From an uncultured Clostridia bacterium (GTDB lineage Bacteria > Bacillota > Clostridia > Oscillospirales > Acutalibacteraceae), in assembly GCA_927362715.1 (NCBI GenBank), contig CAKMIX010000021.1, positions 1 through 48,129 of the forward strand: a stretch of DNA of 48,129 nucleotides, read 5' to 3'. The translations under genes and the position numbers were made by a program. Below the pieces are notes generated by a model. That model was not told where the DNA came from. It made no database searches and saw only the letters and a list, made by a program, of their open reading frames with translations. Below, piece after piece: positions 1 to 48,129 of this stretch; the stretch's first letter is position 1; the number at the start of each line of letters is the position of its first letter.

Positions 1-151
1 GAATACGAGCGCCGGGGGGGTGGGTGGGGGGTTTTTTTTGTGGCGGCCCAAAAACCCCCAAGCCCCCGAGCGGCAGCCGCCGTTTTTTTACGGCAAGGGA
101 AAGCGCCTGATACTCGGGCGAGGCTTTAAGCGGTTCTTGAAATCCCGACAT
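1..151 (-). CDS. mfd: Mfd transcription-repair coupling factor, N-terminal fragment
   Basis: Only the first codons are inside the window. Reading minus from the ATG at 149-151 gives a start containing KASPEYQALSLAVKKRRLPL, which matches the usual Mfd N terminus (a short helix with SPEYQ, then a basic stretch before the UvrB-like module). Mfd is the ATP-dependent translocase that removes stalled RNA polymerase and recruits UvrA. The gene follows pth directly, as in many Firmicutes (glmU-pth-mfd). After about residue 30 the frame stops looking like Mfd, because the DNA at roughly 10-60 is full of G, T, A and C runs; I read this as poor sequence at a contig end rather than a real mutation. A possible but distant ribosome site (GGGAG) lies about 13 nt upstream of the start. 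The identification rests on a short stretch plus gene order. Confidence 0.6.
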   Translation of the reverse strand, partial: MSGFQEPLKASPEYQALSLAVKKRRLPLGGLGVFGPPQKKPPTHPPGARI

Positions 152-217
152 AGTTAAAAATTGTCTCCCGTTCTGTCTATGTACCTGTATAGTTAAATTC
201 TATCTATTCAAATACTT

Positions 218-829
218 TTAGGAATTGCAGCGGTTCATCGCCTCGTCGATCTTGCCGTCCAAAATCAGCGGTACGGCCTCGCAGGCGCGCTCCAGCGCCG
301 CCTTTAAGGGGGGCTGCTCGTCTGTCTTGAAGCTTGAAAGCACCCAGTCGGCAAGGTCATAATCGGGGTGCGGCTTTTTGCCGACGCCGATCTTGATGCG
401 GGGAAAAGCATCGCTGTTCAAGTGGTAAATGATGCTTTTCAGCCCGTTGTGCCCGCCGTCCGTACCTTTGCGGCGGATGCGCAGCCGCCCGACATCCAGC
501 GAAACATCGTCAAAGATCACCAAAATGCGCTCGGGCGGGATCTTATAGAATGCGGCGGCGTCGCGCACCGCTTCACCCGAATTGTTCATAAAGGTCTGCG
601 GTTTGAGCACCAGACAGCGGTGCCCGGCAAGCGTTGTATCCGCCGTCAGCGAACGAAATTTGAGACGCTTTAGGGAAAACCCGTTTTGTTCTGCAAGCAG
701 ATCCACGCACAAAAAGCCCGCATTGTGGCGGGTGAAGCTGTATTTTTCACCGGGGTTTCCAAGCCCTACGATCAAAAATTCCGGCGCGCCGCTCGTTGGC
801 GCGGGTTTTGTTTTTCTTCGAAACAGCAT
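218..829 (-). CDS. pth: Peptidyl-tRNA hydrolase
   Basis: Pth recycles tRNA by hydrolysing peptidyl-tRNA released from stalled ribosomes; it is cytoplasmic and usually essential. The 203-residue protein carries the family landmarks in order: FLIVGLGNPGEKYSFTRHNAGF near residues 18-39, with the catalytic His in TRHNAGF, then KPQTFMNNSG near 76-85, IFDDVSLDVGRLRIRRKG near 105-122, and GGHNGLKSI near 124-132. The length is about normal, with a short extra N terminus (a basic, Pro-rich stretch before the first beta strand). It lies 32 nt downstream of glmU and upstream of mfd on the same strand, the common Firmicutes order, although the prs gene that often sits between glmU and pth is absent. It is probably expressed as part of the long minus-strand unit. 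Confidence 0.96.
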   Translation of the reverse strand: MLFRRKTKPAPTSGAPEFLIVGLGNPGEKYSFTRHNAGFLCVDLLAEQNGFSLKRLKFRSLTADTTLAGHRCLVLKPQTFMNNSGEAVRDAAAFYKIPPERILVIFDDVSLDVGRLRIRRKGTDGGHNGLKSIIYHLNSDAFPRIKIGVGKKPHPDYDLADWVLSSFKTDEQPPLKAALERACEAVPLILDGKIDEAMNRCNS

Positions 830-861
830 AGCGGTTTGCTACCTCTCAAACGCCTTGGGCG

Positions 862-2088
862 TTACTTTTTATCCGCCAAAAAGCGGCGGCTCCAGCCTTC
901 CTTGTTGACCTGCCGTGCACGCGCAATGCCCAGCGCGTCGGCGGGCACGTCCTCCGTGATGGTGGAACCCGCAGCGGTATACGCGCCGTCGCCCACCTTT
1001 ACGGGCGCAACCAAGTTCGTATTGCAGCCGATAAAAGCGTCGTCGCCGATCGTGGTACGGAACTTCGCTTTGCCCGTATAGTTGACCGTGACCGTGCCGC
1101 AGCCGAAGTTGACGCGCTTGCCGACGTCCGAATCGCCGACATAGGTCAGGTGCGAGACCTTTGTCCCTGTGTCGATGGTGGAATTCTTGACCTCGACGAA
1201 GTTGCCCAAGTGCACGTTCTCGCCGACGACGGAATTCGGGCGGATGTGCACGAACGGCCCGATGTTCACGCCGCCAAGCACGCGGGAACGGTAGCACTGC
1301 GTGCTGTTCAAGACGGCGTTTTCGCCGATCTCGCTGTCCTCTATGAGCGTGTTCGGTCCCAAAACAGACCCTGCGCCCACCGTCGTGCGCCCGCGTAAGA
1401 TCGTACCGGGCAGCAGCGTTGCCCCTGCTTGGACGGTCACGTCGGGGCCGACCAGCACGCCGTCCATAGAGGGGATCTCCACACCCGCGTCCAGAAGGGA
1501 TTCCAAAATACTGCGCCGCACGTAGGCGGTGATCGTGTTGCGGCTGCGCGCCGTGTCGGCGCAAAGCGCAGCCTCCGGGAACGACGCTTCCAGCGTCTGC
1601 ACCTTGCCGCCCGCCTTTTGCAAAATTTCCGACAGTCGCACAAGCGGGCAGCCGTCACTTGTAAGCGGGGCGTTTGCCGCGCTTTCCAGCGCCGACCGGC
1701 GCACCCACGCGGCAAGCAGCGCGCCGCCCTCGCGCGGGCAGCAGAACGCCGTCATATCGTTTTCGTTCTTTTGATGTGCATCATATGCCGCACAGATAAA
1801 CAGTTCATGCATAAGCGGCATATCGCCGCGCAGCAACAGGATGTCGTGCGGCTGTGCGAACACGCGCAGTGCAGCCGTACAAATATTATCCGCATCGTTT
1901 TCCGGCGCCAGGCAATCCGCTCCCGCGTTCTCCGCTAAGGCGCGCACTTCCGTATTTGCCGTCAACACCGTAAGATCCTCGATCTTACAGTCGCGCACCG
2001 CCTCAAGCACCCACAAAAGCGCGGGCTTGAACAAAATCGGCTGTGCTGCGCTCGTTCCCCCGAAAATCATTGCTGCACAAAGATCCAT
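862..2088 (-). CDS. glmU: GlmU-like protein: intact acetyltransferase, degenerate uridylyltransferase
   Basis: GlmU normally acetylates glucosamine-1-P and then couples the product to UTP, giving UDP-GlcNAc. Here the C-terminal left-handed beta-helix (about 205-395 of 408) is well preserved: RPNSVVGENVHLGNFVEVK, the catalytic His in SHLTYVGD (residue 313), FGCGTVTVNYTGK, and DVPADALGIARARQVNKEGW at the end. The N-terminal nucleotidyltransferase domain is short and eroded. The GxGTRM nucleotide loop is replaced by MIFGGTSAAQPI with no arginine, and the Asn-containing GVNNR-type metal motif is replaced by DTARSRNTI; only GDMPLM (89-93) survives. I infer that this protein acetylates GlcN-1-P but probably cannot make UDP-GlcNAc alone. 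It is about 45 residues shorter than typical GlmU. It sits between a small Cys-rich protein and pth. Confidence 0.88.
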   Translation of the reverse strand: MDLCAAMIFGGTSAAQPILFKPALLWVLEAVRDCKIEDLTVLTANTEVRALAENAGADCLAPENDADNICTAALRVFAQPHDILLLRGDMPLMHELFICAAYDAHQKNENDMTAFCCPREGGALLAAWVRRSALESAANAPLTSDGCPLVRLSEILQKAGGKVQTLEASFPEAALCADTARSRNTITAYVRRSILESLLDAGVEIPSMDGVLVGPDVTVQAGATLLPGTILRGRTTVGAGSVLGPNTLIEDSEIGENAVLNSTQCYRSRVLGGVNIGPFVHIRPNSVVGENVHLGNFVEVKNSTIDTGTKVSHLTYVGDSDVGKRVNFGCGTVTVNYTGKAKFRTTIGDDAFIGCNTNLVAPVKVGDGAYTAAGSTITEDVPADALGIARARQVNKEGWSRRFLADKK

Positions 2089-2124
2089 CTGAAATACCTC
2101 CTGTCTGTATGCCGCATAGCAGTA

Positions 2125-2325
2125 TCAGTTTTGCCGCTCGACCATTTTGTATTCTTCGTAAAAACGGAAATACGGGCAGTTCTGCGTGCTGTAAGAAAGG
2201 AAGCTTTGCATTTCGTCCTCGTCGAGGTCGATCTCGCACACATATTGCTCGGTTTCCTCGTCGTAGTCATAATAGGCGCACATGTCGCAGCGCGACTGCG
2301 GCACGACTTCCTGCTTTTTATTCAT
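2125..2325 (-). CDS. Small four-cysteine protein, DUF6472-like
   Basis: A 66-residue acidic protein with four cysteines: C13 and C16 (CDMC), C30 and C50 (NCPYF). The run of acidic residues LDEDE and the CPYF..YEEYKMV ending fit the DUF6472 family of small clostridial proteins as I remember it; function unknown, with a zinc site likely from the cysteines. I chose the ATG at 2325 because it overlaps the stop of the upstream oxidoreductase as ATGA, which indicates translational coupling, and because residues before it belong to the other frame. A GGCGGGG stretch just upstream can serve as ribosome site. It lies in the operon that leads into glmU. Confidence 0.75.
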   Translation of the reverse strand: MNKKQEVVPQSRCDMCAYYDYDEETEQYVCEIDLDEDEMQSFLSYSTQNCPYFRFYEEYKMVERQN

Positions 2326-3881
2326 GCATCCCCGCCTGCTTTCGTTTCGTGGTACGCTTTCTCTGTGTTGACGCTCCACACCGCTGTTTTGTCCGGATCG
2401 CCGCTTATTATGCCGTCAACGGCGGCGAACGCGGTCAGCATGGAGTGATCCATGTTGTTGTAGCGGTGCTGCCCGTTGCGCCCGATGCAGTATAGATTGC
2501 AAAGCCCGTCTAAAAAGCCGCGCACGCGCGGGAGCTCTGCATACGTATCAAAATATGCCGGATAGGCTTTCGGGACTTTTTCGCAGTGGCTGTCTAAAAT
2601 CGGCTCATTTTCGTCCAAAAGCCCGATTTTCACAAGGTCGTCCCGCCCGCGTGCGGCAAGCGTTTTGACATCTGAATTCCAAAAATCGTCGCCCTCGCGG
2701 CAAAAGTATTCGAGTCCCACAAAGACCGTATCCTGCGGATTTTTGACCATATAGGGCGACCAGTTATTGAAGATCTGTACGCGCCCGAGCTTGACGCCCC
2801 GATCCTGCACATAGATCCAGCAGTCGGGGATCAGTGTGCCGAGCGCGCGCATGGTTGTTTCGTTTTTCGGGCGAAGCCGCCGTACAAGCAGCCCGACCGT
2901 CACAAAATCACGGTAGGGAAGCCCCGCCGCCGCAGTCTGCACGCTGTCTGGTACAGCGATGCCCTGCAGCGCCGCGACCAGCTCGCAAAGGGGCATGGAG
3001 GAGAGCACAAAGTCGGCGGGATACGTTTTTAGCCCGTCGCGCTCTTCGGCACACACCGCCGAAAGCTGCCCGTTTTGTGCTTGCAGCGCCGTCACGCGGC
3101 TTTGCAGCACCAAGCGCCCGCCGCGCGCTTGAAATTCCGCCGCCGCGCGCTCCCAAAGCTGGCCTGGGCCGTATTTTGGGTATTTGAATTGTTCAATGAG
3201 CGACGTTTCGCGCGTCTTGCGTTCAAGCCCCAAGGCGTTTTTGAGCACCGCCGCAACAGAAAGCCCCTTGACGCGCTGTGCGCCCCAGTCGGCGGAAATG
3301 ACGGATGGGTGCCGCCCCCAAAGCTTTTCGGTGTAGTCCTCGAAAAACATTTCATATAAAGGCCGCCCGAAACGGTTGATGTAAAAGTTTTCAAGTGAAG
3401 TTTCCGGCCGTTTTTTGACGCACGCGGCAAAATACCCCAAACCTGCACGCATGGTGCGCGCAAGCCCGAGATTGCGGAAGGTCTGCGGTTTTACGGAGAT
3501 CGGATAATCAAAGAATTTACCGAGATAGTATATGCGCGAAACGCGGTCGCGCAGCAGCATGACGCTGTCTGTTTTTTCGGGGTCGGGGCCGCCGGGCAAA
3601 CATGCTTTTTGGCGGTTCAAAAGGCGGTCATCCAAAGCCGGCGCGCCCTGCGTGGGCAGCAGGCTTTCCCAAAAGGCGTTGACGCGCGCATCCTTCGAAA
3701 AAAAGCGGTGACCGCCGATGTCCATACGGTTGCCGTTATGCACGACCGTGCGCGAGATGCCGCCCAAAGCGCTGCTCGCTTCCAGGATCGTGACCGCGTA
3801 TTGCTGCGGCGCGCGGCGCAGGAGCTCAAGCCCTGCCGTCAGCCCTGCCGGACCCGCGCCGATGATAACGATTTGTTGCAT
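2322..3881 (-). CDS. FAD-dependent oxidoreductase, UDP-galactopyranose mutase/amine-oxidase-like
   Basis: The 519-residue protein opens with a dinucleotide-binding fold, VIIGAGPAGLTAG (residues 5-17), the acid at the end of strand 2 (ILEAS) and the GG motif ALGGISRTV, then DIGGHRFFSK near 53-62. This combination is shared by UDP-galactopyranose mutase-like and protoporphyrinogen-oxidase-like flavoproteins often found in cell-surface polysaccharide loci. No signal peptide or membrane segment is visible, so it is cytoplasmic or peripheral. The substrate cannot be told from sequence. It sits between a cyclase-family hydrolase and the DUF6472-like protein, and its stop overlaps the start of the latter by four bases. 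A nucleotide-sugar or polyprenyl-linked sugar substrate is plausible given the envelope genes around it, but that is inference. Confidence 0.75.
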   Translation of the reverse strand: MQQIVIIGAGPAGLTAGLELLRRAPQQYAVTILEASSALGGISRTVVHNGNRMDIGGHRFFSKDARVNAFWESLLPTQGAPALDDRLLNRQKACLPGGPDPEKTDSVMLLRDRVSRIYYLGKFFDYPISVKPQTFRNLGLARTMRAGLGYFAACVKKRPETSLENFYINRFGRPLYEMFFEDYTEKLWGRHPSVISADWGAQRVKGLSVAAVLKNALGLERKTRETSLIEQFKYPKYGPGQLWERAAAEFQARGGRLVLQSRVTALQAQNGQLSAVCAEERDGLKTYPADFVLSSMPLCELVAALQGIAVPDSVQTAAAGLPYRDFVTVGLLVRRLRPKNETTMRALGTLIPDCWIYVQDRGVKLGRVQIFNNWSPYMVKNPQDTVFVGLEYFCREGDDFWNSDVKTLAARGRDDLVKIGLLDENEPILDSHCEKVPKAYPAYFDTYAELPRVRGFLDGLCNLYCIGRNGQHRYNNMDHSMLTAFAAVDGIISGDPDKTAVWSVNTEKAYHETKAGGDA

Positions 3882-3905
3882 AAGCGTTGCGTTGTCCCTT
3901 TCTTC

Positions 3906-4523
3906 TCAGGCGAGCGGGGATTTGCCGCTCCAAAAAATATAATCCGAAACGAGCACGGCGCGTGTAAACGCCGCTTCCGCTTCACCGATTTTGACGGGCG
4001 GCGCGATCAGAAAATATTCCCCGTTGTGTACCGAAGCGAGGTTGAGCCCCTCTAAGATCACAACGTTCTCCCGCAGGAACGCGCAGTGCGCCGCCCCGGT
4101 CACGTCGTAATCGGGGTCGATGCTCAACGCATCCGTACCTACGAGCTTACAGCCGTAATAGGTCATCGCCTGCGCGGCAGTCTCGTGGATGAACGCTTTC
4201 CCCGAGGATTTCAAAAGCAGCCGCTCGCACCCGCGCGGGAAGGAATTTTCCACGACCTCGCCCGTGATGATGCCGGGCGTGACCTCCAAAACGCGGCAGG
4301 GGCCGATGCACACGTCCAAAGGGATCTGTGCGGCGTCCGCCCCGCCGTCGAGAAAATGCAGCGGCGCGTCGATGTGCGTGCCGTTATGCAGCCCGGCGTA
4401 CAGGGCGTTGAGGTTATAGCGGTCGCCGTTTTCCAAGGATTTGAGCGTGTGCAGCTCGGGCACAGGGTCGCCTGCATAGACCTCCGCCGTGAGCAGGTCA
4501 TTGGAAATATCGATGATCTTCAT
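3906..4523 (-). CDS. Cyclase-family metal hydrolase (kynurenine-formamidase-like fold)
   Basis: The protein belongs to the cyclase/kynurenine formamidase-like family of metal-dependent amidases. The signature HNGTHIDAPLHFLDGG (about residues 47-62 from the chosen start) supplies the His/Asp metal ligands HxGTHxDxPxH. The later GTDALSIDPDYDVTGAAHCAFL is the second conserved block, and the length (205 residues) is typical. I start at the ATG at 4523 because AAGGGGG lies at good spacing just upstream; a longer reading would run into the end of asnB. Members hydrolyse N-formylkynurenine or other amides, but no tryptophan genes lie nearby, so the substrate is unknown. It is the fourth gene of the ligase-racemase-asnB unit. 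Confidence 0.8.
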   Translation of the reverse strand: MKIIDISNDLLTAEVYAGDPVPELHTLKSLENGDRYNLNALYAGLHNGTHIDAPLHFLDGGADAAQIPLDVCIGPCRVLEVTPGIITGEVVENSFPRGCERLLLKSSGKAFIHETAAQAMTYYGCKLVGTDALSIDPDYDVTGAAHCAFLRENVVILEGLNLASVHNGEYFLIAPPVKIGEAEAAFTRAVLVSDYIFWSGKSPLA

Positions 4524-4548
4524 AAAGCGCCCCCTTGTCGTGCAGCGG

Positions 4549-6393
4549 TCAGTTTTGAATGAAATAGGCTTCATACCAGAGTAAGAAGCAGTAGATCGAC
4601 CAGATTTTTTTCATGTTGTGCGCCGTACCGGCCTTGTGGTCGTCGAGAAGCTTCAGAATAAAGTCTGTATTGAAAAAGCGCTTTGCGGTCTCGCTTTCAA
4701 ATGTTTCTTTGACGCGCGCGTAAAATTCGTCACGGCGCAGCCAGTCGTTGAGCGGCGTTAAGAAGCCGGTTTTGCGCATTTTTGCCGTTTTTTCGGGCAG
4801 CTGCTTTGCCGCCGCGCCGCGCAGGGCGACCTTGGTCGTCTCTTGGTTGACACGGTATTTCGAGGGGATCTGCAGCGCAAGCCGCAGCATTTCGCGGTCA
4901 AGGAAGGGTACGCGCAGCTCCAGCGAATTCGCCATGCTCATACGGTCGGCCTTAACGAGAATGTCCTGTACGAGCCAGGTGCGGATGTCCGCATACTGCA
5001 TTTTGGTGATGTCATCTTCATTTTTCACCTCGTCAAAATAGGGCTTGGTGAATGCAGAAGGGTCCGGCGCGTCTACGGGCTGCGCCAGAACCTTATTGAC
5101 TTCCGCATGGCGGTAGACATAATTGTTGCGGATGTACCGTTTTTCAATGGGGAACTGCCCGCGCATCAAAAAGCGCTTGCCGTGGAAATTCGGCATTTTA
5201 GATGCAAGCCCCGCCAAAGCGCGGCGCAGGGACAGCGGCAAACGCATGTATTTCTCAAAGTCAAGCGGTTCACGGTAATAGTGGTAGCCGCCGAACAGTT
5301 CGTCCGCCCCTTCGCCGGAAAGCACGACCTTGACCTGTTCACTTGCCAATTTCGCGAGGAAATACAGCGCAATGGCAGAGGGGTTCGGCAGCGGTTCGTC
5401 CATATAATACTGTACGGCGGGCGTGGCGTCGAAATACTCTTGTGCCGTGATTTTCTTCGTAAAATTCAGCACGCCCTCGGTCTTGGCAAATTCCTCGGCA
5501 GAGGCAAGCTCCGAATATTTTTCCTCGGCATAGCCTACGGAAAAGGTGCGCACGCGGTTGCGCTTTGCCATTTCGTGCACGACGTAGCTCGAATCCACGC
5601 CGCTCGAAAGGAAGCAGCCGACCTCGACATCGGCGATGCCGTGCGCGGCGGTCGAGCCGCGGAACGTCTCGTCGATCAGCGTTTCCCACTCGGCAAGGGA
5701 CTTTTCATTGTCGATGTCGTATTCGGGCGTGTAATAGCGCGCCGTCTCAAAGCGCCCGTCCTGCCATGTGAAATAGGCGCCCGGCTCCATTTTGTAGACG
5801 TGCTTGAACAGCGTTTCCGTATTCGGGATATACTCGAAGCACAGGTATTCGGGCAGGCGTTCCTCGTTGAGCTCCTTTTTGAACAGCGGGTTGTTGAGAA
5901 AAGCCTTGATTTCGGAGGCAAACAGAAAGTTTCCCTCGTTTAAATAATAGAAAAACGGCTTGATCCCGAAAATATCGCGCGCGCCGAACAGGCGGTTTTC
6001 CGCTTTGTCCCAAATGACAAAGGCGAACATGCCGCGCAGCTTCATAAGCAGGTCTTTGCCCCATTCCTCGTAGCCGTGCAGCAGCACCTCGGAGTCGGTG
6101 CGGGTCTTAAAGACATGCCCTTTTTCGAGCAGTTTTTCCCGCAGAGGCTGGAAGTTGTAAATTTCACCGTTGAAAACAAGCACCTTTGTGCCGTCCTCGT
6201 TCGTAATGGGCTGGCTGCCGCCGGCAAGGTCGATGATGCTCAGTCTGCGAAAGCCCAGCGACACCTTATCGTCTACATAATAGTCTTCCTGATCGGGCCC
6301 GCGGTGCGTAATGCGCGCCGCCATAGCGCGCACCACCGCTTCATTTTTTGTTGTATCGGGCGTATCGTTAAGAAAGCCTACAAATCCGCACAT
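4549..6393 (-). CDS. asnB: AsnB-type glutamine-dependent amidotransferase
   Basis: The 614-residue protein has the two-domain layout of asparagine synthetase B: an N-terminal glutaminase with nucleophile Cys2 (MCGFVGF) and FNGEIYNF near 74-81, then an ATP-pyrophosphatase domain with the PP-loop SSGVDSS at 263-269 and GEGADELFGGY. The standard reaction is Asp + Gln + ATP to Asn + Glu. Members of the family also amidate peptidoglycan: AsnH amidates the D-Asp cross-bridge in Lactococcus, and related proteins amidate diaminopimelate. Because it lies directly downstream of an Asp/Glu-type racemase and an ATP-grasp ligase, I think a peptidoglycan carboxylate is a serious candidate substrate. Ordinary asparagine synthesis remains possible and sequence alone cannot decide. 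Confidence 0.9.
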   Translation of the reverse strand: MCGFVGFLNDTPDTTKNEAVVRAMAARITHRGPDQEDYYVDDKVSLGFRRLSIIDLAGGSQPITNEDGTKVLVFNGEIYNFQPLREKLLEKGHVFKTRTDSEVLLHGYEEWGKDLLMKLRGMFAFVIWDKAENRLFGARDIFGIKPFFYYLNEGNFLFASEIKAFLNNPLFKKELNEERLPEYLCFEYIPNTETLFKHVYKMEPGAYFTWQDGRFETARYYTPEYDIDNEKSLAEWETLIDETFRGSTAAHGIADVEVGCFLSSGVDSSYVVHEMAKRNRVRTFSVGYAEEKYSELASAEEFAKTEGVLNFTKKITAQEYFDATPAVQYYMDEPLPNPSAIALYFLAKLASEQVKVVLSGEGADELFGGYHYYREPLDFEKYMRLPLSLRRALAGLASKMPNFHGKRFLMRGQFPIEKRYIRNNYVYRHAEVNKVLAQPVDAPDPSAFTKPYFDEVKNEDDITKMQYADIRTWLVQDILVKADRMSMANSLELRVPFLDREMLRLALQIPSKYRVNQETTKVALRGAAAKQLPEKTAKMRKTGFLTPLNDWLRRDEFYARVKETFESETAKRFFNTDFILKLLDDHKAGTAHNMKKIWSIYCFLLWYEAYFIQN

Positions 6394-6425
6394 AGTCCGT
6401 TTACCTCGTTATGTTGACGGAACCG

Positions 6426-7142
6426 TCAGCTCGGTTCCTTGATTTTTTTGCCGCAGAACAGGATGCTCGCGCGCGCTAAGCATTCCATGGAATCCACGAT
6501 GTCGGGCTGCGTGAGCGCAAAATCCTTGCGGATGATCGACAATTCCGTGCAGCCGAGCACCACCGCGTCGCAGCCTGCTTTTTTAAGCGCACCGACGATG
6601 CGCAAAAATTCGCAGATATCTGCCTTCTCGCCCGCCTTGACCTGGTCATAGATGATGTGCATCAGCGAAGCCTGATCCTCCTTGGCAGGCAGGCGGTAGT
6701 CGAGATTGTGCTTTTGGATAACGCTTTGGTACGCGCCCGAAACAACCGTGCCCTCCGTCGCAAGGATGCCGATGCACCGTAAATTCGGCACGGTTTTTTC
6801 GGCATAGGAGACGGTCTCCTCCAAAATATTGAGAATGGGGATGTCCACACTTTCCTGCATGGCGTCGTAAAAGTAGTGCGCCGTGTTGCAGGGGATGACA
6901 ATACAGCTGCACCCGTCCTGCTGCAAGCGTTTTGCATCTGCAATCATCACGGGCAGGGGGTCGGGCTTGGAGTTGTCCAAAATATACGCCGTGCGGTCGG
7001 GGATGGACGCATGGTTCAAAATGACCATGGGAATGTGCTCCTGATCGGTCTTCGCCTCGGTCATCTTGATGACGAGATCGGCAAAATAGATGGTCGCCAA
7101 AGGACCTACGCCGCCGAGCACGCCCAAAACTTTTTCCTGCAT
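6426..7142 (-). CDS. Aspartate/glutamate racemase family enzyme
   Basis: PLP-independent two-cysteine racemase of 238 residues. The first catalytic Cys is in IPCNTAHYF (C85), the second in LGCTELSII (C198), and the N terminus has GVLGGVGPLAT, the phosphate/carboxylate loop typical of aspartate racemases rather than MurI. Both Cys residues are present, so an active racemase is expected, with L-Asp to D-Asp most likely. It lies 18 nt downstream of the ATP-grasp ligase gene and upstream of asnB. In Enterococcus faecium a D-Asp racemase is likewise paired with the D-Asp ligase that builds the peptidoglycan cross-bridge. A plain D-amino-acid supply role, or acting on Glu, is the alternative. Confidence 0.87.
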   Translation of the reverse strand: MQEKVLGVLGGVGPLATIYFADLVIKMTEAKTDQEHIPMVILNHASIPDRTAYILDNSKPDPLPVMIADAKRLQQDGCSCIVIPCNTAHYFYDAMQESVDIPILNILEETVSYAEKTVPNLRCIGILATEGTVVSGAYQSVIQKHNLDYRLPAKEDQASLMHIIYDQVKAGEKADICEFLRIVGALKKAGCDAVVLGCTELSIIRKDFALTQPDIVDSMECLARASILFCGKKIKEPS

Positions 7143-7160
7143 GGAAAACCCTTCTCCGTC

Positions 7161-8372
7161 TTAAAAGTACTTCTTGAATTTACGGTATTGATTGAAGAAC
7201 GCTGCCGTTGCGTAAAAGCGGTGCTTGAGATTTTTGTCCGCTTTGTAAAACAGCGGCGATGAAACCTTTTTCGCCTTATAAAGCGCCTTTGCCTGCGCCT
7301 TTAATTCCGGGTCGGAGACATACTTCATGATCACGCCCTTGGGCACGACCGTGTAAAGGCAGATGTTGTCCGCCACGGTGTATTCGGGCAGATTGTCGTA
7401 GATGTAGTCGTCTACGATCCACTTAACGGCGTTGAAGCCGCTGCCCGTCACATAGAAGTTGCTGCGTCCCAAGCGCACATTGATCTCAAAGAATTTGTAT
7501 TTCCCGTCGCGGCGGTCGTATTTGATGTCGAAATTTGCAAAGCCGACATAGCCGATGTGCTCTAAGAACTTGGTCGCCGCCGCTACGATGTCGGGGTTGA
7601 CCTCGTTGATGATCGCAACGGGGTTGCCGATGGCGGTCGGCGTGTGGTCCTCCAAAAGCGTGCGCCCGAGCGCCGCGAAACGAACCTTCGAATTGCGGTC
7701 GCAGTAGCAGGTCAAAACGCGCATATAGGTGTCATCGCCGGGGATCTTGTCCTGAATGAGGAATTTGTAGTCATAGCTCGACTGCTCAAGATTGCCGAGC
7801 ATCTCGCGCAAAGACGCTTCGTCGTCAAAACTGAACACCTTGCGCTTGCCGGGGAACTTTGCATAGTGGTATTTTGCGCTGTTTGCAGGCTTGGCGATAA
7901 CGGGGTAGTCAAAGTCGAATTGCAGGTCGTTTTCCTTGCCGCATTCGTAGACATAGGTTTTGGGGTAGTCGAGCCCCAGCTCCTCAAAGATCTCGTAGAA
8001 CTTGTCCTTCAAAACGATCTCGTTGAGCAGGTCTTCGTTGATGTAGGGAACGATGTAGAAAGGTTCCAAAACCGCCTTGCTCTCGATGAGCGCGCGGACG
8101 TACCAGTCCCCGCAGCCGAGCACGATGAGCTTCTTTTTTCCCTCAAATTCCCTGCCGACCTCTAAAAGGTGCTCGATGAGCACCTCCTTGTTTTCAAGAC
8201 CGGGGAACACACGGTTTTCGATAATGTCGGAATTGGCGATATAGCCGCCCCTTGCCATGCTCAAAACCAGCGATTTCACACCGTATTCCTCATGAAAGCT
8301 GCGAGCGAGCGAGTAAGCGGTGATGTCCGCGCCCAAAATGACGGGTAAAAATTCACGTTCGGCAAACTGCAT
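7161..8372 (-). CDS. ATP-grasp carboxylate-amine ligase (D-aspartate ligase candidate)
   Basis: About 403 residues with ATP-grasp features: an N-terminal pre-ATP domain (FLPVILGADITAYSLARSF), the lid and ATP-binding stretch FDYPVIAKPANSAKYHYAKF, and the metal/phosphate end KFFEINVRLGRSNFYVTGSG, where the Glu-Asn pair binds Mg2+. The family includes the D-aspartate ligase that adds D-Asp to the epsilon-amine of the stem Lys in some Gram-positives. An ATG at 8396 begins an ORF eight codons longer, but it has no ribosome site and lies only ~19 nt from the predicted transcription start. The ATG at 8372 has AGAAGG 11 nt upstream, so I prefer it. It is the first gene of the unit and is followed by a racemase and an AsnB-type amidotransferase. 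No signal peptide; cytoplasmic. Confidence 0.72.
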   Translation of the reverse strand: MQFAEREFLPVILGADITAYSLARSFHEEYGVKSLVLSMARGGYIANSDIIENRVFPGLENKEVLIEHLLEVGREFEGKKKLIVLGCGDWYVRALIESKAVLEPFYIVPYINEDLLNEIVLKDKFYEIFEELGLDYPKTYVYECGKENDLQFDFDYPVIAKPANSAKYHYAKFPGKRKVFSFDDEASLREMLGNLEQSSYDYKFLIQDKIPGDDTYMRVLTCYCDRNSKVRFAALGRTLLEDHTPTAIGNPVAIINEVNPDIVAAATKFLEHIGYVGFANFDIKYDRRDGKYKFFEINVRLGRSNFYVTGSGFNAVKWIVDDYIYDNLPEYTVADNICLYTVVPKGVIMKYVSDPELKAQAKALYKAKKVSSPLFYKADKNLKHRFYATAAFFNQYRKFKKYF

Positions 8373-8421
8373 ATCCAAAAAGCCCTTCTTTTCCATATTA
8401 TGACATTCATATTATCTGTTT

Positions 8422-8450
8422 ATTATAAGGTATTACCCACCCGATGTCAA
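8422..8450 (-). promoter_or_regulatory. Strong sigma-A promoter for the ligase-to-mfd unit
   Basis: On the minus strand the sequence reads TTGACA, 17 nt, TATAAT, a full match to both consensus hexamers with ideal spacing. The -35 is at 8445-8450 and the -10 at 8422-8427. Predicted transcription starts near 8415, about 43 nt before the preferred ligase start at 8372. No other convincing promoter was seen down to mfd, which fits a single long transcript. Confidence 0.9.
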
Positions 8451-8486
8451 ATGTATTCAAGGATTTTCCCGGCAGCTTAAGAAGCA

Positions 8487-8512
8487 ACGGGATGCCCGCA
8501 GGAGCATCCCGT
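8487..8512 (-). terminator. Terminator after the patatin gene
   Basis: A 9-bp perfect stem (ACGGGATGC with GCATCCCGT) around an 8-nt loop lies 9 nt past the patatin stop codon. The minus-strand tail TTGCTTCTT is only moderately T-rich, so termination may be incomplete. It separates the Nudix-Maf-patatin unit from the ligase promoter just downstream. Confidence 0.7.
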
Positions 8513-8520
8513 AAAATACA

Positions 8521-9369
8521 TTATTTCCCTACAAGCTTTAAAATATCCGCCATGACATGCTTGGCGTCGCGCAGCCCTTCGTAATAGCAGTGCTCAAGCT
8601 TTTCGGTGTCGGTGCTGAACTTATCCACGGAAAGCGGATATTCGGGCGCGATGACGACCGCTTTGCCCGCTTCCTCCAGCTCGCGGCACAGCCGCAGCGA
8701 TTCGTTGTAGCGCAGGTGCCGTGTGTCGAGCGCCGTGATCATGTTCGGGTACTCGCGCAGCACGCGCGTATACACGTGCCGCAGGGATTCGGGCTTTTTA
8801 ACATAATCGCGCGGTCTCGTGCGCACGATCAGAAGGCGGTCGCAGCCGTCTTTCAGCGCGCGCTCGACGGGGATGGAATCCGCCGCGCCGCCGTCAAAAT
8901 ATTTGCGTCCCTCAAATTCCACGGGCGGCGTGAACATCGGCAGCGCCGCCGAGGCCTTCAGCGGGGTGAAATCCGTGCCGACGAGCTTGTCTTTGCCGAA
9001 ATACACCGCCTCGCCCGTTTCGGCGTCGGTCACCACGGTGTAGAATTCCGTTTTATCGCGGAAAAACGCATCATAGTCAAAGGGATCGAGTTCCTGCGGG
9101 ATGGTGTCGTAGATGAAATCCAGCCCGAATACGGACTTTTTGTGGAGAATCGGGTCAATGCCGATATACCGCTTATCTTTGACATACTGCGTGTTGACGC
9201 GAAGCCCTCTGCCGCGCTGCCCCGATAGGTACGAGACCGCGTTGCCCGCGCCCGCCGAAACACCGATGCAGTAATCAAAATGCACATCGTTGTCCAAAAG
9301 CGCGTCCAACACCCCGACGGTGTAGATGCCGCGCATCCCGCCGCCCTCCAGCACAAGCCCGGTTTTCAT
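8521..9369 (-). CDS. Patatin-like phospholipase (YjjU type)
   Basis: Serine acyl hydrolase of the bacterial patatin family, 282 residues. The oxyanion loop GGGMRG is at 9-14, the nucleophile elbow GVSAG at 36-40 (Ser38), and the catalytic Asp in the DGG motif at 159-161 (KYFDGGAADSIPV). All catalytic parts of the Ser-Asp dyad are present. These enzymes hydrolyse phospholipid or other acyl esters; the natural substrate of the YjjU branch is not settled. No signal peptide is visible. It is the last gene of a Nudix-Maf-patatin unit, 19 nt downstream of maf, with a terminator just after it. Confidence 0.9.
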   Translation of the reverse strand: MKTGLVLEGGGMRGIYTVGVLDALLDNDVHFDYCIGVSAGAGNAVSYLSGQRGRGLRVNTQYVKDKRYIGIDPILHKKSVFGLDFIYDTIPQELDPFDYDAFFRDKTEFYTVVTDAETGEAVYFGKDKLVGTDFTPLKASAALPMFTPPVEFEGRKYFDGGAADSIPVERALKDGCDRLLIVRTRPRDYVKKPESLRHVYTRVLREYPNMITALDTRHLRYNESLRLCRELEEAGKAVVIAPEYPLSVDKFSTDTEKLEHCYYEGLRDAKHVMADILKLVGK

Positions 9370-9388
9370 ATGCCTTCAACTTCCTTTC

Positions 9389-9943
9389 TCAGAACCCAAA
9401 CGCCTCAAGCTCCCGCGCCGTGCGCGCAAGCGGCAGCCCAACGATATTCAGATAATCCCCGGCCACGCGGCGTACCAGCAGCGCCCCGCGCCCCTGGATG
9501 GCGTATCCGCCCGCTTTGTCCAACGGCTCGCGTGTGCGCACGTACGCTTCGATCTGCGAAGGCGAGAGTGGGTAGAAGGTGACGGCGCTGCGTTCGTAAA
9601 ACAGCGTCTCGCGCGAACCGTCTGTGATGTAAACGCCTGTGTAAACATGGTGCGTGCGCCCGGAGAGCAGGCGCAGCATCCGTGTGGCATCCGCGTCGTT
9701 TTCGGGCTTGCCTAAGATCTGCCCGGCGCAGACGACCACCGTGTCGGCGGCCAGCACCACCTCGCCGGGGCCGCAGTCCACCGCCTGTCCCTTGCGGCGT
9801 GCCAAACGGCGCACCGCCGCGGCGGGGGAAAGCGCTGCGGGTATGTTCTCATCTGCTTGTGAAACGCGCGTCACGAACGAATACCCGCCCTGCCGCAGAA
9901 TGTCCGCGCGGCGCGGCGAAGCGGAAGCGAGCACTAAAATCAT
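9389..9943 (-). CDS. maf: Maf-type nucleoside triphosphate pyrophosphatase
   Basis: Maf proteins hydrolyse dTTP, UTP or modified nucleotides to the monophosphate plus pyrophosphate, a house-cleaning role that also affects septum formation when overexpressed. The 184-residue protein starts with the family signature LASASPRRADIL (residues 5-16), contains VVLAADTVVV with the conserved acidic Asp near the middle, and ends with the loop GGYAIQGRGA before NIVGLPL. Its start overlaps the stop of the upstream Nudix gene by four bases (9940-9943), indicating translational coupling. Both neighbours clean up nucleotides, which is consistent. Confidence 0.95.
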   Translation of the reverse strand: MILVLASASPRRADILRQGGYSFVTRVSQADENIPAALSPAAAVRRLARRKGQAVDCGPGEVVLAADTVVVCAGQILGKPENDADATRMLRLLSGRTHHVYTGVYITDGSRETLFYERSAVTFYPLSPSQIEAYVRTREPLDKAGGYAIQGRGALLVRRVAGDYLNIVGLPLARTARELEAFGF

Positions 9944-10485
9944 ACCAAGCCCTCCCGTACCAGCTGATAGGTTTTTAAGATGCCGACCTGCGTTTTCGCG
10001 TCGGCGATTTTATTTTCCATGACCATTTGAAAAGCTTTTTCAAGCGGGATGCGGCGCAGCTCTAAAAATTCGTCGTCATCGGGGTGCTGCGCCGAAAAGG
10101 TGAGGTCCGTTGCCAGATACAGGTGGATGATCTCGCCGCAGTAGCCGGGCGTGGGATACAGCTTCCCGAGGGATCGATAGTCCTTTGCGGCGGCGCCCGT
10201 TTCCTCCTGCAGTTCCCGCTTGCCCGCTTCCAACGGGTCTTCGCCGTATTCAAGCTTGCCGGCGGGCAGTTCAAGAACGACCTCGCCGTAAGGGTAACGG
10301 AACTGTTCAACAAACAAAAGCTCCTCTTGCTCGGTCAGCGCGGCAATGCATACGCCGCCCGGATGTTCGACGACCTCACGCTTTGCAGTCCTGCCGTCGG
10401 GAAGCATAGCGTCGTCTACGCGCATATTGATAATGCGTCCTTTGTAAATGTAGGATTTGCCGAGCGTTTTTTCCGTCAGATCCAT
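9940..10485 (-). CDS. Nudix hydrolase, ADP-ribose pyrophosphatase type
   Basis: 181 residues with a complete Nudix box: G76, E82 and R90-E91-L92-Q93-E94-E95-T96-G97, exactly Gx5Ex7REUxEExGU. The part before it (YKGRIINMRVDDAMLPDG, EVVEHPGGVCIAAL) and QFRYPYGEVVLELPAGKLEYG match ADP-ribose pyrophosphatases of the NudF/YqkG type, which split ADP-ribose to AMP and ribose-5-phosphate. A good ribosome site (AAAGGAGG) lies upstream of the ATG, about 11 nt away. It is the first gene of the Nudix-Maf-patatin unit and is divergent from the degenerate M14 peptidase gene. No clear promoter was identified in the short gap. Confidence 0.93.
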   Translation of the reverse strand: MDLTEKTLGKSYIYKGRIINMRVDDAMLPDGRTAKREVVEHPGGVCIAALTEQEELLFVEQFRYPYGEVVLELPAGKLEYGEDPLEAGKRELQEETGAAAKDYRSLGKLYPTPGYCGEIIHLYLATDLTFSAQHPDDDEFLELRRIPLEKAFQMVMENKIADAKTQVGILKTYQLVREGLV

Positions 10486-10564
10486 ACTAATTGCGGCCTC
10501 CTTTGCATATATGTGAAATGTGGGACTTGCCCCACAAGTTATCGCCAGAAAGTTGGAGTTTTGT

Positions 10565-11464
10565 ATGTCGGTCGAGTACGAACCTTTTACTTACCCATAT
10601 GCCAAGCGGCTTTGCGCACAGCTGCTGAATAAGTATCCGTTTGCCGCCGTTTCGGTGCTCGGCAGGACGGTCTCGAAGCGCGCGATCTTTGCGCTGTCTG
10701 CGGGCGATGCGTCCGGAGAATCGGTTTTGTTCGTGTCGGGGCTTTCCGGTGCGGACGGTGTGCAGAGCCTGCTTTTATACCGCTTCTTTGAGCGGATCTG
10801 CCATGCGACGGCGCACGACGGCACACTTTGCGGTGTAAAGCTGCGAAAGTCCCTGCGCGGCAGGCGCGTGGTGATCGTGCCGTGCTTGAACCCGGATGCG
10901 CCGGAGATCCGCCGGGCGGGTCCCTTAGGCGCGGGAACATACGCAGGCATGGTGAGCCGCGCGGGCACGGAGGATTATTCGCACTGGTGCGCCAATGCGC
11001 GCGGGGTACATATCGAGCACAATTTTGCCTTCTGCCATACGCCGTACCCGTTTCAGACAGCCGGCGCCAAAACAGACGGGGACACGGTATATGCGGGTCC
11101 CGCCCCCGAAAGCGAAGCGGAAACGCAGGCGCTCGTGCGCCTTTGCCGCAGCACGCCGTTTCGGCACGGCATTTTGCTGCACGGCACGGGCGGGCGCGTT
11201 TTCGGGAGCACGCCCGTCTCGCCTGCGACCAACGACGATGTGCCGCTGATGGCGCGCATCCTCGCTGCGGCAGGGGAGTATACGCTGTCTGCAAAAACGC
11301 CGCCGCTTTCCTGCGGGAGCTTCCCCGAATGGTTTTCCGCCGACTGCGGCGCACCCGCATTTGAGCTGTCCGCCGTGCGCGCCGCCGAGCCGGAGACGCA
11401 GGCGGAGTTTGACGCGCTTTGGCAGGAGACGCAGGAGGTCTTGCTGCTGTCGGCTATGCTGTAA
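10565..11464 (+). CDS. Degenerate M14 carboxypeptidase-like protein (probable pseudoenzyme)
   Basis: About 299 residues. Alignment by eye to clostridial M14 peptidases (gamma-D-Glu-L-diamino acid type) is clear along the whole length: VVIVPCLNPDAPEI, WCANARGVHIEHNF, YAGPAPESEAETQALVRL, ILLHGTGGRVFG and FPEWFSADCGAPAFEL. The zinc site is damaged. The usual HGxE block is replaced by SGAD (in GLSGADGVQSLLLYRF), losing the His ligand and changing the Glu, and the substrate Arg in DLNRNF/DLNHNF-like blocks reads HIEHNF. The last zinc His (LLHGTG) and possibly the catalytic Glu (PAFEL) remain. I infer loss of peptidase activity with retained fold. Start chosen at the ATG at 10565, with GGAG 6 nt upstream. 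It ends 4 nt from the convergent ubiquitin-fusion gene. Confidence 0.7.
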   Translation: MSVEYEPFTYPYAKRLCAQLLNKYPFAAVSVLGRTVSKRAIFALSAGDASGESVLFVSGLSGADGVQSLLLYRFFERICHATAHDGTLCGVKLRKSLRGRRVVIVPCLNPDAPEIRRAGPLGAGTYAGMVSRAGTEDYSHWCANARGVHIEHNFAFCHTPYPFQTAGAKTDGDTVYAGPAPESEAETQALVRLCRSTPFRHGILLHGTGGRVFGSTPVSPATNDDVPLMARILAAAGEYTLSAKTPPLSCGSFPEWFSADCGAPAFELSAVRAAEPETQAEFDALWQETQEVLLLSAML

Positions 11465-11468
11465 AACG

Positions 11469-12186
11469 CTATGCGGCCTCTACGGTGTAGATCAATGTGG
11501 TTCGGTATGCCCCAACGGGTACGGCGTCCCACGCCGCCTGTGCGATCGAAAAGGTGACGGCGGCGGAATCCTGCGCGCCGTTTGTCACGGCGGGGAAGGT
11601 TTGGCTGGCGTTTGTGAGCGCGGAATATGCGATCCCCGCGTAGCCCGCCGCCTGGGCTTCTGCATTTGTGAACAGCCGTTCGCCCTCGGGCGTGACCGAC
11701 ACGTTCAGCTGCTGCCCGATGCCGAGTTTGGTTTCCACTGTGTACCCTGCATCAATGGGAGCGGTCGTGCCCCACGCCACCGAGAAATCGGCGGGGATGG
11801 TCACGGTATAGGAAATGTCCGTTTCCGAAAAAGTCGTGACCACCTGCGCATCTACTGCGGCGGGGCTGCCGTCCTCGAACGTTATGGTATAAACCTGTTC
11901 GTCGATGAGCATATGCAGGGTGCTGTCTTTTTGAATGTTGTAATCCTGTAAGGTATGGCCGTCCTCTAAGGTTTTCCCTGCGAAGATCAGGGTCTGTTGT
12001 TCGGCGGGAGTCCCGACTTCTTCCTCGATCTTTGCTTTGACGTCATCAATTGTGTCTGTCCGATCGACCTCCAGAATGATGTGCTTGCCGGTGGGCGTTT
12101 TTACAAAGATCTGCATGGCAAAAGCGGGCACGCACAGCGCGTAGAGCAGCACGGCGGTCAATAGAAAACTGAGCAGTTTTTTTCAT
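11469..12186 (-). CDS. Secreted ubiquitin-domain fusion protein (leader frameshifted by an A7 tract)
   Basis: The part from 12116 down encodes [12 protein letters not shown]..., co-linear with human ubiquitin over 72 residues with no gap; 48 of 72 are identical by hand count. K6, K11, K27, K29, K48 and K63, I44, H68, NIQK and STLH are kept; K33, R42 and R72 are lost and the RLRGG tail is absent. About 143 more residues follow (beta-rich, ending [20 protein letters not shown]), a domain I do not recognise. Upstream, the ATG at 12186 has AAGGGGG at good spacing. Dropping one A from the A7 run at 12177-12183 gives a classic signal peptide starting [14 protein letters not shown] and ending CVPAFA, cut exactly before ubiquitin Met1. 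As written, the leader is +1 out of frame. Other starts (TTG 12161, CTG 12176) would give a poorer leader. murD ends 10 nt upstream, so the gene lies in the murL-murD operon. Confidence 0.85.
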
Positions 12187-12196
12187 GGTGTCCCCC

Positions 12197-13492
12197 TTAT
12201 TTATCTGCGTATTGTTTGACGAGCAATTTGAAATGCCGTCCCTTTTCCTCAAAGTTTTTATAGACGTTATAGCTTGATGCGGCGGGGGAGAGCAGACAGC
12301 TTTTCCCCGCTGCTGTATATCGGTACGCAAGACGCACCGCCTCGTCGAGATCGGCGGCGGTGACAGCGTTCTTTTCGGGATTCAGCGCCTGCACGGCGCG
12401 CACGACGGCAAAGCCCGTTTCGGGCGTGCCGATGATGTTGCGGATCCCGCTTTCGGCAAGCGCGCGGTCGAAGCCTGCGTAAGAGATGCCGCGGTCCATG
12501 CCGCCGACAATGAGCGTGTCCACGTTGCCGATCGCCTCGACCGCACACAGCACGGCGTGCGGGATGGTGGCGATGCAATCGTTGTAAAAGGTGATTCCCC
12601 GGAACGTGCCGACCTTTTCCATGCGGTGCTCGATGCCCGCAAAGCTTTGCACGGCGCGTTCAACCTGTTCGTCCGTCACGCCGAACCGCTTGGCAGCGGC
12701 GCGGGCAAACAGCACATCCTGGCGGTTGTGCCGCCCTGCAAGGTGTTCGTTTGCGATGGCAAAAGGCAAGGCGTCGTCCGCGCGGATCCCCAGCTTTTCG
12801 GCAGGCGTGCCGGCAACGCCTTCGAATGCGTCCAAGCCCTGATCCGCGTTGTAAATGAGCAGATCGCCCGCTTTCTGGTAGAGCGCAATGTGCGACTTTG
12901 CCCGCGCATAGCCCGCAAATCCGCCGCGGTAGTGCTCCAAATGCTCCTCATAGAGATTTGTAATGACGGCGACCTCGGGGGACGTGTGTGTAAACTCCAA
13001 CTGGTGCGACGACATTTCGATGACGGCAATGCTGTTTTCCGTAACTTCCTCAAGCGCCTCGAACACGGGCACGCCGATGTTGCCGATCAGGCGGCTGTCC
13101 TTTCCCGCCGCTTGCAAACACAGGTGTATGAGCGTCGAGGTCGTGGTCTTGCCCTTCGAGCCGGTGATGCCGATTTTGCGGCAGGGCGCGAAGCGCAGGA
13201 ACAGGTCAACCTGGCAGGTGATTTCGGCATGCCCCGTATCCCGCACGTCCTTAAACGAAATGCCGGGGCTTTTGAGCACCACGTCGTAGTCGGCAAGGTG
13301 CGAAAGGTAATCCGCGCCGCTGAAAACCGTGACGTGCGCGTCGTCTACGAAAACCGGATTTTTGTCCGCGACGGCGATCGCCTTTTCGGGAAAAAAGCGG
13401 CGGATATAGCGGTAGGACGACTGCCCCTCGCGCCCGAAGCCGACGAGCAGCACGGTCTTGTTTTGCAGGTATTCAGCAATCGGCGGCAACAA
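12197..13492 (-). CDS. murD: MurD-type UDP-MurNAc-L-Ala:glutamate ligase, probably the L-Glu-adding MurD2
   Basis: Mur ligase of 431 residues: Rossmann-like N terminus (VLLVGFGREGQSS), ATP loop ITGSKGKTTTST (about 109-120), central-domain VITNLYEEHLEHY, and the C-terminal block HRMEKVGTFRGITFYND followed by VGGMDRG. It adds glutamate to UDP-MurNAc-L-Ala in peptidoglycan precursor synthesis. Directly upstream, overlapping by 20 nt, is murL, whose product epimerises the terminal L-Glu after ligation; in Xanthomonas oryzae the partner ligase (MurD2) uses L-Glu. The NDCIATIPHA segment differs from NDSKATNP of ordinary MurD, which I take as support for the MurD2 type. The start is a TTG at 13492 with AAGGAG 10 nt upstream. 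Standard D-Glu-using MurD is the alternative. Confidence 0.85.
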   Translation of the reverse strand: MLPPIAEYLQNKTVLLVGFGREGQSSYRYIRRFFPEKAIAVADKNPVFVDDAHVTVFSGADYLSHLADYDVVLKSPGISFKDVRDTGHAEITCQVDLFLRFAPCRKIGITGSKGKTTTSTLIHLCLQAAGKDSRLIGNIGVPVFEALEEVTENSIAVIEMSSHQLEFTHTSPEVAVITNLYEEHLEHYRGGFAGYARAKSHIALYQKAGDLLIYNADQGLDAFEGVAGTPAEKLGIRADDALPFAIANEHLAGRHNRQDVLFARAAAKRFGVTDEQVERAVQSFAGIEHRMEKVGTFRGITFYNDCIATIPHAVLCAVEAIGNVDTLIVGGMDRGISYAGFDRALAESGIRNIIGTPETGFAVVRAVQALNPEKNAVTAADLDEAVRLAYRYTAAGKSCLLSPAASSYNVYKNFEEKGRHFKLLVKQYADK

Positions 13493-14855
13493 AGCGATAC
13501 ATCTCCTTTACGGCGGGCAGAAAAGCGGCGGGAATATTGTGCTGCGGGTTCCAATATTGCAGCGGGTTTTCGTCAGGCCTTTGTGCGCGCGCGCAGAAAT
13601 GCGCCAAAAGCGCGGGCAGCTTTCGCCCCTCGTTTTGCAGCTTTTCGGCGGTCATCCAAAGCGCGGCGACGATCTCCGACGCCGTACCCACGCACTCAAA
13701 CGGCTTGACGGGCGCAAACCCGCAGAGGCCCTCAAAATCCGCAAGCAGGTCGCGGTCATCCAAAAGATCCGCCCCGAAAATTTCACACAGGCGGTCGTAA
13801 TCCATAAACGGGGAAAGGATGGAAAACACGAACAGGCATTTCGCGCACTTGCCGCACCAGACATTCTGCTTGCTCCCGCGGTTGCAGCTGCGGAACGTGT
13901 CGTGGTACTGCGGCAAAGCGGCGAATTGTTTTGCGATCTGCAATTCCGTGAAGGGGCGCAGCAGGCTGAAATAGCGAATTTCATCCGTGAGGCGACGCGC
14001 GCAGTACGCGGCAAAATCGCATTCAAAATCGTAGGATTTGGAATACTGGTGGTTGACTTCAGTCCCCGCGATGTTCGATTCGTTCGCGCTTGCTTCGTTG
14101 GAGAGCACGATGTCCGTCGCCCCGATGAGATAGGCGCAGTAGTAGGAAAGAAAGGCGACGATCGCCGAAAACGGCGTGTGCCCGTTTAAAAAGCCCTTGG
14201 CGTTTAAATCCAAAAGTGTGCGGTCAATGGTGCGGTAGGCGCGCACGATCTCTTGTTCCGTGTACCCCGCCGCCAGCACCGTATCGGTGCGCGCTTTCTG
14301 GTCGTTGACCGTGAAAAAGCGGTTCTTTTCGGGATCGCCGTGTAAGAGCGAAGCGGTCACGCAGCTATCCTTGCCGCCGCCCACGGGGACAAGGCGCAGC
14401 CCCGCCGAACGAAAGGCGGGGATGTTTTCCGCTTTGGGCGTGTGCTTGCAGACCGAGACGAGCTCCATAAAATCGTCCTCGGTCGCCCTGATGCCGTTTC
14501 GATAGAAAAACTCCGAAAGCCCGCGGAAATACAGGCGCTTCCAAAAATGAATGTCCTCATCGGAAAGTGCACCGCAGTGCACCTCGACGCGCTTCGGGCA
14601 GGCAGCTTTCCAATAGCTGACGAGCTCCACCATCCCCAGCGCGAACACCACGCGGCGCGCAAGCGGGGAATCCGGGTCGTTTAAAAGGTTCAGATTTTCC
14701 GTTTCGATCTCGGTCGTCGGCGCAAAGCGGCAAAGCCCCTTTACGGAAAAATGAAAGGTCAGCCGCACGCGCGTACCCGCGCGTGTGATCGTGTAATCGT
14801 CATAAGAAAATACGGGATATTGCTTTCGTAAGTCTTCAAACTGTTGTTGGGGCAT
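13473..14855 (-). CDS. murL: MurL, UDP-MurNAc-L-Ala-L-Glu epimerase
   Basis: The 460-residue protein has the PP-loop-like motif VGGGKDS (158-164), the block NGHTPFSAIVAFLSYYCAYL, NEASANESNI, and a C-terminal cysteine cluster CNRG...WCGKCAKC that likely binds a metal. This set matches MurL, which activates the terminal L-Glu of UDP-MurNAc-L-Ala-L-Glu with ATP and inverts it to D-Glu, making glutamate racemase MurI unnecessary. Coupling to a MurD-type ligase through a 20-nt overlap strongly supports the assignment. I start at the ATG at 14855, which has GGGAGGG just upstream and lies ~16 nt from the predicted transcription start; the longer reading to 14906 would run into the promoter. No signal peptide. 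Confidence 0.82.
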   Translation of the reverse strand: MPQQQFEDLRKQYPVFSYDDYTITRAGTRVRLTFHFSVKGLCRFAPTTEIETENLNLLNDPDSPLARRVVFALGMVELVSYWKAACPKRVEVHCGALSDEDIHFWKRLYFRGLSEFFYRNGIRATEDDFMELVSVCKHTPKAENIPAFRSAGLRLVPVGGGKDSCVTASLLHGDPEKNRFFTVNDQKARTDTVLAAGYTEQEIVRAYRTIDRTLLDLNAKGFLNGHTPFSAIVAFLSYYCAYLIGATDIVLSNEASANESNIAGTEVNHQYSKSYDFECDFAAYCARRLTDEIRYFSLLRPFTELQIAKQFAALPQYHDTFRSCNRGSKQNVWCGKCAKCLFVFSILSPFMDYDRLCEIFGADLLDDRDLLADFEGLCGFAPVKPFECVGTASEIVAALWMTAEKLQNEGRKLPALLAHFCARAQRPDENPLQYWNPQHNIPAAFLPAVKEMYRFVAADC

Positions 14856-14877
14856 ACGATCCCTCCCATTCTTTTCT

Positions 14878-14906
14878 ATTATACGAAGAAACCGACGCGA
14901 ATGCAA
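14878..14906 (-). promoter_or_regulatory. Promoter of the murL-murD-ubiquitin operon
   Basis: Minus-strand TTGCAT at 14901-14906, a 17-nt spacer and a perfect TATAAT at 14878-14883. Predicted start near 14871 leaves a very short leader of about 16 nt before the murL ATG. No other promoter was seen before murD or the ubiquitin gene. Confidence 0.75.
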
Positions 14907-15082
14907 GGCGCGCGGCGCAAATTGCGTAAAAAACTGTATGTGATTTTATGCAGTGTGCACGTTTGAGCGATACGAAAAGTTTTACTCGATTTTTTACAAA
15001 AAATCGCGGATTCCAAAGGCAGAGCCGCTGCGGCGTCCAGCAGGACGCGAAATCCTTTCCGCTCAAAAAGCGCAGAAGGGGA

Positions 15083-15137
15083 GATGGAACGGTCCGGTGG
15101 ACTGTTCCATCCGGGGAACCCTCGCCGGAGGTTCCCC
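15083..15137. other. Two adjacent strong hairpins in the murL/EF-G-like intergenic region
   Basis: The 447 bases between murL and the EF-G-like gene hold, besides promoters at each end, two back-to-back inverted repeats. The first (15083-15111) has a 13-bp stem with one G-T pair and a 3-nt loop (GATGGAACGGTCC / GGACTGTTCCATC). The second (15113-15137) has 8-bp arms GGGGAACC / GGTTCCCC around 9 nt. No T-run follows either, so they are poor terminators. They may be a dispersed palindromic element or a structured RNA. The rest of the gap shows nothing else I can support. Confidence 0.55.
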
Positions 15138-15247
15138 GTGTGACGCGATATGGCGCTCAAAAGCATCGGATAAATTATGGAATACCGGAGTGACAAGAGG
15201 CGCAAAATCCCCAAAAAATCCGTGCCGAAATCCGCAAAAAAAGCATA

Positions 15248-15276
15248 TTGCTATTTTTGGGCAGATGTGCTACAAT
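15248..15276 (+). promoter_or_regulatory. Promoter of the EF-G-like gene
   Basis: TTGCTA at 15248-15253, 17 nt, TACAAT at 15271-15276 with an upstream TGTGC (extended -10). A second possible promoter follows: TTGTCG at 15287, 18 nt, TATAAT at 15311-15316. The first shares its TGTGCTACAAT core with the promoters of the DUF3048 gene and lexA. Confidence 0.6.
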
Positions 15277-15353
15277 TTTCTCATACTTGTCGAAATTGTT
15301 ATCATTTTTATATAATAAATAGCGGCAGGGATTTTGAAACAGGAGGCGTTTTT

Positions 15354-17423
15354 ATGAAAGCCTATTCTTCCGAACATATCCGCAACATTGCCGTCGTCGG
15401 GCACGGCGGCAAGGGCAAGACCACGCTTTGCGAAGCGATGCTGTATGTCGCGGGGGCGACCGACCGGCTCGGGCGTGTGGCAGACGGCAACACCGTGCTC
15501 GACTTTGACGCAGAGGAAAAGCGCCGCAAGTCCTCCGTATCCTCCGCCATGGCGGCGATCGAATGGGACAACACCAAGCTCAATATCATTGACGCACCCG
15601 GCCTTTTCGACTTTGAGGGCGGCGTCGCGGAAGCCGTGCGCGCAGCGGAAGCCGTGCTCATCGTCACGTCCGCCGGCTCCGGCGTGGATGTCGGTACGAT
15701 GAAGGCGTTCAAGGCGGCGGAGAAAAAAGGCGCAGCGAAATTTTTTGCCATCACCAAAACGGACTCCGACCACCGCAGCTTTTATAAGACCTTTGACGCG
15801 CTCAAGGAGGTCTACGGCAACAAGCTGTGCCCGACCATCATCCCCTATATGGAGGGCAATCTCGTCAAATGCTATGTCAACCTCATGACGGGCATGGCGT
15901 ATGCGTATGAAGACGGCAAGGCAACACGCGTGGAACTGCCCGACGATCCCGTGATCGCAGATATGACTTCCGCCTTTATGGAGGCGGTCGCCACGACGGA
16001 CGACGCGCTCATGGAAAAATTCTTTGAGGGTGAGGCGTTCACCCCCGAAGAGATCCTCAAGGGCCTTTGCATCGGTATTTTTGACGGCTCGATCTATCCT
16101 GTTTACGCGGTGTCGGGCCTGACGACCGCGGCGGTGGACCAGCTCTTGTACGGGCTTGCGTGGTCCGCGCCCGGCGCTTACGGCTATGCGGGCGAGTACG
16201 CTGCGGATGAAAACGGCGAAGAAGAGATCCTGCCCTGCAACGTCGCAGGGCCTTTGGCGGCAGTGTGCTTTAAGACCGTTGCCGATCCGTTCGTCGGGAA
16301 AATGTCCTTTTTCAAGGTCGTGTCCGGCAAGCTGACTGCGGACAGCGCGGCATATAACCCGCGCACGGGCGAAGCGGAAAAGATCGGCAAGATCATCACC
16401 GTCAAGGGCGCCAAGCAGGAGGATGCCAAAGAGATTATCGCAGGCGACATCGGCGTGCTCACAAAGCTTGCCAAGGTCAAGACCGGCGACACGCTGTGCG
16501 ACCCGAAGAACATCCGCGTCTTAAAAGGCGTCGATTTCCCCGAACCCTGCCTTTCCATGGCGGTCAAGGTCACGAAAAAGGGCGAGGAGGAAAAGGTCGC
16601 CGCAGGGCTTCTGCGCCTGATGGAAGAAGACCCGACCATTCGCTATACCAACAATACCGAGACCCGCGAGCAGGTGCTTTCGGGTATGGGCGAACAGCAT
16701 TTGGATGTCATCGTCTCCAAGCTCAAAAACAAATTCGGCGTAGATGTGACGCTCGAAGTACCGAAGGTCGCCTACCGCGAGACCATCCGCAAGGCGGTCG
16801 AGGCACAGGGGCGGCATAAGAAACAGTCCGGCGGCCACGGGCAGTACGGCGACGTGTGGATCAAATTTGAACCGTGCGACAGCGACGAGCTGGTGTTTGA
16901 GACTGCGGTCGTCGGCGGCAGCGTACCGAAGAACTTCTTCCCCGCCGTTGAAAAGGGCTTGCGCGAATGTGTGGAAAAGGGCTTCGCCGCAGGCTACCCG
17001 ATGGTCGGGCTCAAGGCGACGCTGTACGACGGTTCCTATCACCCTGTGGACTCCTCGGAAATGGCGTTCAAAACGGCGGCATCCCTCGCGTTCAAAAACG
17101 CCATGCCAAAAGCCGACGTGGCGATCCTCGAACCCATCGGCACGCTGACGGCGATCATGCCGGACGACAACCTCGGCGACATCATGGGCGACATCACCAA
17201 GCGCCGCGGCAGGGTGCTCGGCATGGGTCCTGCGGAAGAACCCAAGATGCAGGAGCTTTCCGCCGAGGTGCCCATGGCGGAAATGGGCGATTTCTCAACG
17301 GTGCTTCGCTCCGTGACGGCGGGCAGAGGCAGCTATACGCTTAGCTTTACGCGGTATGAGCAGGCGCCGAAGGACGTGGCGGATAAGGTCATTGCCGAGC
17401 GTGCCGCCGAACGCGCGGAATAA
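15354..17423 (+). CDS. EF-G-like GTPase (EF-G paralog)
   Basis: A 689-residue translational GTPase with the five-domain EF-G layout: G domain, domain II near 290-380, the EF-G III-V part including GGHGQYGDVWIKFEPCD, and the C-terminal GDITKRRGRVLGM. The G motifs deviate from housekeeping EF-G: P-loop GHGGKGKTT at 16-24, DAPGL at 80-84 in place of DTPGH (the catalytic His is Leu), and TKTD at 134-137 in place of NKxD. This is the EF-G-2-like paralog type found beside a canonical EF-G in many bacteria; its role is not well defined. The start at 15354 has AGGAGG 7 nt upstream; the longer ORF from 15177 lacks one and would include promoter sequence. A strong terminator follows. Confidence 0.9.
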   Translation: MKAYSSEHIRNIAVVGHGGKGKTTLCEAMLYVAGATDRLGRVADGNTVLDFDAEEKRRKSSVSSAMAAIEWDNTKLNIIDAPGLFDFEGGVAEAVRAAEAVLIVTSAGSGVDVGTMKAFKAAEKKGAAKFFAITKTDSDHRSFYKTFDALKEVYGNKLCPTIIPYMEGNLVKCYVNLMTGMAYAYEDGKATRVELPDDPVIADMTSAFMEAVATTDDALMEKFFEGEAFTPEEILKGLCIGIFDGSIYPVYAVSGLTTAAVDQLLYGLAWSAPGAYGYAGEYAADENGEEEILPCNVAGPLAAVCFKTVADPFVGKMSFFKVVSGKLTADSAAYNPRTGEAEKIGKIITVKGAKQEDAKEIIAGDIGVLTKLAKVKTGDTLCDPKNIRVLKGVDFPEPCLSMAVKVTKKGEEEKVAAGLLRLMEEDPTIRYTNNTETREQVLSGMGEQHLDVIVSKLKNKFGVDVTLEVPKVAYRETIRKAVEAQGRHKKQSGGHGQYGDVWIKFEPCDSDELVFETAVVGGSVPKNFFPAVEKGLRECVEKGFAAGYPMVGLKATLYDGSYHPVDSSEMAFKTAASLAFKNAMPKADVAILEPIGTLTAIMPDDNLGDIMGDITKRRGRVLGMGPAEEPKMQELSAEVPMAEMGDFSTVLRSVTAGRGSYTLSFTRYEQAPKDVADKVIAERAAERAE

Positions 17424-17448
17424 AACGAAACTTAGCATTTTTAACAAG

Positions 17449-17484
17449 ATATGGGAGTCGGGTTTGTGCCGACTCCCATATTTT
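17449..17484 (+). terminator. Terminator of the EF-G-like gene
   Basis: A 13-bp perfect stem, ATATGGGAGTCGG with CCGACTCCCATAT, around a 7-nt loop, followed by TTTT. It lies 26 nt after the stop and directly before the next promoter. Confidence 0.92.
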
Positions 17485-17505
17485 CGGCGCTGCGCGGATT
17501 TTATT

Positions 17506-17534
17506 TTGCCTTTTTCGGCCGGATGTGCTACAAT
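17506..17534 (+). promoter_or_regulatory. Promoter of the DUF3048 lipoprotein gene
   Basis: TTGCCT at 17506-17511, a 17-nt spacer ending in TGTGC and TACAAT at 17529-17534. The same -10 region TGTGCTACAAT precedes lexA and the EF-G-like gene. Confidence 0.7.
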
Positions 17535-17586
17535 ATAAAAACAGACGAAAACTCACATTGCGCAGAAAAAGGACAGGAACAGAGAA

Positions 17587-18648
17587 ATGAGCAAAAAATT
17601 CGGATTGAAATTGACGGCGGGGCTTTTGAGCGCCGCCTTGGCATTGACGGCGTTTTCCGCCTGCGGCGGGGAGAAAGAGCCTGCCGCCGAGACGACCACC
17701 GCACCCGTGACCGAGGCGGCCGCCGGTCCTGCGAACCCGCTGACGGGGGAGGAAATACGCGCTGAAGCGGTCGGCAAACGCCCCGTGGCGATCATGGTGG
17801 AAAACTCTCCGCAGGCACGCCCGCAGTGGGGTCTGAGCACGCCCGATATCGTGATCGAGGGGCTTGCCGAGGGCGGCATCACACGCATGATGTGGCTGTA
17901 TGCCGATACGGCGGATATTCCAAGCCAGGTCGGCCCCACGCGCAGCGCGCGGCACGATTATGTGGAGCTTGCCGAGGGCTTTGACGCGATCTATGTTCAC
18001 TTCGGCGGCAGCACCTATGCCTATGACACCATAAAAAGCGACGATGTGGACGACATCGACGGCATGTACGACGGTGCCTATTTCGCACGAGATAAGTCCC
18101 GCAACGTCGCCAGCGAGCACACCGCATATACCACCGGCATGAACATTATCGAGGCGATCACCGAAATGGAGATCCGTGAGGAGCTTGCGGACGGCTATGC
18201 GGCGCCGTTTACCTTCGCTTCGGAAAAGCGCACACTGCCCGGGGGCGCGTGCACAAGCATTTTCGCAGAGTTTTCAGACGATTACACACATACGTTCCGT
18301 TACAACGCCGAGGACGGGCTCTATTACAATTATATGAATTCCTCCGAGATGAAGGATGCGAACGGCACGACCATGGCGGTCGCGAATGTGCTGGTGCTGT
18401 ATACGGACGTATCGCGCGTCAGCGGCTCGTCAAGCGGTCATGTGGATTGGGACCTGCAAAGCGGTACGGGCGTGTATGTGTCCAACGGGACGTATCAGAA
18501 CATCCGCTGGTCGAAAGGCACGTCGTCGAACGCCGACGCACCGCTTGTGCTCACCGATGAAAGCGGCGCGGCGCTCGAACTCAACACCGGCAAATCCTGG
18601 ATCGGCTTTGTGCCGACGGCGAACAGCGGCTTGACCGTGATCACCTGA
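17587..18648 (+). CDS. DUF3048-domain lipoprotein (YerB-like)
   Basis: 353 residues. The N terminus MSKKFGLKLTAGLLSAALAL followed by TAFSACGG is a lipoprotein signal peptide with the lipobox Cys near residue 26, so the mature protein is lipid-anchored outside the membrane. A Thr/Ala/Glu-rich linker leads to the DUF3048 domain: RPVAIMVENSPQARPQWGLS, EGGITRMMWLY, VGPTRSARHDYVELAEGFDA and YVHFGGS. YerB-type proteins are widespread in Firmicutes; their biochemical role is unknown to me. The gene is single, with its own promoter and a bidirectional terminator shared with gdhA. Confidence 0.9.
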   Translation: MSKKFGLKLTAGLLSAALALTAFSACGGEKEPAAETTTAPVTEAAAGPANPLTGEEIRAEAVGKRPVAIMVENSPQARPQWGLSTPDIVIEGLAEGGITRMMWLYADTADIPSQVGPTRSARHDYVELAEGFDAIYVHFGGSTYAYDTIKSDDVDDIDGMYDGAYFARDKSRNVASEHTAYTTGMNIIEAITEMEIREELADGYAAPFTFASEKRTLPGGACTSIFAEFSDDYTHTFRYNAEDGLYYNYMNSSEMKDANGTTMAVANVLVLYTDVSRVSGSSSGHVDWDLQSGTGVYVSNGTYQNIRWSKGTSSNADAPLVLTDESGAALELNTGKSWIGFVPTANSGLTVIT

Positions 18649-18670
18649 TTGAAAAAAGAATAACCAAACA

Positions 18671-18699
18671 GCCCCGCAGCACAGAATGTGCTGCGGGGC
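18671..18699. terminator. Bidirectional terminator between DUF3048 gene and gdhA
   Basis: Perfect 12-bp stem GCCCCGCAGCAC / GTGCTGCGGGGC with a 5-nt loop. T-rich stretches flank it on both strands (TTGTTT on plus; TGTTTGGTTATTC on minus), so it can end both convergent genes. Confidence 0.88.
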
Positions 18700-18735
18700 T
18701 TGTTTCATATGCTTTTGCAGGATTGTGCCGGTGCC

Positions 18736-20144
<1,409 letters not shown>

Positions 20145-20204
20145 GTAAACGGAAAAATAAATTCGGTAATTTGAGTAAAAATTTTTTGTGAAAAATGCTA
20201 AATA

Positions 20205-20385
20205 GGCAGCTGTGGCACACGGTTCCAAAGTGTGTTGCTGCCATGTGTTTCAACGCATATAAAAATAGGAAAAGCCCCGGCTGAAACCGGGGCTTTCCCT
20301 ATTGAGGGGTTGCTTGAGGAGGGGGTATAAATACTCAGTCGAAAGGGTTGCGGCACCCTCTCTGTCGAGTACAGCTATAGCATAC
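20205..20385 (-). ncRNA. Structured intergenic region, candidate small RNA
   Basis: The 470 bases between gdhA and lexA hold three strong structures and no believable gene. A hairpin at 20205-20242 (GGCAGC / GCTGCC, inner GCACAC / GTGTGT), a terminator-like hairpin at 20271-20296, and a branched fold at 20332-20371 (TACTC with GAGTA; inner AGGGT with ACCCT). On the minus strand the middle hairpin is followed by a T-rich tail, as expected for a small transcript of ~120 nt ending there. I found no clear promoter, so strand and extent are guesses. A 79-codon reading frame here (20250-20489, minus) looks like chance. Confidence 0.3.
20271..20296 (-). terminator. Terminator-like hairpin between gdhA and lexA
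   Basis: A 10-bp perfect stem AAAGCCCCGG / CCGGGGCTTT with loop CTGAAA. On the minus strand it is followed by CCTATTTTTATATG, making it an intrinsic terminator in that direction. It does not serve gdhA or lexA, which implies a transcript of its own between them. Confidence 0.65.
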
Positions 20386-20486
20386 AGAAAAATTGTGAAT
20401 AAACTGTGAACAAACCGAAAAAAAGAGAAGTTTTTATGGGATTTTGTCAACTTTTTATTTGAAAGAAAATTTTTTTGCAAAAACGC

Positions 20487-20520
20487 CAAACAAATGTTTG
20501 CATTTTCAGAACATTTGTGC
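20487..20520 (+). promoter_or_regulatory. LexA operator candidates
   Basis: CAAACAAATGTTTG (20487-20500) is a palindrome with the AAAC-N4-GTTT layout, and GAACATTTGTGC (20509-20520) fits GAAC-N4-GTKY. Both resemble the Gram-positive SOS box GAAC-N4-GTTC and overlap the -35 and spacer of the lexA promoter, as expected for autorepression. Confidence 0.6.
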
Positions 20521-20526
20521 TACAAT
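20498..20526 (+). promoter_or_regulatory. Promoter of lexA
   Basis: TTGCAT at 20498-20503, a 17-nt spacer ending TGTGC, TACAAT at 20521-20526. Same architecture as the promoters at 15248 and 17506. Confidence 0.72.
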
Positions 20527-20586
20527 AGTGCTGAACAAAGACTATCCCATCGAAAAAACGTACGGAAGCGTTTGAAAGGGGTTCCT

Positions 20587-21177
20587 ATGAATACGATCAA
20601 CAAAACACAAAAGAAGATCTATGAATACCTCATGGAGCGCTGCCGCAGCGGCATTCCACCCTCGGTGCGCGAGATCGGTGCGGCGGTGGGGCTCAAATCC
20701 ACCTCGTCCGTGCAGGCGAATCTCGATGCGCTTGAGGAAGCGGGCTTCATTGAGCGTGATCCGATGCTCAAGCGCTCCATCCGCGTTTTGGGCGAGGCGG
20801 AAAATGTCACGAACGTGCCTCTTTTGGGTACGGTCACGGCGGGTGCACCGATTCTGGCCGTGGAACAGATCGAAAGCTATCTGCCGTACAGCGGGCGCGG
20901 CGCAAAGGACAAAACCCTGTTTGCCCTGCGCGTGCGCGGGGACAGTATGGTGAATGCCGGCATTTTGAGCGGCGATATCGTGATTGTTGAAAAAACGCCC
21001 GCCGCACAGAACGGCGAGATCGTTGTCGCCATGATCGAGGATGAGGCGACGGTGAAGCGCTTCTATAAGGAAAAAGGTCATTTTCGTTTGCAGCCGGAAA
21101 ACGACGCCTATGAGCCGATCATCGTCAACGAAGTCATCATCCTCGGCAAGGTGATCGCCCTTTTGCGGAATTATTAA
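20587..21177 (+). CDS. lexA: LexA repressor, SOS response
   Basis: 196 residues. N-terminal winged helix (SVREIGAAVGLKSTSSVQANLDALEEAGF) and C-terminal S24 self-cleavage domain. The cleavage site is Ala85-Gly86 in TVTAGAPIL, the nucleophile Ser120 in RGDSM and the general base Lys157 in ATVKRFY; all are present, so RecA-stimulated autolysis should work. The start at 20587 has AAGGGG 5 nt upstream. Two SOS-box-like palindromes overlap its promoter, which implies autoregulation. It is followed by a strong terminator and appears monocistronic. Confidence 0.96.
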   Translation: MNTINKTQKKIYEYLMERCRSGIPPSVREIGAAVGLKSTSSVQANLDALEEAGFIERDPMLKRSIRVLGEAENVTNVPLLGTVTAGAPILAVEQIESYLPYSGRGAKDKTLFALRVRGDSMVNAGILSGDIVIVEKTPAAQNGEIVVAMIEDEATVKRFYKEKGHFRLQPENDAYEPIIVNEVIILGKVIALLRNY

Positions 21178-21203
21178 GGGACGGTTTGTCCGTAAAATCC
21201 AAT

Positions 21204-21242
21204 CGGCACGGGAACGCAAAAGCGTCCCGTGCCGGTTTTTTT
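21204..21242 (+). terminator. Terminator of lexA
   Basis: Stem CGGCACGGGA / TCCCGTGCCG around an 11-nt loop that itself contains ACGC...GCGT, followed by a run of seven T. It lies 26 nt after the lexA stop. Confidence 0.92.
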
Positions 21243-21271
21243 GTTTTGCCGGGTTTGCCGTACCCTGTCTG

Positions 21272-21923
21272 TCAAAGCGTCTGCTGCGTTTTGGTGACCT
21301 CCCATGCGTGCCGGAGCGTCAGCACATTGCTGTGCAGGGGGATCGGGATCTCGTTGTACACGTTTGAAACGCCGAACCGTGTTTTCGGCGCGGAGCGCAG
21401 GGTGAGCACGGGATTTTTCCGCAAGTATTCCGCATAATCGCGCAAATACATCACAAACCGCCCGTCGATGTTGAAATAATCGTTGATGAGCGTCGTGCCG
21501 CTGAATACCTGTAAATTTAACCCTTCAAAATCGAATTCCAGACGCACGTCAAAGCGGTTTTCCAATATATTTTCGGGCAGACGCAATTCATAATACGCCC
21601 GCCGCCATGCGCGCAAGCACCCAGTCGCGCATGCCGCTGTCAAAGGGCGCGTCGGGGGAGGGGGTCTCCGGCGCGACGAAGTTGTGAAGCTCCAGCGTTT
21701 CGGCCTCGGTCTTTTTGAGCTTATCCTTCGTTTCGCGGTCTATGTCGCAGAACAGCACGGGCAGCTGCGGATCCGAAAGCGCCGTTTTTACCTCTTCTTT
21801 TAAGTTTACGTCCAGATATTGATCCCAGTCGAACGCCAGCGCCGTATGTAAGCCCTGCTCGGCGTACTCTAAAATAAAGGTCTTGTATGACGTATATCCG
21901 CTTTCGCATATCGACCGACCCAT
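21272..21923 (-). pseudogene. Frameshifted 3' remnant of an unidentified gene
   Basis: Two overlapping minus-strand frames together read like one protein: an upstream part (SYKTFILEYAEQGLHTAL, then a Lys/Glu-rich stretch, ending GMRDWVLARMA) that stops at 21588, and a downstream part (YYELRLPENILENRFDVRLE to the end at 21272) in another frame. The switch is around 21600-21610. The downstream part resembles the C-terminal beta-sandwich of large glycosidases (GH35-like), but only weakly. No convincing start codon, ribosome site or N-terminal domain is present, so this is probably a truncated and frameshifted remnant. The call rests on amino-acid texture and codon use, not on a recognised family. 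Confidence 0.45.
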
Positions 21924-22320
21924 CGGCGAAGCGCGCCGCCTGCCCGCGCATGCGGTCCCCGAACGGTATGAAAAAGCGCCGGCATGGGATTGGGCGCAGG
22001 ACACGGCAAACTTTTTTCTGTACAAAGCCGGCGAGCCGCACACCCGCGCGGCAACGCGGGATTTCCGCTGCCGGCGCGACCGGATCGAGTGGTTCGCAGC
22101 GCAAATGGAAAACGGATACGCCCTGCAAGCGTCTGCGAAGCAAAGCCGGTTCGGCGCAGGGGTCACCTGCGAAAAAGCGGGCGACCGCCTGTGCCTGGTG
22201 CACGGCTGGGGCTACCCGGATCTCCAATGGGGCAATTACACAGGCGACGCCCACCCCTTCCTGCGGCAGCCGCGCTTTGCGTTTTGCCTGCGGCTTTATG
22301 CGGACAGCGTGCATAAATAA
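21887..22320 (+). pseudogene. Small unrecognised ORF, possibly frameshifted
   Basis: From about 21960 to the TAA at 22318-22320 one plus-strand frame has coding-like GC-ending codons and ends just before a terminator: WDWAQDTANFFLYK, then RIEWFAAQMENGYALQ, LVHGWGYPDLQWGNY and FAFCLRLYADSVHK. The best start, an ATG at 21887 preceded by AAAGG, is in a different frame that looks natural for only ~17 residues (MTYIRFRISTDP), so a frameshift near 21935 is likely; alternatively a TTG at 21883 starts the long frame directly. No known domain is recognised. It overlaps the 5' end of the opposite remnant. Confidence 0.35.
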
Positions 22321-22345
22321 TCAAAAAAAGAAAAACGGAAAAACC

Positions 22346-22377
22346 AAAAAAGCGCCGATGCATGCGGCGCTTTTTTT
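22346..22377. terminator. Bidirectional terminator
   Basis: GCGCCG / CGGCGC with loop ATGCATG, extended by an A-run before and a T-run of seven after. It can act on both strands. The next ~435 bases (22378-22814) are very AT-rich, holding only short inverted repeats such as GTCTT/AAGAC near 22665 and the ribosome site of the next gene; I could not place its promoter with confidence. Confidence 0.8.
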
Positions 22378-22814
22378 GACTTTGCGGCAAAGTGCAGGCG
22401 TGTTGGGAAAATGGAAGATATTTTTGGCTTTGCACATTCCAGACGCGGCAAACGGCAAAACAGACCGCAAATGCATACAAATAGCAGAATTTCTAAATAT
22501 ATGGGCATGAAATCGAAAGACTTTTCCTATAGAGCATGATACGATATGTGGTACAAAAGTTATTTCTTTCACAATTTATGGGCGAAATAAATATTTTATT
22601 ATAAATCGTTTTCTTAAAATTTAAACAATCGATAAAAAATACTGATTTCTGCATAAAAATAAAAGGTCTTTTTTAAGACTTCCACAAGCTTTGAAGACGG
22701 ATTTATGCGCTTTATTTTTTACATAAAAAGTCGAAATCCGAAAAAATTCAAACCCATCGTTTTTCACAGGCGGGATCTGTTTCGTCTGTAAAAATAAAAA
22801 AAGGAGAAAAGAAA

Positions 22815-24704
22815 ATGAAAAAAGGAACCAAGCTTTTAAGCGTGCTCCTGGCGTTTGTCATGGTCATTTCGATGTTTGCCGCGACATTCGCCGCTTCCGC
22901 TGCGGATTACTATAAGCCGCATTACACGGAAGAAGTCACGGAGGAAGATGTTTCCTTGATGCTCGGCGACGTGAACACCCTGCTTTCACGGGAGCTGCTC
23001 ACCGGCGACATCATCGAGGAGATCTACAAATTCCTCCCCTCGCTGTCCGCTGTCGTGAACAACGGCAGCCCGTCGGATTCCACCCGGAATGCGGCTTACT
23101 ACAAGGCGGCGCAGCCTGAGCGTTTTGCGGCGCTGCCGGACGGTGAGATCGTGGATGATGTGACGGACGAAAACGGCAACGTTACAACGCCCGGCACATT
23201 CACGACCTTCTTTGAAACGCATCCGATCGTGTGCAGCGATCTGGCAGCGTTCCAGACAGAAATCAACAACATCATCGACCTCGTCGTGATCGACAATGTG
23301 ATGAGCACGATCGTGTTTGCTTTCGTGTTCTTCGGTCAGCAAAACATCCCGCAGGGGCAGGCGCTCGGGGACGGTGTTGACCAGATCTGTGAAGCGCTCG
23401 GCGTGGAGCAGGAAGCGAAGCTGCAGGATCTTCTCGGTATCGGTGCGCAGCTCGGTTCTTTCGACACGGCAGGCACGCGCGTGTATCTGAAGAACGTCGT
23501 CAGCGGTTTGCTTCCCGATCTATCCAATAACCTGATGGCGATCATCCGCAGCATCGCCGATGAAGAAAAAGGTGCGAAGCTGTATGCGGGCATCACTGCG
23601 GTTCTGGAGAACCTGTCCTCTGTTTTGACTGCACTTAGCTCGTCGCTGGCAAGCCTCGGTGTAGATTTGGAAAGCGTCCTTACGACCATCGATGAACTGA
23701 AAAACGGTTTTGCTGCTCTCCCGACCTTGGGCGAAGGCGACACCAAGCGTTTGGACCTCGAAGGCGTTATCGGCCAGCTTGTCCCCTTACTGACGAACTC
23801 GCTTGTGGGCATTGAGCTGAAGATCGTGTTTGTGGACCGTGAAGAGCATGATCCCGAACCGCCCACGCTGACGGATCTCCCGGGCAGCGATCTCGGCGGC
23901 CTTGAAAACGGCATCCAGTTCCGCCATATGCAGCTTGACCGGATCGCAAACTGCGAATCCACGGCGGATGTCATGAAGACCATTTACGATTATCTGTATG
24001 ACAACCTCATTGCGGATCCTACCAACAACGCGCTGCTGACCAGCGTTGTCGGCCTTGCGGGCCTTGTAGGCATCCCGCAGGCGATCGCGGACTTCCTTGA
24101 CGCTGCGCTGGACATGGACAATTCGGAGCTTGCAAACGAGCTCATCCTGATGCTCGCGAACGAAGCGGGGCGCCACGTCCTGACCGCGTATGCGGCAACG
24201 GCGCCCACCTGCACCGAATCCGGCAACACGGCTTACTATATCTGCGAAGCGTGCGGCAAGTGGTTTGCTGATGCGGATGCCACGCAGGAGATCACAGATC
24301 AGAACAGCGTCATCGTTCCGGCGACCGGTCATACGCCCGCTGAGCATTATTATGCGGATCCGGACGGTCACGCCCTGATTTGCGAAACGTGCGGCGTGAC
24401 TTTGGAATCCGGCGCGCATGTGGATGAAGACGGTGACGGCCTTTGCGACGTGTGCGCGTTCGAGATCCCTGCCGAGCCCGAAGAACCGACCGAGCCCGAG
24501 CAGCCGACGGATCCCGAACAGCCCACCCAGCCCGAAGAACCGACCGAGCCCACCACGGGTGCGGACGACGAGACCCCGGTGAAGGATGCCGACATCCCGA
24601 AGACGGGTTCTGCGGCAAGCATCGGCTTCGGCGCGCTGTCTCTGGCAGCTGCCGGCGCGCTGGTCCTGCTGCGTGCCCGCTCGAAGAAGAACGACATCAT
24701 CTGA
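22815..24704 (+). CDS. Cell-wall-anchored surface protein with IPKTG sorting signal
   Basis: 629 residues. A clear signal peptide (LLSVLLAFVMVISMFAATFA, cut near ASAADYY) leads to a ~420-residue helical, hydrophobic-rich domain I do not recognise. Next come two short Cys-pair repeats: TCTESGNTAYYICEACGKWF with DADATQEI, then HALICETCGVTLESGAH with DGLCDVC; such CxxC repeats are common in clostridial surface proteins. A Pro/Glu spacer of PEEPTEPEQPTDPEQP type spans the wall. The end is IPKTG (a variant of LPxTG), a hydrophobic segment and RARSKK, so sortase anchoring is expected. The gene is preceded by AAGGAG and ends in a strong terminator; it is monocistronic. Function unknown; adhesion or cell-surface scaffolding are guesses. 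Confidence 0.85.
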   Translation: MKKGTKLLSVLLAFVMVISMFAATFAASAADYYKPHYTEEVTEEDVSLMLGDVNTLLSRELLTGDIIEEIYKFLPSLSAVVNNGSPSDSTRNAAYYKAAQPERFAALPDGEIVDDVTDENGNVTTPGTFTTFFETHPIVCSDLAAFQTEINNIIDLVVIDNVMSTIVFAFVFFGQQNIPQGQALGDGVDQICEALGVEQEAKLQDLLGIGAQLGSFDTAGTRVYLKNVVSGLLPDLSNNLMAIIRSIADEEKGAKLYAGITAVLENLSSVLTALSSSLASLGVDLESVLTTIDELKNGFAALPTLGEGDTKRLDLEGVIGQLVPLLTNSLVGIELKIVFVDREEHDPEPPTLTDLPGSDLGGLENGIQFRHMQLDRIANCESTADVMKTIYDYLYDNLIADPTNNALLTSVVGLAGLVGIPQAIADFLDAALDMDNSELANELILMLANEAGRHVLTAYAATAPTCTESGNTAYYICEACGKWFADADATQEITDQNSVIVPATGHTPAEHYYADPDGHALICETCGVTLESGAHVDEDGDGLCDVCAFEIPAEPEEPTEPEQPTDPEQPTQPEEPTEPTTGADDETPVKDADIPKTGSAASIGFGALSLAAAGALVLLRARSKKNDII

Positions 24705-24727
24705 TCTTCCTTTCGATAGATAAGTAA

Positions 24728-24769
24728 GACGGCCCCGCGGCATTTGCGCCGCGGGGCCGTCGCTATTTT
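24728..24769 (+). terminator. Terminator of the surface protein gene
   Basis: A 14-bp perfect stem GACGGCCCCGCGGC / GCCGCGGGGCCGTC with a 6-nt loop (24728-24761), then GCTATTTT. It lies between convergent genes and may also stop the AraC gene from the other side. Confidence 0.9.
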
Positions 24770-24842
24770 GACAGATACAGATGTTCGTGAAGTCAAACAT
24801 GGGAGCGCCCTTGCTTTGTCTGATCTGTATTTTGCCTGTTTG

Positions 24843-25691
24843 TCAGAATTTCAGTCTGCGGAATTTTCCCGGGGAAATCCCGACGTTGGTGGTAAAGAAG
24901 TAAATAAAATTCGATTCGCTGTTAAATCCCGTTTCATAGGCGATCTCTGAGACCGTCATGGAAGTACGCTGCAACAGCTCTTTGGCGCGGTTGAGGCGTA
25001 CGATGAGCACATAGTCATAAGGCGAAAAGCCCGTCTGCTGCTTGAACACGCGTGAAAAATGCGAGGGACTCATGTGCATACAGTCGGCAAGCTCCTGCAC
25101 GGTAAGGTTCTGCTGCAAATGCGCCGAGATGTATTCACGCACCTCCTGCACGCTGTCCTCATAGCTTTCCTTGTTTTTGCCGCGCACGATCGAGGGGGAG
25201 GAAAGCTCCGCAAGCAGCTTGTAGACGTCCAAGGACAATTGCATTTCCGAAACGGGATTTTCTCCGCTGATACCCGAAAACAGACGGAACAGCAGGCGCC
25301 GAACGTGCTCGCGGTCGCTGCATTTGAGCAAGCAGCCCGAAACTTTTGTGATCTCCGTATACAGCTGCTCGGAATTGGAACCCGCAAAATGCACCCAAAT
25401 GGATTCCAAATGATCCTTGGTGTAGTATTCGTGCGGGACGCGGCAGTCTAAAAACACCGTGTCGCCCTCGCGCGCGGTGATGTGCTTGCCGTCCTTTACA
25501 AAAGTGAACGTGCCGTCGATCACATACAGCACCAAAAAGCTGTCGTAATTTTCACGCACCAGATGATAGTTTTTGCTGTAGAAAAGATGTCCCGCGCTGA
25601 TCGGGTAAAAATACAGCCGTTTCGCCGTCGGGGACGGTGTGGAAAAATACAGATCCGACTTTCTCAGGACGCCGCTTTCCGAGGATTTCAT
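24843..25691 (-). CDS. AraC-family transcriptional regulator
   Basis: About 282 residues: an N-terminal cupin-like sensor (YVIDGTFTFVKDGKHI, REGDTVFLDCRVPHEY) and a C-terminal pair of helix-turn-helices (LTVQELADCMHMSPSHFSRVFKQ and MTVSEIAYETGFNSESNFIYFF) ending SPGKFRR. This is the usual layout of sugar-responsive AraC activators. I start at the ATG at 25691, which has GAGGTG upstream. It is divergent from the 18.7-kb glycan operon across a 95-bp repeat array, so it most likely controls that operon, sensing a sugar released from its substrate. This is inferred from position only. Confidence 0.92.
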   Translation of the reverse strand: MKSSESGVLRKSDLYFSTPSPTAKRLYFYPISAGHLFYSKNYHLVRENYDSFLVLYVIDGTFTFVKDGKHITAREGDTVFLDCRVPHEYYTKDHLESIWVHFAGSNSEQLYTEITKVSGCLLKCSDREHVRRLLFRLFSGISGENPVSEMQLSLDVYKLLAELSSPSIVRGKNKESYEDSVQEVREYISAHLQQNLTVQELADCMHMSPSHFSRVFKQQTGFSPYDYVLIVRLNRAKELLQRTSMTVSEIAYETGFNSESNFIYFFTTNVGISPGKFRRLKF

Positions 25692-25753
25692 ACCGACACC
25701 TCGCTGTGTAACAGAATCACCTCGCGAAACACTGCGGAAGTAAACTTCCAAGC

Positions 25754-26098
25754 GCTTCGGAGAACGTTGTATGATTCCCGCTTCGCACTTGCGCGCTCGC
25801 GGAAATAATATAACAACCTCACGAATCTCTAAAAAGCCAAGCTTTTAAGAGCTTGGGAGAACGTTGTATGATTCCCGCTTCGCACTCGCGCTCGCGGAAA
25901 TAGTATAACAACCTCACGAATCTCTAAAAAGACAAGCTTTTAAGAGCTTCGGAGAACGTTGTATGATTCCCGCTTCGCACTCGCGCTCGCGGAAATAGTA
26001 TAACAACCTCACGAATCTCTAAAAAGACAAGCTTTTAAGAGCTTCGGAGAACGTTGTATGATTCCCGCTTCGCACTTGCGCGCTCGCGGAAATAATAG
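25754..26098. repeat. 95-bp tandem repeat array (about 3.6 copies)
   Basis: Four copies begin at 25754, 25851, 25946 and 26041, giving periods of 97, 95 and 95 bp; the last is cut short at about 26098. Copies are nearly identical; the outer two share the longer form CACTTGCGCGCTCGC, the inner two CACTCGCGCTCGC. Each contains an imperfect inverted repeat, TTGTATGATTCCCGC ... GCGGAAATAGTATAACAA, and a palindromic AAGCTTTTAAGAGCTT. There are no unique spacers, so it is not CRISPR. It fills the gap between the AraC gene and the glycan operon and may hold regulator sites. Nothing else was seen in this gap besides the promoter at 26128. Confidence 0.92.
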
Positions 26099-26127
26099 GA
26101 TTTCTAAAAAGTTCGGTTGCTTTTCGA

Positions 26128-26156
26128 TTGACGATGTGCCGTATACATTATATAAT
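26128..26156 (+). promoter_or_regulatory. Promoter of the glycan operon
   Basis: TTGACG at 26128-26133, 17 nt, TATAAT at 26151-26156, just downstream of the repeat array. Near-consensus, so control is more likely by repression or by strong regulated activation than by intrinsic weakness. Confidence 0.82.
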
Positions 26157-26204
26157 CAAGCTGTACAAAAAGTCAAATTTCTTTATGCAAATTGAGGCGT
26201 TTTT

Positions 26205-29200
26205 ATGCAAATGAGCTTTGGAAAAGCGCGTGTTTGGGAAGAAACGGTCACGATCCCCACCTATGGTGTCGGCACGCCGAACAAAAACCCGATGTTTTTG
26301 GAAAAACGGGTGTATCAGGGCAGCTCCGGGCGGGTGTATCCGCACCCCGTGACAGATAAGATCTTCGATGAGAAAGCGGACAAGGCATACCGTGCGATTT
26401 TTTTGGAAAATGATTTTATCCGCGTCATGCTCCTGCCCGAAATCGGCGGCAGGATCCAGCGTGCATACGATAAGATCGGCGGGCAGGATTTTGTATATTA
26501 CAACCATGTGATCAAGCCCGCGCTCGTGGGGCTTGCAGGGCCTTGGATCTCGGGCGGCATCGAATTCAACTGGCCGCAGCACCACAGGCCGAGCACCTTT
26601 GACCCGGTGGATTATACGTACTTTGAAAATGCCGACGGGTCGGCAACGGCGGTCATGGGCGAGATCGAGACCATGTTCCGCACAAAAAGCACGGTGCGCT
26701 TTACGCTGTACCCCGACCGCGCATATGTCGAAATTTCCGCGCAGCTTTACAACCGCACGCCCCTGCCGCAGACCTTTTTGTGGTGGGCGAACCCGGCAGT
26801 TGCCGTCAACGATAATACGCGCACGATCTTCCCGCCCGATGTGACCGCCGTGATGGATCACGGCAAGCGCGCCGTGTCCACCTTCCCCATTGCCACGGGG
26901 ACGTACTATAAGGTTGACTACTCTTCGGGCGTGGATATTTCCCGCTACAAGAATTTGCCGGTTCCCACCTCCTACATGGCGGCAAAGTCCGATTATGACT
27001 TTGTCGGCGGGTACGACGACGGCACGAACGAGGGCGTTCTGCACGTCGCCGACCACCATGTTGCACCCGGCAAAAAGCAGTGGACATGGGGCTGCGGTGA
27101 TTTCGGCAAGGCGTGGGACCGCAACCTGACCGATTCGGACGGCCCGTATGTGGAGCTGATGACCGGCTGCTTTACGGACAACCAGCCCGATTTCTCGTGG
27201 CTTATGCCTCAGGAGGAAAAGCGCTTTACGCAGTATTTCATGCCGTACCGCGTCATCGGCACGGTACATAACGCGACCAAGGATCTGGCGATGAATTTCG
27301 AGGATGGCGCGGTGCATCTGTACGCTTCGGGAAATCTTGGGGAACTTGCGGTGGTTGCCCTTGCGGGCGACACGGAAGTGCTGCACGAGACCTGCGCACT
27401 GCTGCCGACCGAAAGCGCGGCGTTCCCCGTGGAAAATGCCGAAGCGGTGACGGAAGTCCGCATCCTGCGCGGCGGGCGTATCTATCTTTCTTACGAAATC
27501 AACGGCAAAAAACAGCCCGTCCCCGAAGCGGCGGTCGCCGCACCTGCGCCGAAGGACTGCGCGACTACGGAAGACCTGTTTCTGTATGGCCTGCATGTGG
27601 AGCAGTACCGCCATGCCACACGCAGCCCGGAGGATTACTATTTAGAGGGCCTGCGGCGCGACAGCACAGACATCCGCCTGAATAATGCCTACGGCAGGCT
27701 TCTGCTCATGCGCGGGCAGTTCCGGGAAAGTGAAGCATATTTCCGCGCCGCTGTCAACAAGGCGACGCGATCCAATCCGAACCCATACGACAGCGAGCCG
27801 TACTACAATTTAGGGCTGGCGCTTTTGTATCAGGGGCGTCTTTCCGAAAGCTACGACGCGCTGTATAAATCCGTGTGGAGCGATGCCTGCAAGGAAGCGG
27901 CATTTTATCATATGGCTTGCATCTGCGCACGCCGGGGCGATACGGAAAAGGCGCTCGCGCACTTGGAAGCCTCGCTCGACAAAAACCGGCGCAACACGCT
28001 TTCCCGCAATTTGAAGGCGCTGCTGCTTATAAGCGCGGGCAGATCGGACGAAGCGCGCGCCCTTGCCGCCAAGACCGTGCAAATCGACCCGCTGGACTTT
28101 TTAAGCCGCCGCATTTTGGGTGAAGCGCCTGCCATGCGCACGGATACCTGCATCGAAGTTGCGCTCGAATACGCGGTGGGCGGCTTCTATGCGGACGCCG
28201 CTGCGGTGCTCTGCGCGGACAAAAGTGGGCACCCGATGGTGCAGTACCATTTGGCGCGCATCTACGGGGCGTTGGGGCAGACCGAAAAACAGGCACAGGC
28301 GCTGCTTGCGGCACAAAATGCGGACAGCTATCTTTGCTTCCCGCACCGTTTGGAGGATATGCTCGCGCTCGAAGCGGCGCGGGAGAAAAATCCTGCGGAC
28401 GGCATGGCGGCATATTATCTCGGCTGTCTTTACTACGACAAAAAACGGTATGACGAGGCGATCCGGGCTTGGCAGACCTGCACGCAGCTGTGCCCCGATT
28501 TCCCCACCGCATACCGCAATTTGGCGCTTGCCTGCTACAACAAGCGAGCCGACTCGTCTGCCGCTCGTGCGGCGCTGGAAAAGGCGTTCAAGCTTGACAA
28601 AAGCGACGCGCGCGTGCTCTTTGAGCTCGACTGCCTGTATCAAAAAATCGGGGAGACCCCGCAAGCGCGGCTGAAACTTCTGGAACAGCACCTGCCGCTT
28701 GTGCAGGAACGCGACGACCTGTATACGGCGTATATCACGCTGCTCAACCAAACCGGCAGATGCGACGATGCGCTGGAGTGCTTGCGGACACATCGTTTCC
28801 ACCCGTGGGAGGGCGGTGAAGGCAAGGCGCCCGCGCAGTATGTCGCAGCCCTTTGCCGCAAGGCGGCCAAAAGGCTTGAAGCAGGCGACGCGAAAGCGGC
28901 GATCGAATGTTTAGAGTACACCTTTACCTATCCCGAAAATTTGGGCGAAGGGAAGCTCTACGGCGCGCAGGAGAACCTGCAAAACTATCTGTTGGGTGAG
29001 GCGTACCGCTTGCTCGGTGAAAAAGCGAAAGCCGAGAGCTATTATAAAAAGGCGTCGGCAGGCTTGAGCGTCCCGCAAAGCGCCGTGTACTACAACGACC
29101 AGCCGCCCGAAAGCATTTTCTGCCAGGGGCTCGCGCTGCGGCGGCTCGGGACAGAGGAACAGGCGCGCGCGCGGTTTAGAAGCCTTACGGATTTCGCCGA

Positions 29201-29447
29201 CGCGCACGAGAACGACGAGGTGCAGATCGACTATTTCGCCGTGTCCCTGCCCGATTTTCTGGTCTTTGATGCGGACTTGCATTTGCAGAACCGCGTGCAC
29301 TGCCTGTTTATGCGCGGGCTCGGGCTGCTCGGCCTTGGGGAACGCGAAAACGCGATGCAGAGCTTTTCGGCGGCGCGTGCGCTCGACAACAGCCACGCGG
29401 GGCTGACGCTGTATACCGACCTGTTCGCAAAGGGGGATTTTGTATGA
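26205..29447 (+). CDS. DUF5107-domain protein with C-terminal TPR repeats (large copy)
   Basis: 1080 residues, no signal peptide. Residues ~50-340 form the DUF5107 region, a mutarotase-like beta-sandwich: RVMLLPEIGGRIQRAYDKIGGQDFVYYN, PWISGGIEFNWPQHH, YVEISAQLYNRTPLPQTFLWW. From ~480 to the end there is a chain of TPR-type helical repeats (DIRLNNAYGRLLLMRGQF, EPYYNLGLALLYQGRLSES, MAAYYLGCLYYDKKRYDEA). DUF5107/TPR proteins occur in carbohydrate-use loci and are likely sugar-binding or sugar-processing enzymes; I do not know a proven reaction for this one. The ATG at 26205 has GAGGCG upstream. It is the first gene of the operon, and its stop overlaps the GH2 start as ATGA. A second, shorter member lies at 39641. 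Confidence 0.85.
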   Translation: MQMSFGKARVWEETVTIPTYGVGTPNKNPMFLEKRVYQGSSGRVYPHPVTDKIFDEKADKAYRAIFLENDFIRVMLLPEIGGRIQRAYDKIGGQDFVYYNHVIKPALVGLAGPWISGGIEFNWPQHHRPSTFDPVDYTYFENADGSATAVMGEIETMFRTKSTVRFTLYPDRAYVEISAQLYNRTPLPQTFLWWANPAVAVNDNTRTIFPPDVTAVMDHGKRAVSTFPIATGTYYKVDYSSGVDISRYKNLPVPTSYMAAKSDYDFVGGYDDGTNEGVLHVADHHVAPGKKQWTWGCGDFGKAWDRNLTDSDGPYVELMTGCFTDNQPDFSWLMPQEEKRFTQYFMPYRVIGTVHNATKDLAMNFEDGAVHLYASGNLGELAVVALAGDTEVLHETCALLPTESAAFPVENAEAVTEVRILRGGRIYLSYEINGKKQPVPEAAVAAPAPKDCATTEDLFLYGLHVEQYRHATRSPEDYYLEGLRRDSTDIRLNNAYGRLLLMRGQFRESEAYFRAAVNKATRSNPNPYDSEPYYNLGLALLYQGRLSESYDALYKSVWSDACKEAAFYHMACICARRGDTEKALAHLEASLDKNRRNTLSRNLKALLLISAGRSDEARALAAKTVQIDPLDFLSRRILGEAPAMRTDTCIEVALEYAVGGFYADAAAVLCADKSGHPMVQYHLARIYGALGQTEKQAQALLAAQNADSYLCFPHRLEDMLALEAAREKNPADGMAAYYLGCLYYDKKRYDEAIRAWQTCTQLCPDFPTAYRNLALACYNKRADSSAARAALEKAFKLDKSDARVLFELDCLYQKIGETPQARLKLLEQHLPLVQERDDLYTAYITLLNQTGRCDDALECLRTHRFHPWEGGEGKAPAQYVAALCRKAAKRLEAGDAKAAIECLEYTFTYPENLGEGKLYGAQENLQNYLLGEAYRLLGEKAKAESYYKKASAGLSVPQSAVYYNDQPPESIFCQGLALRRLGTEEQARARFRSLTDFADAHENDEVQIDYFAVSLPDFLVFDADLHLQNRVHCLFMRGLGLLGLGERENAMQSFSAARALDNSHAGLTLYTDLFAKGDFV

Positions 29448-31081
29448 TCCGCAAAACAAAGCTGACCGAATTCCGATTCTGCACGCAGGATGCGCCGAAG
29501 CCGCGCGCCGTCACCGTGCCGCACACCTGGAACGTGGACGACGGCTTGGAGGAATATGTCGGTTCAGCGCGGTACAGCGCGGAAATTGACGTGCCGTCGC
29601 CCACGTGGAAGACCGTTTTGCGTTTTCAGGCGGTGTACCACACCTGCACGGTGTTCTTAAACGGGAAAAAGGCGGGCGAGCACCACGGCAGCGGCTACAC
29701 GCCGTTTTTGATCGATGTAACGCCGTTTGTGCAGGCGGGGCGAAACCACTTGGAGGTGCTTTGCGAAAACACCTATACCGAGCAGTCTCTCCCGCACAAA
29801 AAGGATTTTGACTGGGCGTGCGACGGCGGGATTTTGCGCCCCGTAGAATGGATGGAATACGACGAAAACTGCGCGCGAAGCTGCCGTATCACCGGCACGG
29901 TGCTGGAATTTTTGCAAGACGACCGCTGCCGCGCGGAGGTATCCTGCGACATCTGTTTGTGGGAAAACGAGCCAAAGCCGTACCGCTTACAGGTCGCGGA
30001 TGCTTTGGGCGAGACGGTACATACACAAGAGGGGACGCTTGACGGCAAAAAGCTCTGTTTTACCCTCGAAAACACCGCGCTGTGGTCGCCGGAGCATCCG
30101 GCGCTTTATACGCTGCGGCTGTCTGTCGGGGAAGAGGAACAAAGCTATCGCTTCGGCGTGCGCAAAATAGAGACGCGCGGCGACAAAATTTATTTGAACG
30201 GTCGTGCATTGAAGCTGATCGGCGTGGAATGGATGCCCGGCAGCAACCCGAAATACGGCATGGCGGAACCGGAAAGCGAGCAGGAAAAGTTCCTTTCGAT
30301 GCTCAAAGACTTAAACTGCAATTTCACGCGTTTTCACTGGCAGCAATCGGATTTCACCCTCGACTGGTGCGACGAACACGGTATTCTCGTGCAGGAGGAG
30401 ATCCCCTATTGGGGTTCGCCCAAGGCGGCGGGGGAGACGCAAACCAAGATCGCGAAGCGGCAGGCGGACGATATGCTCGAATTCCATTACAACCACCCCT
30501 CGATCGTCTGCTGGGGCGTGGGCAACGAGCTCGGCGGGCACAAAAAGGCGACCATCGCCTATGTCCGCGAAATGTACCGCTATTTTAAGGCGGGCGACCC
30601 CATGCGGCTGGTCAATTACGTGTCCAATACCATGGCAAATCCGCGCATGCTGTTTTCCGGCGAGGTGTCGGCAGACGCAACGGCGGTCGGCGACATCTGC
30701 ATGTGGAACGAATACTTAGGCACTTGGATGCCCTCGAAAAACTATGAACGGGATATGCGCCGCGCTCTGTCGCGCGCCGAGGGCAAGCCGCTGGTCATTA
30801 CCGAATTCGGGCTGTGCGAGCCTGCGCATAAAGGCGGGGACCCGCGCCGCATCGAGATATACAAGGAAAAGACCGCGCTGTATGAAAAGCTCGATTTCGC
30901 GGGCTGGGTATATTTCTGTCTCAATGACTACCGCACGCACATCGGCGAAAGCGGAAGCGGAAAACACAAACAGCGCATCCATGGTTCGGTGGATTTAGAG
31001 GGCGCAAAAAAGCCCTCCTACGCATTTGTCAAGGCGCATAACGCGCGTTGGCAGACAAAACAAAAGGAGGAAAAGGCATGA
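29444..31081 (+). CDS. Glycoside hydrolase family 2 enzyme
   Basis: 545 residues in the GH2 order: N-terminal sugar-binding jelly roll (VTVPHTWNVDDG, VYHTCTVFLNGKKAGEHHGSGYTPF), an Ig-like domain (LWSPEHPALYTLRLSV), then the TIM barrel with acid/base Glu362 in GVGNEL and nucleophile Glu454 in VITEFG. Both catalytic residues are present. No signal peptide, so it acts on imported sugars. It is shorter than LacZ and closer to the beta-glucuronidase/small beta-galactosidase branch; specificity is not readable. Given the other enzymes, removal of a terminal beta-galactose is a reasonable guess. Start overlaps the upstream stop by 4 nt. Confidence 0.9.
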   Translation: MIRKTKLTEFRFCTQDAPKPRAVTVPHTWNVDDGLEEYVGSARYSAEIDVPSPTWKTVLRFQAVYHTCTVFLNGKKAGEHHGSGYTPFLIDVTPFVQAGRNHLEVLCENTYTEQSLPHKKDFDWACDGGILRPVEWMEYDENCARSCRITGTVLEFLQDDRCRAEVSCDICLWENEPKPYRLQVADALGETVHTQEGTLDGKKLCFTLENTALWSPEHPALYTLRLSVGEEEQSYRFGVRKIETRGDKIYLNGRALKLIGVEWMPGSNPKYGMAEPESEQEKFLSMLKDLNCNFTRFHWQQSDFTLDWCDEHGILVQEEIPYWGSPKAAGETQTKIAKRQADDMLEFHYNHPSIVCWGVGNELGGHKKATIAYVREMYRYFKAGDPMRLVNYVSNTMANPRMLFSGEVSADATAVGDICMWNEYLGTWMPSKNYERDMRRALSRAEGKPLVITEFGLCEPAHKGGDPRRIEIYKEKTALYEKLDFAGWVYFCLNDYRTHIGESGSGKHKQRIHGSVDLEGAKKPSYAFVKAHNARWQTKQKEEKA

Positions 31082-32133
31082 AACGGTTCTTTCGGAAAAA
31101 ATGGGTCAAGGTCGTCTTAAGCCTTGTGCTGGTGTTCTTTACGATCGTTGCCGTGTGCAATGCCGTGTTTGCCTCTGTAGCGTTACAAGAGCAAAAGGGC
31201 GTCGCGGTGTGTGACGACTGGTCGCCGGAGGATGCCTATACCGCCGATTACGCGCAGAGCATCGACGCGGGCGACGGCGAATTCAAAATTCTGTGCATCA
31301 CGGACGTACACATCCGCAACCACGGCACGTTTGCGGCGTGGCTCGGCATCAACTTTATTTTAGACGGCATGAGCCGCCCGCAGTTAAAGGGCCTGATTGA
31401 GGAAGTGCAGCCCGACTTGATCGTCGTGGGCGGCGATACGGTGCTGACGGCGTGGAACGATATCTGCACGCAGCAGTTCGCCGATTTTATGGACGGCTTC
31501 GGTATTCCGTGGGCGCCGATCTTCGGCAACCACGACTACGAGGGCAGGGCGGATAAGGCAAAGCTCGCCGAGATCTATGAGGCGGCGGAGTATTGCCTCT
31601 TTAAAAGCGGCCCGGCGGGCATGAACGGCATGGGCAACTACATCGTCAACATCACCCGCGGCGGCACGCCCGTTTATTCCCTGTTCCTGTTTGACGACGG
31701 GCAGTACCGTATCACGGACGGCGAGATCACCGCCGGCGGTATCGGAGAAAACCAGATCGCGTGGTACGAATGGGCGGTGCGCGGCATCGCGGAAACGGCG
31801 GGCACCACGGTGCCGAGCATGGCGTTTATGCACGTGCCTGTCCCCGAATATGCAACGATCGAAAGCGGTTTTACCATGGGCGACCGCCGCGAGGGCACGT
31901 CCACAGCCGTGGTCAACGACGGCTTTTTCGATTCGTTCAAAGCGAACGGCGGTACGCACATGTTCGCGGGCCACGACCATAACAACAACTTTATCACCGA
32001 GTATGAGGGCGTCACGCTCGGCTATATGACAAAGAGCTCTTATAACTGCTATTTTGATTTTGACGCGCTCGGCGGCACGGTATTGACGCTTGACACGGAC
32101 AACCACGTGACGACGGATATCGTACCCTTCTAA
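31078..32133 (+). CDS. Exported metallophosphoesterase (first copy)
   Basis: About 351 residues. The N terminus KRFFRKKWVKVVLSLVLVFF is a signal anchor, so the catalytic part faces outside. Calcineurin-like motifs are complete: CITDVHI (D-x-H), VVGGDTV (GD), FGNHDYEG (GNHD), HVPV and GHDHNN. The layout resembles the Dcr2/Icc-type phosphoesterases. The substrate is unknown; being exported inside a glycan operon suggests a phosphorylated glycan or nucleotide outside the cell. AGGAGG precedes the ATG, which overlaps the GH2 stop as ATGA. A paralog ends the operon. Confidence 0.88.
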   Translation: MKRFFRKKWVKVVLSLVLVFFTIVAVCNAVFASVALQEQKGVAVCDDWSPEDAYTADYAQSIDAGDGEFKILCITDVHIRNHGTFAAWLGINFILDGMSRPQLKGLIEEVQPDLIVVGGDTVLTAWNDICTQQFADFMDGFGIPWAPIFGNHDYEGRADKAKLAEIYEAAEYCLFKSGPAGMNGMGNYIVNITRGGTPVYSLFLFDDGQYRITDGEITAGGIGENQIAWYEWAVRGIAETAGTTVPSMAFMHVPVPEYATIESGFTMGDRREGTSTAVVNDGFFDSFKANGGTHMFAGHDHNNNFITEYEGVTLGYMTKSSYNCYFDFDALGGTVLTLDTDNHVTTDIVPF

Positions 32134-32159
32134 AAAACCATACGGAAAGAAGTTTTGCT

Positions 32160-33365
32160 TTGAAAACATTCGGAACCTATTTTCAAAACAGTGCGGAACA
32201 CCCGCTTTGCTACGGCGAGGTGGAGCTCATCGACCCGCCGCGCCGCCGCAGGCGCGGCGAGCCGGAAAAAAAGGGTGTGGAAGCGTACCCCGTATTCTGC
32301 GGGTTCTGCGGCACGGACATGGAACTGTACCGCATGGGGAAAGCCTGTGCGCTCGACGCCAAATTCCCCGCTGGGCAGAAAAGGCTCGTCAACGGGCACG
32401 AGGGTGTGGTGTGGGTGCCTTCGGAGAACCGCTTTGCGATCGTGCTTATCCGCGGCGGCGACAGCTTCGACCCCACGCGTTTTACCGAGGACGAGACCTA
32501 TTTTGAATACGGCTGCGACGGCGCGGACGGGATTTTCTGCGATAAGGGGTATTTCAACCCCGATATGCTGCTGCACCTGCCCGCGCAATACGAGGGACTT
32601 ACAAAATTGCCTTTGTCGCTTGCGAAGCGGCTGGTGTTCTCCGATCCATACGCCTGTGCGGTGTTCCAGCACGAGCGCATGTGCGACATCGGCGAAGCCC
32701 AGCTGTTCCGCGTGGAGATGGCGAAACGCGGCTGCTCGGAACCGGAAGCGCGCGCGGCCGCTCAAGAAGCGACGTTTTCGCGCACGGTGATCTTCGGGCT
32801 CGGCACGACGGGGCTGTTCATCGGCGACCAGATCCGCCGCAACCACCCGAAAGCGCAAATCCTGTTCGTTGCGCGCAGCGGCGCCGAGAGCGCAAAAGCG
32901 CGGTTCGCAACGCAAGAGCTCGGCGCGGATTACCTTTCGACGGAAGGGCTTTCGCAAGCGCAGACTGCTGCCGCAATCATGGAGCGCTTGGGCGGCAGGG
33001 CGACGGTGTTCGTGGGTACCTCCGGGGGAGATACGGAACACCGTATCGCGTTCGAACACGGCGTTTTGGGCTGCAACGGCATTTATAACAGCTTCTCTCT
33101 GGGGCCGAAGATCGCTTTTGACACCATGCCGTTCGGCTTCCAAAACCATGTGATCCTCGCGTCCATCAATTTTACGCAGAAGCACATGAATAAGGCGATC
33201 GAAATCCTGTGCGGCAGCCGATTCGACACGCTTGTGCAGCTTTTGGACAAGGCGGAATTCATTGCCGACCCCGCAAAAGCCTATGAAACAAAAATCTACT
33301 GCAAGGGCGCGCCGCTGAAAACAGCGGTCGTCTGGAACGAACAATACTTGGAGATGAACCGATAA
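32160..33365 (+). CDS. Medium-chain aldose dehydrogenase, glucose-1-dehydrogenase-like
   Basis: 401 residues of the zinc MDR superfamily, most like the glucose dehydrogenase branch: CGFCGTDME supplies the catalytic Cys and the CGTD motif, VNGHEGVVW the GHE block, and FGLGTTGLFIGDQI the NAD(P) Rossmann loop, with a glucose-dehydrogenase-type C terminus. Such enzymes oxidise an aldose at C1 to the lactone. In this operon I infer a role as L-galactose (or L-fucose) dehydrogenase feeding the lactonase at 37083. The start is a TTG at 32160 with only a weak GGAAAGAAG ribosome site; no better ATG was found nearby. Sugar specificity is not shown by sequence. Confidence 0.78.
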   Translation: MKTFGTYFQNSAEHPLCYGEVELIDPPRRRRRGEPEKKGVEAYPVFCGFCGTDMELYRMGKACALDAKFPAGQKRLVNGHEGVVWVPSENRFAIVLIRGGDSFDPTRFTEDETYFEYGCDGADGIFCDKGYFNPDMLLHLPAQYEGLTKLPLSLAKRLVFSDPYACAVFQHERMCDIGEAQLFRVEMAKRGCSEPEARAAAQEATFSRTVIFGLGTTGLFIGDQIRRNHPKAQILFVARSGAESAKARFATQELGADYLSTEGLSQAQTAAAIMERLGGRATVFVGTSGGDTEHRIAFEHGVLGCNGIYNSFSLGPKIAFDTMPFGFQNHVILASINFTQKHMNKAIEILCGSRFDTLVQLLDKAEFIADPAKAYETKIYCKGAPLKTAVVWNEQYLEMNR

Positions 33366-33366
33366 T

Positions 33367-34395
33367 ATGCAAGCTGTAGAGATCACAAAACCCGGTGAGA
33401 TCCGTCTGGTCTCCCGCGAAAAGCCGACCCCAAAAGCGGGCGAAGCGCTGCTGAAGGTGCTGTACTGCGGCATCTGCGGTGCGGATGTCGCTTCGTATAC
33501 GGGCAACCAGCCGTTTACGACCTATCCGCGCACGCCGGGACATGAATTCAGTGCGCAGATCATGGAGATCGGTGAAAATGACAGGGGGCTTCGCGTCGGC
33601 GACGTGGTCACGGCCAATCCGTATTTCAACTGCGGGCACTGCTATGCGTGCGCGCGAGGGCTCGTAAACGCCTGCGTGGACAATCAAACCATGGGTGTCC
33701 AGCGCGACGGCGCGTTTCAGGAATATATCACCATGCCCGTCGAGCGCATCATCCCGGGGCGCGGGCTTTCACCAAAGGCGCTCGCGCTCATCGAACCGTT
33801 TTCCATCAGCTGCCATGCGCTTTCCCGCGCCGCAGTCCGCGAAGGCGACCGTGTGCTCATTATGGGCGCAGGCCCCATCGGGCTGTTCGCGCTGCTGCGG
33901 GCAAAGTCCCTTGGGGCGCGCGTTGCCGTGGCGGATCTGCTCGAAAGCCGGCTGAAGCTTGCCGAAAGCTACGGCGCGGACTGTGTGATCCCGGTCAAAA
34001 CTGCCGCTCTGCACGAGAAAAGCCTTGCCTTTACCGAGGGCAACGGATACGATGTGTGCGTCGAAGCGTGCGGCGCGCCCGAGACCTTCCTTTCCTGTAT
34101 TGAGGAGGCGGCGCACGGGGCAAACATTATTCTGATCGGCAACGGCAAGCGCGAGACGACCTTCGTGCACTCTGTTCTGCTGAAAAAAGAATTGAATGTA
34201 TTTGGCAGCCGCAATGCACTTACTGCGGATTTTGAGACCCTGATCGATCTGGTCGCCGCAGGCGGGGCGGACGTGTTGAAAATGGTCAGCGCCGTTTACG
34301 AAAAAGAGGATGCGGCAGCGGCGTTTGAGGCGCTTACACACAACGACGGTTCGCTTGCCAAGGTGCTGCTGCGTTTTGCGGATGCGGAGGCATAA
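33367..34395 (+). CDS. Zinc-dependent polyol/aldonate dehydrogenase (MDR family)
   Basis: 342 residues with CGICGADVASY (catalytic Cys), PGHEFSAQI (GHE), the structural-zinc loop NCGHCYACARGLVNAC (four Cys), and VLIMGAGPIGLFALLRAK as the nucleotide loop. This is the sorbitol/idonate/galactonate dehydrogenase branch; E. coli LgoD, which oxidises L-galactonate at C5 to D-tagaturonate, belongs to the same branch. Since tagaturonate reductase and altronate dehydratase follow directly, I favour an L-galactonate 5-dehydrogenase role, stated as inference. It begins 1 nt after the previous stop and ends 1 nt before the next start, so the operon is tightly packed. Confidence 0.8.
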   Translation: MQAVEITKPGEIRLVSREKPTPKAGEALLKVLYCGICGADVASYTGNQPFTTYPRTPGHEFSAQIMEIGENDRGLRVGDVVTANPYFNCGHCYACARGLVNACVDNQTMGVQRDGAFQEYITMPVERIIPGRGLSPKALALIEPFSISCHALSRAAVREGDRVLIMGAGPIGLFALLRAKSLGARVAVADLLESRLKLAESYGADCVIPVKTAALHEKSLAFTEGNGYDVCVEACGAPETFLSCIEEAAHGANIILIGNGKRETTFVHSVLLKKELNVFGSRNALTADFETLIDLVAAGGADVLKMVSAVYEKEDAAAAFEALTHNDGSLAKVLLRFADAEA

Positions 34396-34396
34396 C

Positions 34397-35722
34397 ATGA
34401 AAGAAACCATTATTCAATTCGGCGAAGGGAATTTTCTGCGCGGCTTTGTGGATCTGTTTATCCACAAGCTGAACGGGCAGGGGTTGTATGACGGCAAGGT
34501 CGTGGTGGTGCAGCCCATTAAAACCGGGCTTTGCGACGTGCTGAATGAACAAAAGGGCGTTTATAACCTGTATCTGCGCGGGCTTCAAAACGGCGAAGCG
34601 GTGTGTGAGCACACGCGCGTCACCTCGATTTCCCGCGCCGTAAACCCGTATGCGGATTTTGAGGGCTTTTTGGCGCTTGCAAAAGATCCGGATTTCCGCT
34701 TCGTCATTTCCAACACCACCGAGGCGGGCATTGCCTATGACCCGTCATGCGCGGTGTCCGACAGACCTGCAAGCTCGTTCCCGGGCAAGCTCACACAGCT
34801 TTTGTATGCGCGCTTTCAGGCGGGGCTGCCGGGCTTTGTGATGCTCGCGTGCGAGCTGATCGACAACAACGGCAAGGAACTGCAATCCTGTGTGCTGCGG
34901 TACGCGCAGCAGTGGCAATTGGGCGAGGACTTTTACGAGTGGGTCATTCGCGAGAACAAATTTTGCAGCACGCTTGTGGACCGCATCGTGACGGGCTACC
35001 CGAAAGCGGAAGCGGCTGCGCTTTGCCAAGAGCTCGGCTGGGAGGACCGCCTTTTGGACACGGCGGAGCCCTACCATTTGTGGGTGATCGAGGGCGATCA
35101 CGAAGCGGAACTTCCTTTGCGGCGCGCCGGAATCAACGTGGTTTGGACAAACGACGTAAGCCCCTATAAAAAGCGCAAGGTACGCGTGCTCAACGGCGCG
35201 CACACCGCCATGGTGTTCCCCGCGCTTTTGTGTGGGCTTCAGACCGTGGGCGAAGCACTCCGGGACGAACAGGTCAACGCATTTTTAAATGAAGCGCTGT
35301 TTTCTTACATCTTGCCCGCGCTCGGCGACACCGAGGACAACCGCGCGTTTGCGCATGATGTGCTGGAACGCTTTCGCAACCCGTATATTCAGCATCAGCT
35401 GCGTTCCATCGCGCTCAATTCCGTCAGCAAATTTTCGGTGCGCGTGCTGCCCACCATGCTCGACTGCCGCGAAAAGGACGGCGTATTCCCGCGCCCGTTT
35501 ATACTGTCCCTTGCCGCGCTGTTATATTTTTACAAAACCGACGCGCCGCAGGACGACGCGGCGGCGATCACCTGCATCAAAGAGCGGACGCTGCCCGAGA
35601 TCCTCGGGAATACCGCATTTTGGGGCGCAGACTTGACCGAGCTTGTTCCTGAAGTCTCAAAAGGCATGGAGATCATAGAGAAACAGGGGATGCGTGAGGC
35701 GTTCACATGGGCTTTGTCGTAA
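34397..35722 (+). CDS. uxaB: Tagaturonate reductase (altronate oxidoreductase)
   Basis: 441 residues of the mannitol dehydrogenase/UxaB family: IQFGEGNFLRGFVD at the N terminus (nucleotide fold of this family), PIKTGLCDVLNEQKGVYNLYLRG, ACELIDNNG, and the C-terminal catalytic block KKRKVRVLNGAHTAMV, where the Lys and the Asn/His pair lie. UxaB reduces D-tagaturonate to D-altronate with NADH. It is followed, with a 16-nt overlap, by altronate dehydratase, the next step. The ATG at 34397 has GGAGG upstream; the longer frame from 34310 lies inside the previous gene. Usually this pair serves galacturonate use, but uronate isomerase UxaC is not in this operon. Confidence 0.92.
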   Translation: MKETIIQFGEGNFLRGFVDLFIHKLNGQGLYDGKVVVVQPIKTGLCDVLNEQKGVYNLYLRGLQNGEAVCEHTRVTSISRAVNPYADFEGFLALAKDPDFRFVISNTTEAGIAYDPSCAVSDRPASSFPGKLTQLLYARFQAGLPGFVMLACELIDNNGKELQSCVLRYAQQWQLGEDFYEWVIRENKFCSTLVDRIVTGYPKAEAAALCQELGWEDRLLDTAEPYHLWVIEGDHEAELPLRRAGINVVWTNDVSPYKKRKVRVLNGAHTAMVFPALLCGLQTVGEALRDEQVNAFLNEALFSYILPALGDTEDNRAFAHDVLERFRNPYIQHQLRSIALNSVSKFSVRVLPTMLDCREKDGVFPRPFILSLAALLYFYKTDAPQDDAAAITCIKERTLPEILGNTAFWGADLTELVPEVSKGMEIIEKQGMREAFTWALS

Positions 35723-37086
35723 TTCACCCTGCCGACAACGTGCAGGTTTCTTTAGAAAACGGACATAAATACGCGCGGCGCTCCATTCGGGCGGGCGAAG
35801 CGGTCATCAAATACGGCTTTCCCATAGGCGTGGCGACGCAGGACATTGCGGCGGGCGCACATGTGCACAGCCACAACCTGAAAACCGCGCTCGGCGGCGT
35901 GCGGGAATACACCTATGCGCCGAAATCCTGCGCGCTCCCAGCCGTACCGCCTGAGGAGATCTCCGCTTATGAGCGTCCGAACGGCGAGATCGGTATCCGC
36001 AACGATATTTGGATCGTCAATACAGTCGGCTGTGTCAACAAGACCGCGCAGGCGATCGCGGAAAAAACAGGCGCGTTTTGTTTTCCGCATCCATACGGGT
36101 GCAGCCAGCTCGGCGGCGATCTTCTGCGCACGCAGCAGATCCTTTGCGGGCTTATCCGCCATCCCAATGCGGGCGGCGTGCTGGTGCTGGGGCTTGGGTG
36201 TGAGAACAACAACATCGGCGAGCTTCAAAAGGTGCTGGGCGATTACGACCGCGACCGCGTGCGTTTTTTGAATGTGCAGGACTGCGGCGATGAGATCCGA
36301 GAGGGCGTGCGGCTGGTTCTCGGATTACAAAGCCGAGCCGCGAAGAACCGCCGTGTGCGCGTTCCGGTCTCCCGCTTGAAGATCGGTTTGAAATGCGGCG
36401 GCAGCGACGGGCTTTCGGGCTTGACCGCAAACCCCACGGTCGGCCGCGTCTGCGACCGCCTTTGCGCTATGGGCGGCACGGCGGTGCTCACCGAGGTGCC
36501 GGAGATGTTCGGCGCGGAGCAGCTTTTGATGAACCGCTGCCAAAGCGCCGAGGTGTTCGAGCAGACCGTGCGGCTCATCAATCGGCAAAAGGCGTATTTC
36601 CTTGCGCACGGGGAAAAGGTGAGCGAAAACCCGTCGCCGGGGAACAAGGCGGGCGGCATCACGACGCTGGAAGAAAAATCCCTCGGCTGTGTGCAGAAGG
36701 GAGGCACGTCGCCCGTCACGGCGGTGCTTGAGATCGGCGATACGGCGGCCGCGGCGGGGCTTAACTTACTGGAAGGCCCCGGAAACGACATGGTTGCGGT
36801 CACAAATCTCACGGCGGCGGGCTGCCATATGATCCTGTTTACCACCGGGCGCGGCACGCCCTTGGGCGCGCCCGTACCGACCGTTAAGATCGCCACGAAC
36901 ACGGCGTTGGCACAGCAGAAGCCGCATTGGGTGGACTTTGACGCACAGCCCGCGCAGACGGACGCTGACGGCACGGCAGATGCGCTTTTCTCTCTGGTCT
37001 TGGAAACGGCGAACGGCGCGATGACCAAATCGGAGCAGAACGGCTTTCGGGAAATCGCCATTTTGAAAGACGGGGTGACCTTATGA
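35707..37086 (+). CDS. uxaA: Altronate dehydratase
   Basis: 459 residues: an N-terminal SAF domain (IHPADNVQVSLENG to about residue 75), then the UxaA domain with GFPIGVATQDIAAGAHVHSH, RNDIWIVNTVGCVNKTA, HPYGCSQLGGD, LGCENNN, LKCGGSDGLSGLTANPTVG and EVPEMFGAEQ. The enzyme removes water from D-altronate to give 2-keto-3-deoxy-D-gluconate and is iron- or manganese-dependent. The length is a little shorter than E. coli UxaA. Its start overlaps uxaB by 16 nt and its stop overlaps the amidohydrolase start as ATGA. The enzymes that use KDG (kinase, aldolase) are not in this window. Confidence 0.93.
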   Translation: MGFVVIHPADNVQVSLENGHKYARRSIRAGEAVIKYGFPIGVATQDIAAGAHVHSHNLKTALGGVREYTYAPKSCALPAVPPEEISAYERPNGEIGIRNDIWIVNTVGCVNKTAQAIAEKTGAFCFPHPYGCSQLGGDLLRTQQILCGLIRHPNAGGVLVLGLGCENNNIGELQKVLGDYDRDRVRFLNVQDCGDEIREGVRLVLGLQSRAAKNRRVRVPVSRLKIGLKCGGSDGLSGLTANPTVGRVCDRLCAMGGTAVLTEVPEMFGAEQLLMNRCQSAEVFEQTVRLINRQKAYFLAHGEKVSENPSPGNKAGGITTLEEKSLGCVQKGGTSPVTAVLEIGDTAAAAGLNLLEGPGNDMVAVTNLTAAGCHMILFTTGRGTPLGAPVPTVKIATNTALAQQKPHWVDFDAQPAQTDADGTADALFSLVLETANGAMTKSEQNGFREIAILKDGVTL

Positions 37087-37958
37087 CGGTAGTGGATGCG
37101 CACGCGCATTTATGGGCACGGCAAAACGGGCGCGTGGACGGCAGACCCGTTATACCTTTAGAAAACGGCAAAAGCGATTTCGGCGGGGAAACCCGGCAGA
37201 TGATGCCGCCCTACATGGACGACGGCGCAAATACCGCGGAGCGCCTGATCGCGAACATGGATTACGCCCGCGTTTCGGCGGCGGTCATCACGCAGGAGGA
37301 GATCGACGGCAACCAGGATGATTACCTGCTGCTGGCAAAGCAAAAGTACCCCGAGCGGCTGAAGATCTGCAGCCTGTATGAGGAGGGCAAGCCCTTTCGG
37401 CTCGAGGGTTTTGACGGTGTAAAATTATGTGCCGGCAGATTGAAAACACAGGATCTCACGAAGCATGCAGCCGTGTTTGAAGCGGCCGAGTGCGCGGGGA
37501 AATTTATCTCCATCGACCTTGCCGACGGCGACCGCCAAACGGGCGCGCTCAAAGAGCTCGCCGCGCAGTACCCGATGCTGCGTATTGCCGTCGGACATTT
37601 CGGCATGGTCACGCGCGACGGCTGGCACGAGCAGATCAAGCTCGCGCGGCAGCGCAATATTTATATTGAAAGCGGCGGCATCACCTGGCTTTTCAACCGG
37701 GAGTTCTACCCTTACCCGTCGGCGGTGCGCGCCGTTCGCGAGGCGGCAGAGCTTTGCGGCATGGAAAAGCTGATGTGGGGCAGCGACTATCCGCGCACCA
37801 TGGTAGAGATCACCTATAAAATGAGCTGCGATTTCATCCTGAAATCCGACGCGCTGTCCGACGAAGAAAAAGCGCGGTTCCTTTATCAAAACGCACAGGT
37901 GTTTTACGGGTTTGAAACACTTGTGCCTTGCCCGAATATCCCCCATATGCTTGACTGA
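37083..37958 (+). CDS. Amidohydrolase-type sugar lactonase (COG3618-like)
   Basis: 291 residues, amidohydrolase TIM barrel of the 2-pyrone-4,6-dicarboxylate/fuconolactone lactonase group. DAHAHLW (residues 5-11) gives the HxH ligands, AVGHFGM and WGSDYPRTMVE the later His and Asp, with DYPR near the C terminus as in COG3618. No signal peptide. Members hydrolyse L-fucono- or L-galactono-lactones. Set between altronate dehydratase and the GH110 gene, and in one operon with an aldose dehydrogenase, a lactonase role for the second step of an oxidative sugar pathway fits best. The ATG overlaps the uxaA stop by 4 nt. Confidence 0.82.
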   Translation: MTVVDAHAHLWARQNGRVDGRPVIPLENGKSDFGGETRQMMPPYMDDGANTAERLIANMDYARVSAAVITQEEIDGNQDDYLLLAKQKYPERLKICSLYEEGKPFRLEGFDGVKLCAGRLKTQDLTKHAAVFEAAECAGKFISIDLADGDRQTGALKELAAQYPMLRIAVGHFGMVTRDGWHEQIKLARQRNIYIESGGITWLFNREFYPYPSAVRAVREAAELCGMEKLMWGSDYPRTMVEITYKMSCDFILKSDALSDEEKARFLYQNAQVFYGFETLVPCPNIPHMLD

Positions 37959-37971
37959 CGGAGAAAACGAT

Positions 37972-39606
37972 ATGCAGGAGATCAAAGCAGCCGATTTCGG
38001 CGTTCTGCCGGGAAAAGATGTCACGCGCGAGGTCTCTGCCCTTTGCGCGGCACTTACCGATATCCCCGGCGAGAAAACCGTCCGCTTTGCAGCGGGAACA
38101 TACCATTTGCGCAGTGACCTTTGCGAAAAGCACAGGCTTGTCATCACCAATACCGTCGGCGATAAGGAGTTTTCGCCGGAGGAAACGCCGCATGAAAACG
38201 CCGTGCCGTTTTATCTGGAAAACATTGAAGACCTGACGTTGGACTTCGGCTCGGCGGTATTTGTTATCGACGGCAAGGTAACGAATTTTGTCGCTGTCGG
38301 CTGCCGCAATTTAACGGTAAAAAATCTGACGATCCGCCACAGCTGGCCCGATATGCACGAGCTTCGCGTGACGCGCGTCACGCCGGTCTCCGTGGATTTT
38401 GAAGCCGACCGCGACACCGACCTGTATTTCAAGGGCGATACGCCGTATTTCCGCGGGCGCGATTACGACTACCCCGTTGCACGAAACGCGGCGACATCGG
38501 GCTGGATCGGGCATATCCGTGCACGCACGCCCGACCGCCTTGCGCGTGTACAGCATCCGCTGTGTGCCGCCGTTCGCACCAAAAGGCTCGGCGAACGGCG
38601 CTTCCGTGCATATTTCCCGAATACGTGGCGGTTTAAAAAGGGCGATCTGTATTATATCTTCGATGTGCGCCGCCAATTTGCGGGGATCTTCCTCGACCGC
38701 TGTGCAAATGTGCGGCTGGAAAACATCAAACAGCGGTTCAATTATTCGCTGGCGCTCGTCGCGCAGGATTGTGAGAACTTAGAAGCCGATCGTCTGGAAT
38801 TCGCGCCCGAGGCAACGGATGCGCGCCGCATGGCGTCGGTCGCGGACTTTATCCAAATTTGCATGTGCCGCGGCGATGTTTCCATCACGAACAGTGTGTT
38901 TGACGGCGCGGGCGACGACTGCTTAAACGTCCACGGCATCCACTTTGCCGTGACCGAAAAGGCAGGCGACCGGCTGACGGTGCGCTTTATGCATCCGCAG
39001 ACGCACGGCTTTCTGCCGCTGCGTGCGGGGGATACAATTGCGTTCATTTCCCCGAAGACCCTGCTTGAATCGGGACGCACGCAGATCAAGACCGCACGGC
39101 TTGTGAATGAATACGAAATCGAACTGACCGTTTCAAACGCGGCGGGAGCCGAGGTCGGCTGTGTGATCGAAGATGTGGACGCCTGCCCGAATGTGGTCTT
39201 TGCGAACAATGCGCTCAACCGCATCATTACCCGCGGGCTGCTTTTGACCACGCGCGGGAAAGTGCTTGTGGAAAACAATCGGTTCGTGAGTACGACTATG
39301 AGCGGTATCCTGCTTTCGGATGACGCGAAAAGCTGGTATGAAAGCGGCATGTGCTGTGACGTGACCGTGCGCGGCAATACCTTTGCCTATTGCGGGCAGA
39401 CGCCGATACGGATCCTGCCCGAAAACGCGGTGCACGCGGGGGCGGTGCATAAAAATATCCATATTGTAAGAAATCGATTTGAGCGGTATAAAGGCTTTTG
39501 CATCACGGCAAAGTCTACGGATAACCTGCAAGTTACCGGCAACCGCTTCCTGTGCGGCAAGCCCTTAAAAACCGTCCGATGCACGCATGTGCGCTTAGAA
39601 GACTGA
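37972..39606 (+). CDS. GH110-like alpha-1,3-galactosidase (beta-helix)
   Basis: 544 residues forming a right-handed parallel beta-helix (repeated short turns such as NLTVKNLTIRH, VRLENIKQRFNYSLAL, VLVENNRF). The block GAGDDCLNVHGIH with Asp315-Asp316, followed by ITRGLLLTTRGKVLVENN and ILLSDDAKSWYESG, matches GH110, whose members remove alpha-1,3-linked galactose (blood group B-type or linear, and carrageenan-like substrates). The Asp pair lies where the family catalytic acids are. There is no signal peptide, unlike most GH110 enzymes I know, so it is probably cytoplasmic. The ATG at 37972 has GGAG upstream. Specificity cannot be read from sequence. Confidence 0.8.
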   Translation: MQEIKAADFGVLPGKDVTREVSALCAALTDIPGEKTVRFAAGTYHLRSDLCEKHRLVITNTVGDKEFSPEETPHENAVPFYLENIEDLTLDFGSAVFVIDGKVTNFVAVGCRNLTVKNLTIRHSWPDMHELRVTRVTPVSVDFEADRDTDLYFKGDTPYFRGRDYDYPVARNAATSGWIGHIRARTPDRLARVQHPLCAAVRTKRLGERRFRAYFPNTWRFKKGDLYYIFDVRRQFAGIFLDRCANVRLENIKQRFNYSLALVAQDCENLEADRLEFAPEATDARRMASVADFIQICMCRGDVSITNSVFDGAGDDCLNVHGIHFAVTEKAGDRLTVRFMHPQTHGFLPLRAGDTIAFISPKTLLESGRTQIKTARLVNEYEIELTVSNAAGAEVGCVIEDVDACPNVVFANNALNRIITRGLLLTTRGKVLVENNRFVSTTMSGILLSDDAKSWYESGMCCDVTVRGNTFAYCGQTPIRILPENAVHAGAVHKNIHIVRNRFERYKGFCITAKSTDNLQVTGNRFLCGKPLKTVRCTHVRLED

Positions 39607-39640
39607 CTGTTTATCTTCCCTGTTGTAAAGGAGAGTTCCT

Positions 39641-41560
39641 ATGCCGAGATTGGAAACCAAACGCTATCGCTGCAGTGCCTTTGGGCGTCCCTGCGACTTC
39701 CCCGCGCTTTCGGCGGAAAGGCAGCCGCACCGCTTGAAATCGACCATTGCGGATTACGAGGGGCTGTTCATCGACTACGGGTACCGGGAGACCTCGTACC
39801 CGTATACCCAGCAAAACGATTACACCGACGAAGCGGAACGCGACGTACCCGTTGCCGTGCTGGAAAATGAGCTTCTGTATGCGGAATTCCTGCCGACGCT
39901 CGGCGGCAGGCTTTGGCGGCTGTACGACAAAAAGCGGCAGCGCGACGTGTTGTATACCAACGATGTCATCCGCTTTCGGAACCTGAGCGTGCGCAACGCG
40001 TGGTTTTCGGGCGGGGTGGAATGGAACTGCGGCGTCATCGGGCACAGTCCGTTCACCTGCTCGCAGATGTACTGCGCTGCCGTCACGGGCAAAAACGGCG
40101 AGGATGTTTTGCGCTTTTACGAGTTTGAGCGTGTGCGCGGCATCTATTATCAGATGGATTTTTGGCTGGAAAAAGATCGCCTTATGGTGGCTGTGCGCAT
40201 CGAAAATCCAAACGAGCAGGTCGTGCCGATGTATTGGTGGTCGAATATGGCGACGCCCGAATACAAAGGCGGGCGGGTCGCCGTGCCGGCGGTGAGCGCT
40301 TACAACAACTCCGACGGCATGGGCATCAAAAAATCCGCGATCCCCTATGACGGCGGCAGGGATGTTTCCTATCCCGAAAACATCCCCGATACGATCGATT
40401 ACTTTTATGACATCGCCCCGCAAAGCGACAAATTTATTGTGAATGCGGACGCACAGGGCTTCGGGCTTTTGCAGTTTTCCTCGAACCATCTCAAGGGCAG
40501 AAAGCTCTTTTCCTGGGGGCACCGCAAGGGCTCGCACCATTGGCAGCGGATGCTGACAGACAGGGCGGGCGATTATGTGGAGATCCAAGCGGGGCTCGGC
40601 AAGACGCAGTATGAATGCCTGCCCATGCCGCCGAAAACCACATGGGCATTTCTGGAGTGCTACACGCTGAGTGCGCTCGGCGCGGCGGCGATGCAGGGCG
40701 GTTACGAGGCGCTTGTGACGGCGGCGGAAAAACAGGTGCAGTCGCTCGGCGGCTCGGCAGGTTTGGACAGCCGCCTGCAGGACGTCCTGCGGGACATCAG
40801 CCTGCAAACGGGGGAATTGCTGCTTGCGGGCAGCGGCTGGGGCGCGCTCGAACAGCAGCTCGGCGGGCAGTCCCCCGCGCATTTGGAGTTCTGCGCGGAC
40901 GATGACGTGACCCCGTGGATGGAGCTGCTTTCCAAAAAGCCTTTGTCCGCGCCGCTGTCCTTTGCTTACGGCGCGCGGCAGGAGGCGTTGCTTTTAGAAA
41001 ACGCCGATCTTTGCGAATGGAGCGTGCCGTACCAGCTTGGGCTTTTGTGCTATGACCGCCGCGAATTTGAAAAAGCGAAAGTCTGGTGCGAAAAGAGTTT
41101 GCTGCTCGACAGCAACCCGAAGAACCTGCATTTGTATGCCTTTGTTCTGTATCAGCTTAAGGATGCGCATTTCTCCTATTTTGTGCGCAAAGCCCTGCTT
41201 CAGAATCCGAACGACTACGGGCTTTGCGAGAGTTTGTTTTCTCTCCTGCTGCACGCCGAAGACTATGCGTCGCTGATCGAAAGCTTCCCGCAGCTTTCCG
41301 GGGATTTGCAGGGGAACGCCCGCCTTTGCATGTATCTGGCGGTCGCTTATCTCGGCGCGGGCGACGCAAAACGCGCCGAAGAAATTCTGCTTTCCGACGG
41401 CGGCTTGCAGCTTCGGGATTACCGCGAAGGCGACCGCATGCTGGATACGCTTTATCGCGGCATCCGCAAAGCACTGTACCGCGAGACGGACGCGCAGATC
41501 ACCGTGCCCGAGCAGTTCGATTTTATCGTAGCGGATTTCGGAGGAGAAAAGGATGGATAA
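39641..41560 (+). CDS. DUF5107-domain protein with C-terminal TPR repeats (short copy)
   Basis: 639 residues, no signal peptide. Paralog of the 1080-residue protein that opens the operon: the DUF5107 part (about 65-360) contains LYAEFLPTLGGRLWRLYDKKRQRDVLYTND, WFSGGVEWNCGVIGHSPFT and YWWSNMATPEYKGG, and the C-terminal ~230 residues are TPR-like helices (LGLLCYDRREFEKAKVWCEKSL). AAAGGAGAG precedes the ATG. Its end overlaps the GH95 start by 8 nt. Enzymatic or binding function is not known to me; two unequal copies in one operon suggest different sugars. Confidence 0.85.
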   Translation: MPRLETKRYRCSAFGRPCDFPALSAERQPHRLKSTIADYEGLFIDYGYRETSYPYTQQNDYTDEAERDVPVAVLENELLYAEFLPTLGGRLWRLYDKKRQRDVLYTNDVIRFRNLSVRNAWFSGGVEWNCGVIGHSPFTCSQMYCAAVTGKNGEDVLRFYEFERVRGIYYQMDFWLEKDRLMVAVRIENPNEQVVPMYWWSNMATPEYKGGRVAVPAVSAYNNSDGMGIKKSAIPYDGGRDVSYPENIPDTIDYFYDIAPQSDKFIVNADAQGFGLLQFSSNHLKGRKLFSWGHRKGSHHWQRMLTDRAGDYVEIQAGLGKTQYECLPMPPKTTWAFLECYTLSALGAAAMQGGYEALVTAAEKQVQSLGGSAGLDSRLQDVLRDISLQTGELLLAGSGWGALEQQLGGQSPAHLEFCADDDVTPWMELLSKKPLSAPLSFAYGARQEALLLENADLCEWSVPYQLGLLCYDRREFEKAKVWCEKSLLLDSNPKNLHLYAFVLYQLKDAHFSYFVRKALLQNPNDYGLCESLFSLLLHAEDYASLIESFPQLSGDLQGNARLCMYLAVAYLGAGDAKRAEEILLSDGGLQLRDYREGDRMLDTLYRGIRKALYRETDAQITVPEQFDFIVADFGGEKDG

Positions 41561-43790
41561 GCTTTGGTACAAAGAACCTGCCAAACGCTGGCGCGAGGCG
41601 CTGCCCTTGGGCAACGGCTTCATGGGGCTGATGGTCTTCGGCGGCAAGCGGACGGAGAAGCTCTGTTTTAACGACGGTACGCTTTGGTCGGGCTATCCGA
41701 AGGATTACAACAGCGAAAAAAGCGCAAAAGCGCTCGGGCAGGTGCGCGAGCTGATCTTTCAAGGCAAAAACAGCGAAGCCGACGCGCTCTGCGAAACGGA
41801 GATGTGCGGGAATTACAGCGAGGCGTTTATGCCGCTGGGGAATGTGTATCTGCGCTTGCACGGGGTGTCGGCGCGCGGCTACAGGCGGGAATTGTCGCTC
41901 GCAAAAGGTCTTTGCACGGTGCAGACCGCAGGCGTGCGCCGCGAGACGTTTTGCTCGAACCCCGACCGCGTCGCCGTGTACCGCATTACGGCCGACAAGC
42001 CGTTTTCTCTGACCGTGACGGCGGACAGCAAGCTGCATTTTTCGTGCAGCAGTGCAGAAAATGCGCTGGTGCTCACGGGCAACGCGCCCGACTACGCCGC
42101 GCCGAACTATCTGCGCACGAAGCGGCATCCGATCCGGTATGACGAAAACAAAGGCATGGCGTTCTGCCTGCGCACCGAAGTGGAAACCGACGGAACCGTG
42201 TCCTGTAAGCGCGGCAAGCTGAACGTGCGCGGCGCAAAAACAGTAACGCTTTTCTTCGCGACGGCGACAGGTTTCTTGGGCTTTGACAAAATGCCCGACA
42301 TCTCCCGCGCAAACGCCGCCGCCGCGTGTAAGGCGCATTTGGCGGAAGTGCCGCGCGACTACAAAGCGCTTTATGCGCGCCACACGGCGGATTTCGGCGC
42401 GCTGTATACCGGTGCGCGGGTCTCCCTTGGCGCTGAAAGCGAGCTTCCGACCGATAAACTGCTGAAAGCCGTGCAAAAAAGCACGGATGCGCGCACCTTT
42501 GCCGCGCTTTGCGAATTGTTCTACAATTTCGGCAAATATCTGACGATCAGCGGTTCGCGCAAGGGCGGGCAGGCGCTGAATTTACAGGGGATTTGGAACG
42601 AATCGGTGCGCCCGCCGTGGAGCAGCAACTACACGGTCAACATCAACACGCAGATGAATTATTGGGGCGCGTCGCGCGCGGGACTTTCCGAATGTGTGGA
42701 GCCGCTTTTGCAGCTCGTATATGAAACGGTGCAGAACGGCAAAAAAACCGCGCAGGTCAACTATGGCTGCCGCGGGTTCGCGTGCAACCACAATGTAGAC
42801 CTGTGGCGCAAAACACCTCCTGTACAGCGCGATCCCAGCTACATGTTCGCGCCGCTCTGCGGCGTGTGGCTTGCCAATGAAATATATGCCTACTACCGCA
42901 ACGGCGCTTTGCAGGATGGCGCGGACAAGGTGAAAACCATCACGGCCTCGGCGGCGCAGTTTGCATCGGACTTCCTCATTTTGCATGACGGCTGTTATGT
43001 GACCTGCCCGTCGTCCTCGCCCGAAAACGCGTTCCGAAAGGACGGCGTGCGCTGTCAGCTCGACTACGCCTCTGCGTTTGATATGGGGCTCGTGCGCCAG
43101 AGCTTTCAAAATTACCGGGAGCTGTTTGCGGGGGAGGATACAGAGCTTTCACGCGAGATCGCGGAAAAAGAGCCGAAGCTGTACCCGTTCCGTGCGGGGA
43201 AAAACGGCATTTGCGAATGGCATACGGAGTATGAAACGCCCGAGCCCGGGCATCGGCATTTTTCGCCGCTGTATGCGTTTTACCCCGGCAACAGCATCGG
43301 CTATGATGCCGATCCCGAACAGCGCGGCTGGGTCGAACAGCTGTTCCGGCACCGGCTTGCCCATTCCGGGCAGCACATCGGCTGGTCGGCGGCGTGGGCG
43401 ATCTGTTTGAGCGGCAGGCTGCGCGACGGCAAGACCGCGCAAAAGGTCATTTGCGATCTGCTTTGCCATGCGGTATTCCGCAATCTGTTTTGTGTGCATC
43501 CGCCGTTTTTGTTCCAAATTGACGGCAATCTCGGCTTTGTAGCGGGAATACACGAGCTGCTTTTGCAGGAGGAAGCGGGTGTGCTGACGCTTCTCCCCGC
43601 TTTGCCCGAAAGCTTTGCTGCAAGCGGGCAGGTGACGAACCTTTTGGTGTGCGGCGCAAAGCTCAGCTTTTCCTGGCGCGACGGCAAGGTAACGGCGGTG
43701 TCCTGTGACCGGCCCGTCATGGTTTTACGCCGCAATCTGGCGCGGGATGTAAAAATCGGTGAAAATGTGGTCGTAAAGGAGATTTCATAA
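41553..43790 (+). CDS. GH95 alpha-L-fucosidase / alpha-L-galactosidase
   Basis: 745 residues covering the GH95 layout: N-terminal beta domain (WREALPLGNGFMGLMVFGG, LCFNDGTLWSGYPKDY), then the helical (alpha/alpha)6 barrel with LNLQGIWNESVRPPWSSNYT, NINTQMNYWGA, CNHNVDLWRKTPP, TCPSSSPENAF and the conserved end block FQIDGNLGFVAGIHELLL. The Asn-Asp, Glu and Asp residues of the family catalytic set appear to be present. GH95 inverting enzymes remove alpha-1,2-L-fucose; some members prefer alpha-L-galactose. No signal peptide. Because the operon can be read as an L-galactose pathway, alpha-L-galactosidase activity is a real possibility. Its stop overlaps the next start as TAATG. Confidence 0.88.
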   Translation: MDKLWYKEPAKRWREALPLGNGFMGLMVFGGKRTEKLCFNDGTLWSGYPKDYNSEKSAKALGQVRELIFQGKNSEADALCETEMCGNYSEAFMPLGNVYLRLHGVSARGYRRELSLAKGLCTVQTAGVRRETFCSNPDRVAVYRITADKPFSLTVTADSKLHFSCSSAENALVLTGNAPDYAAPNYLRTKRHPIRYDENKGMAFCLRTEVETDGTVSCKRGKLNVRGAKTVTLFFATATGFLGFDKMPDISRANAAAACKAHLAEVPRDYKALYARHTADFGALYTGARVSLGAESELPTDKLLKAVQKSTDARTFAALCELFYNFGKYLTISGSRKGGQALNLQGIWNESVRPPWSSNYTVNINTQMNYWGASRAGLSECVEPLLQLVYETVQNGKKTAQVNYGCRGFACNHNVDLWRKTPPVQRDPSYMFAPLCGVWLANEIYAYYRNGALQDGADKVKTITASAAQFASDFLILHDGCYVTCPSSSPENAFRKDGVRCQLDYASAFDMGLVRQSFQNYRELFAGEDTELSREIAEKEPKLYPFRAGKNGICEWHTEYETPEPGHRHFSPLYAFYPGNSIGYDADPEQRGWVEQLFRHRLAHSGQHIGWSAAWAICLSGRLRDGKTAQKVICDLLCHAVFRNLFCVHPPFLFQIDGNLGFVAGIHELLLQEEAGVLTLLPALPESFAASGQVTNLLVCGAKLSFSWRDGKVTAVSCDRPVMVLRRNLARDVKIGENVVVKEIS

Positions 43791-44842
43791 TGAAAAAGGG
43801 ATGGAAAGTGTTTTTAAGCATTTTGTTGGTCTGTGCGCTGCTCGGCGGCATTGCGGCGTCCGTTTTGACCTTTTACGGCAAAACCTATGTGCGCGCGGCG
43901 GATACGGCGTTTACGGTTTTGCAGATCACGGACGTACATATCCTTAATAATGAGAAAAAAGACGCCAAGGCGTTCAAGACCATCACCGCCATGGTCGAGG
44001 CGACTGCGCCCGACATGATCGTCGTCACGGGCGATATCACCAGCGAAAAGGAGAATTTCACGGCGTTCAAGACGTTCGGCAGCTTTATGGAGTCGCTGCA
44101 GATCCCGTGGGCGTTCGTTTACGGCAACCACGAGGGGCTGGATATTGCGTATGAACCCGGTGAGGTGCTCGACCCCGAAAAGATCGCCGACAAGCAGACG
44201 CTCAACGATTATCTGAGCTCTTTGGAATACTGCATTTATGAACGCGGCGATGAAAATGCAGACGGCATGGGCAACTATTATTACAACGTTACCGACGAAA
44301 ACGGCAAGGTGCTTATGTCGCTCATTATGATGGACAGCAATTCGTATTATCCGGACGAATCGGTGGGCGGCTATGACTGCTTCCACGAAAATCAGATCAA
44401 ATGGTACGAAAATACCGTCAAATCCATCGCGCGCGAGGTCAACGGCGATGAAACGAAGGTCGTGCCGTCGCTTGCGTTCTTCCACATCCCGATGCGCGAA
44501 TTCGTCACCGCCTATGACGAGGCAAAGGGTACGGATAAACTGCTTGCGGGCAGGCGCTTTGAGGGCTCGGGCTGTTCAAATGTGGATGACGAAATGTTCG
44601 AGACTATGGTGGAGCTCGGCAGCACCAGGGGCGTATTTGTCGGACACGACCACATGAACAACTATTCTGTGGAATACCAAGGCATCCGCCTTTCTTACGG
44701 ACTTTCGTGCGACCACAACATCTATGTGGTGCCGTTCCGCGGCGGGAACCTCATCAACATCAAAGAGGACGGTACCTTCACCCAGCAGCGGCTGATCCGC
44801 CACCGTGGGCAGAGCACCGTCACGATCGGCAAGGAATTCTAA
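43790..44842 (+). CDS. Exported metallophosphoesterase (second copy)
   Basis: 350 residues. N-terminal signal/anchor (KVFLSILLVCALLGGIAASV) then the calcineurin-like set: LQITDVHIL, VVTGDIT, YGNHEG, FFHIPM and GHDHMN. The GNHE form and the long insert resemble Dcr2-type phosphatases. It is a paralog of the protein at 31078 but clearly diverged. Last gene of the glycan operon, followed 7 nt later by a terminator stem. Probably active outside the membrane on a phosphoester; substrate unknown. Confidence 0.88.
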   Translation: MKKGWKVFLSILLVCALLGGIAASVLTFYGKTYVRAADTAFTVLQITDVHILNNEKKDAKAFKTITAMVEATAPDMIVVTGDITSEKENFTAFKTFGSFMESLQIPWAFVYGNHEGLDIAYEPGEVLDPEKIADKQTLNDYLSSLEYCIYERGDENADGMGNYYYNVTDENGKVLMSLIMMDSNSYYPDESVGGYDCFHENQIKWYENTVKSIAREVNGDETKVVPSLAFFHIPMREFVTAYDEAKGTDKLLAGRRFEGSGCSNVDDEMFETMVELGSTRGVFVGHDHMNNYSVEYQGIRLSYGLSCDHNIYVVPFRGGNLINIKEDGTFTQQRLIRHRGQSTVTIGKEF

Positions 44843-44849
44843 GAAAAAG

Positions 44850-44876
44850 GATCCCCCTGCACGCAGCAGGGGGATC
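44850..44876. terminator. Bidirectional terminator closing the glycan operon
   Basis: An 11-bp perfect stem GATCCCCCTGC / GCAGGGGGATC with a 5-nt loop. The plus-strand tail is GCTTTATTTG; the minus-strand tail CTTTTTCTT serves the convergent HMA gene. Confidence 0.88.
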
Positions 44877-44879
44877 GCT

Positions 44880-45134
44880 TTATTTGTGAAACAGCGAAAA
44901 GCCTTTCTTTTCATAGGGTTCGGATTGGATGTGCGTCACACGGTAGCCCGTCGCTTCGATGGCGGCACGTAATTTTTCTGTGTCCGGCGCGCTTTCCGCG
45001 AGGATCTCCGTCTTGCCGGTTTTGTGCGATGAGGTGACTTTTTTGACTGCAAATTGCTGCCGCACCGCGTCATTGATGTGCGCCTCGCACATCCCGCAAG
45101 CCATACCGTCTATATCCAATGTGATTTTGACCAT
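44880..45134 (-). CDS. Heavy-metal-associated domain protein, CopZ-like
   Basis: 84 residues: one HMA (ferredoxin-like) domain with GMACGMC (about 10-16), the CxxC that binds Cu(I) or a similar soft metal, followed by the helix EAHINDAV. The last ~15 residues (SEPYEKKGFSLFHK) are an extra tail. It is likely a small cytoplasmic metal chaperone. GGAGG precedes the ATG. It is monocistronic, with a promoter and a 24-bp palindrome at the transcription start, suggesting metal-responsive repression. Confidence 0.9.
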   Translation of the reverse strand: MVKITLDIDGMACGMCEAHINDAVRQQFAVKKVTSSHKTGKTEILAESAPDTEKLRAAIEATGYRVTHIQSEPYEKKGFSLFHK

Positions 45135-45171
45135 AGCGACCTCCTGATTTGTAGAGAAGTGTTTTGTCTGC

Positions 45172-45195
45172 GTTGGTTAGCAACAGCTAACCAAC
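45172..45195. promoter_or_regulatory. Palindromic operator upstream of the HMA gene
   Basis: GTTGGTTAGC-AACA-GCTAACCAAC: perfect 10-bp arms with a 4-nt centre, directly downstream of the -10 and covering the predicted start near 45191. The GGTTAGC arms resemble half-sites of DtxR/IdeR-type metal repressors. A repressor site is more likely than a terminator, as no T-run follows. Confidence 0.7.
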
Positions 45196-45198
45196 ACC

Positions 45199-45227
45199 AC
45201 GGTAACACGCTTTCCCGCGTTTGTCAA
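45199..45227 (-). promoter_or_regulatory. Promoter of the HMA gene
   Basis: Minus-strand TTGACA at 45222-45227, 17 nt, TACCGT at 45199-45204 with TG one base before it (extended -10). Confidence 0.65.
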
Positions 45228-45263
45228 GTGTGATACGCGGATTTTACCGGATTTTTATGCGGA

Positions 45264-45292
45264 TTGACTTCATGCCGTCTGCGGGGTACAAT
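45264..45292 (+). promoter_or_regulatory. Promoter of the EFR1-type gene
   Basis: TTGACT at 45264-45269, 17 nt, TACAAT at 45287-45292, about 50 nt before the ATG. Confidence 0.75.
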
Positions 45293-45342
45293 AGTCTTGA
45301 AAAAGTCGGGTTTCGGCACGACACGCGCAAGGAGAACACAAT

Positions 45343-46092
45343 ATGATTTTATATTTTTCGGGTACGGGCAACAGCCGCTTTGCCGCCGAACGGATCGCTG
45401 CTGTGACGGGCGATTCGACGGTGTCGCTCAACGAGCGTATTCGCTGCCATGACGAGACGGCGATCGAAAACGAAACGCGATTGATTTTTGTTACGCCGAC
45501 CTATGCGTGGCGGCTGCCGCGCGTGGTGGAGGCATGGATTGAAAAAACGGCGCTGCCGCACTCTGCGGAGGCTTACTTTATATTGACCTGCGGCGACAGC
45601 GCGGGCAATGCGGCAAAGTACGCCCAAAAGCTCTGCGCGCGCAAGGGGCTTCGGTTTATGGGGCTTCGGTGCGTGGTAATGCCCGAAAATTACATCGCCA
45701 TGTTTGATGCGCCCGAAGCACAGCAGGCGAAAGCCATTGTCAAAAAGGCCGTGCCCAAAATCGACGAGCTCGGCCGGCAGATCGCCGCAGGCGAGCCGCT
45801 TCCGCCGCAAAAGATCGGGCTTATGGATCGGATCTACAGCACGGCCGTCAATCCCGTGTTCTATAAATTCGTGGTCAGCGCCAAGGCGTTTCGCGTAGAC
45901 GAAGCGTGCGTTGGCTGCGGGAATTGTGCAAATGTGTGCCCGCTTGGGAACATCACGCTTCAAAACGGAAAACCTGTGTGGGGCAAGGCCTGCACGCACT
46001 GTATGGCGTGTATCTGCCTGTGCCCCGCCGAAGCGATCGAATACGGCACAAACAGCGTCGGCAAACCGCGTTACCGCTGTCCCGAAACGTGA
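45343..46092 (+). CDS. EFR1-type flavodoxin/ferredoxin fusion protein
   Basis: 249 residues. The N-terminal ~165 form a flavodoxin-like domain starting ILYFSGTGNSRFAAERIA (FMN phosphate loop) with VTPTYAWRLPRVVE. The C-terminal part binds two [4Fe-4S] clusters: CVGCGNCANVCP and CTHCMACICLCP. Such EFR1-family proteins are common in clostridia and are thought to move electrons; partners are not known. AAGGAG precedes the ATG. It may be co-transcribed with the kinase-like gene that follows 54 nt later. Confidence 0.92.
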   Translation: MILYFSGTGNSRFAAERIAAVTGDSTVSLNERIRCHDETAIENETRLIFVTPTYAWRLPRVVEAWIEKTALPHSAEAYFILTCGDSAGNAAKYAQKLCARKGLRFMGLRCVVMPENYIAMFDAPEAQQAKAIVKKAVPKIDELGRQIAAGEPLPPQKIGLMDRIYSTAVNPVFYKFVVSAKAFRVDEACVGCGNCANVCPLGNITLQNGKPVWGKACTHCMACICLCPAEAIEYGTNSVGKPRYRCPET

Positions 46093-46146
46093 CGAACCGA
46101 TGTACCACCGCATTTTGCGTAAGTGCGAAGTTGAAAAGACAAAACC

Positions 46147-47049
46147 ATGAAGAAATGTAGAAAAGAAGTTGCCGCCGCAATATGTCGTGCGGGATTGCCC
46201 GTACAGAAAATCAAATATCTGGCTTCCGGGGATGACAGTGATGTGCTTTTGTGTGATAAAAAGTGGGTCGTGAAGCTGCCGAAGCGACAGGAAGTAAAAG
46301 CCGCGCTGCAAAGAGAGTTTGCATTATATACATTCCTTTGTCAACAGCCTCTCCCGTTTAGAATCCCGCAGCCGGTCTATATCTGTGATGATTTCAGCGT
46401 TTTGACTTTTTTGGATGGGACGCATTTGTCCTATCGAAATTATCAGCGTTTATGTGAATCCGAAAAGGAAGCGCTTGCATACGATGAAGCGCAGTTCCTC
46501 CGCGCCTTGCACGGTGTTTTGGTGGATGTAGGTGTGCCGCCGCTCTGCGATGCGGCAGAGGATAAAAGACAAAGACTGAAACGAGAACAGACGGAAATTT
46601 GCGGGATTTTGGATAATGCAGGGCTTTTGTCAAACGTTTTGCGAGAGAAAATAGCTGCAATCTATATGAATCTTTTTTCCAGCCAAACATTATTTCAATA
46701 TACGCCCTGCCTTGTACATAATGATTTCAGCGCGGACAACCTGATTTTCAGAAACGATCGGCTTTATGGCGTTATGGATTTCGGCGATTTTATCATTGGT
46801 GACCCGGACAACGATTTTTACTGTATTTTGGACAGCAGCAGGGACGATTTCGGCAAGGATTTCGGGCGAAAGGTTCTGCGGCATTATGCGCACCCTGCAC
46901 CCGAGATCGCAGAACGCAAAGCAGAGATTCACGAAAGCTACTGGCCGCTGGAGCAAATCTTTTTGGGCAGCCGCCGCAGGAACGCGGCATATATACGGCA
47001 GGGACTGCGTAAATTACGGCGGCTGGATCCCAAGGCTTTTGTATTTTAA
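46147..47049 (+). CDS. APH-family phosphotransferase (aminoglycoside-phosphotransferase fold)
   Basis: 300 residues. The catalytic loop LVHNDFSADNLIF (HxDxxxxN) and the metal site GVMDFGDFIIGDPDND are complete, and an N-terminal lobe with WVVKLPKR supplies the ATP-binding Lys. The overall look is that of APH(2'')-like and related small-molecule kinases. It may phosphorylate an aminoglycoside, but most chromosomal members act on other metabolites, so I make no resistance claim. The gene is visibly more AT-rich in its codons than its neighbours, which suggests a different origin. The ribosome site is weak. Confidence 0.8.
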   Translation: MKKCRKEVAAAICRAGLPVQKIKYLASGDDSDVLLCDKKWVVKLPKRQEVKAALQREFALYTFLCQQPLPFRIPQPVYICDDFSVLTFLDGTHLSYRNYQRLCESEKEALAYDEAQFLRALHGVLVDVGVPPLCDAAEDKRQRLKREQTEICGILDNAGLLSNVLREKIAAIYMNLFSSQTLFQYTPCLVHNDFSADNLIFRNDRLYGVMDFGDFIIGDPDNDFYCILDSSRDDFGKDFGRKVLRHYAHPAPEIAERKAEIHESYWPLEQIFLGSRRRNAAYIRQGLRKLRRLDPKAFVF

Positions 47050-47128
47050 GCCCCGTTGTTATCGGTAGCAATGATAAGGAATTTTCGTTACTTGAAAACG
47101 CAAAGCAGATTTTACACGGAGGTATGCC

Positions 47129-47662
47129 ATGCAATATACCAGCCGTTATGCGTCCCCTTTGGGCAGCATCCTTTTGGCGGCGGATGATATCGGTCTTGTC
47201 GGGCTGTGGTTCGAGGGGCAGAAATATTTTGCACACGGTCTTGCCAAAACGCACGAAGAAAAAGAGCTCCCGCTGTTCGCAAAAGTAAAACGCTGGCTCG
47301 ATATTTATTTTTCGGGGCAGCAGCCGCAGTTTACCGTGCCGCTGCATTTCATCGGGACCGCCTTTCAGAAAGAGGTGTGGGAGCTTCTTTGCACGATCCC
47401 CTACGGGCAGACGACAACATACGGCGCGATCGCAAAGCAGCTTGCCGCAAAAAGGGGACTGCCGCAAATGTCCGCACAGGCGGTCGGCGGCGCGGTCGGG
47501 CACAACAAGATATCGATCATCGTTCCCTGCCACCGGGTCGTCGGCAAAAACGGCAGCCTGACCGGCTATGCGGGCGGGATCGATAAAAAAACAGCGCTGC
47601 TGCGTTTGGAACAAGCGGACATGCGCACGCTTTTTATGCCGAAAAAGGGAAGCGCGCTGTGA
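47129..47662 (+). CDS. ogt: Methylated-DNA-protein-cysteine methyltransferase
   Basis: 177 residues. The acceptor Cys134 lies in IIVPCHRVVG, preceded by the winged-helix part FQKEVWELLCTIPYGQTTTYGAIA and followed by LTGYAGGIDKK. The protein takes the alkyl group from O6-alkylguanine onto its own Cys, once per molecule. It is the stand-alone Ogt type with no Ada regulatory domain. GGAGG lies just upstream of the ATG. Followed by a terminator. Confidence 0.95.
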   Translation: MQYTSRYASPLGSILLAADDIGLVGLWFEGQKYFAHGLAKTHEEKELPLFAKVKRWLDIYFSGQQPQFTVPLHFIGTAFQKEVWELLCTIPYGQTTTYGAIAKQLAAKRGLPQMSAQAVGGAVGHNKISIIVPCHRVVGKNGSLTGYAGGIDKKTALLRLEQADMRTLFMPKKGSAL

Positions 47663-47739
47663 GGGCAGCAAGCGGAGAAAACCGCTTCTGTGCCCTTGTG
47701 CAGACTGTGCAGAACAGTATGGTTGAAATATGGGAAAGT

Positions 47740-47777
47740 AAAGCGCGGGGAAGCCGTTTCGGCTTTCCCGCGCTTTT
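47740..47777 (+). terminator. Terminator of ogt
   Basis: Stem of 16 bp with one G-T pair (AAAGCGCGGGGAAGCC / GGCTTTCCCGCGCTTT), loop GTTTC, ending in TTTT. Its A-rich left side may let it act on the convergent gene too. Confidence 0.88.
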
Positions 47778-47791
47778 GTAAGCAGGAGAAT

Positions 47792-48129
47792 TCACTGCAC
47801 CGCGCCGACAAACAGGGCAATAAGCACCCGCCGGGTTTTCGGATATAACGTTTGGATCGCCTGTCGAACCGCCTCCTGCGAAACCCCTGTGTCAAGGTCA
47901 AACATAAACTGCCCGTGTACGCTGTCCCCAACGGCAATGGGTGCGGAGGCATAGCCACCTGCGGCGATCTTTGCGGCAAAAGCCACCCCGCCGACCGCGT
48001 ATACGCCCAAAGCACAGCCGCCGATTGCGAGAATCCCAATCGCGAGCGCCCCGACAGCCAACAGCCCGACCGCAGCCGCCCCGCTGTGCTGCGCGTCCGG
48101 CCGATATGTGCGCCGATCACTCGCTGCGG
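47792..48129 (-). CDS. Partial Gly/Ala-rich membrane protein
   Basis: The frame is open to the window edge, so the N terminus is missing. What is seen: a stretch of repeated small-hydrophobic motifs (AVGLLAVGALAIGILAIGG, then YAVGGVAFAAKIAAGG), probably membrane-embedded, a short polar part (SVHGQFMFDLDTGVSQEAVRQA), and a C-terminal KTRRVLIALFVGAVQ. The repeated G-x-[LV]-A-[IV]-G texture occurs in unnamed Firmicutes membrane proteins. I do not recognise a function. A TTG at 48059-48061 could serve as start, but coding texture continues upstream of it. Confidence 0.5.
   Translation of the reverse strand, partial: AASDRRTYRPDAQHSGAAAVGLLAVGALAIGILAIGGCALGVYAVGGVAFAAKIAAGGYASAPIAVGDSVHGQFMFDLDTGVSQEAVRQAIQTLYPKTRRVLIALFVGAVQ

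Follow-up and report, generated by a model that had tools for sequence, protein, structure and literature searches.

What does a ubiquitin do in a gut clostridium, in a protein that seems designed for export and is encoded beside genes for peptidoglycan synthesis? This question is raised by a 48,129-nucleotide stretch of DNA (the window) from an uncultured member of the Acutalibacteraceae, whose genome we call G000. A sequence-only reading had placed a ubiquitin at positions 11901..12116; the coordinates were correct, but the gene lies on the minus strand. The same reading had proposed HMM and sequence searches, and when run these confirmed a ubiquitin and found bacterial relatives. The match of the 72-residue domain to the Pfam profile PF00240 had an E value of 6.1e-26 (90.4 bits; cut-off 25.4) and covered profile positions 1-70 of 72, and among 389 distinct matches in a PDB sequence search at E ≤ 0.001 the best 60 were ubiquitins, ubiquitin fusions or engineered variants. 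Aligned with human ubiquitin, the domain is identical at 48 of 72 residues (67%) without a gap, as had been counted by hand, and a beta-grasp fold can safely be assigned to it from this level of identity to many solved ubiquitins. K6, K11, K27, K29, K48, K63, I44 and H68 are the same as in the human protein, and K33, R42 and R72 are replaced by Glu, Thr and Asp, again as had been read. The I44 patch, which had been taken as retained, keeps I44 and H68, but L8P and V70L alter half of it. In addition, the Gly-Gly is absent, residues 70-76 being LIDEQVY. Because the Gly-Gly is missing and both R42 and R72 are lost, the usual conjugation is ruled out, in line with the earlier claim, and conjugation of any kind appears very unlikely. 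The window version therefore differs from eukaryotic ubiquitin in its tail, in these two arginines and in its export design, and the data support a true ubiquitin-type domain within a bacterial protein designed for export.

The open reading frame as listed (11469..12161, minus strand, stop included) encodes 230 amino acids from a TTG start and comprises a signal-peptide-like end, the ubiquitin and a C-terminal beta-domain of 143 residues (11472..11900, minus strand), whose fold is suggested by its sequence pattern. The TTG at 12161 leaves 15 residues ahead of the ubiquitin Met1. Directly before this Met1, an open frame of 22 codons (12117..12182, minus strand) reads as a typical signal peptide end, and the mature part would have 215 residues and no Cys. 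An ATG behind a G-rich Shine-Dalgarno-like stretch (12184..12186, minus strand) is out of frame with the ubiquitin domain, and the two frames diverge at a run of A. In the related genomes G012, G019 and G024 an in-frame ATG is present and the signal peptide ends at Met1 of the ubiquitin; the in-frame ATG is absent in G000 and G025. Thus, the proposal that the ubiquitin forms the mature N terminus holds for these three relatives and for the open frame of the window, but the window ATG is in another frame. Because of this ATG the window copy is possibly unexpressed; it may be silent, may start from the TTG, or may vary within the population. A promoter scan between murD and the ubiquitin gene, by a weak method, found none.

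Directly upstream lies a murD-like ligase gene (12197..13492, minus strand; TIGR01087, 5.9e-83, 279.4 bits, cut-off 211.95), and downstream a convergent gene for an M14 zinc carboxypeptidase-like protein (10520..11464, plus strand; PF00246, 1.3e-10). NUDIX, Maf, patatin and EF-G-like genes are also found around the locus. Immediately before the murD-like gene we observed a MurL-like gene (13473-14906, minus strand; NF041275, 262.8 bits, below the cut-off of 700), and this pair could represent an L-glutamate ligase plus epimerase route in a clostridium. In bacterial ubiquitin-like conjugation operons, genes for E1, E2 and deubiquitinase adjoin the ubiquitin-like gene; unlike these operons, the window locus has none of them among its neighbours. 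PADLOC gave no match for the three proteins scanned. The E2 profile PF00179 matched none of the 39 genomes of the genus in a search that had no positive control, since the control genomes gave no match either.

Within the genus, presence of the ubiquitin gene is patchy: PF00240 exceeded its cut-off in 5 of the 39 genomes, always downstream of murD and always with an open ubiquitin-gene frame. Among the holders is G024, whose murD shows 69% identity and which has the gene at the same murD-adjacent site. In G014 and G003, murD directly adjoins the M14 gene without a ubiquitin gene between them, and the coordinates give the same arrangement in G001, G060 and G002. In G059 a deletion has left a relic, in which the first part of the signal peptide runs straight into the final part of the carrier domain. 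The common ancestor of G000, G025 and G059, if not an older one, therefore had the gene, and G059 lost it. The idea of a peptidoglycan operon thus fits the murD and MurL-like genes upstream on the same strand, but not the M14 gene on the opposite strand or the murD/M14 sites without ubiquitin, and the murein-gene neighbourhood looks incidental. A chimeric assembly or eukaryotic contamination, the former named by the sequence-only reading among its refuting cases, was excluded by synteny, with the murD site shared by five independent genomes of the genus and the same design present on the complete plasmid of the isolate Ruminococcus albus 7. A candidate for a second ubiquitin in G000 (C18, 21 bits, under the cut-off) was rejected, being a lysine-rich 114-residue protein with no resemblance by eye.

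Comparison of the five holders indicated that the G000 ubiquitin gene is recently exchanged between related species. In the flanks, G000 is closer to its sister G019 (identity 0.924 over 12191-14880 upstream and 0.948 over 9961-11460 downstream) than to G012 (0.838 and 0.792, respectively). Within the gene this order is reversed. A first block (11875..12182, minus strand) is near-identical to G012, with identical runs at 12182-12086 and 12060-11875 between flanks of 79-84%; over 12190-11881, G000 matches G012 at 306 of 309 bases and G019 at 253 (0.82). A second block (11515..11719, minus strand) contains 205 bases identical with G012, and at the end of the gene (11700-11521) the matches are 180/180 to G012 and 164/180 to G019. 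The middle segment (11880-11701), with identities of 0.822 to G012 and 0.811 to G019, indicates either that the donor was a mosaic or that a second event took place. At an identity of 0.849, the chance of at least 298 matches in 300 bases is 7e-19 if sites are assumed to be independent. When 100-base bins were compared with G012, none of 162 outside the gene reached 0.98 (the best was 0.97), while 4 of 7 inside were at 0.98 or above; compared with G019, bins below 0.85 made up 4 of 150 outside and 3 of 7 inside. The synonymous divergence between G000 and G012 is zero for the ubiquitin (70 codons) and 0.71 for murD, and the ubiquitin dN/dS lies between 0.10 and 0.23 in the nine other pairs of the genus. 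Because G012 and G019 are roughly as different in the first block (identity 0.816) as they are in the flanks (0.80-0.85), the simplest view is that G000 received a G012-like allele. The trace is confined to the ubiquitin gene within about 17 kb. Of 70 ubiquitin sites, 18 differ between the two alleles; 17 of these lie outside the core, which falls short of significance (p = 0.07). The start of the G000 gene was probably disturbed after or together with this exchange.

For the carrier part of the window protein, no Pfam family exceeded its cut-off, an SCPU match appeared in one of 12 members of the carrier family (E 0.0014), and PDB matches were weak and partly caused by signal peptides. By tblastn, five paralogous matches were found on contig C14 of G000. 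On this contig (L034, 1001-11330) seven secreted carrier-domain proteins of 150-167 residues each are encoded in a row. Ahead of the row is a 1,877-residue protein whose residues 1741-1871 match the carrier profile (4e-14, signal peptides removed), and after it comes a protein of 316 residues with a hydrophobic stretch at the C terminus; that the latter anchors the array is a guess. The R. albus 7 protein WP_013483628.1, annotated as 'ubiquitin family protein' on plasmid pRUMAL01, has the same order of signal peptide, ubiquitin and beta-domain as the window protein, but its gene is inside a carrier array on the plasmid and its ubiquitin falls outside the tree group of the window ubiquitin. The row of carrier domains on pRUMAL01 resembles the C14 array. 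With signal peptides removed, the C14 profile matched R. albus RS18510 (8.7e-19), RS18520, RS18535 and RS18540, as well as the part of RS21475 behind its ubiquitin (1.3e-6). Because a direct comparison of the window and R. albus carrier parts was not significant (E 0.12), the link between them runs through the family.

A ubiquitin in a clostridial peptidoglycan operon had been noted as unfamiliar, but the gene is no isolated clostridial case, since one pattern scan of genome contigs found 20 loci and the R. albus gene was already annotated as ubiquitin. These 20 loci come from Clostridia, Erysipelotrichaceae, Bacteroidota, alpha-, beta- and gammaproteobacteria, Verrucomicrobiota, Coriobacteriaceae and one actinobacterium. 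In unbiased profile searches of sampled genomes, counting PF00240 matches over the cut-off and excluding the centre genomes, the ubiquitin profile was found in 4 of 390 genomes of the class Clostridia (about 1%), in 3 of 397 of the window's own phylum (two of the three weak), in 3 of 295 of Bacteroidota, the phylum of Parabacteroides An277 (about 1%), in 6 of 220 of the phylum of a Verrucomicrobiales MAG (2.7%), in 1 of 278 of the phylum of Hoeflea (a weak match with no signal peptide) and in 1 of 197 of the phylum of an actinobacterium. This last genome (L085, G1735) has two genes without a signal peptide, one of them in a broken frame; its two ubiquitin-like stretches are neighbours. None of 14 control genomes matched. 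Three of 72,556 plasmid records matched. A phage origin was rejected, as 0 of 50,697 phage records matched; two near-identical contigs labelled viral (L087 and L088) carry a signal peptide-ubiquitin-autotransporter gene and may be mislabelled bacterial DNA.

A signal-peptide-like stretch ends 0-4 residues before the ubiquitin in 44 of 47 genes, with an offset of 0 in 43, and the offset-0 test passed at 131 of 15,964 downstream control positions; L021 and both G1735 genes do not follow this placement. The test was home-made and applied to open frames, so that the window and G025 are counted despite having no in-frame ATG, and the 47 genes correspond to 48 rows with one double and include both near-duplicates L087 and L088. 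Left out were L014 (whose contig is shared with L009), second copies (L083, L046 and L047-L066) and weak PF00240 matches (L012, L013, L044, L045, L068, L069, L070 and L076). Among the latter, L068 (28.0 bits) and L069 (25.8 bits) pass the cut-off, L069 has an internal stop and L076 has no signal peptide. Among 17 proteins chosen from the 47 genes and scanned, nine contain a recognised domain for sorting or anchoring: T9SS tails (L017, L028 and L029), autotransporters (L018, L026 and L087), PEP-CTERM (L082), VPDSG-CTERM (L027) and SLH (L041). The L041 protein (1495-3216, G220) is an exported ubiquitin that retains LRLRGG and is followed by FN3 and S-layer homology domains. Two exported ubiquitin genes stand in tandem in G070 (L040) and likewise in G1564 (L077). 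No partner or immunity gene recurs near the ubiquitin genes, the groups present at more than three of 24 loci overlapping the ubiquitin gene itself by coordinates. The literature matches listed include none that deals with further bacterial surface proteins containing a ubiquitin domain.

A phylogeny had been suggested to date the transfer. We built a tree from 44 bacterial sequences and human ubiquitin over 71 columns, leaving out L085, L085b, L088 and a double row of L072. It placed the window ubiquitin in a group of 11 (support 96/93) made up of Bacillota and Parabacteroides An277, with human ubiquitin outside, and because of this grouping a recent gift from an animal host is unlikely, although 71 columns resolve little and only 5 of 42 inner branches are well supported. 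The G024 ubiquitin has its partner in L023 (97/90) and not in its own genus, which could reflect a further exchange. Residues were compared over 43 bacterial ubiquitins, L021 being left out as well. The match to human ubiquitin was 0.92 for core sites, 0.81 for lysines, 0.74 for other surface sites and 0.40 for R42/R72; the I44-patch sites matched in 0.53 of cases, and in 0.73 among the 22 profile-found genes; the eight-base-pattern scan favoured P8. A conserved core and lysines, with a weaker I44 patch and weak R42/R72, speak for a folded domain that would work without conjugation.

The nearest described parallel is, as had been suggested, BfUbb (gene ubb) of Bacteroides fragilis. BfUbb is secreted, cut directly before Met1, lacks Gly-Gly and is patchy among strains (PMC5705921, PMC3352274); it inhibits B. 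fragilis strains and needs no immunity or partner gene (PMC5705921), and in vitro it inhibited ubiquitination and bound human E1 covalently (PMC3352274). B. fragilis has been termed 'one of a few bacteria' with ubiquitin (PMC5705921). The window gene shares the missing Gly-Gly and the patchiness; a signal peptide ending at Met1 is read in G012, G019 and G024, and in the window in an open frame that has no in-frame ATG. BfUbb is a stand-alone protein of 76 residues that ends in Cys and has shown antibacterial activity in tests, whereas the window protein, from Bacillota, is fused to a putative beta-domain and has no Cys in its mature part. The secreted ubiquitin of Globodera nematodes also has a signal sequence and a C-terminal extension, but it belongs to a eukaryote and has another carrier, and its 12-residue extension is removed in the plant (PMC5705921).

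What, then, might such a protein do? An exported ubiquitin could engage or block E1/E2 enzymes, deubiquitinases or ubiquitin receptors of a host, or act extracellularly on host cells. Six of seven lysines, I44 and H68 are retained, record titles suggest gut association of several holders, and the in vitro effects of BfUbb on human E1 and ubiquitination (PMC3352274) agree with such mimicry. We nevertheless consider it unlikely, given the changes L8P, V70L, R42T and R72D, an I44 patch less well conserved across the class than either the core or the other surface, the lack of a known route into host cells and the many holders that are free-living by name (Hoeflea, Thiocapsa, Lutibacter and Belliella); interaction with other bacteria would account no less well for alleles having passed between related species. 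Somewhat less doubtful is a structural or adhesive role, in which a very stable beta-grasp fold would cap the N terminus of surface proteins with no ubiquitin-specific partner. Such a role would suit the well-conserved core, the great diversity of carriers, about half of those scanned having a sorting or anchoring domain, and the tandem array of the same carrier, but the exact placement after the signal peptide and the retained surface lysines exceed the needs of a cap, and gene-scale exchange also argues against it. The most improbable of these alternatives is that the gene is a decaying or selfish passenger, occasionally acquired, of little function in the genus and being lost. Its rarity among the 39 genomes, the two of five holders without an in-frame ATG, the G059 relic and the GC content of the ubiquitin domain (0.49, against 0.58-0.63 in its neighbours) accord with a passenger; the low dN/dS, the open frames in all five holders and the retention of one site from G024 to G000 do not.

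Tentatively, we prefer to see the ubiquitin as a binding module that is exported and exchangeable and that, like BfUbb, most likely serves competition among related bacteria. Competition is put first because exchange of alleles, patchy presence and relics are expected of a gene for rivalry or recognition, although exchange by itself does not identify what is selected. The window gene would then belong to a scattered class of bacterial genes for secreted or surface proteins whose free N terminus is an exported ubiquitin domain. Cleavage of the signal peptide just before Met1 would expose a ubiquitin without a conjugation tail, carried by a beta-domain; elsewhere in the genome this domain is encoded in tandem as a series of small secreted proteins, and it may build a surface layer or bind to one. 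Outside the cell, the ubiquitin domain could serve as a folded, protease-resistant ligand that binds some target on related competitors, in the manner of BfUbb in B. fragilis, and its variable surface may set which strains are hit or recognised. The target of BfUbb is reportedly a peptidyl-prolyl isomerase. Several observations stand against competition: G000 and G025 have no in-frame ATG and G059 holds a relic, so the gene may be non-essential or in decay; BfUbb is stand-alone with a terminal Cys; no immunity or partner gene recurs; and many carriers of the class are large adhesin-like proteins.

On a broader scale, ubiquitin in several phyla may, with the same reserve, be a general and exchangeable free N-terminal tip of secreted or surface proteins, held by each lineage's own anchor and used in recognition or killing among related bacteria. 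The class of secreted ubiquitins spans Clostridia, Erysipelotrichaceae, Bacteroidota, Verrucomicrobiota, Coriobacteriaceae and several Pseudomonadota, and uses nearly every common anchoring route. R. albus 7 is a culturable isolate that carries such a gene. If the class works like BfUbb, it would represent a widespread and overlooked weapon or recognition system.
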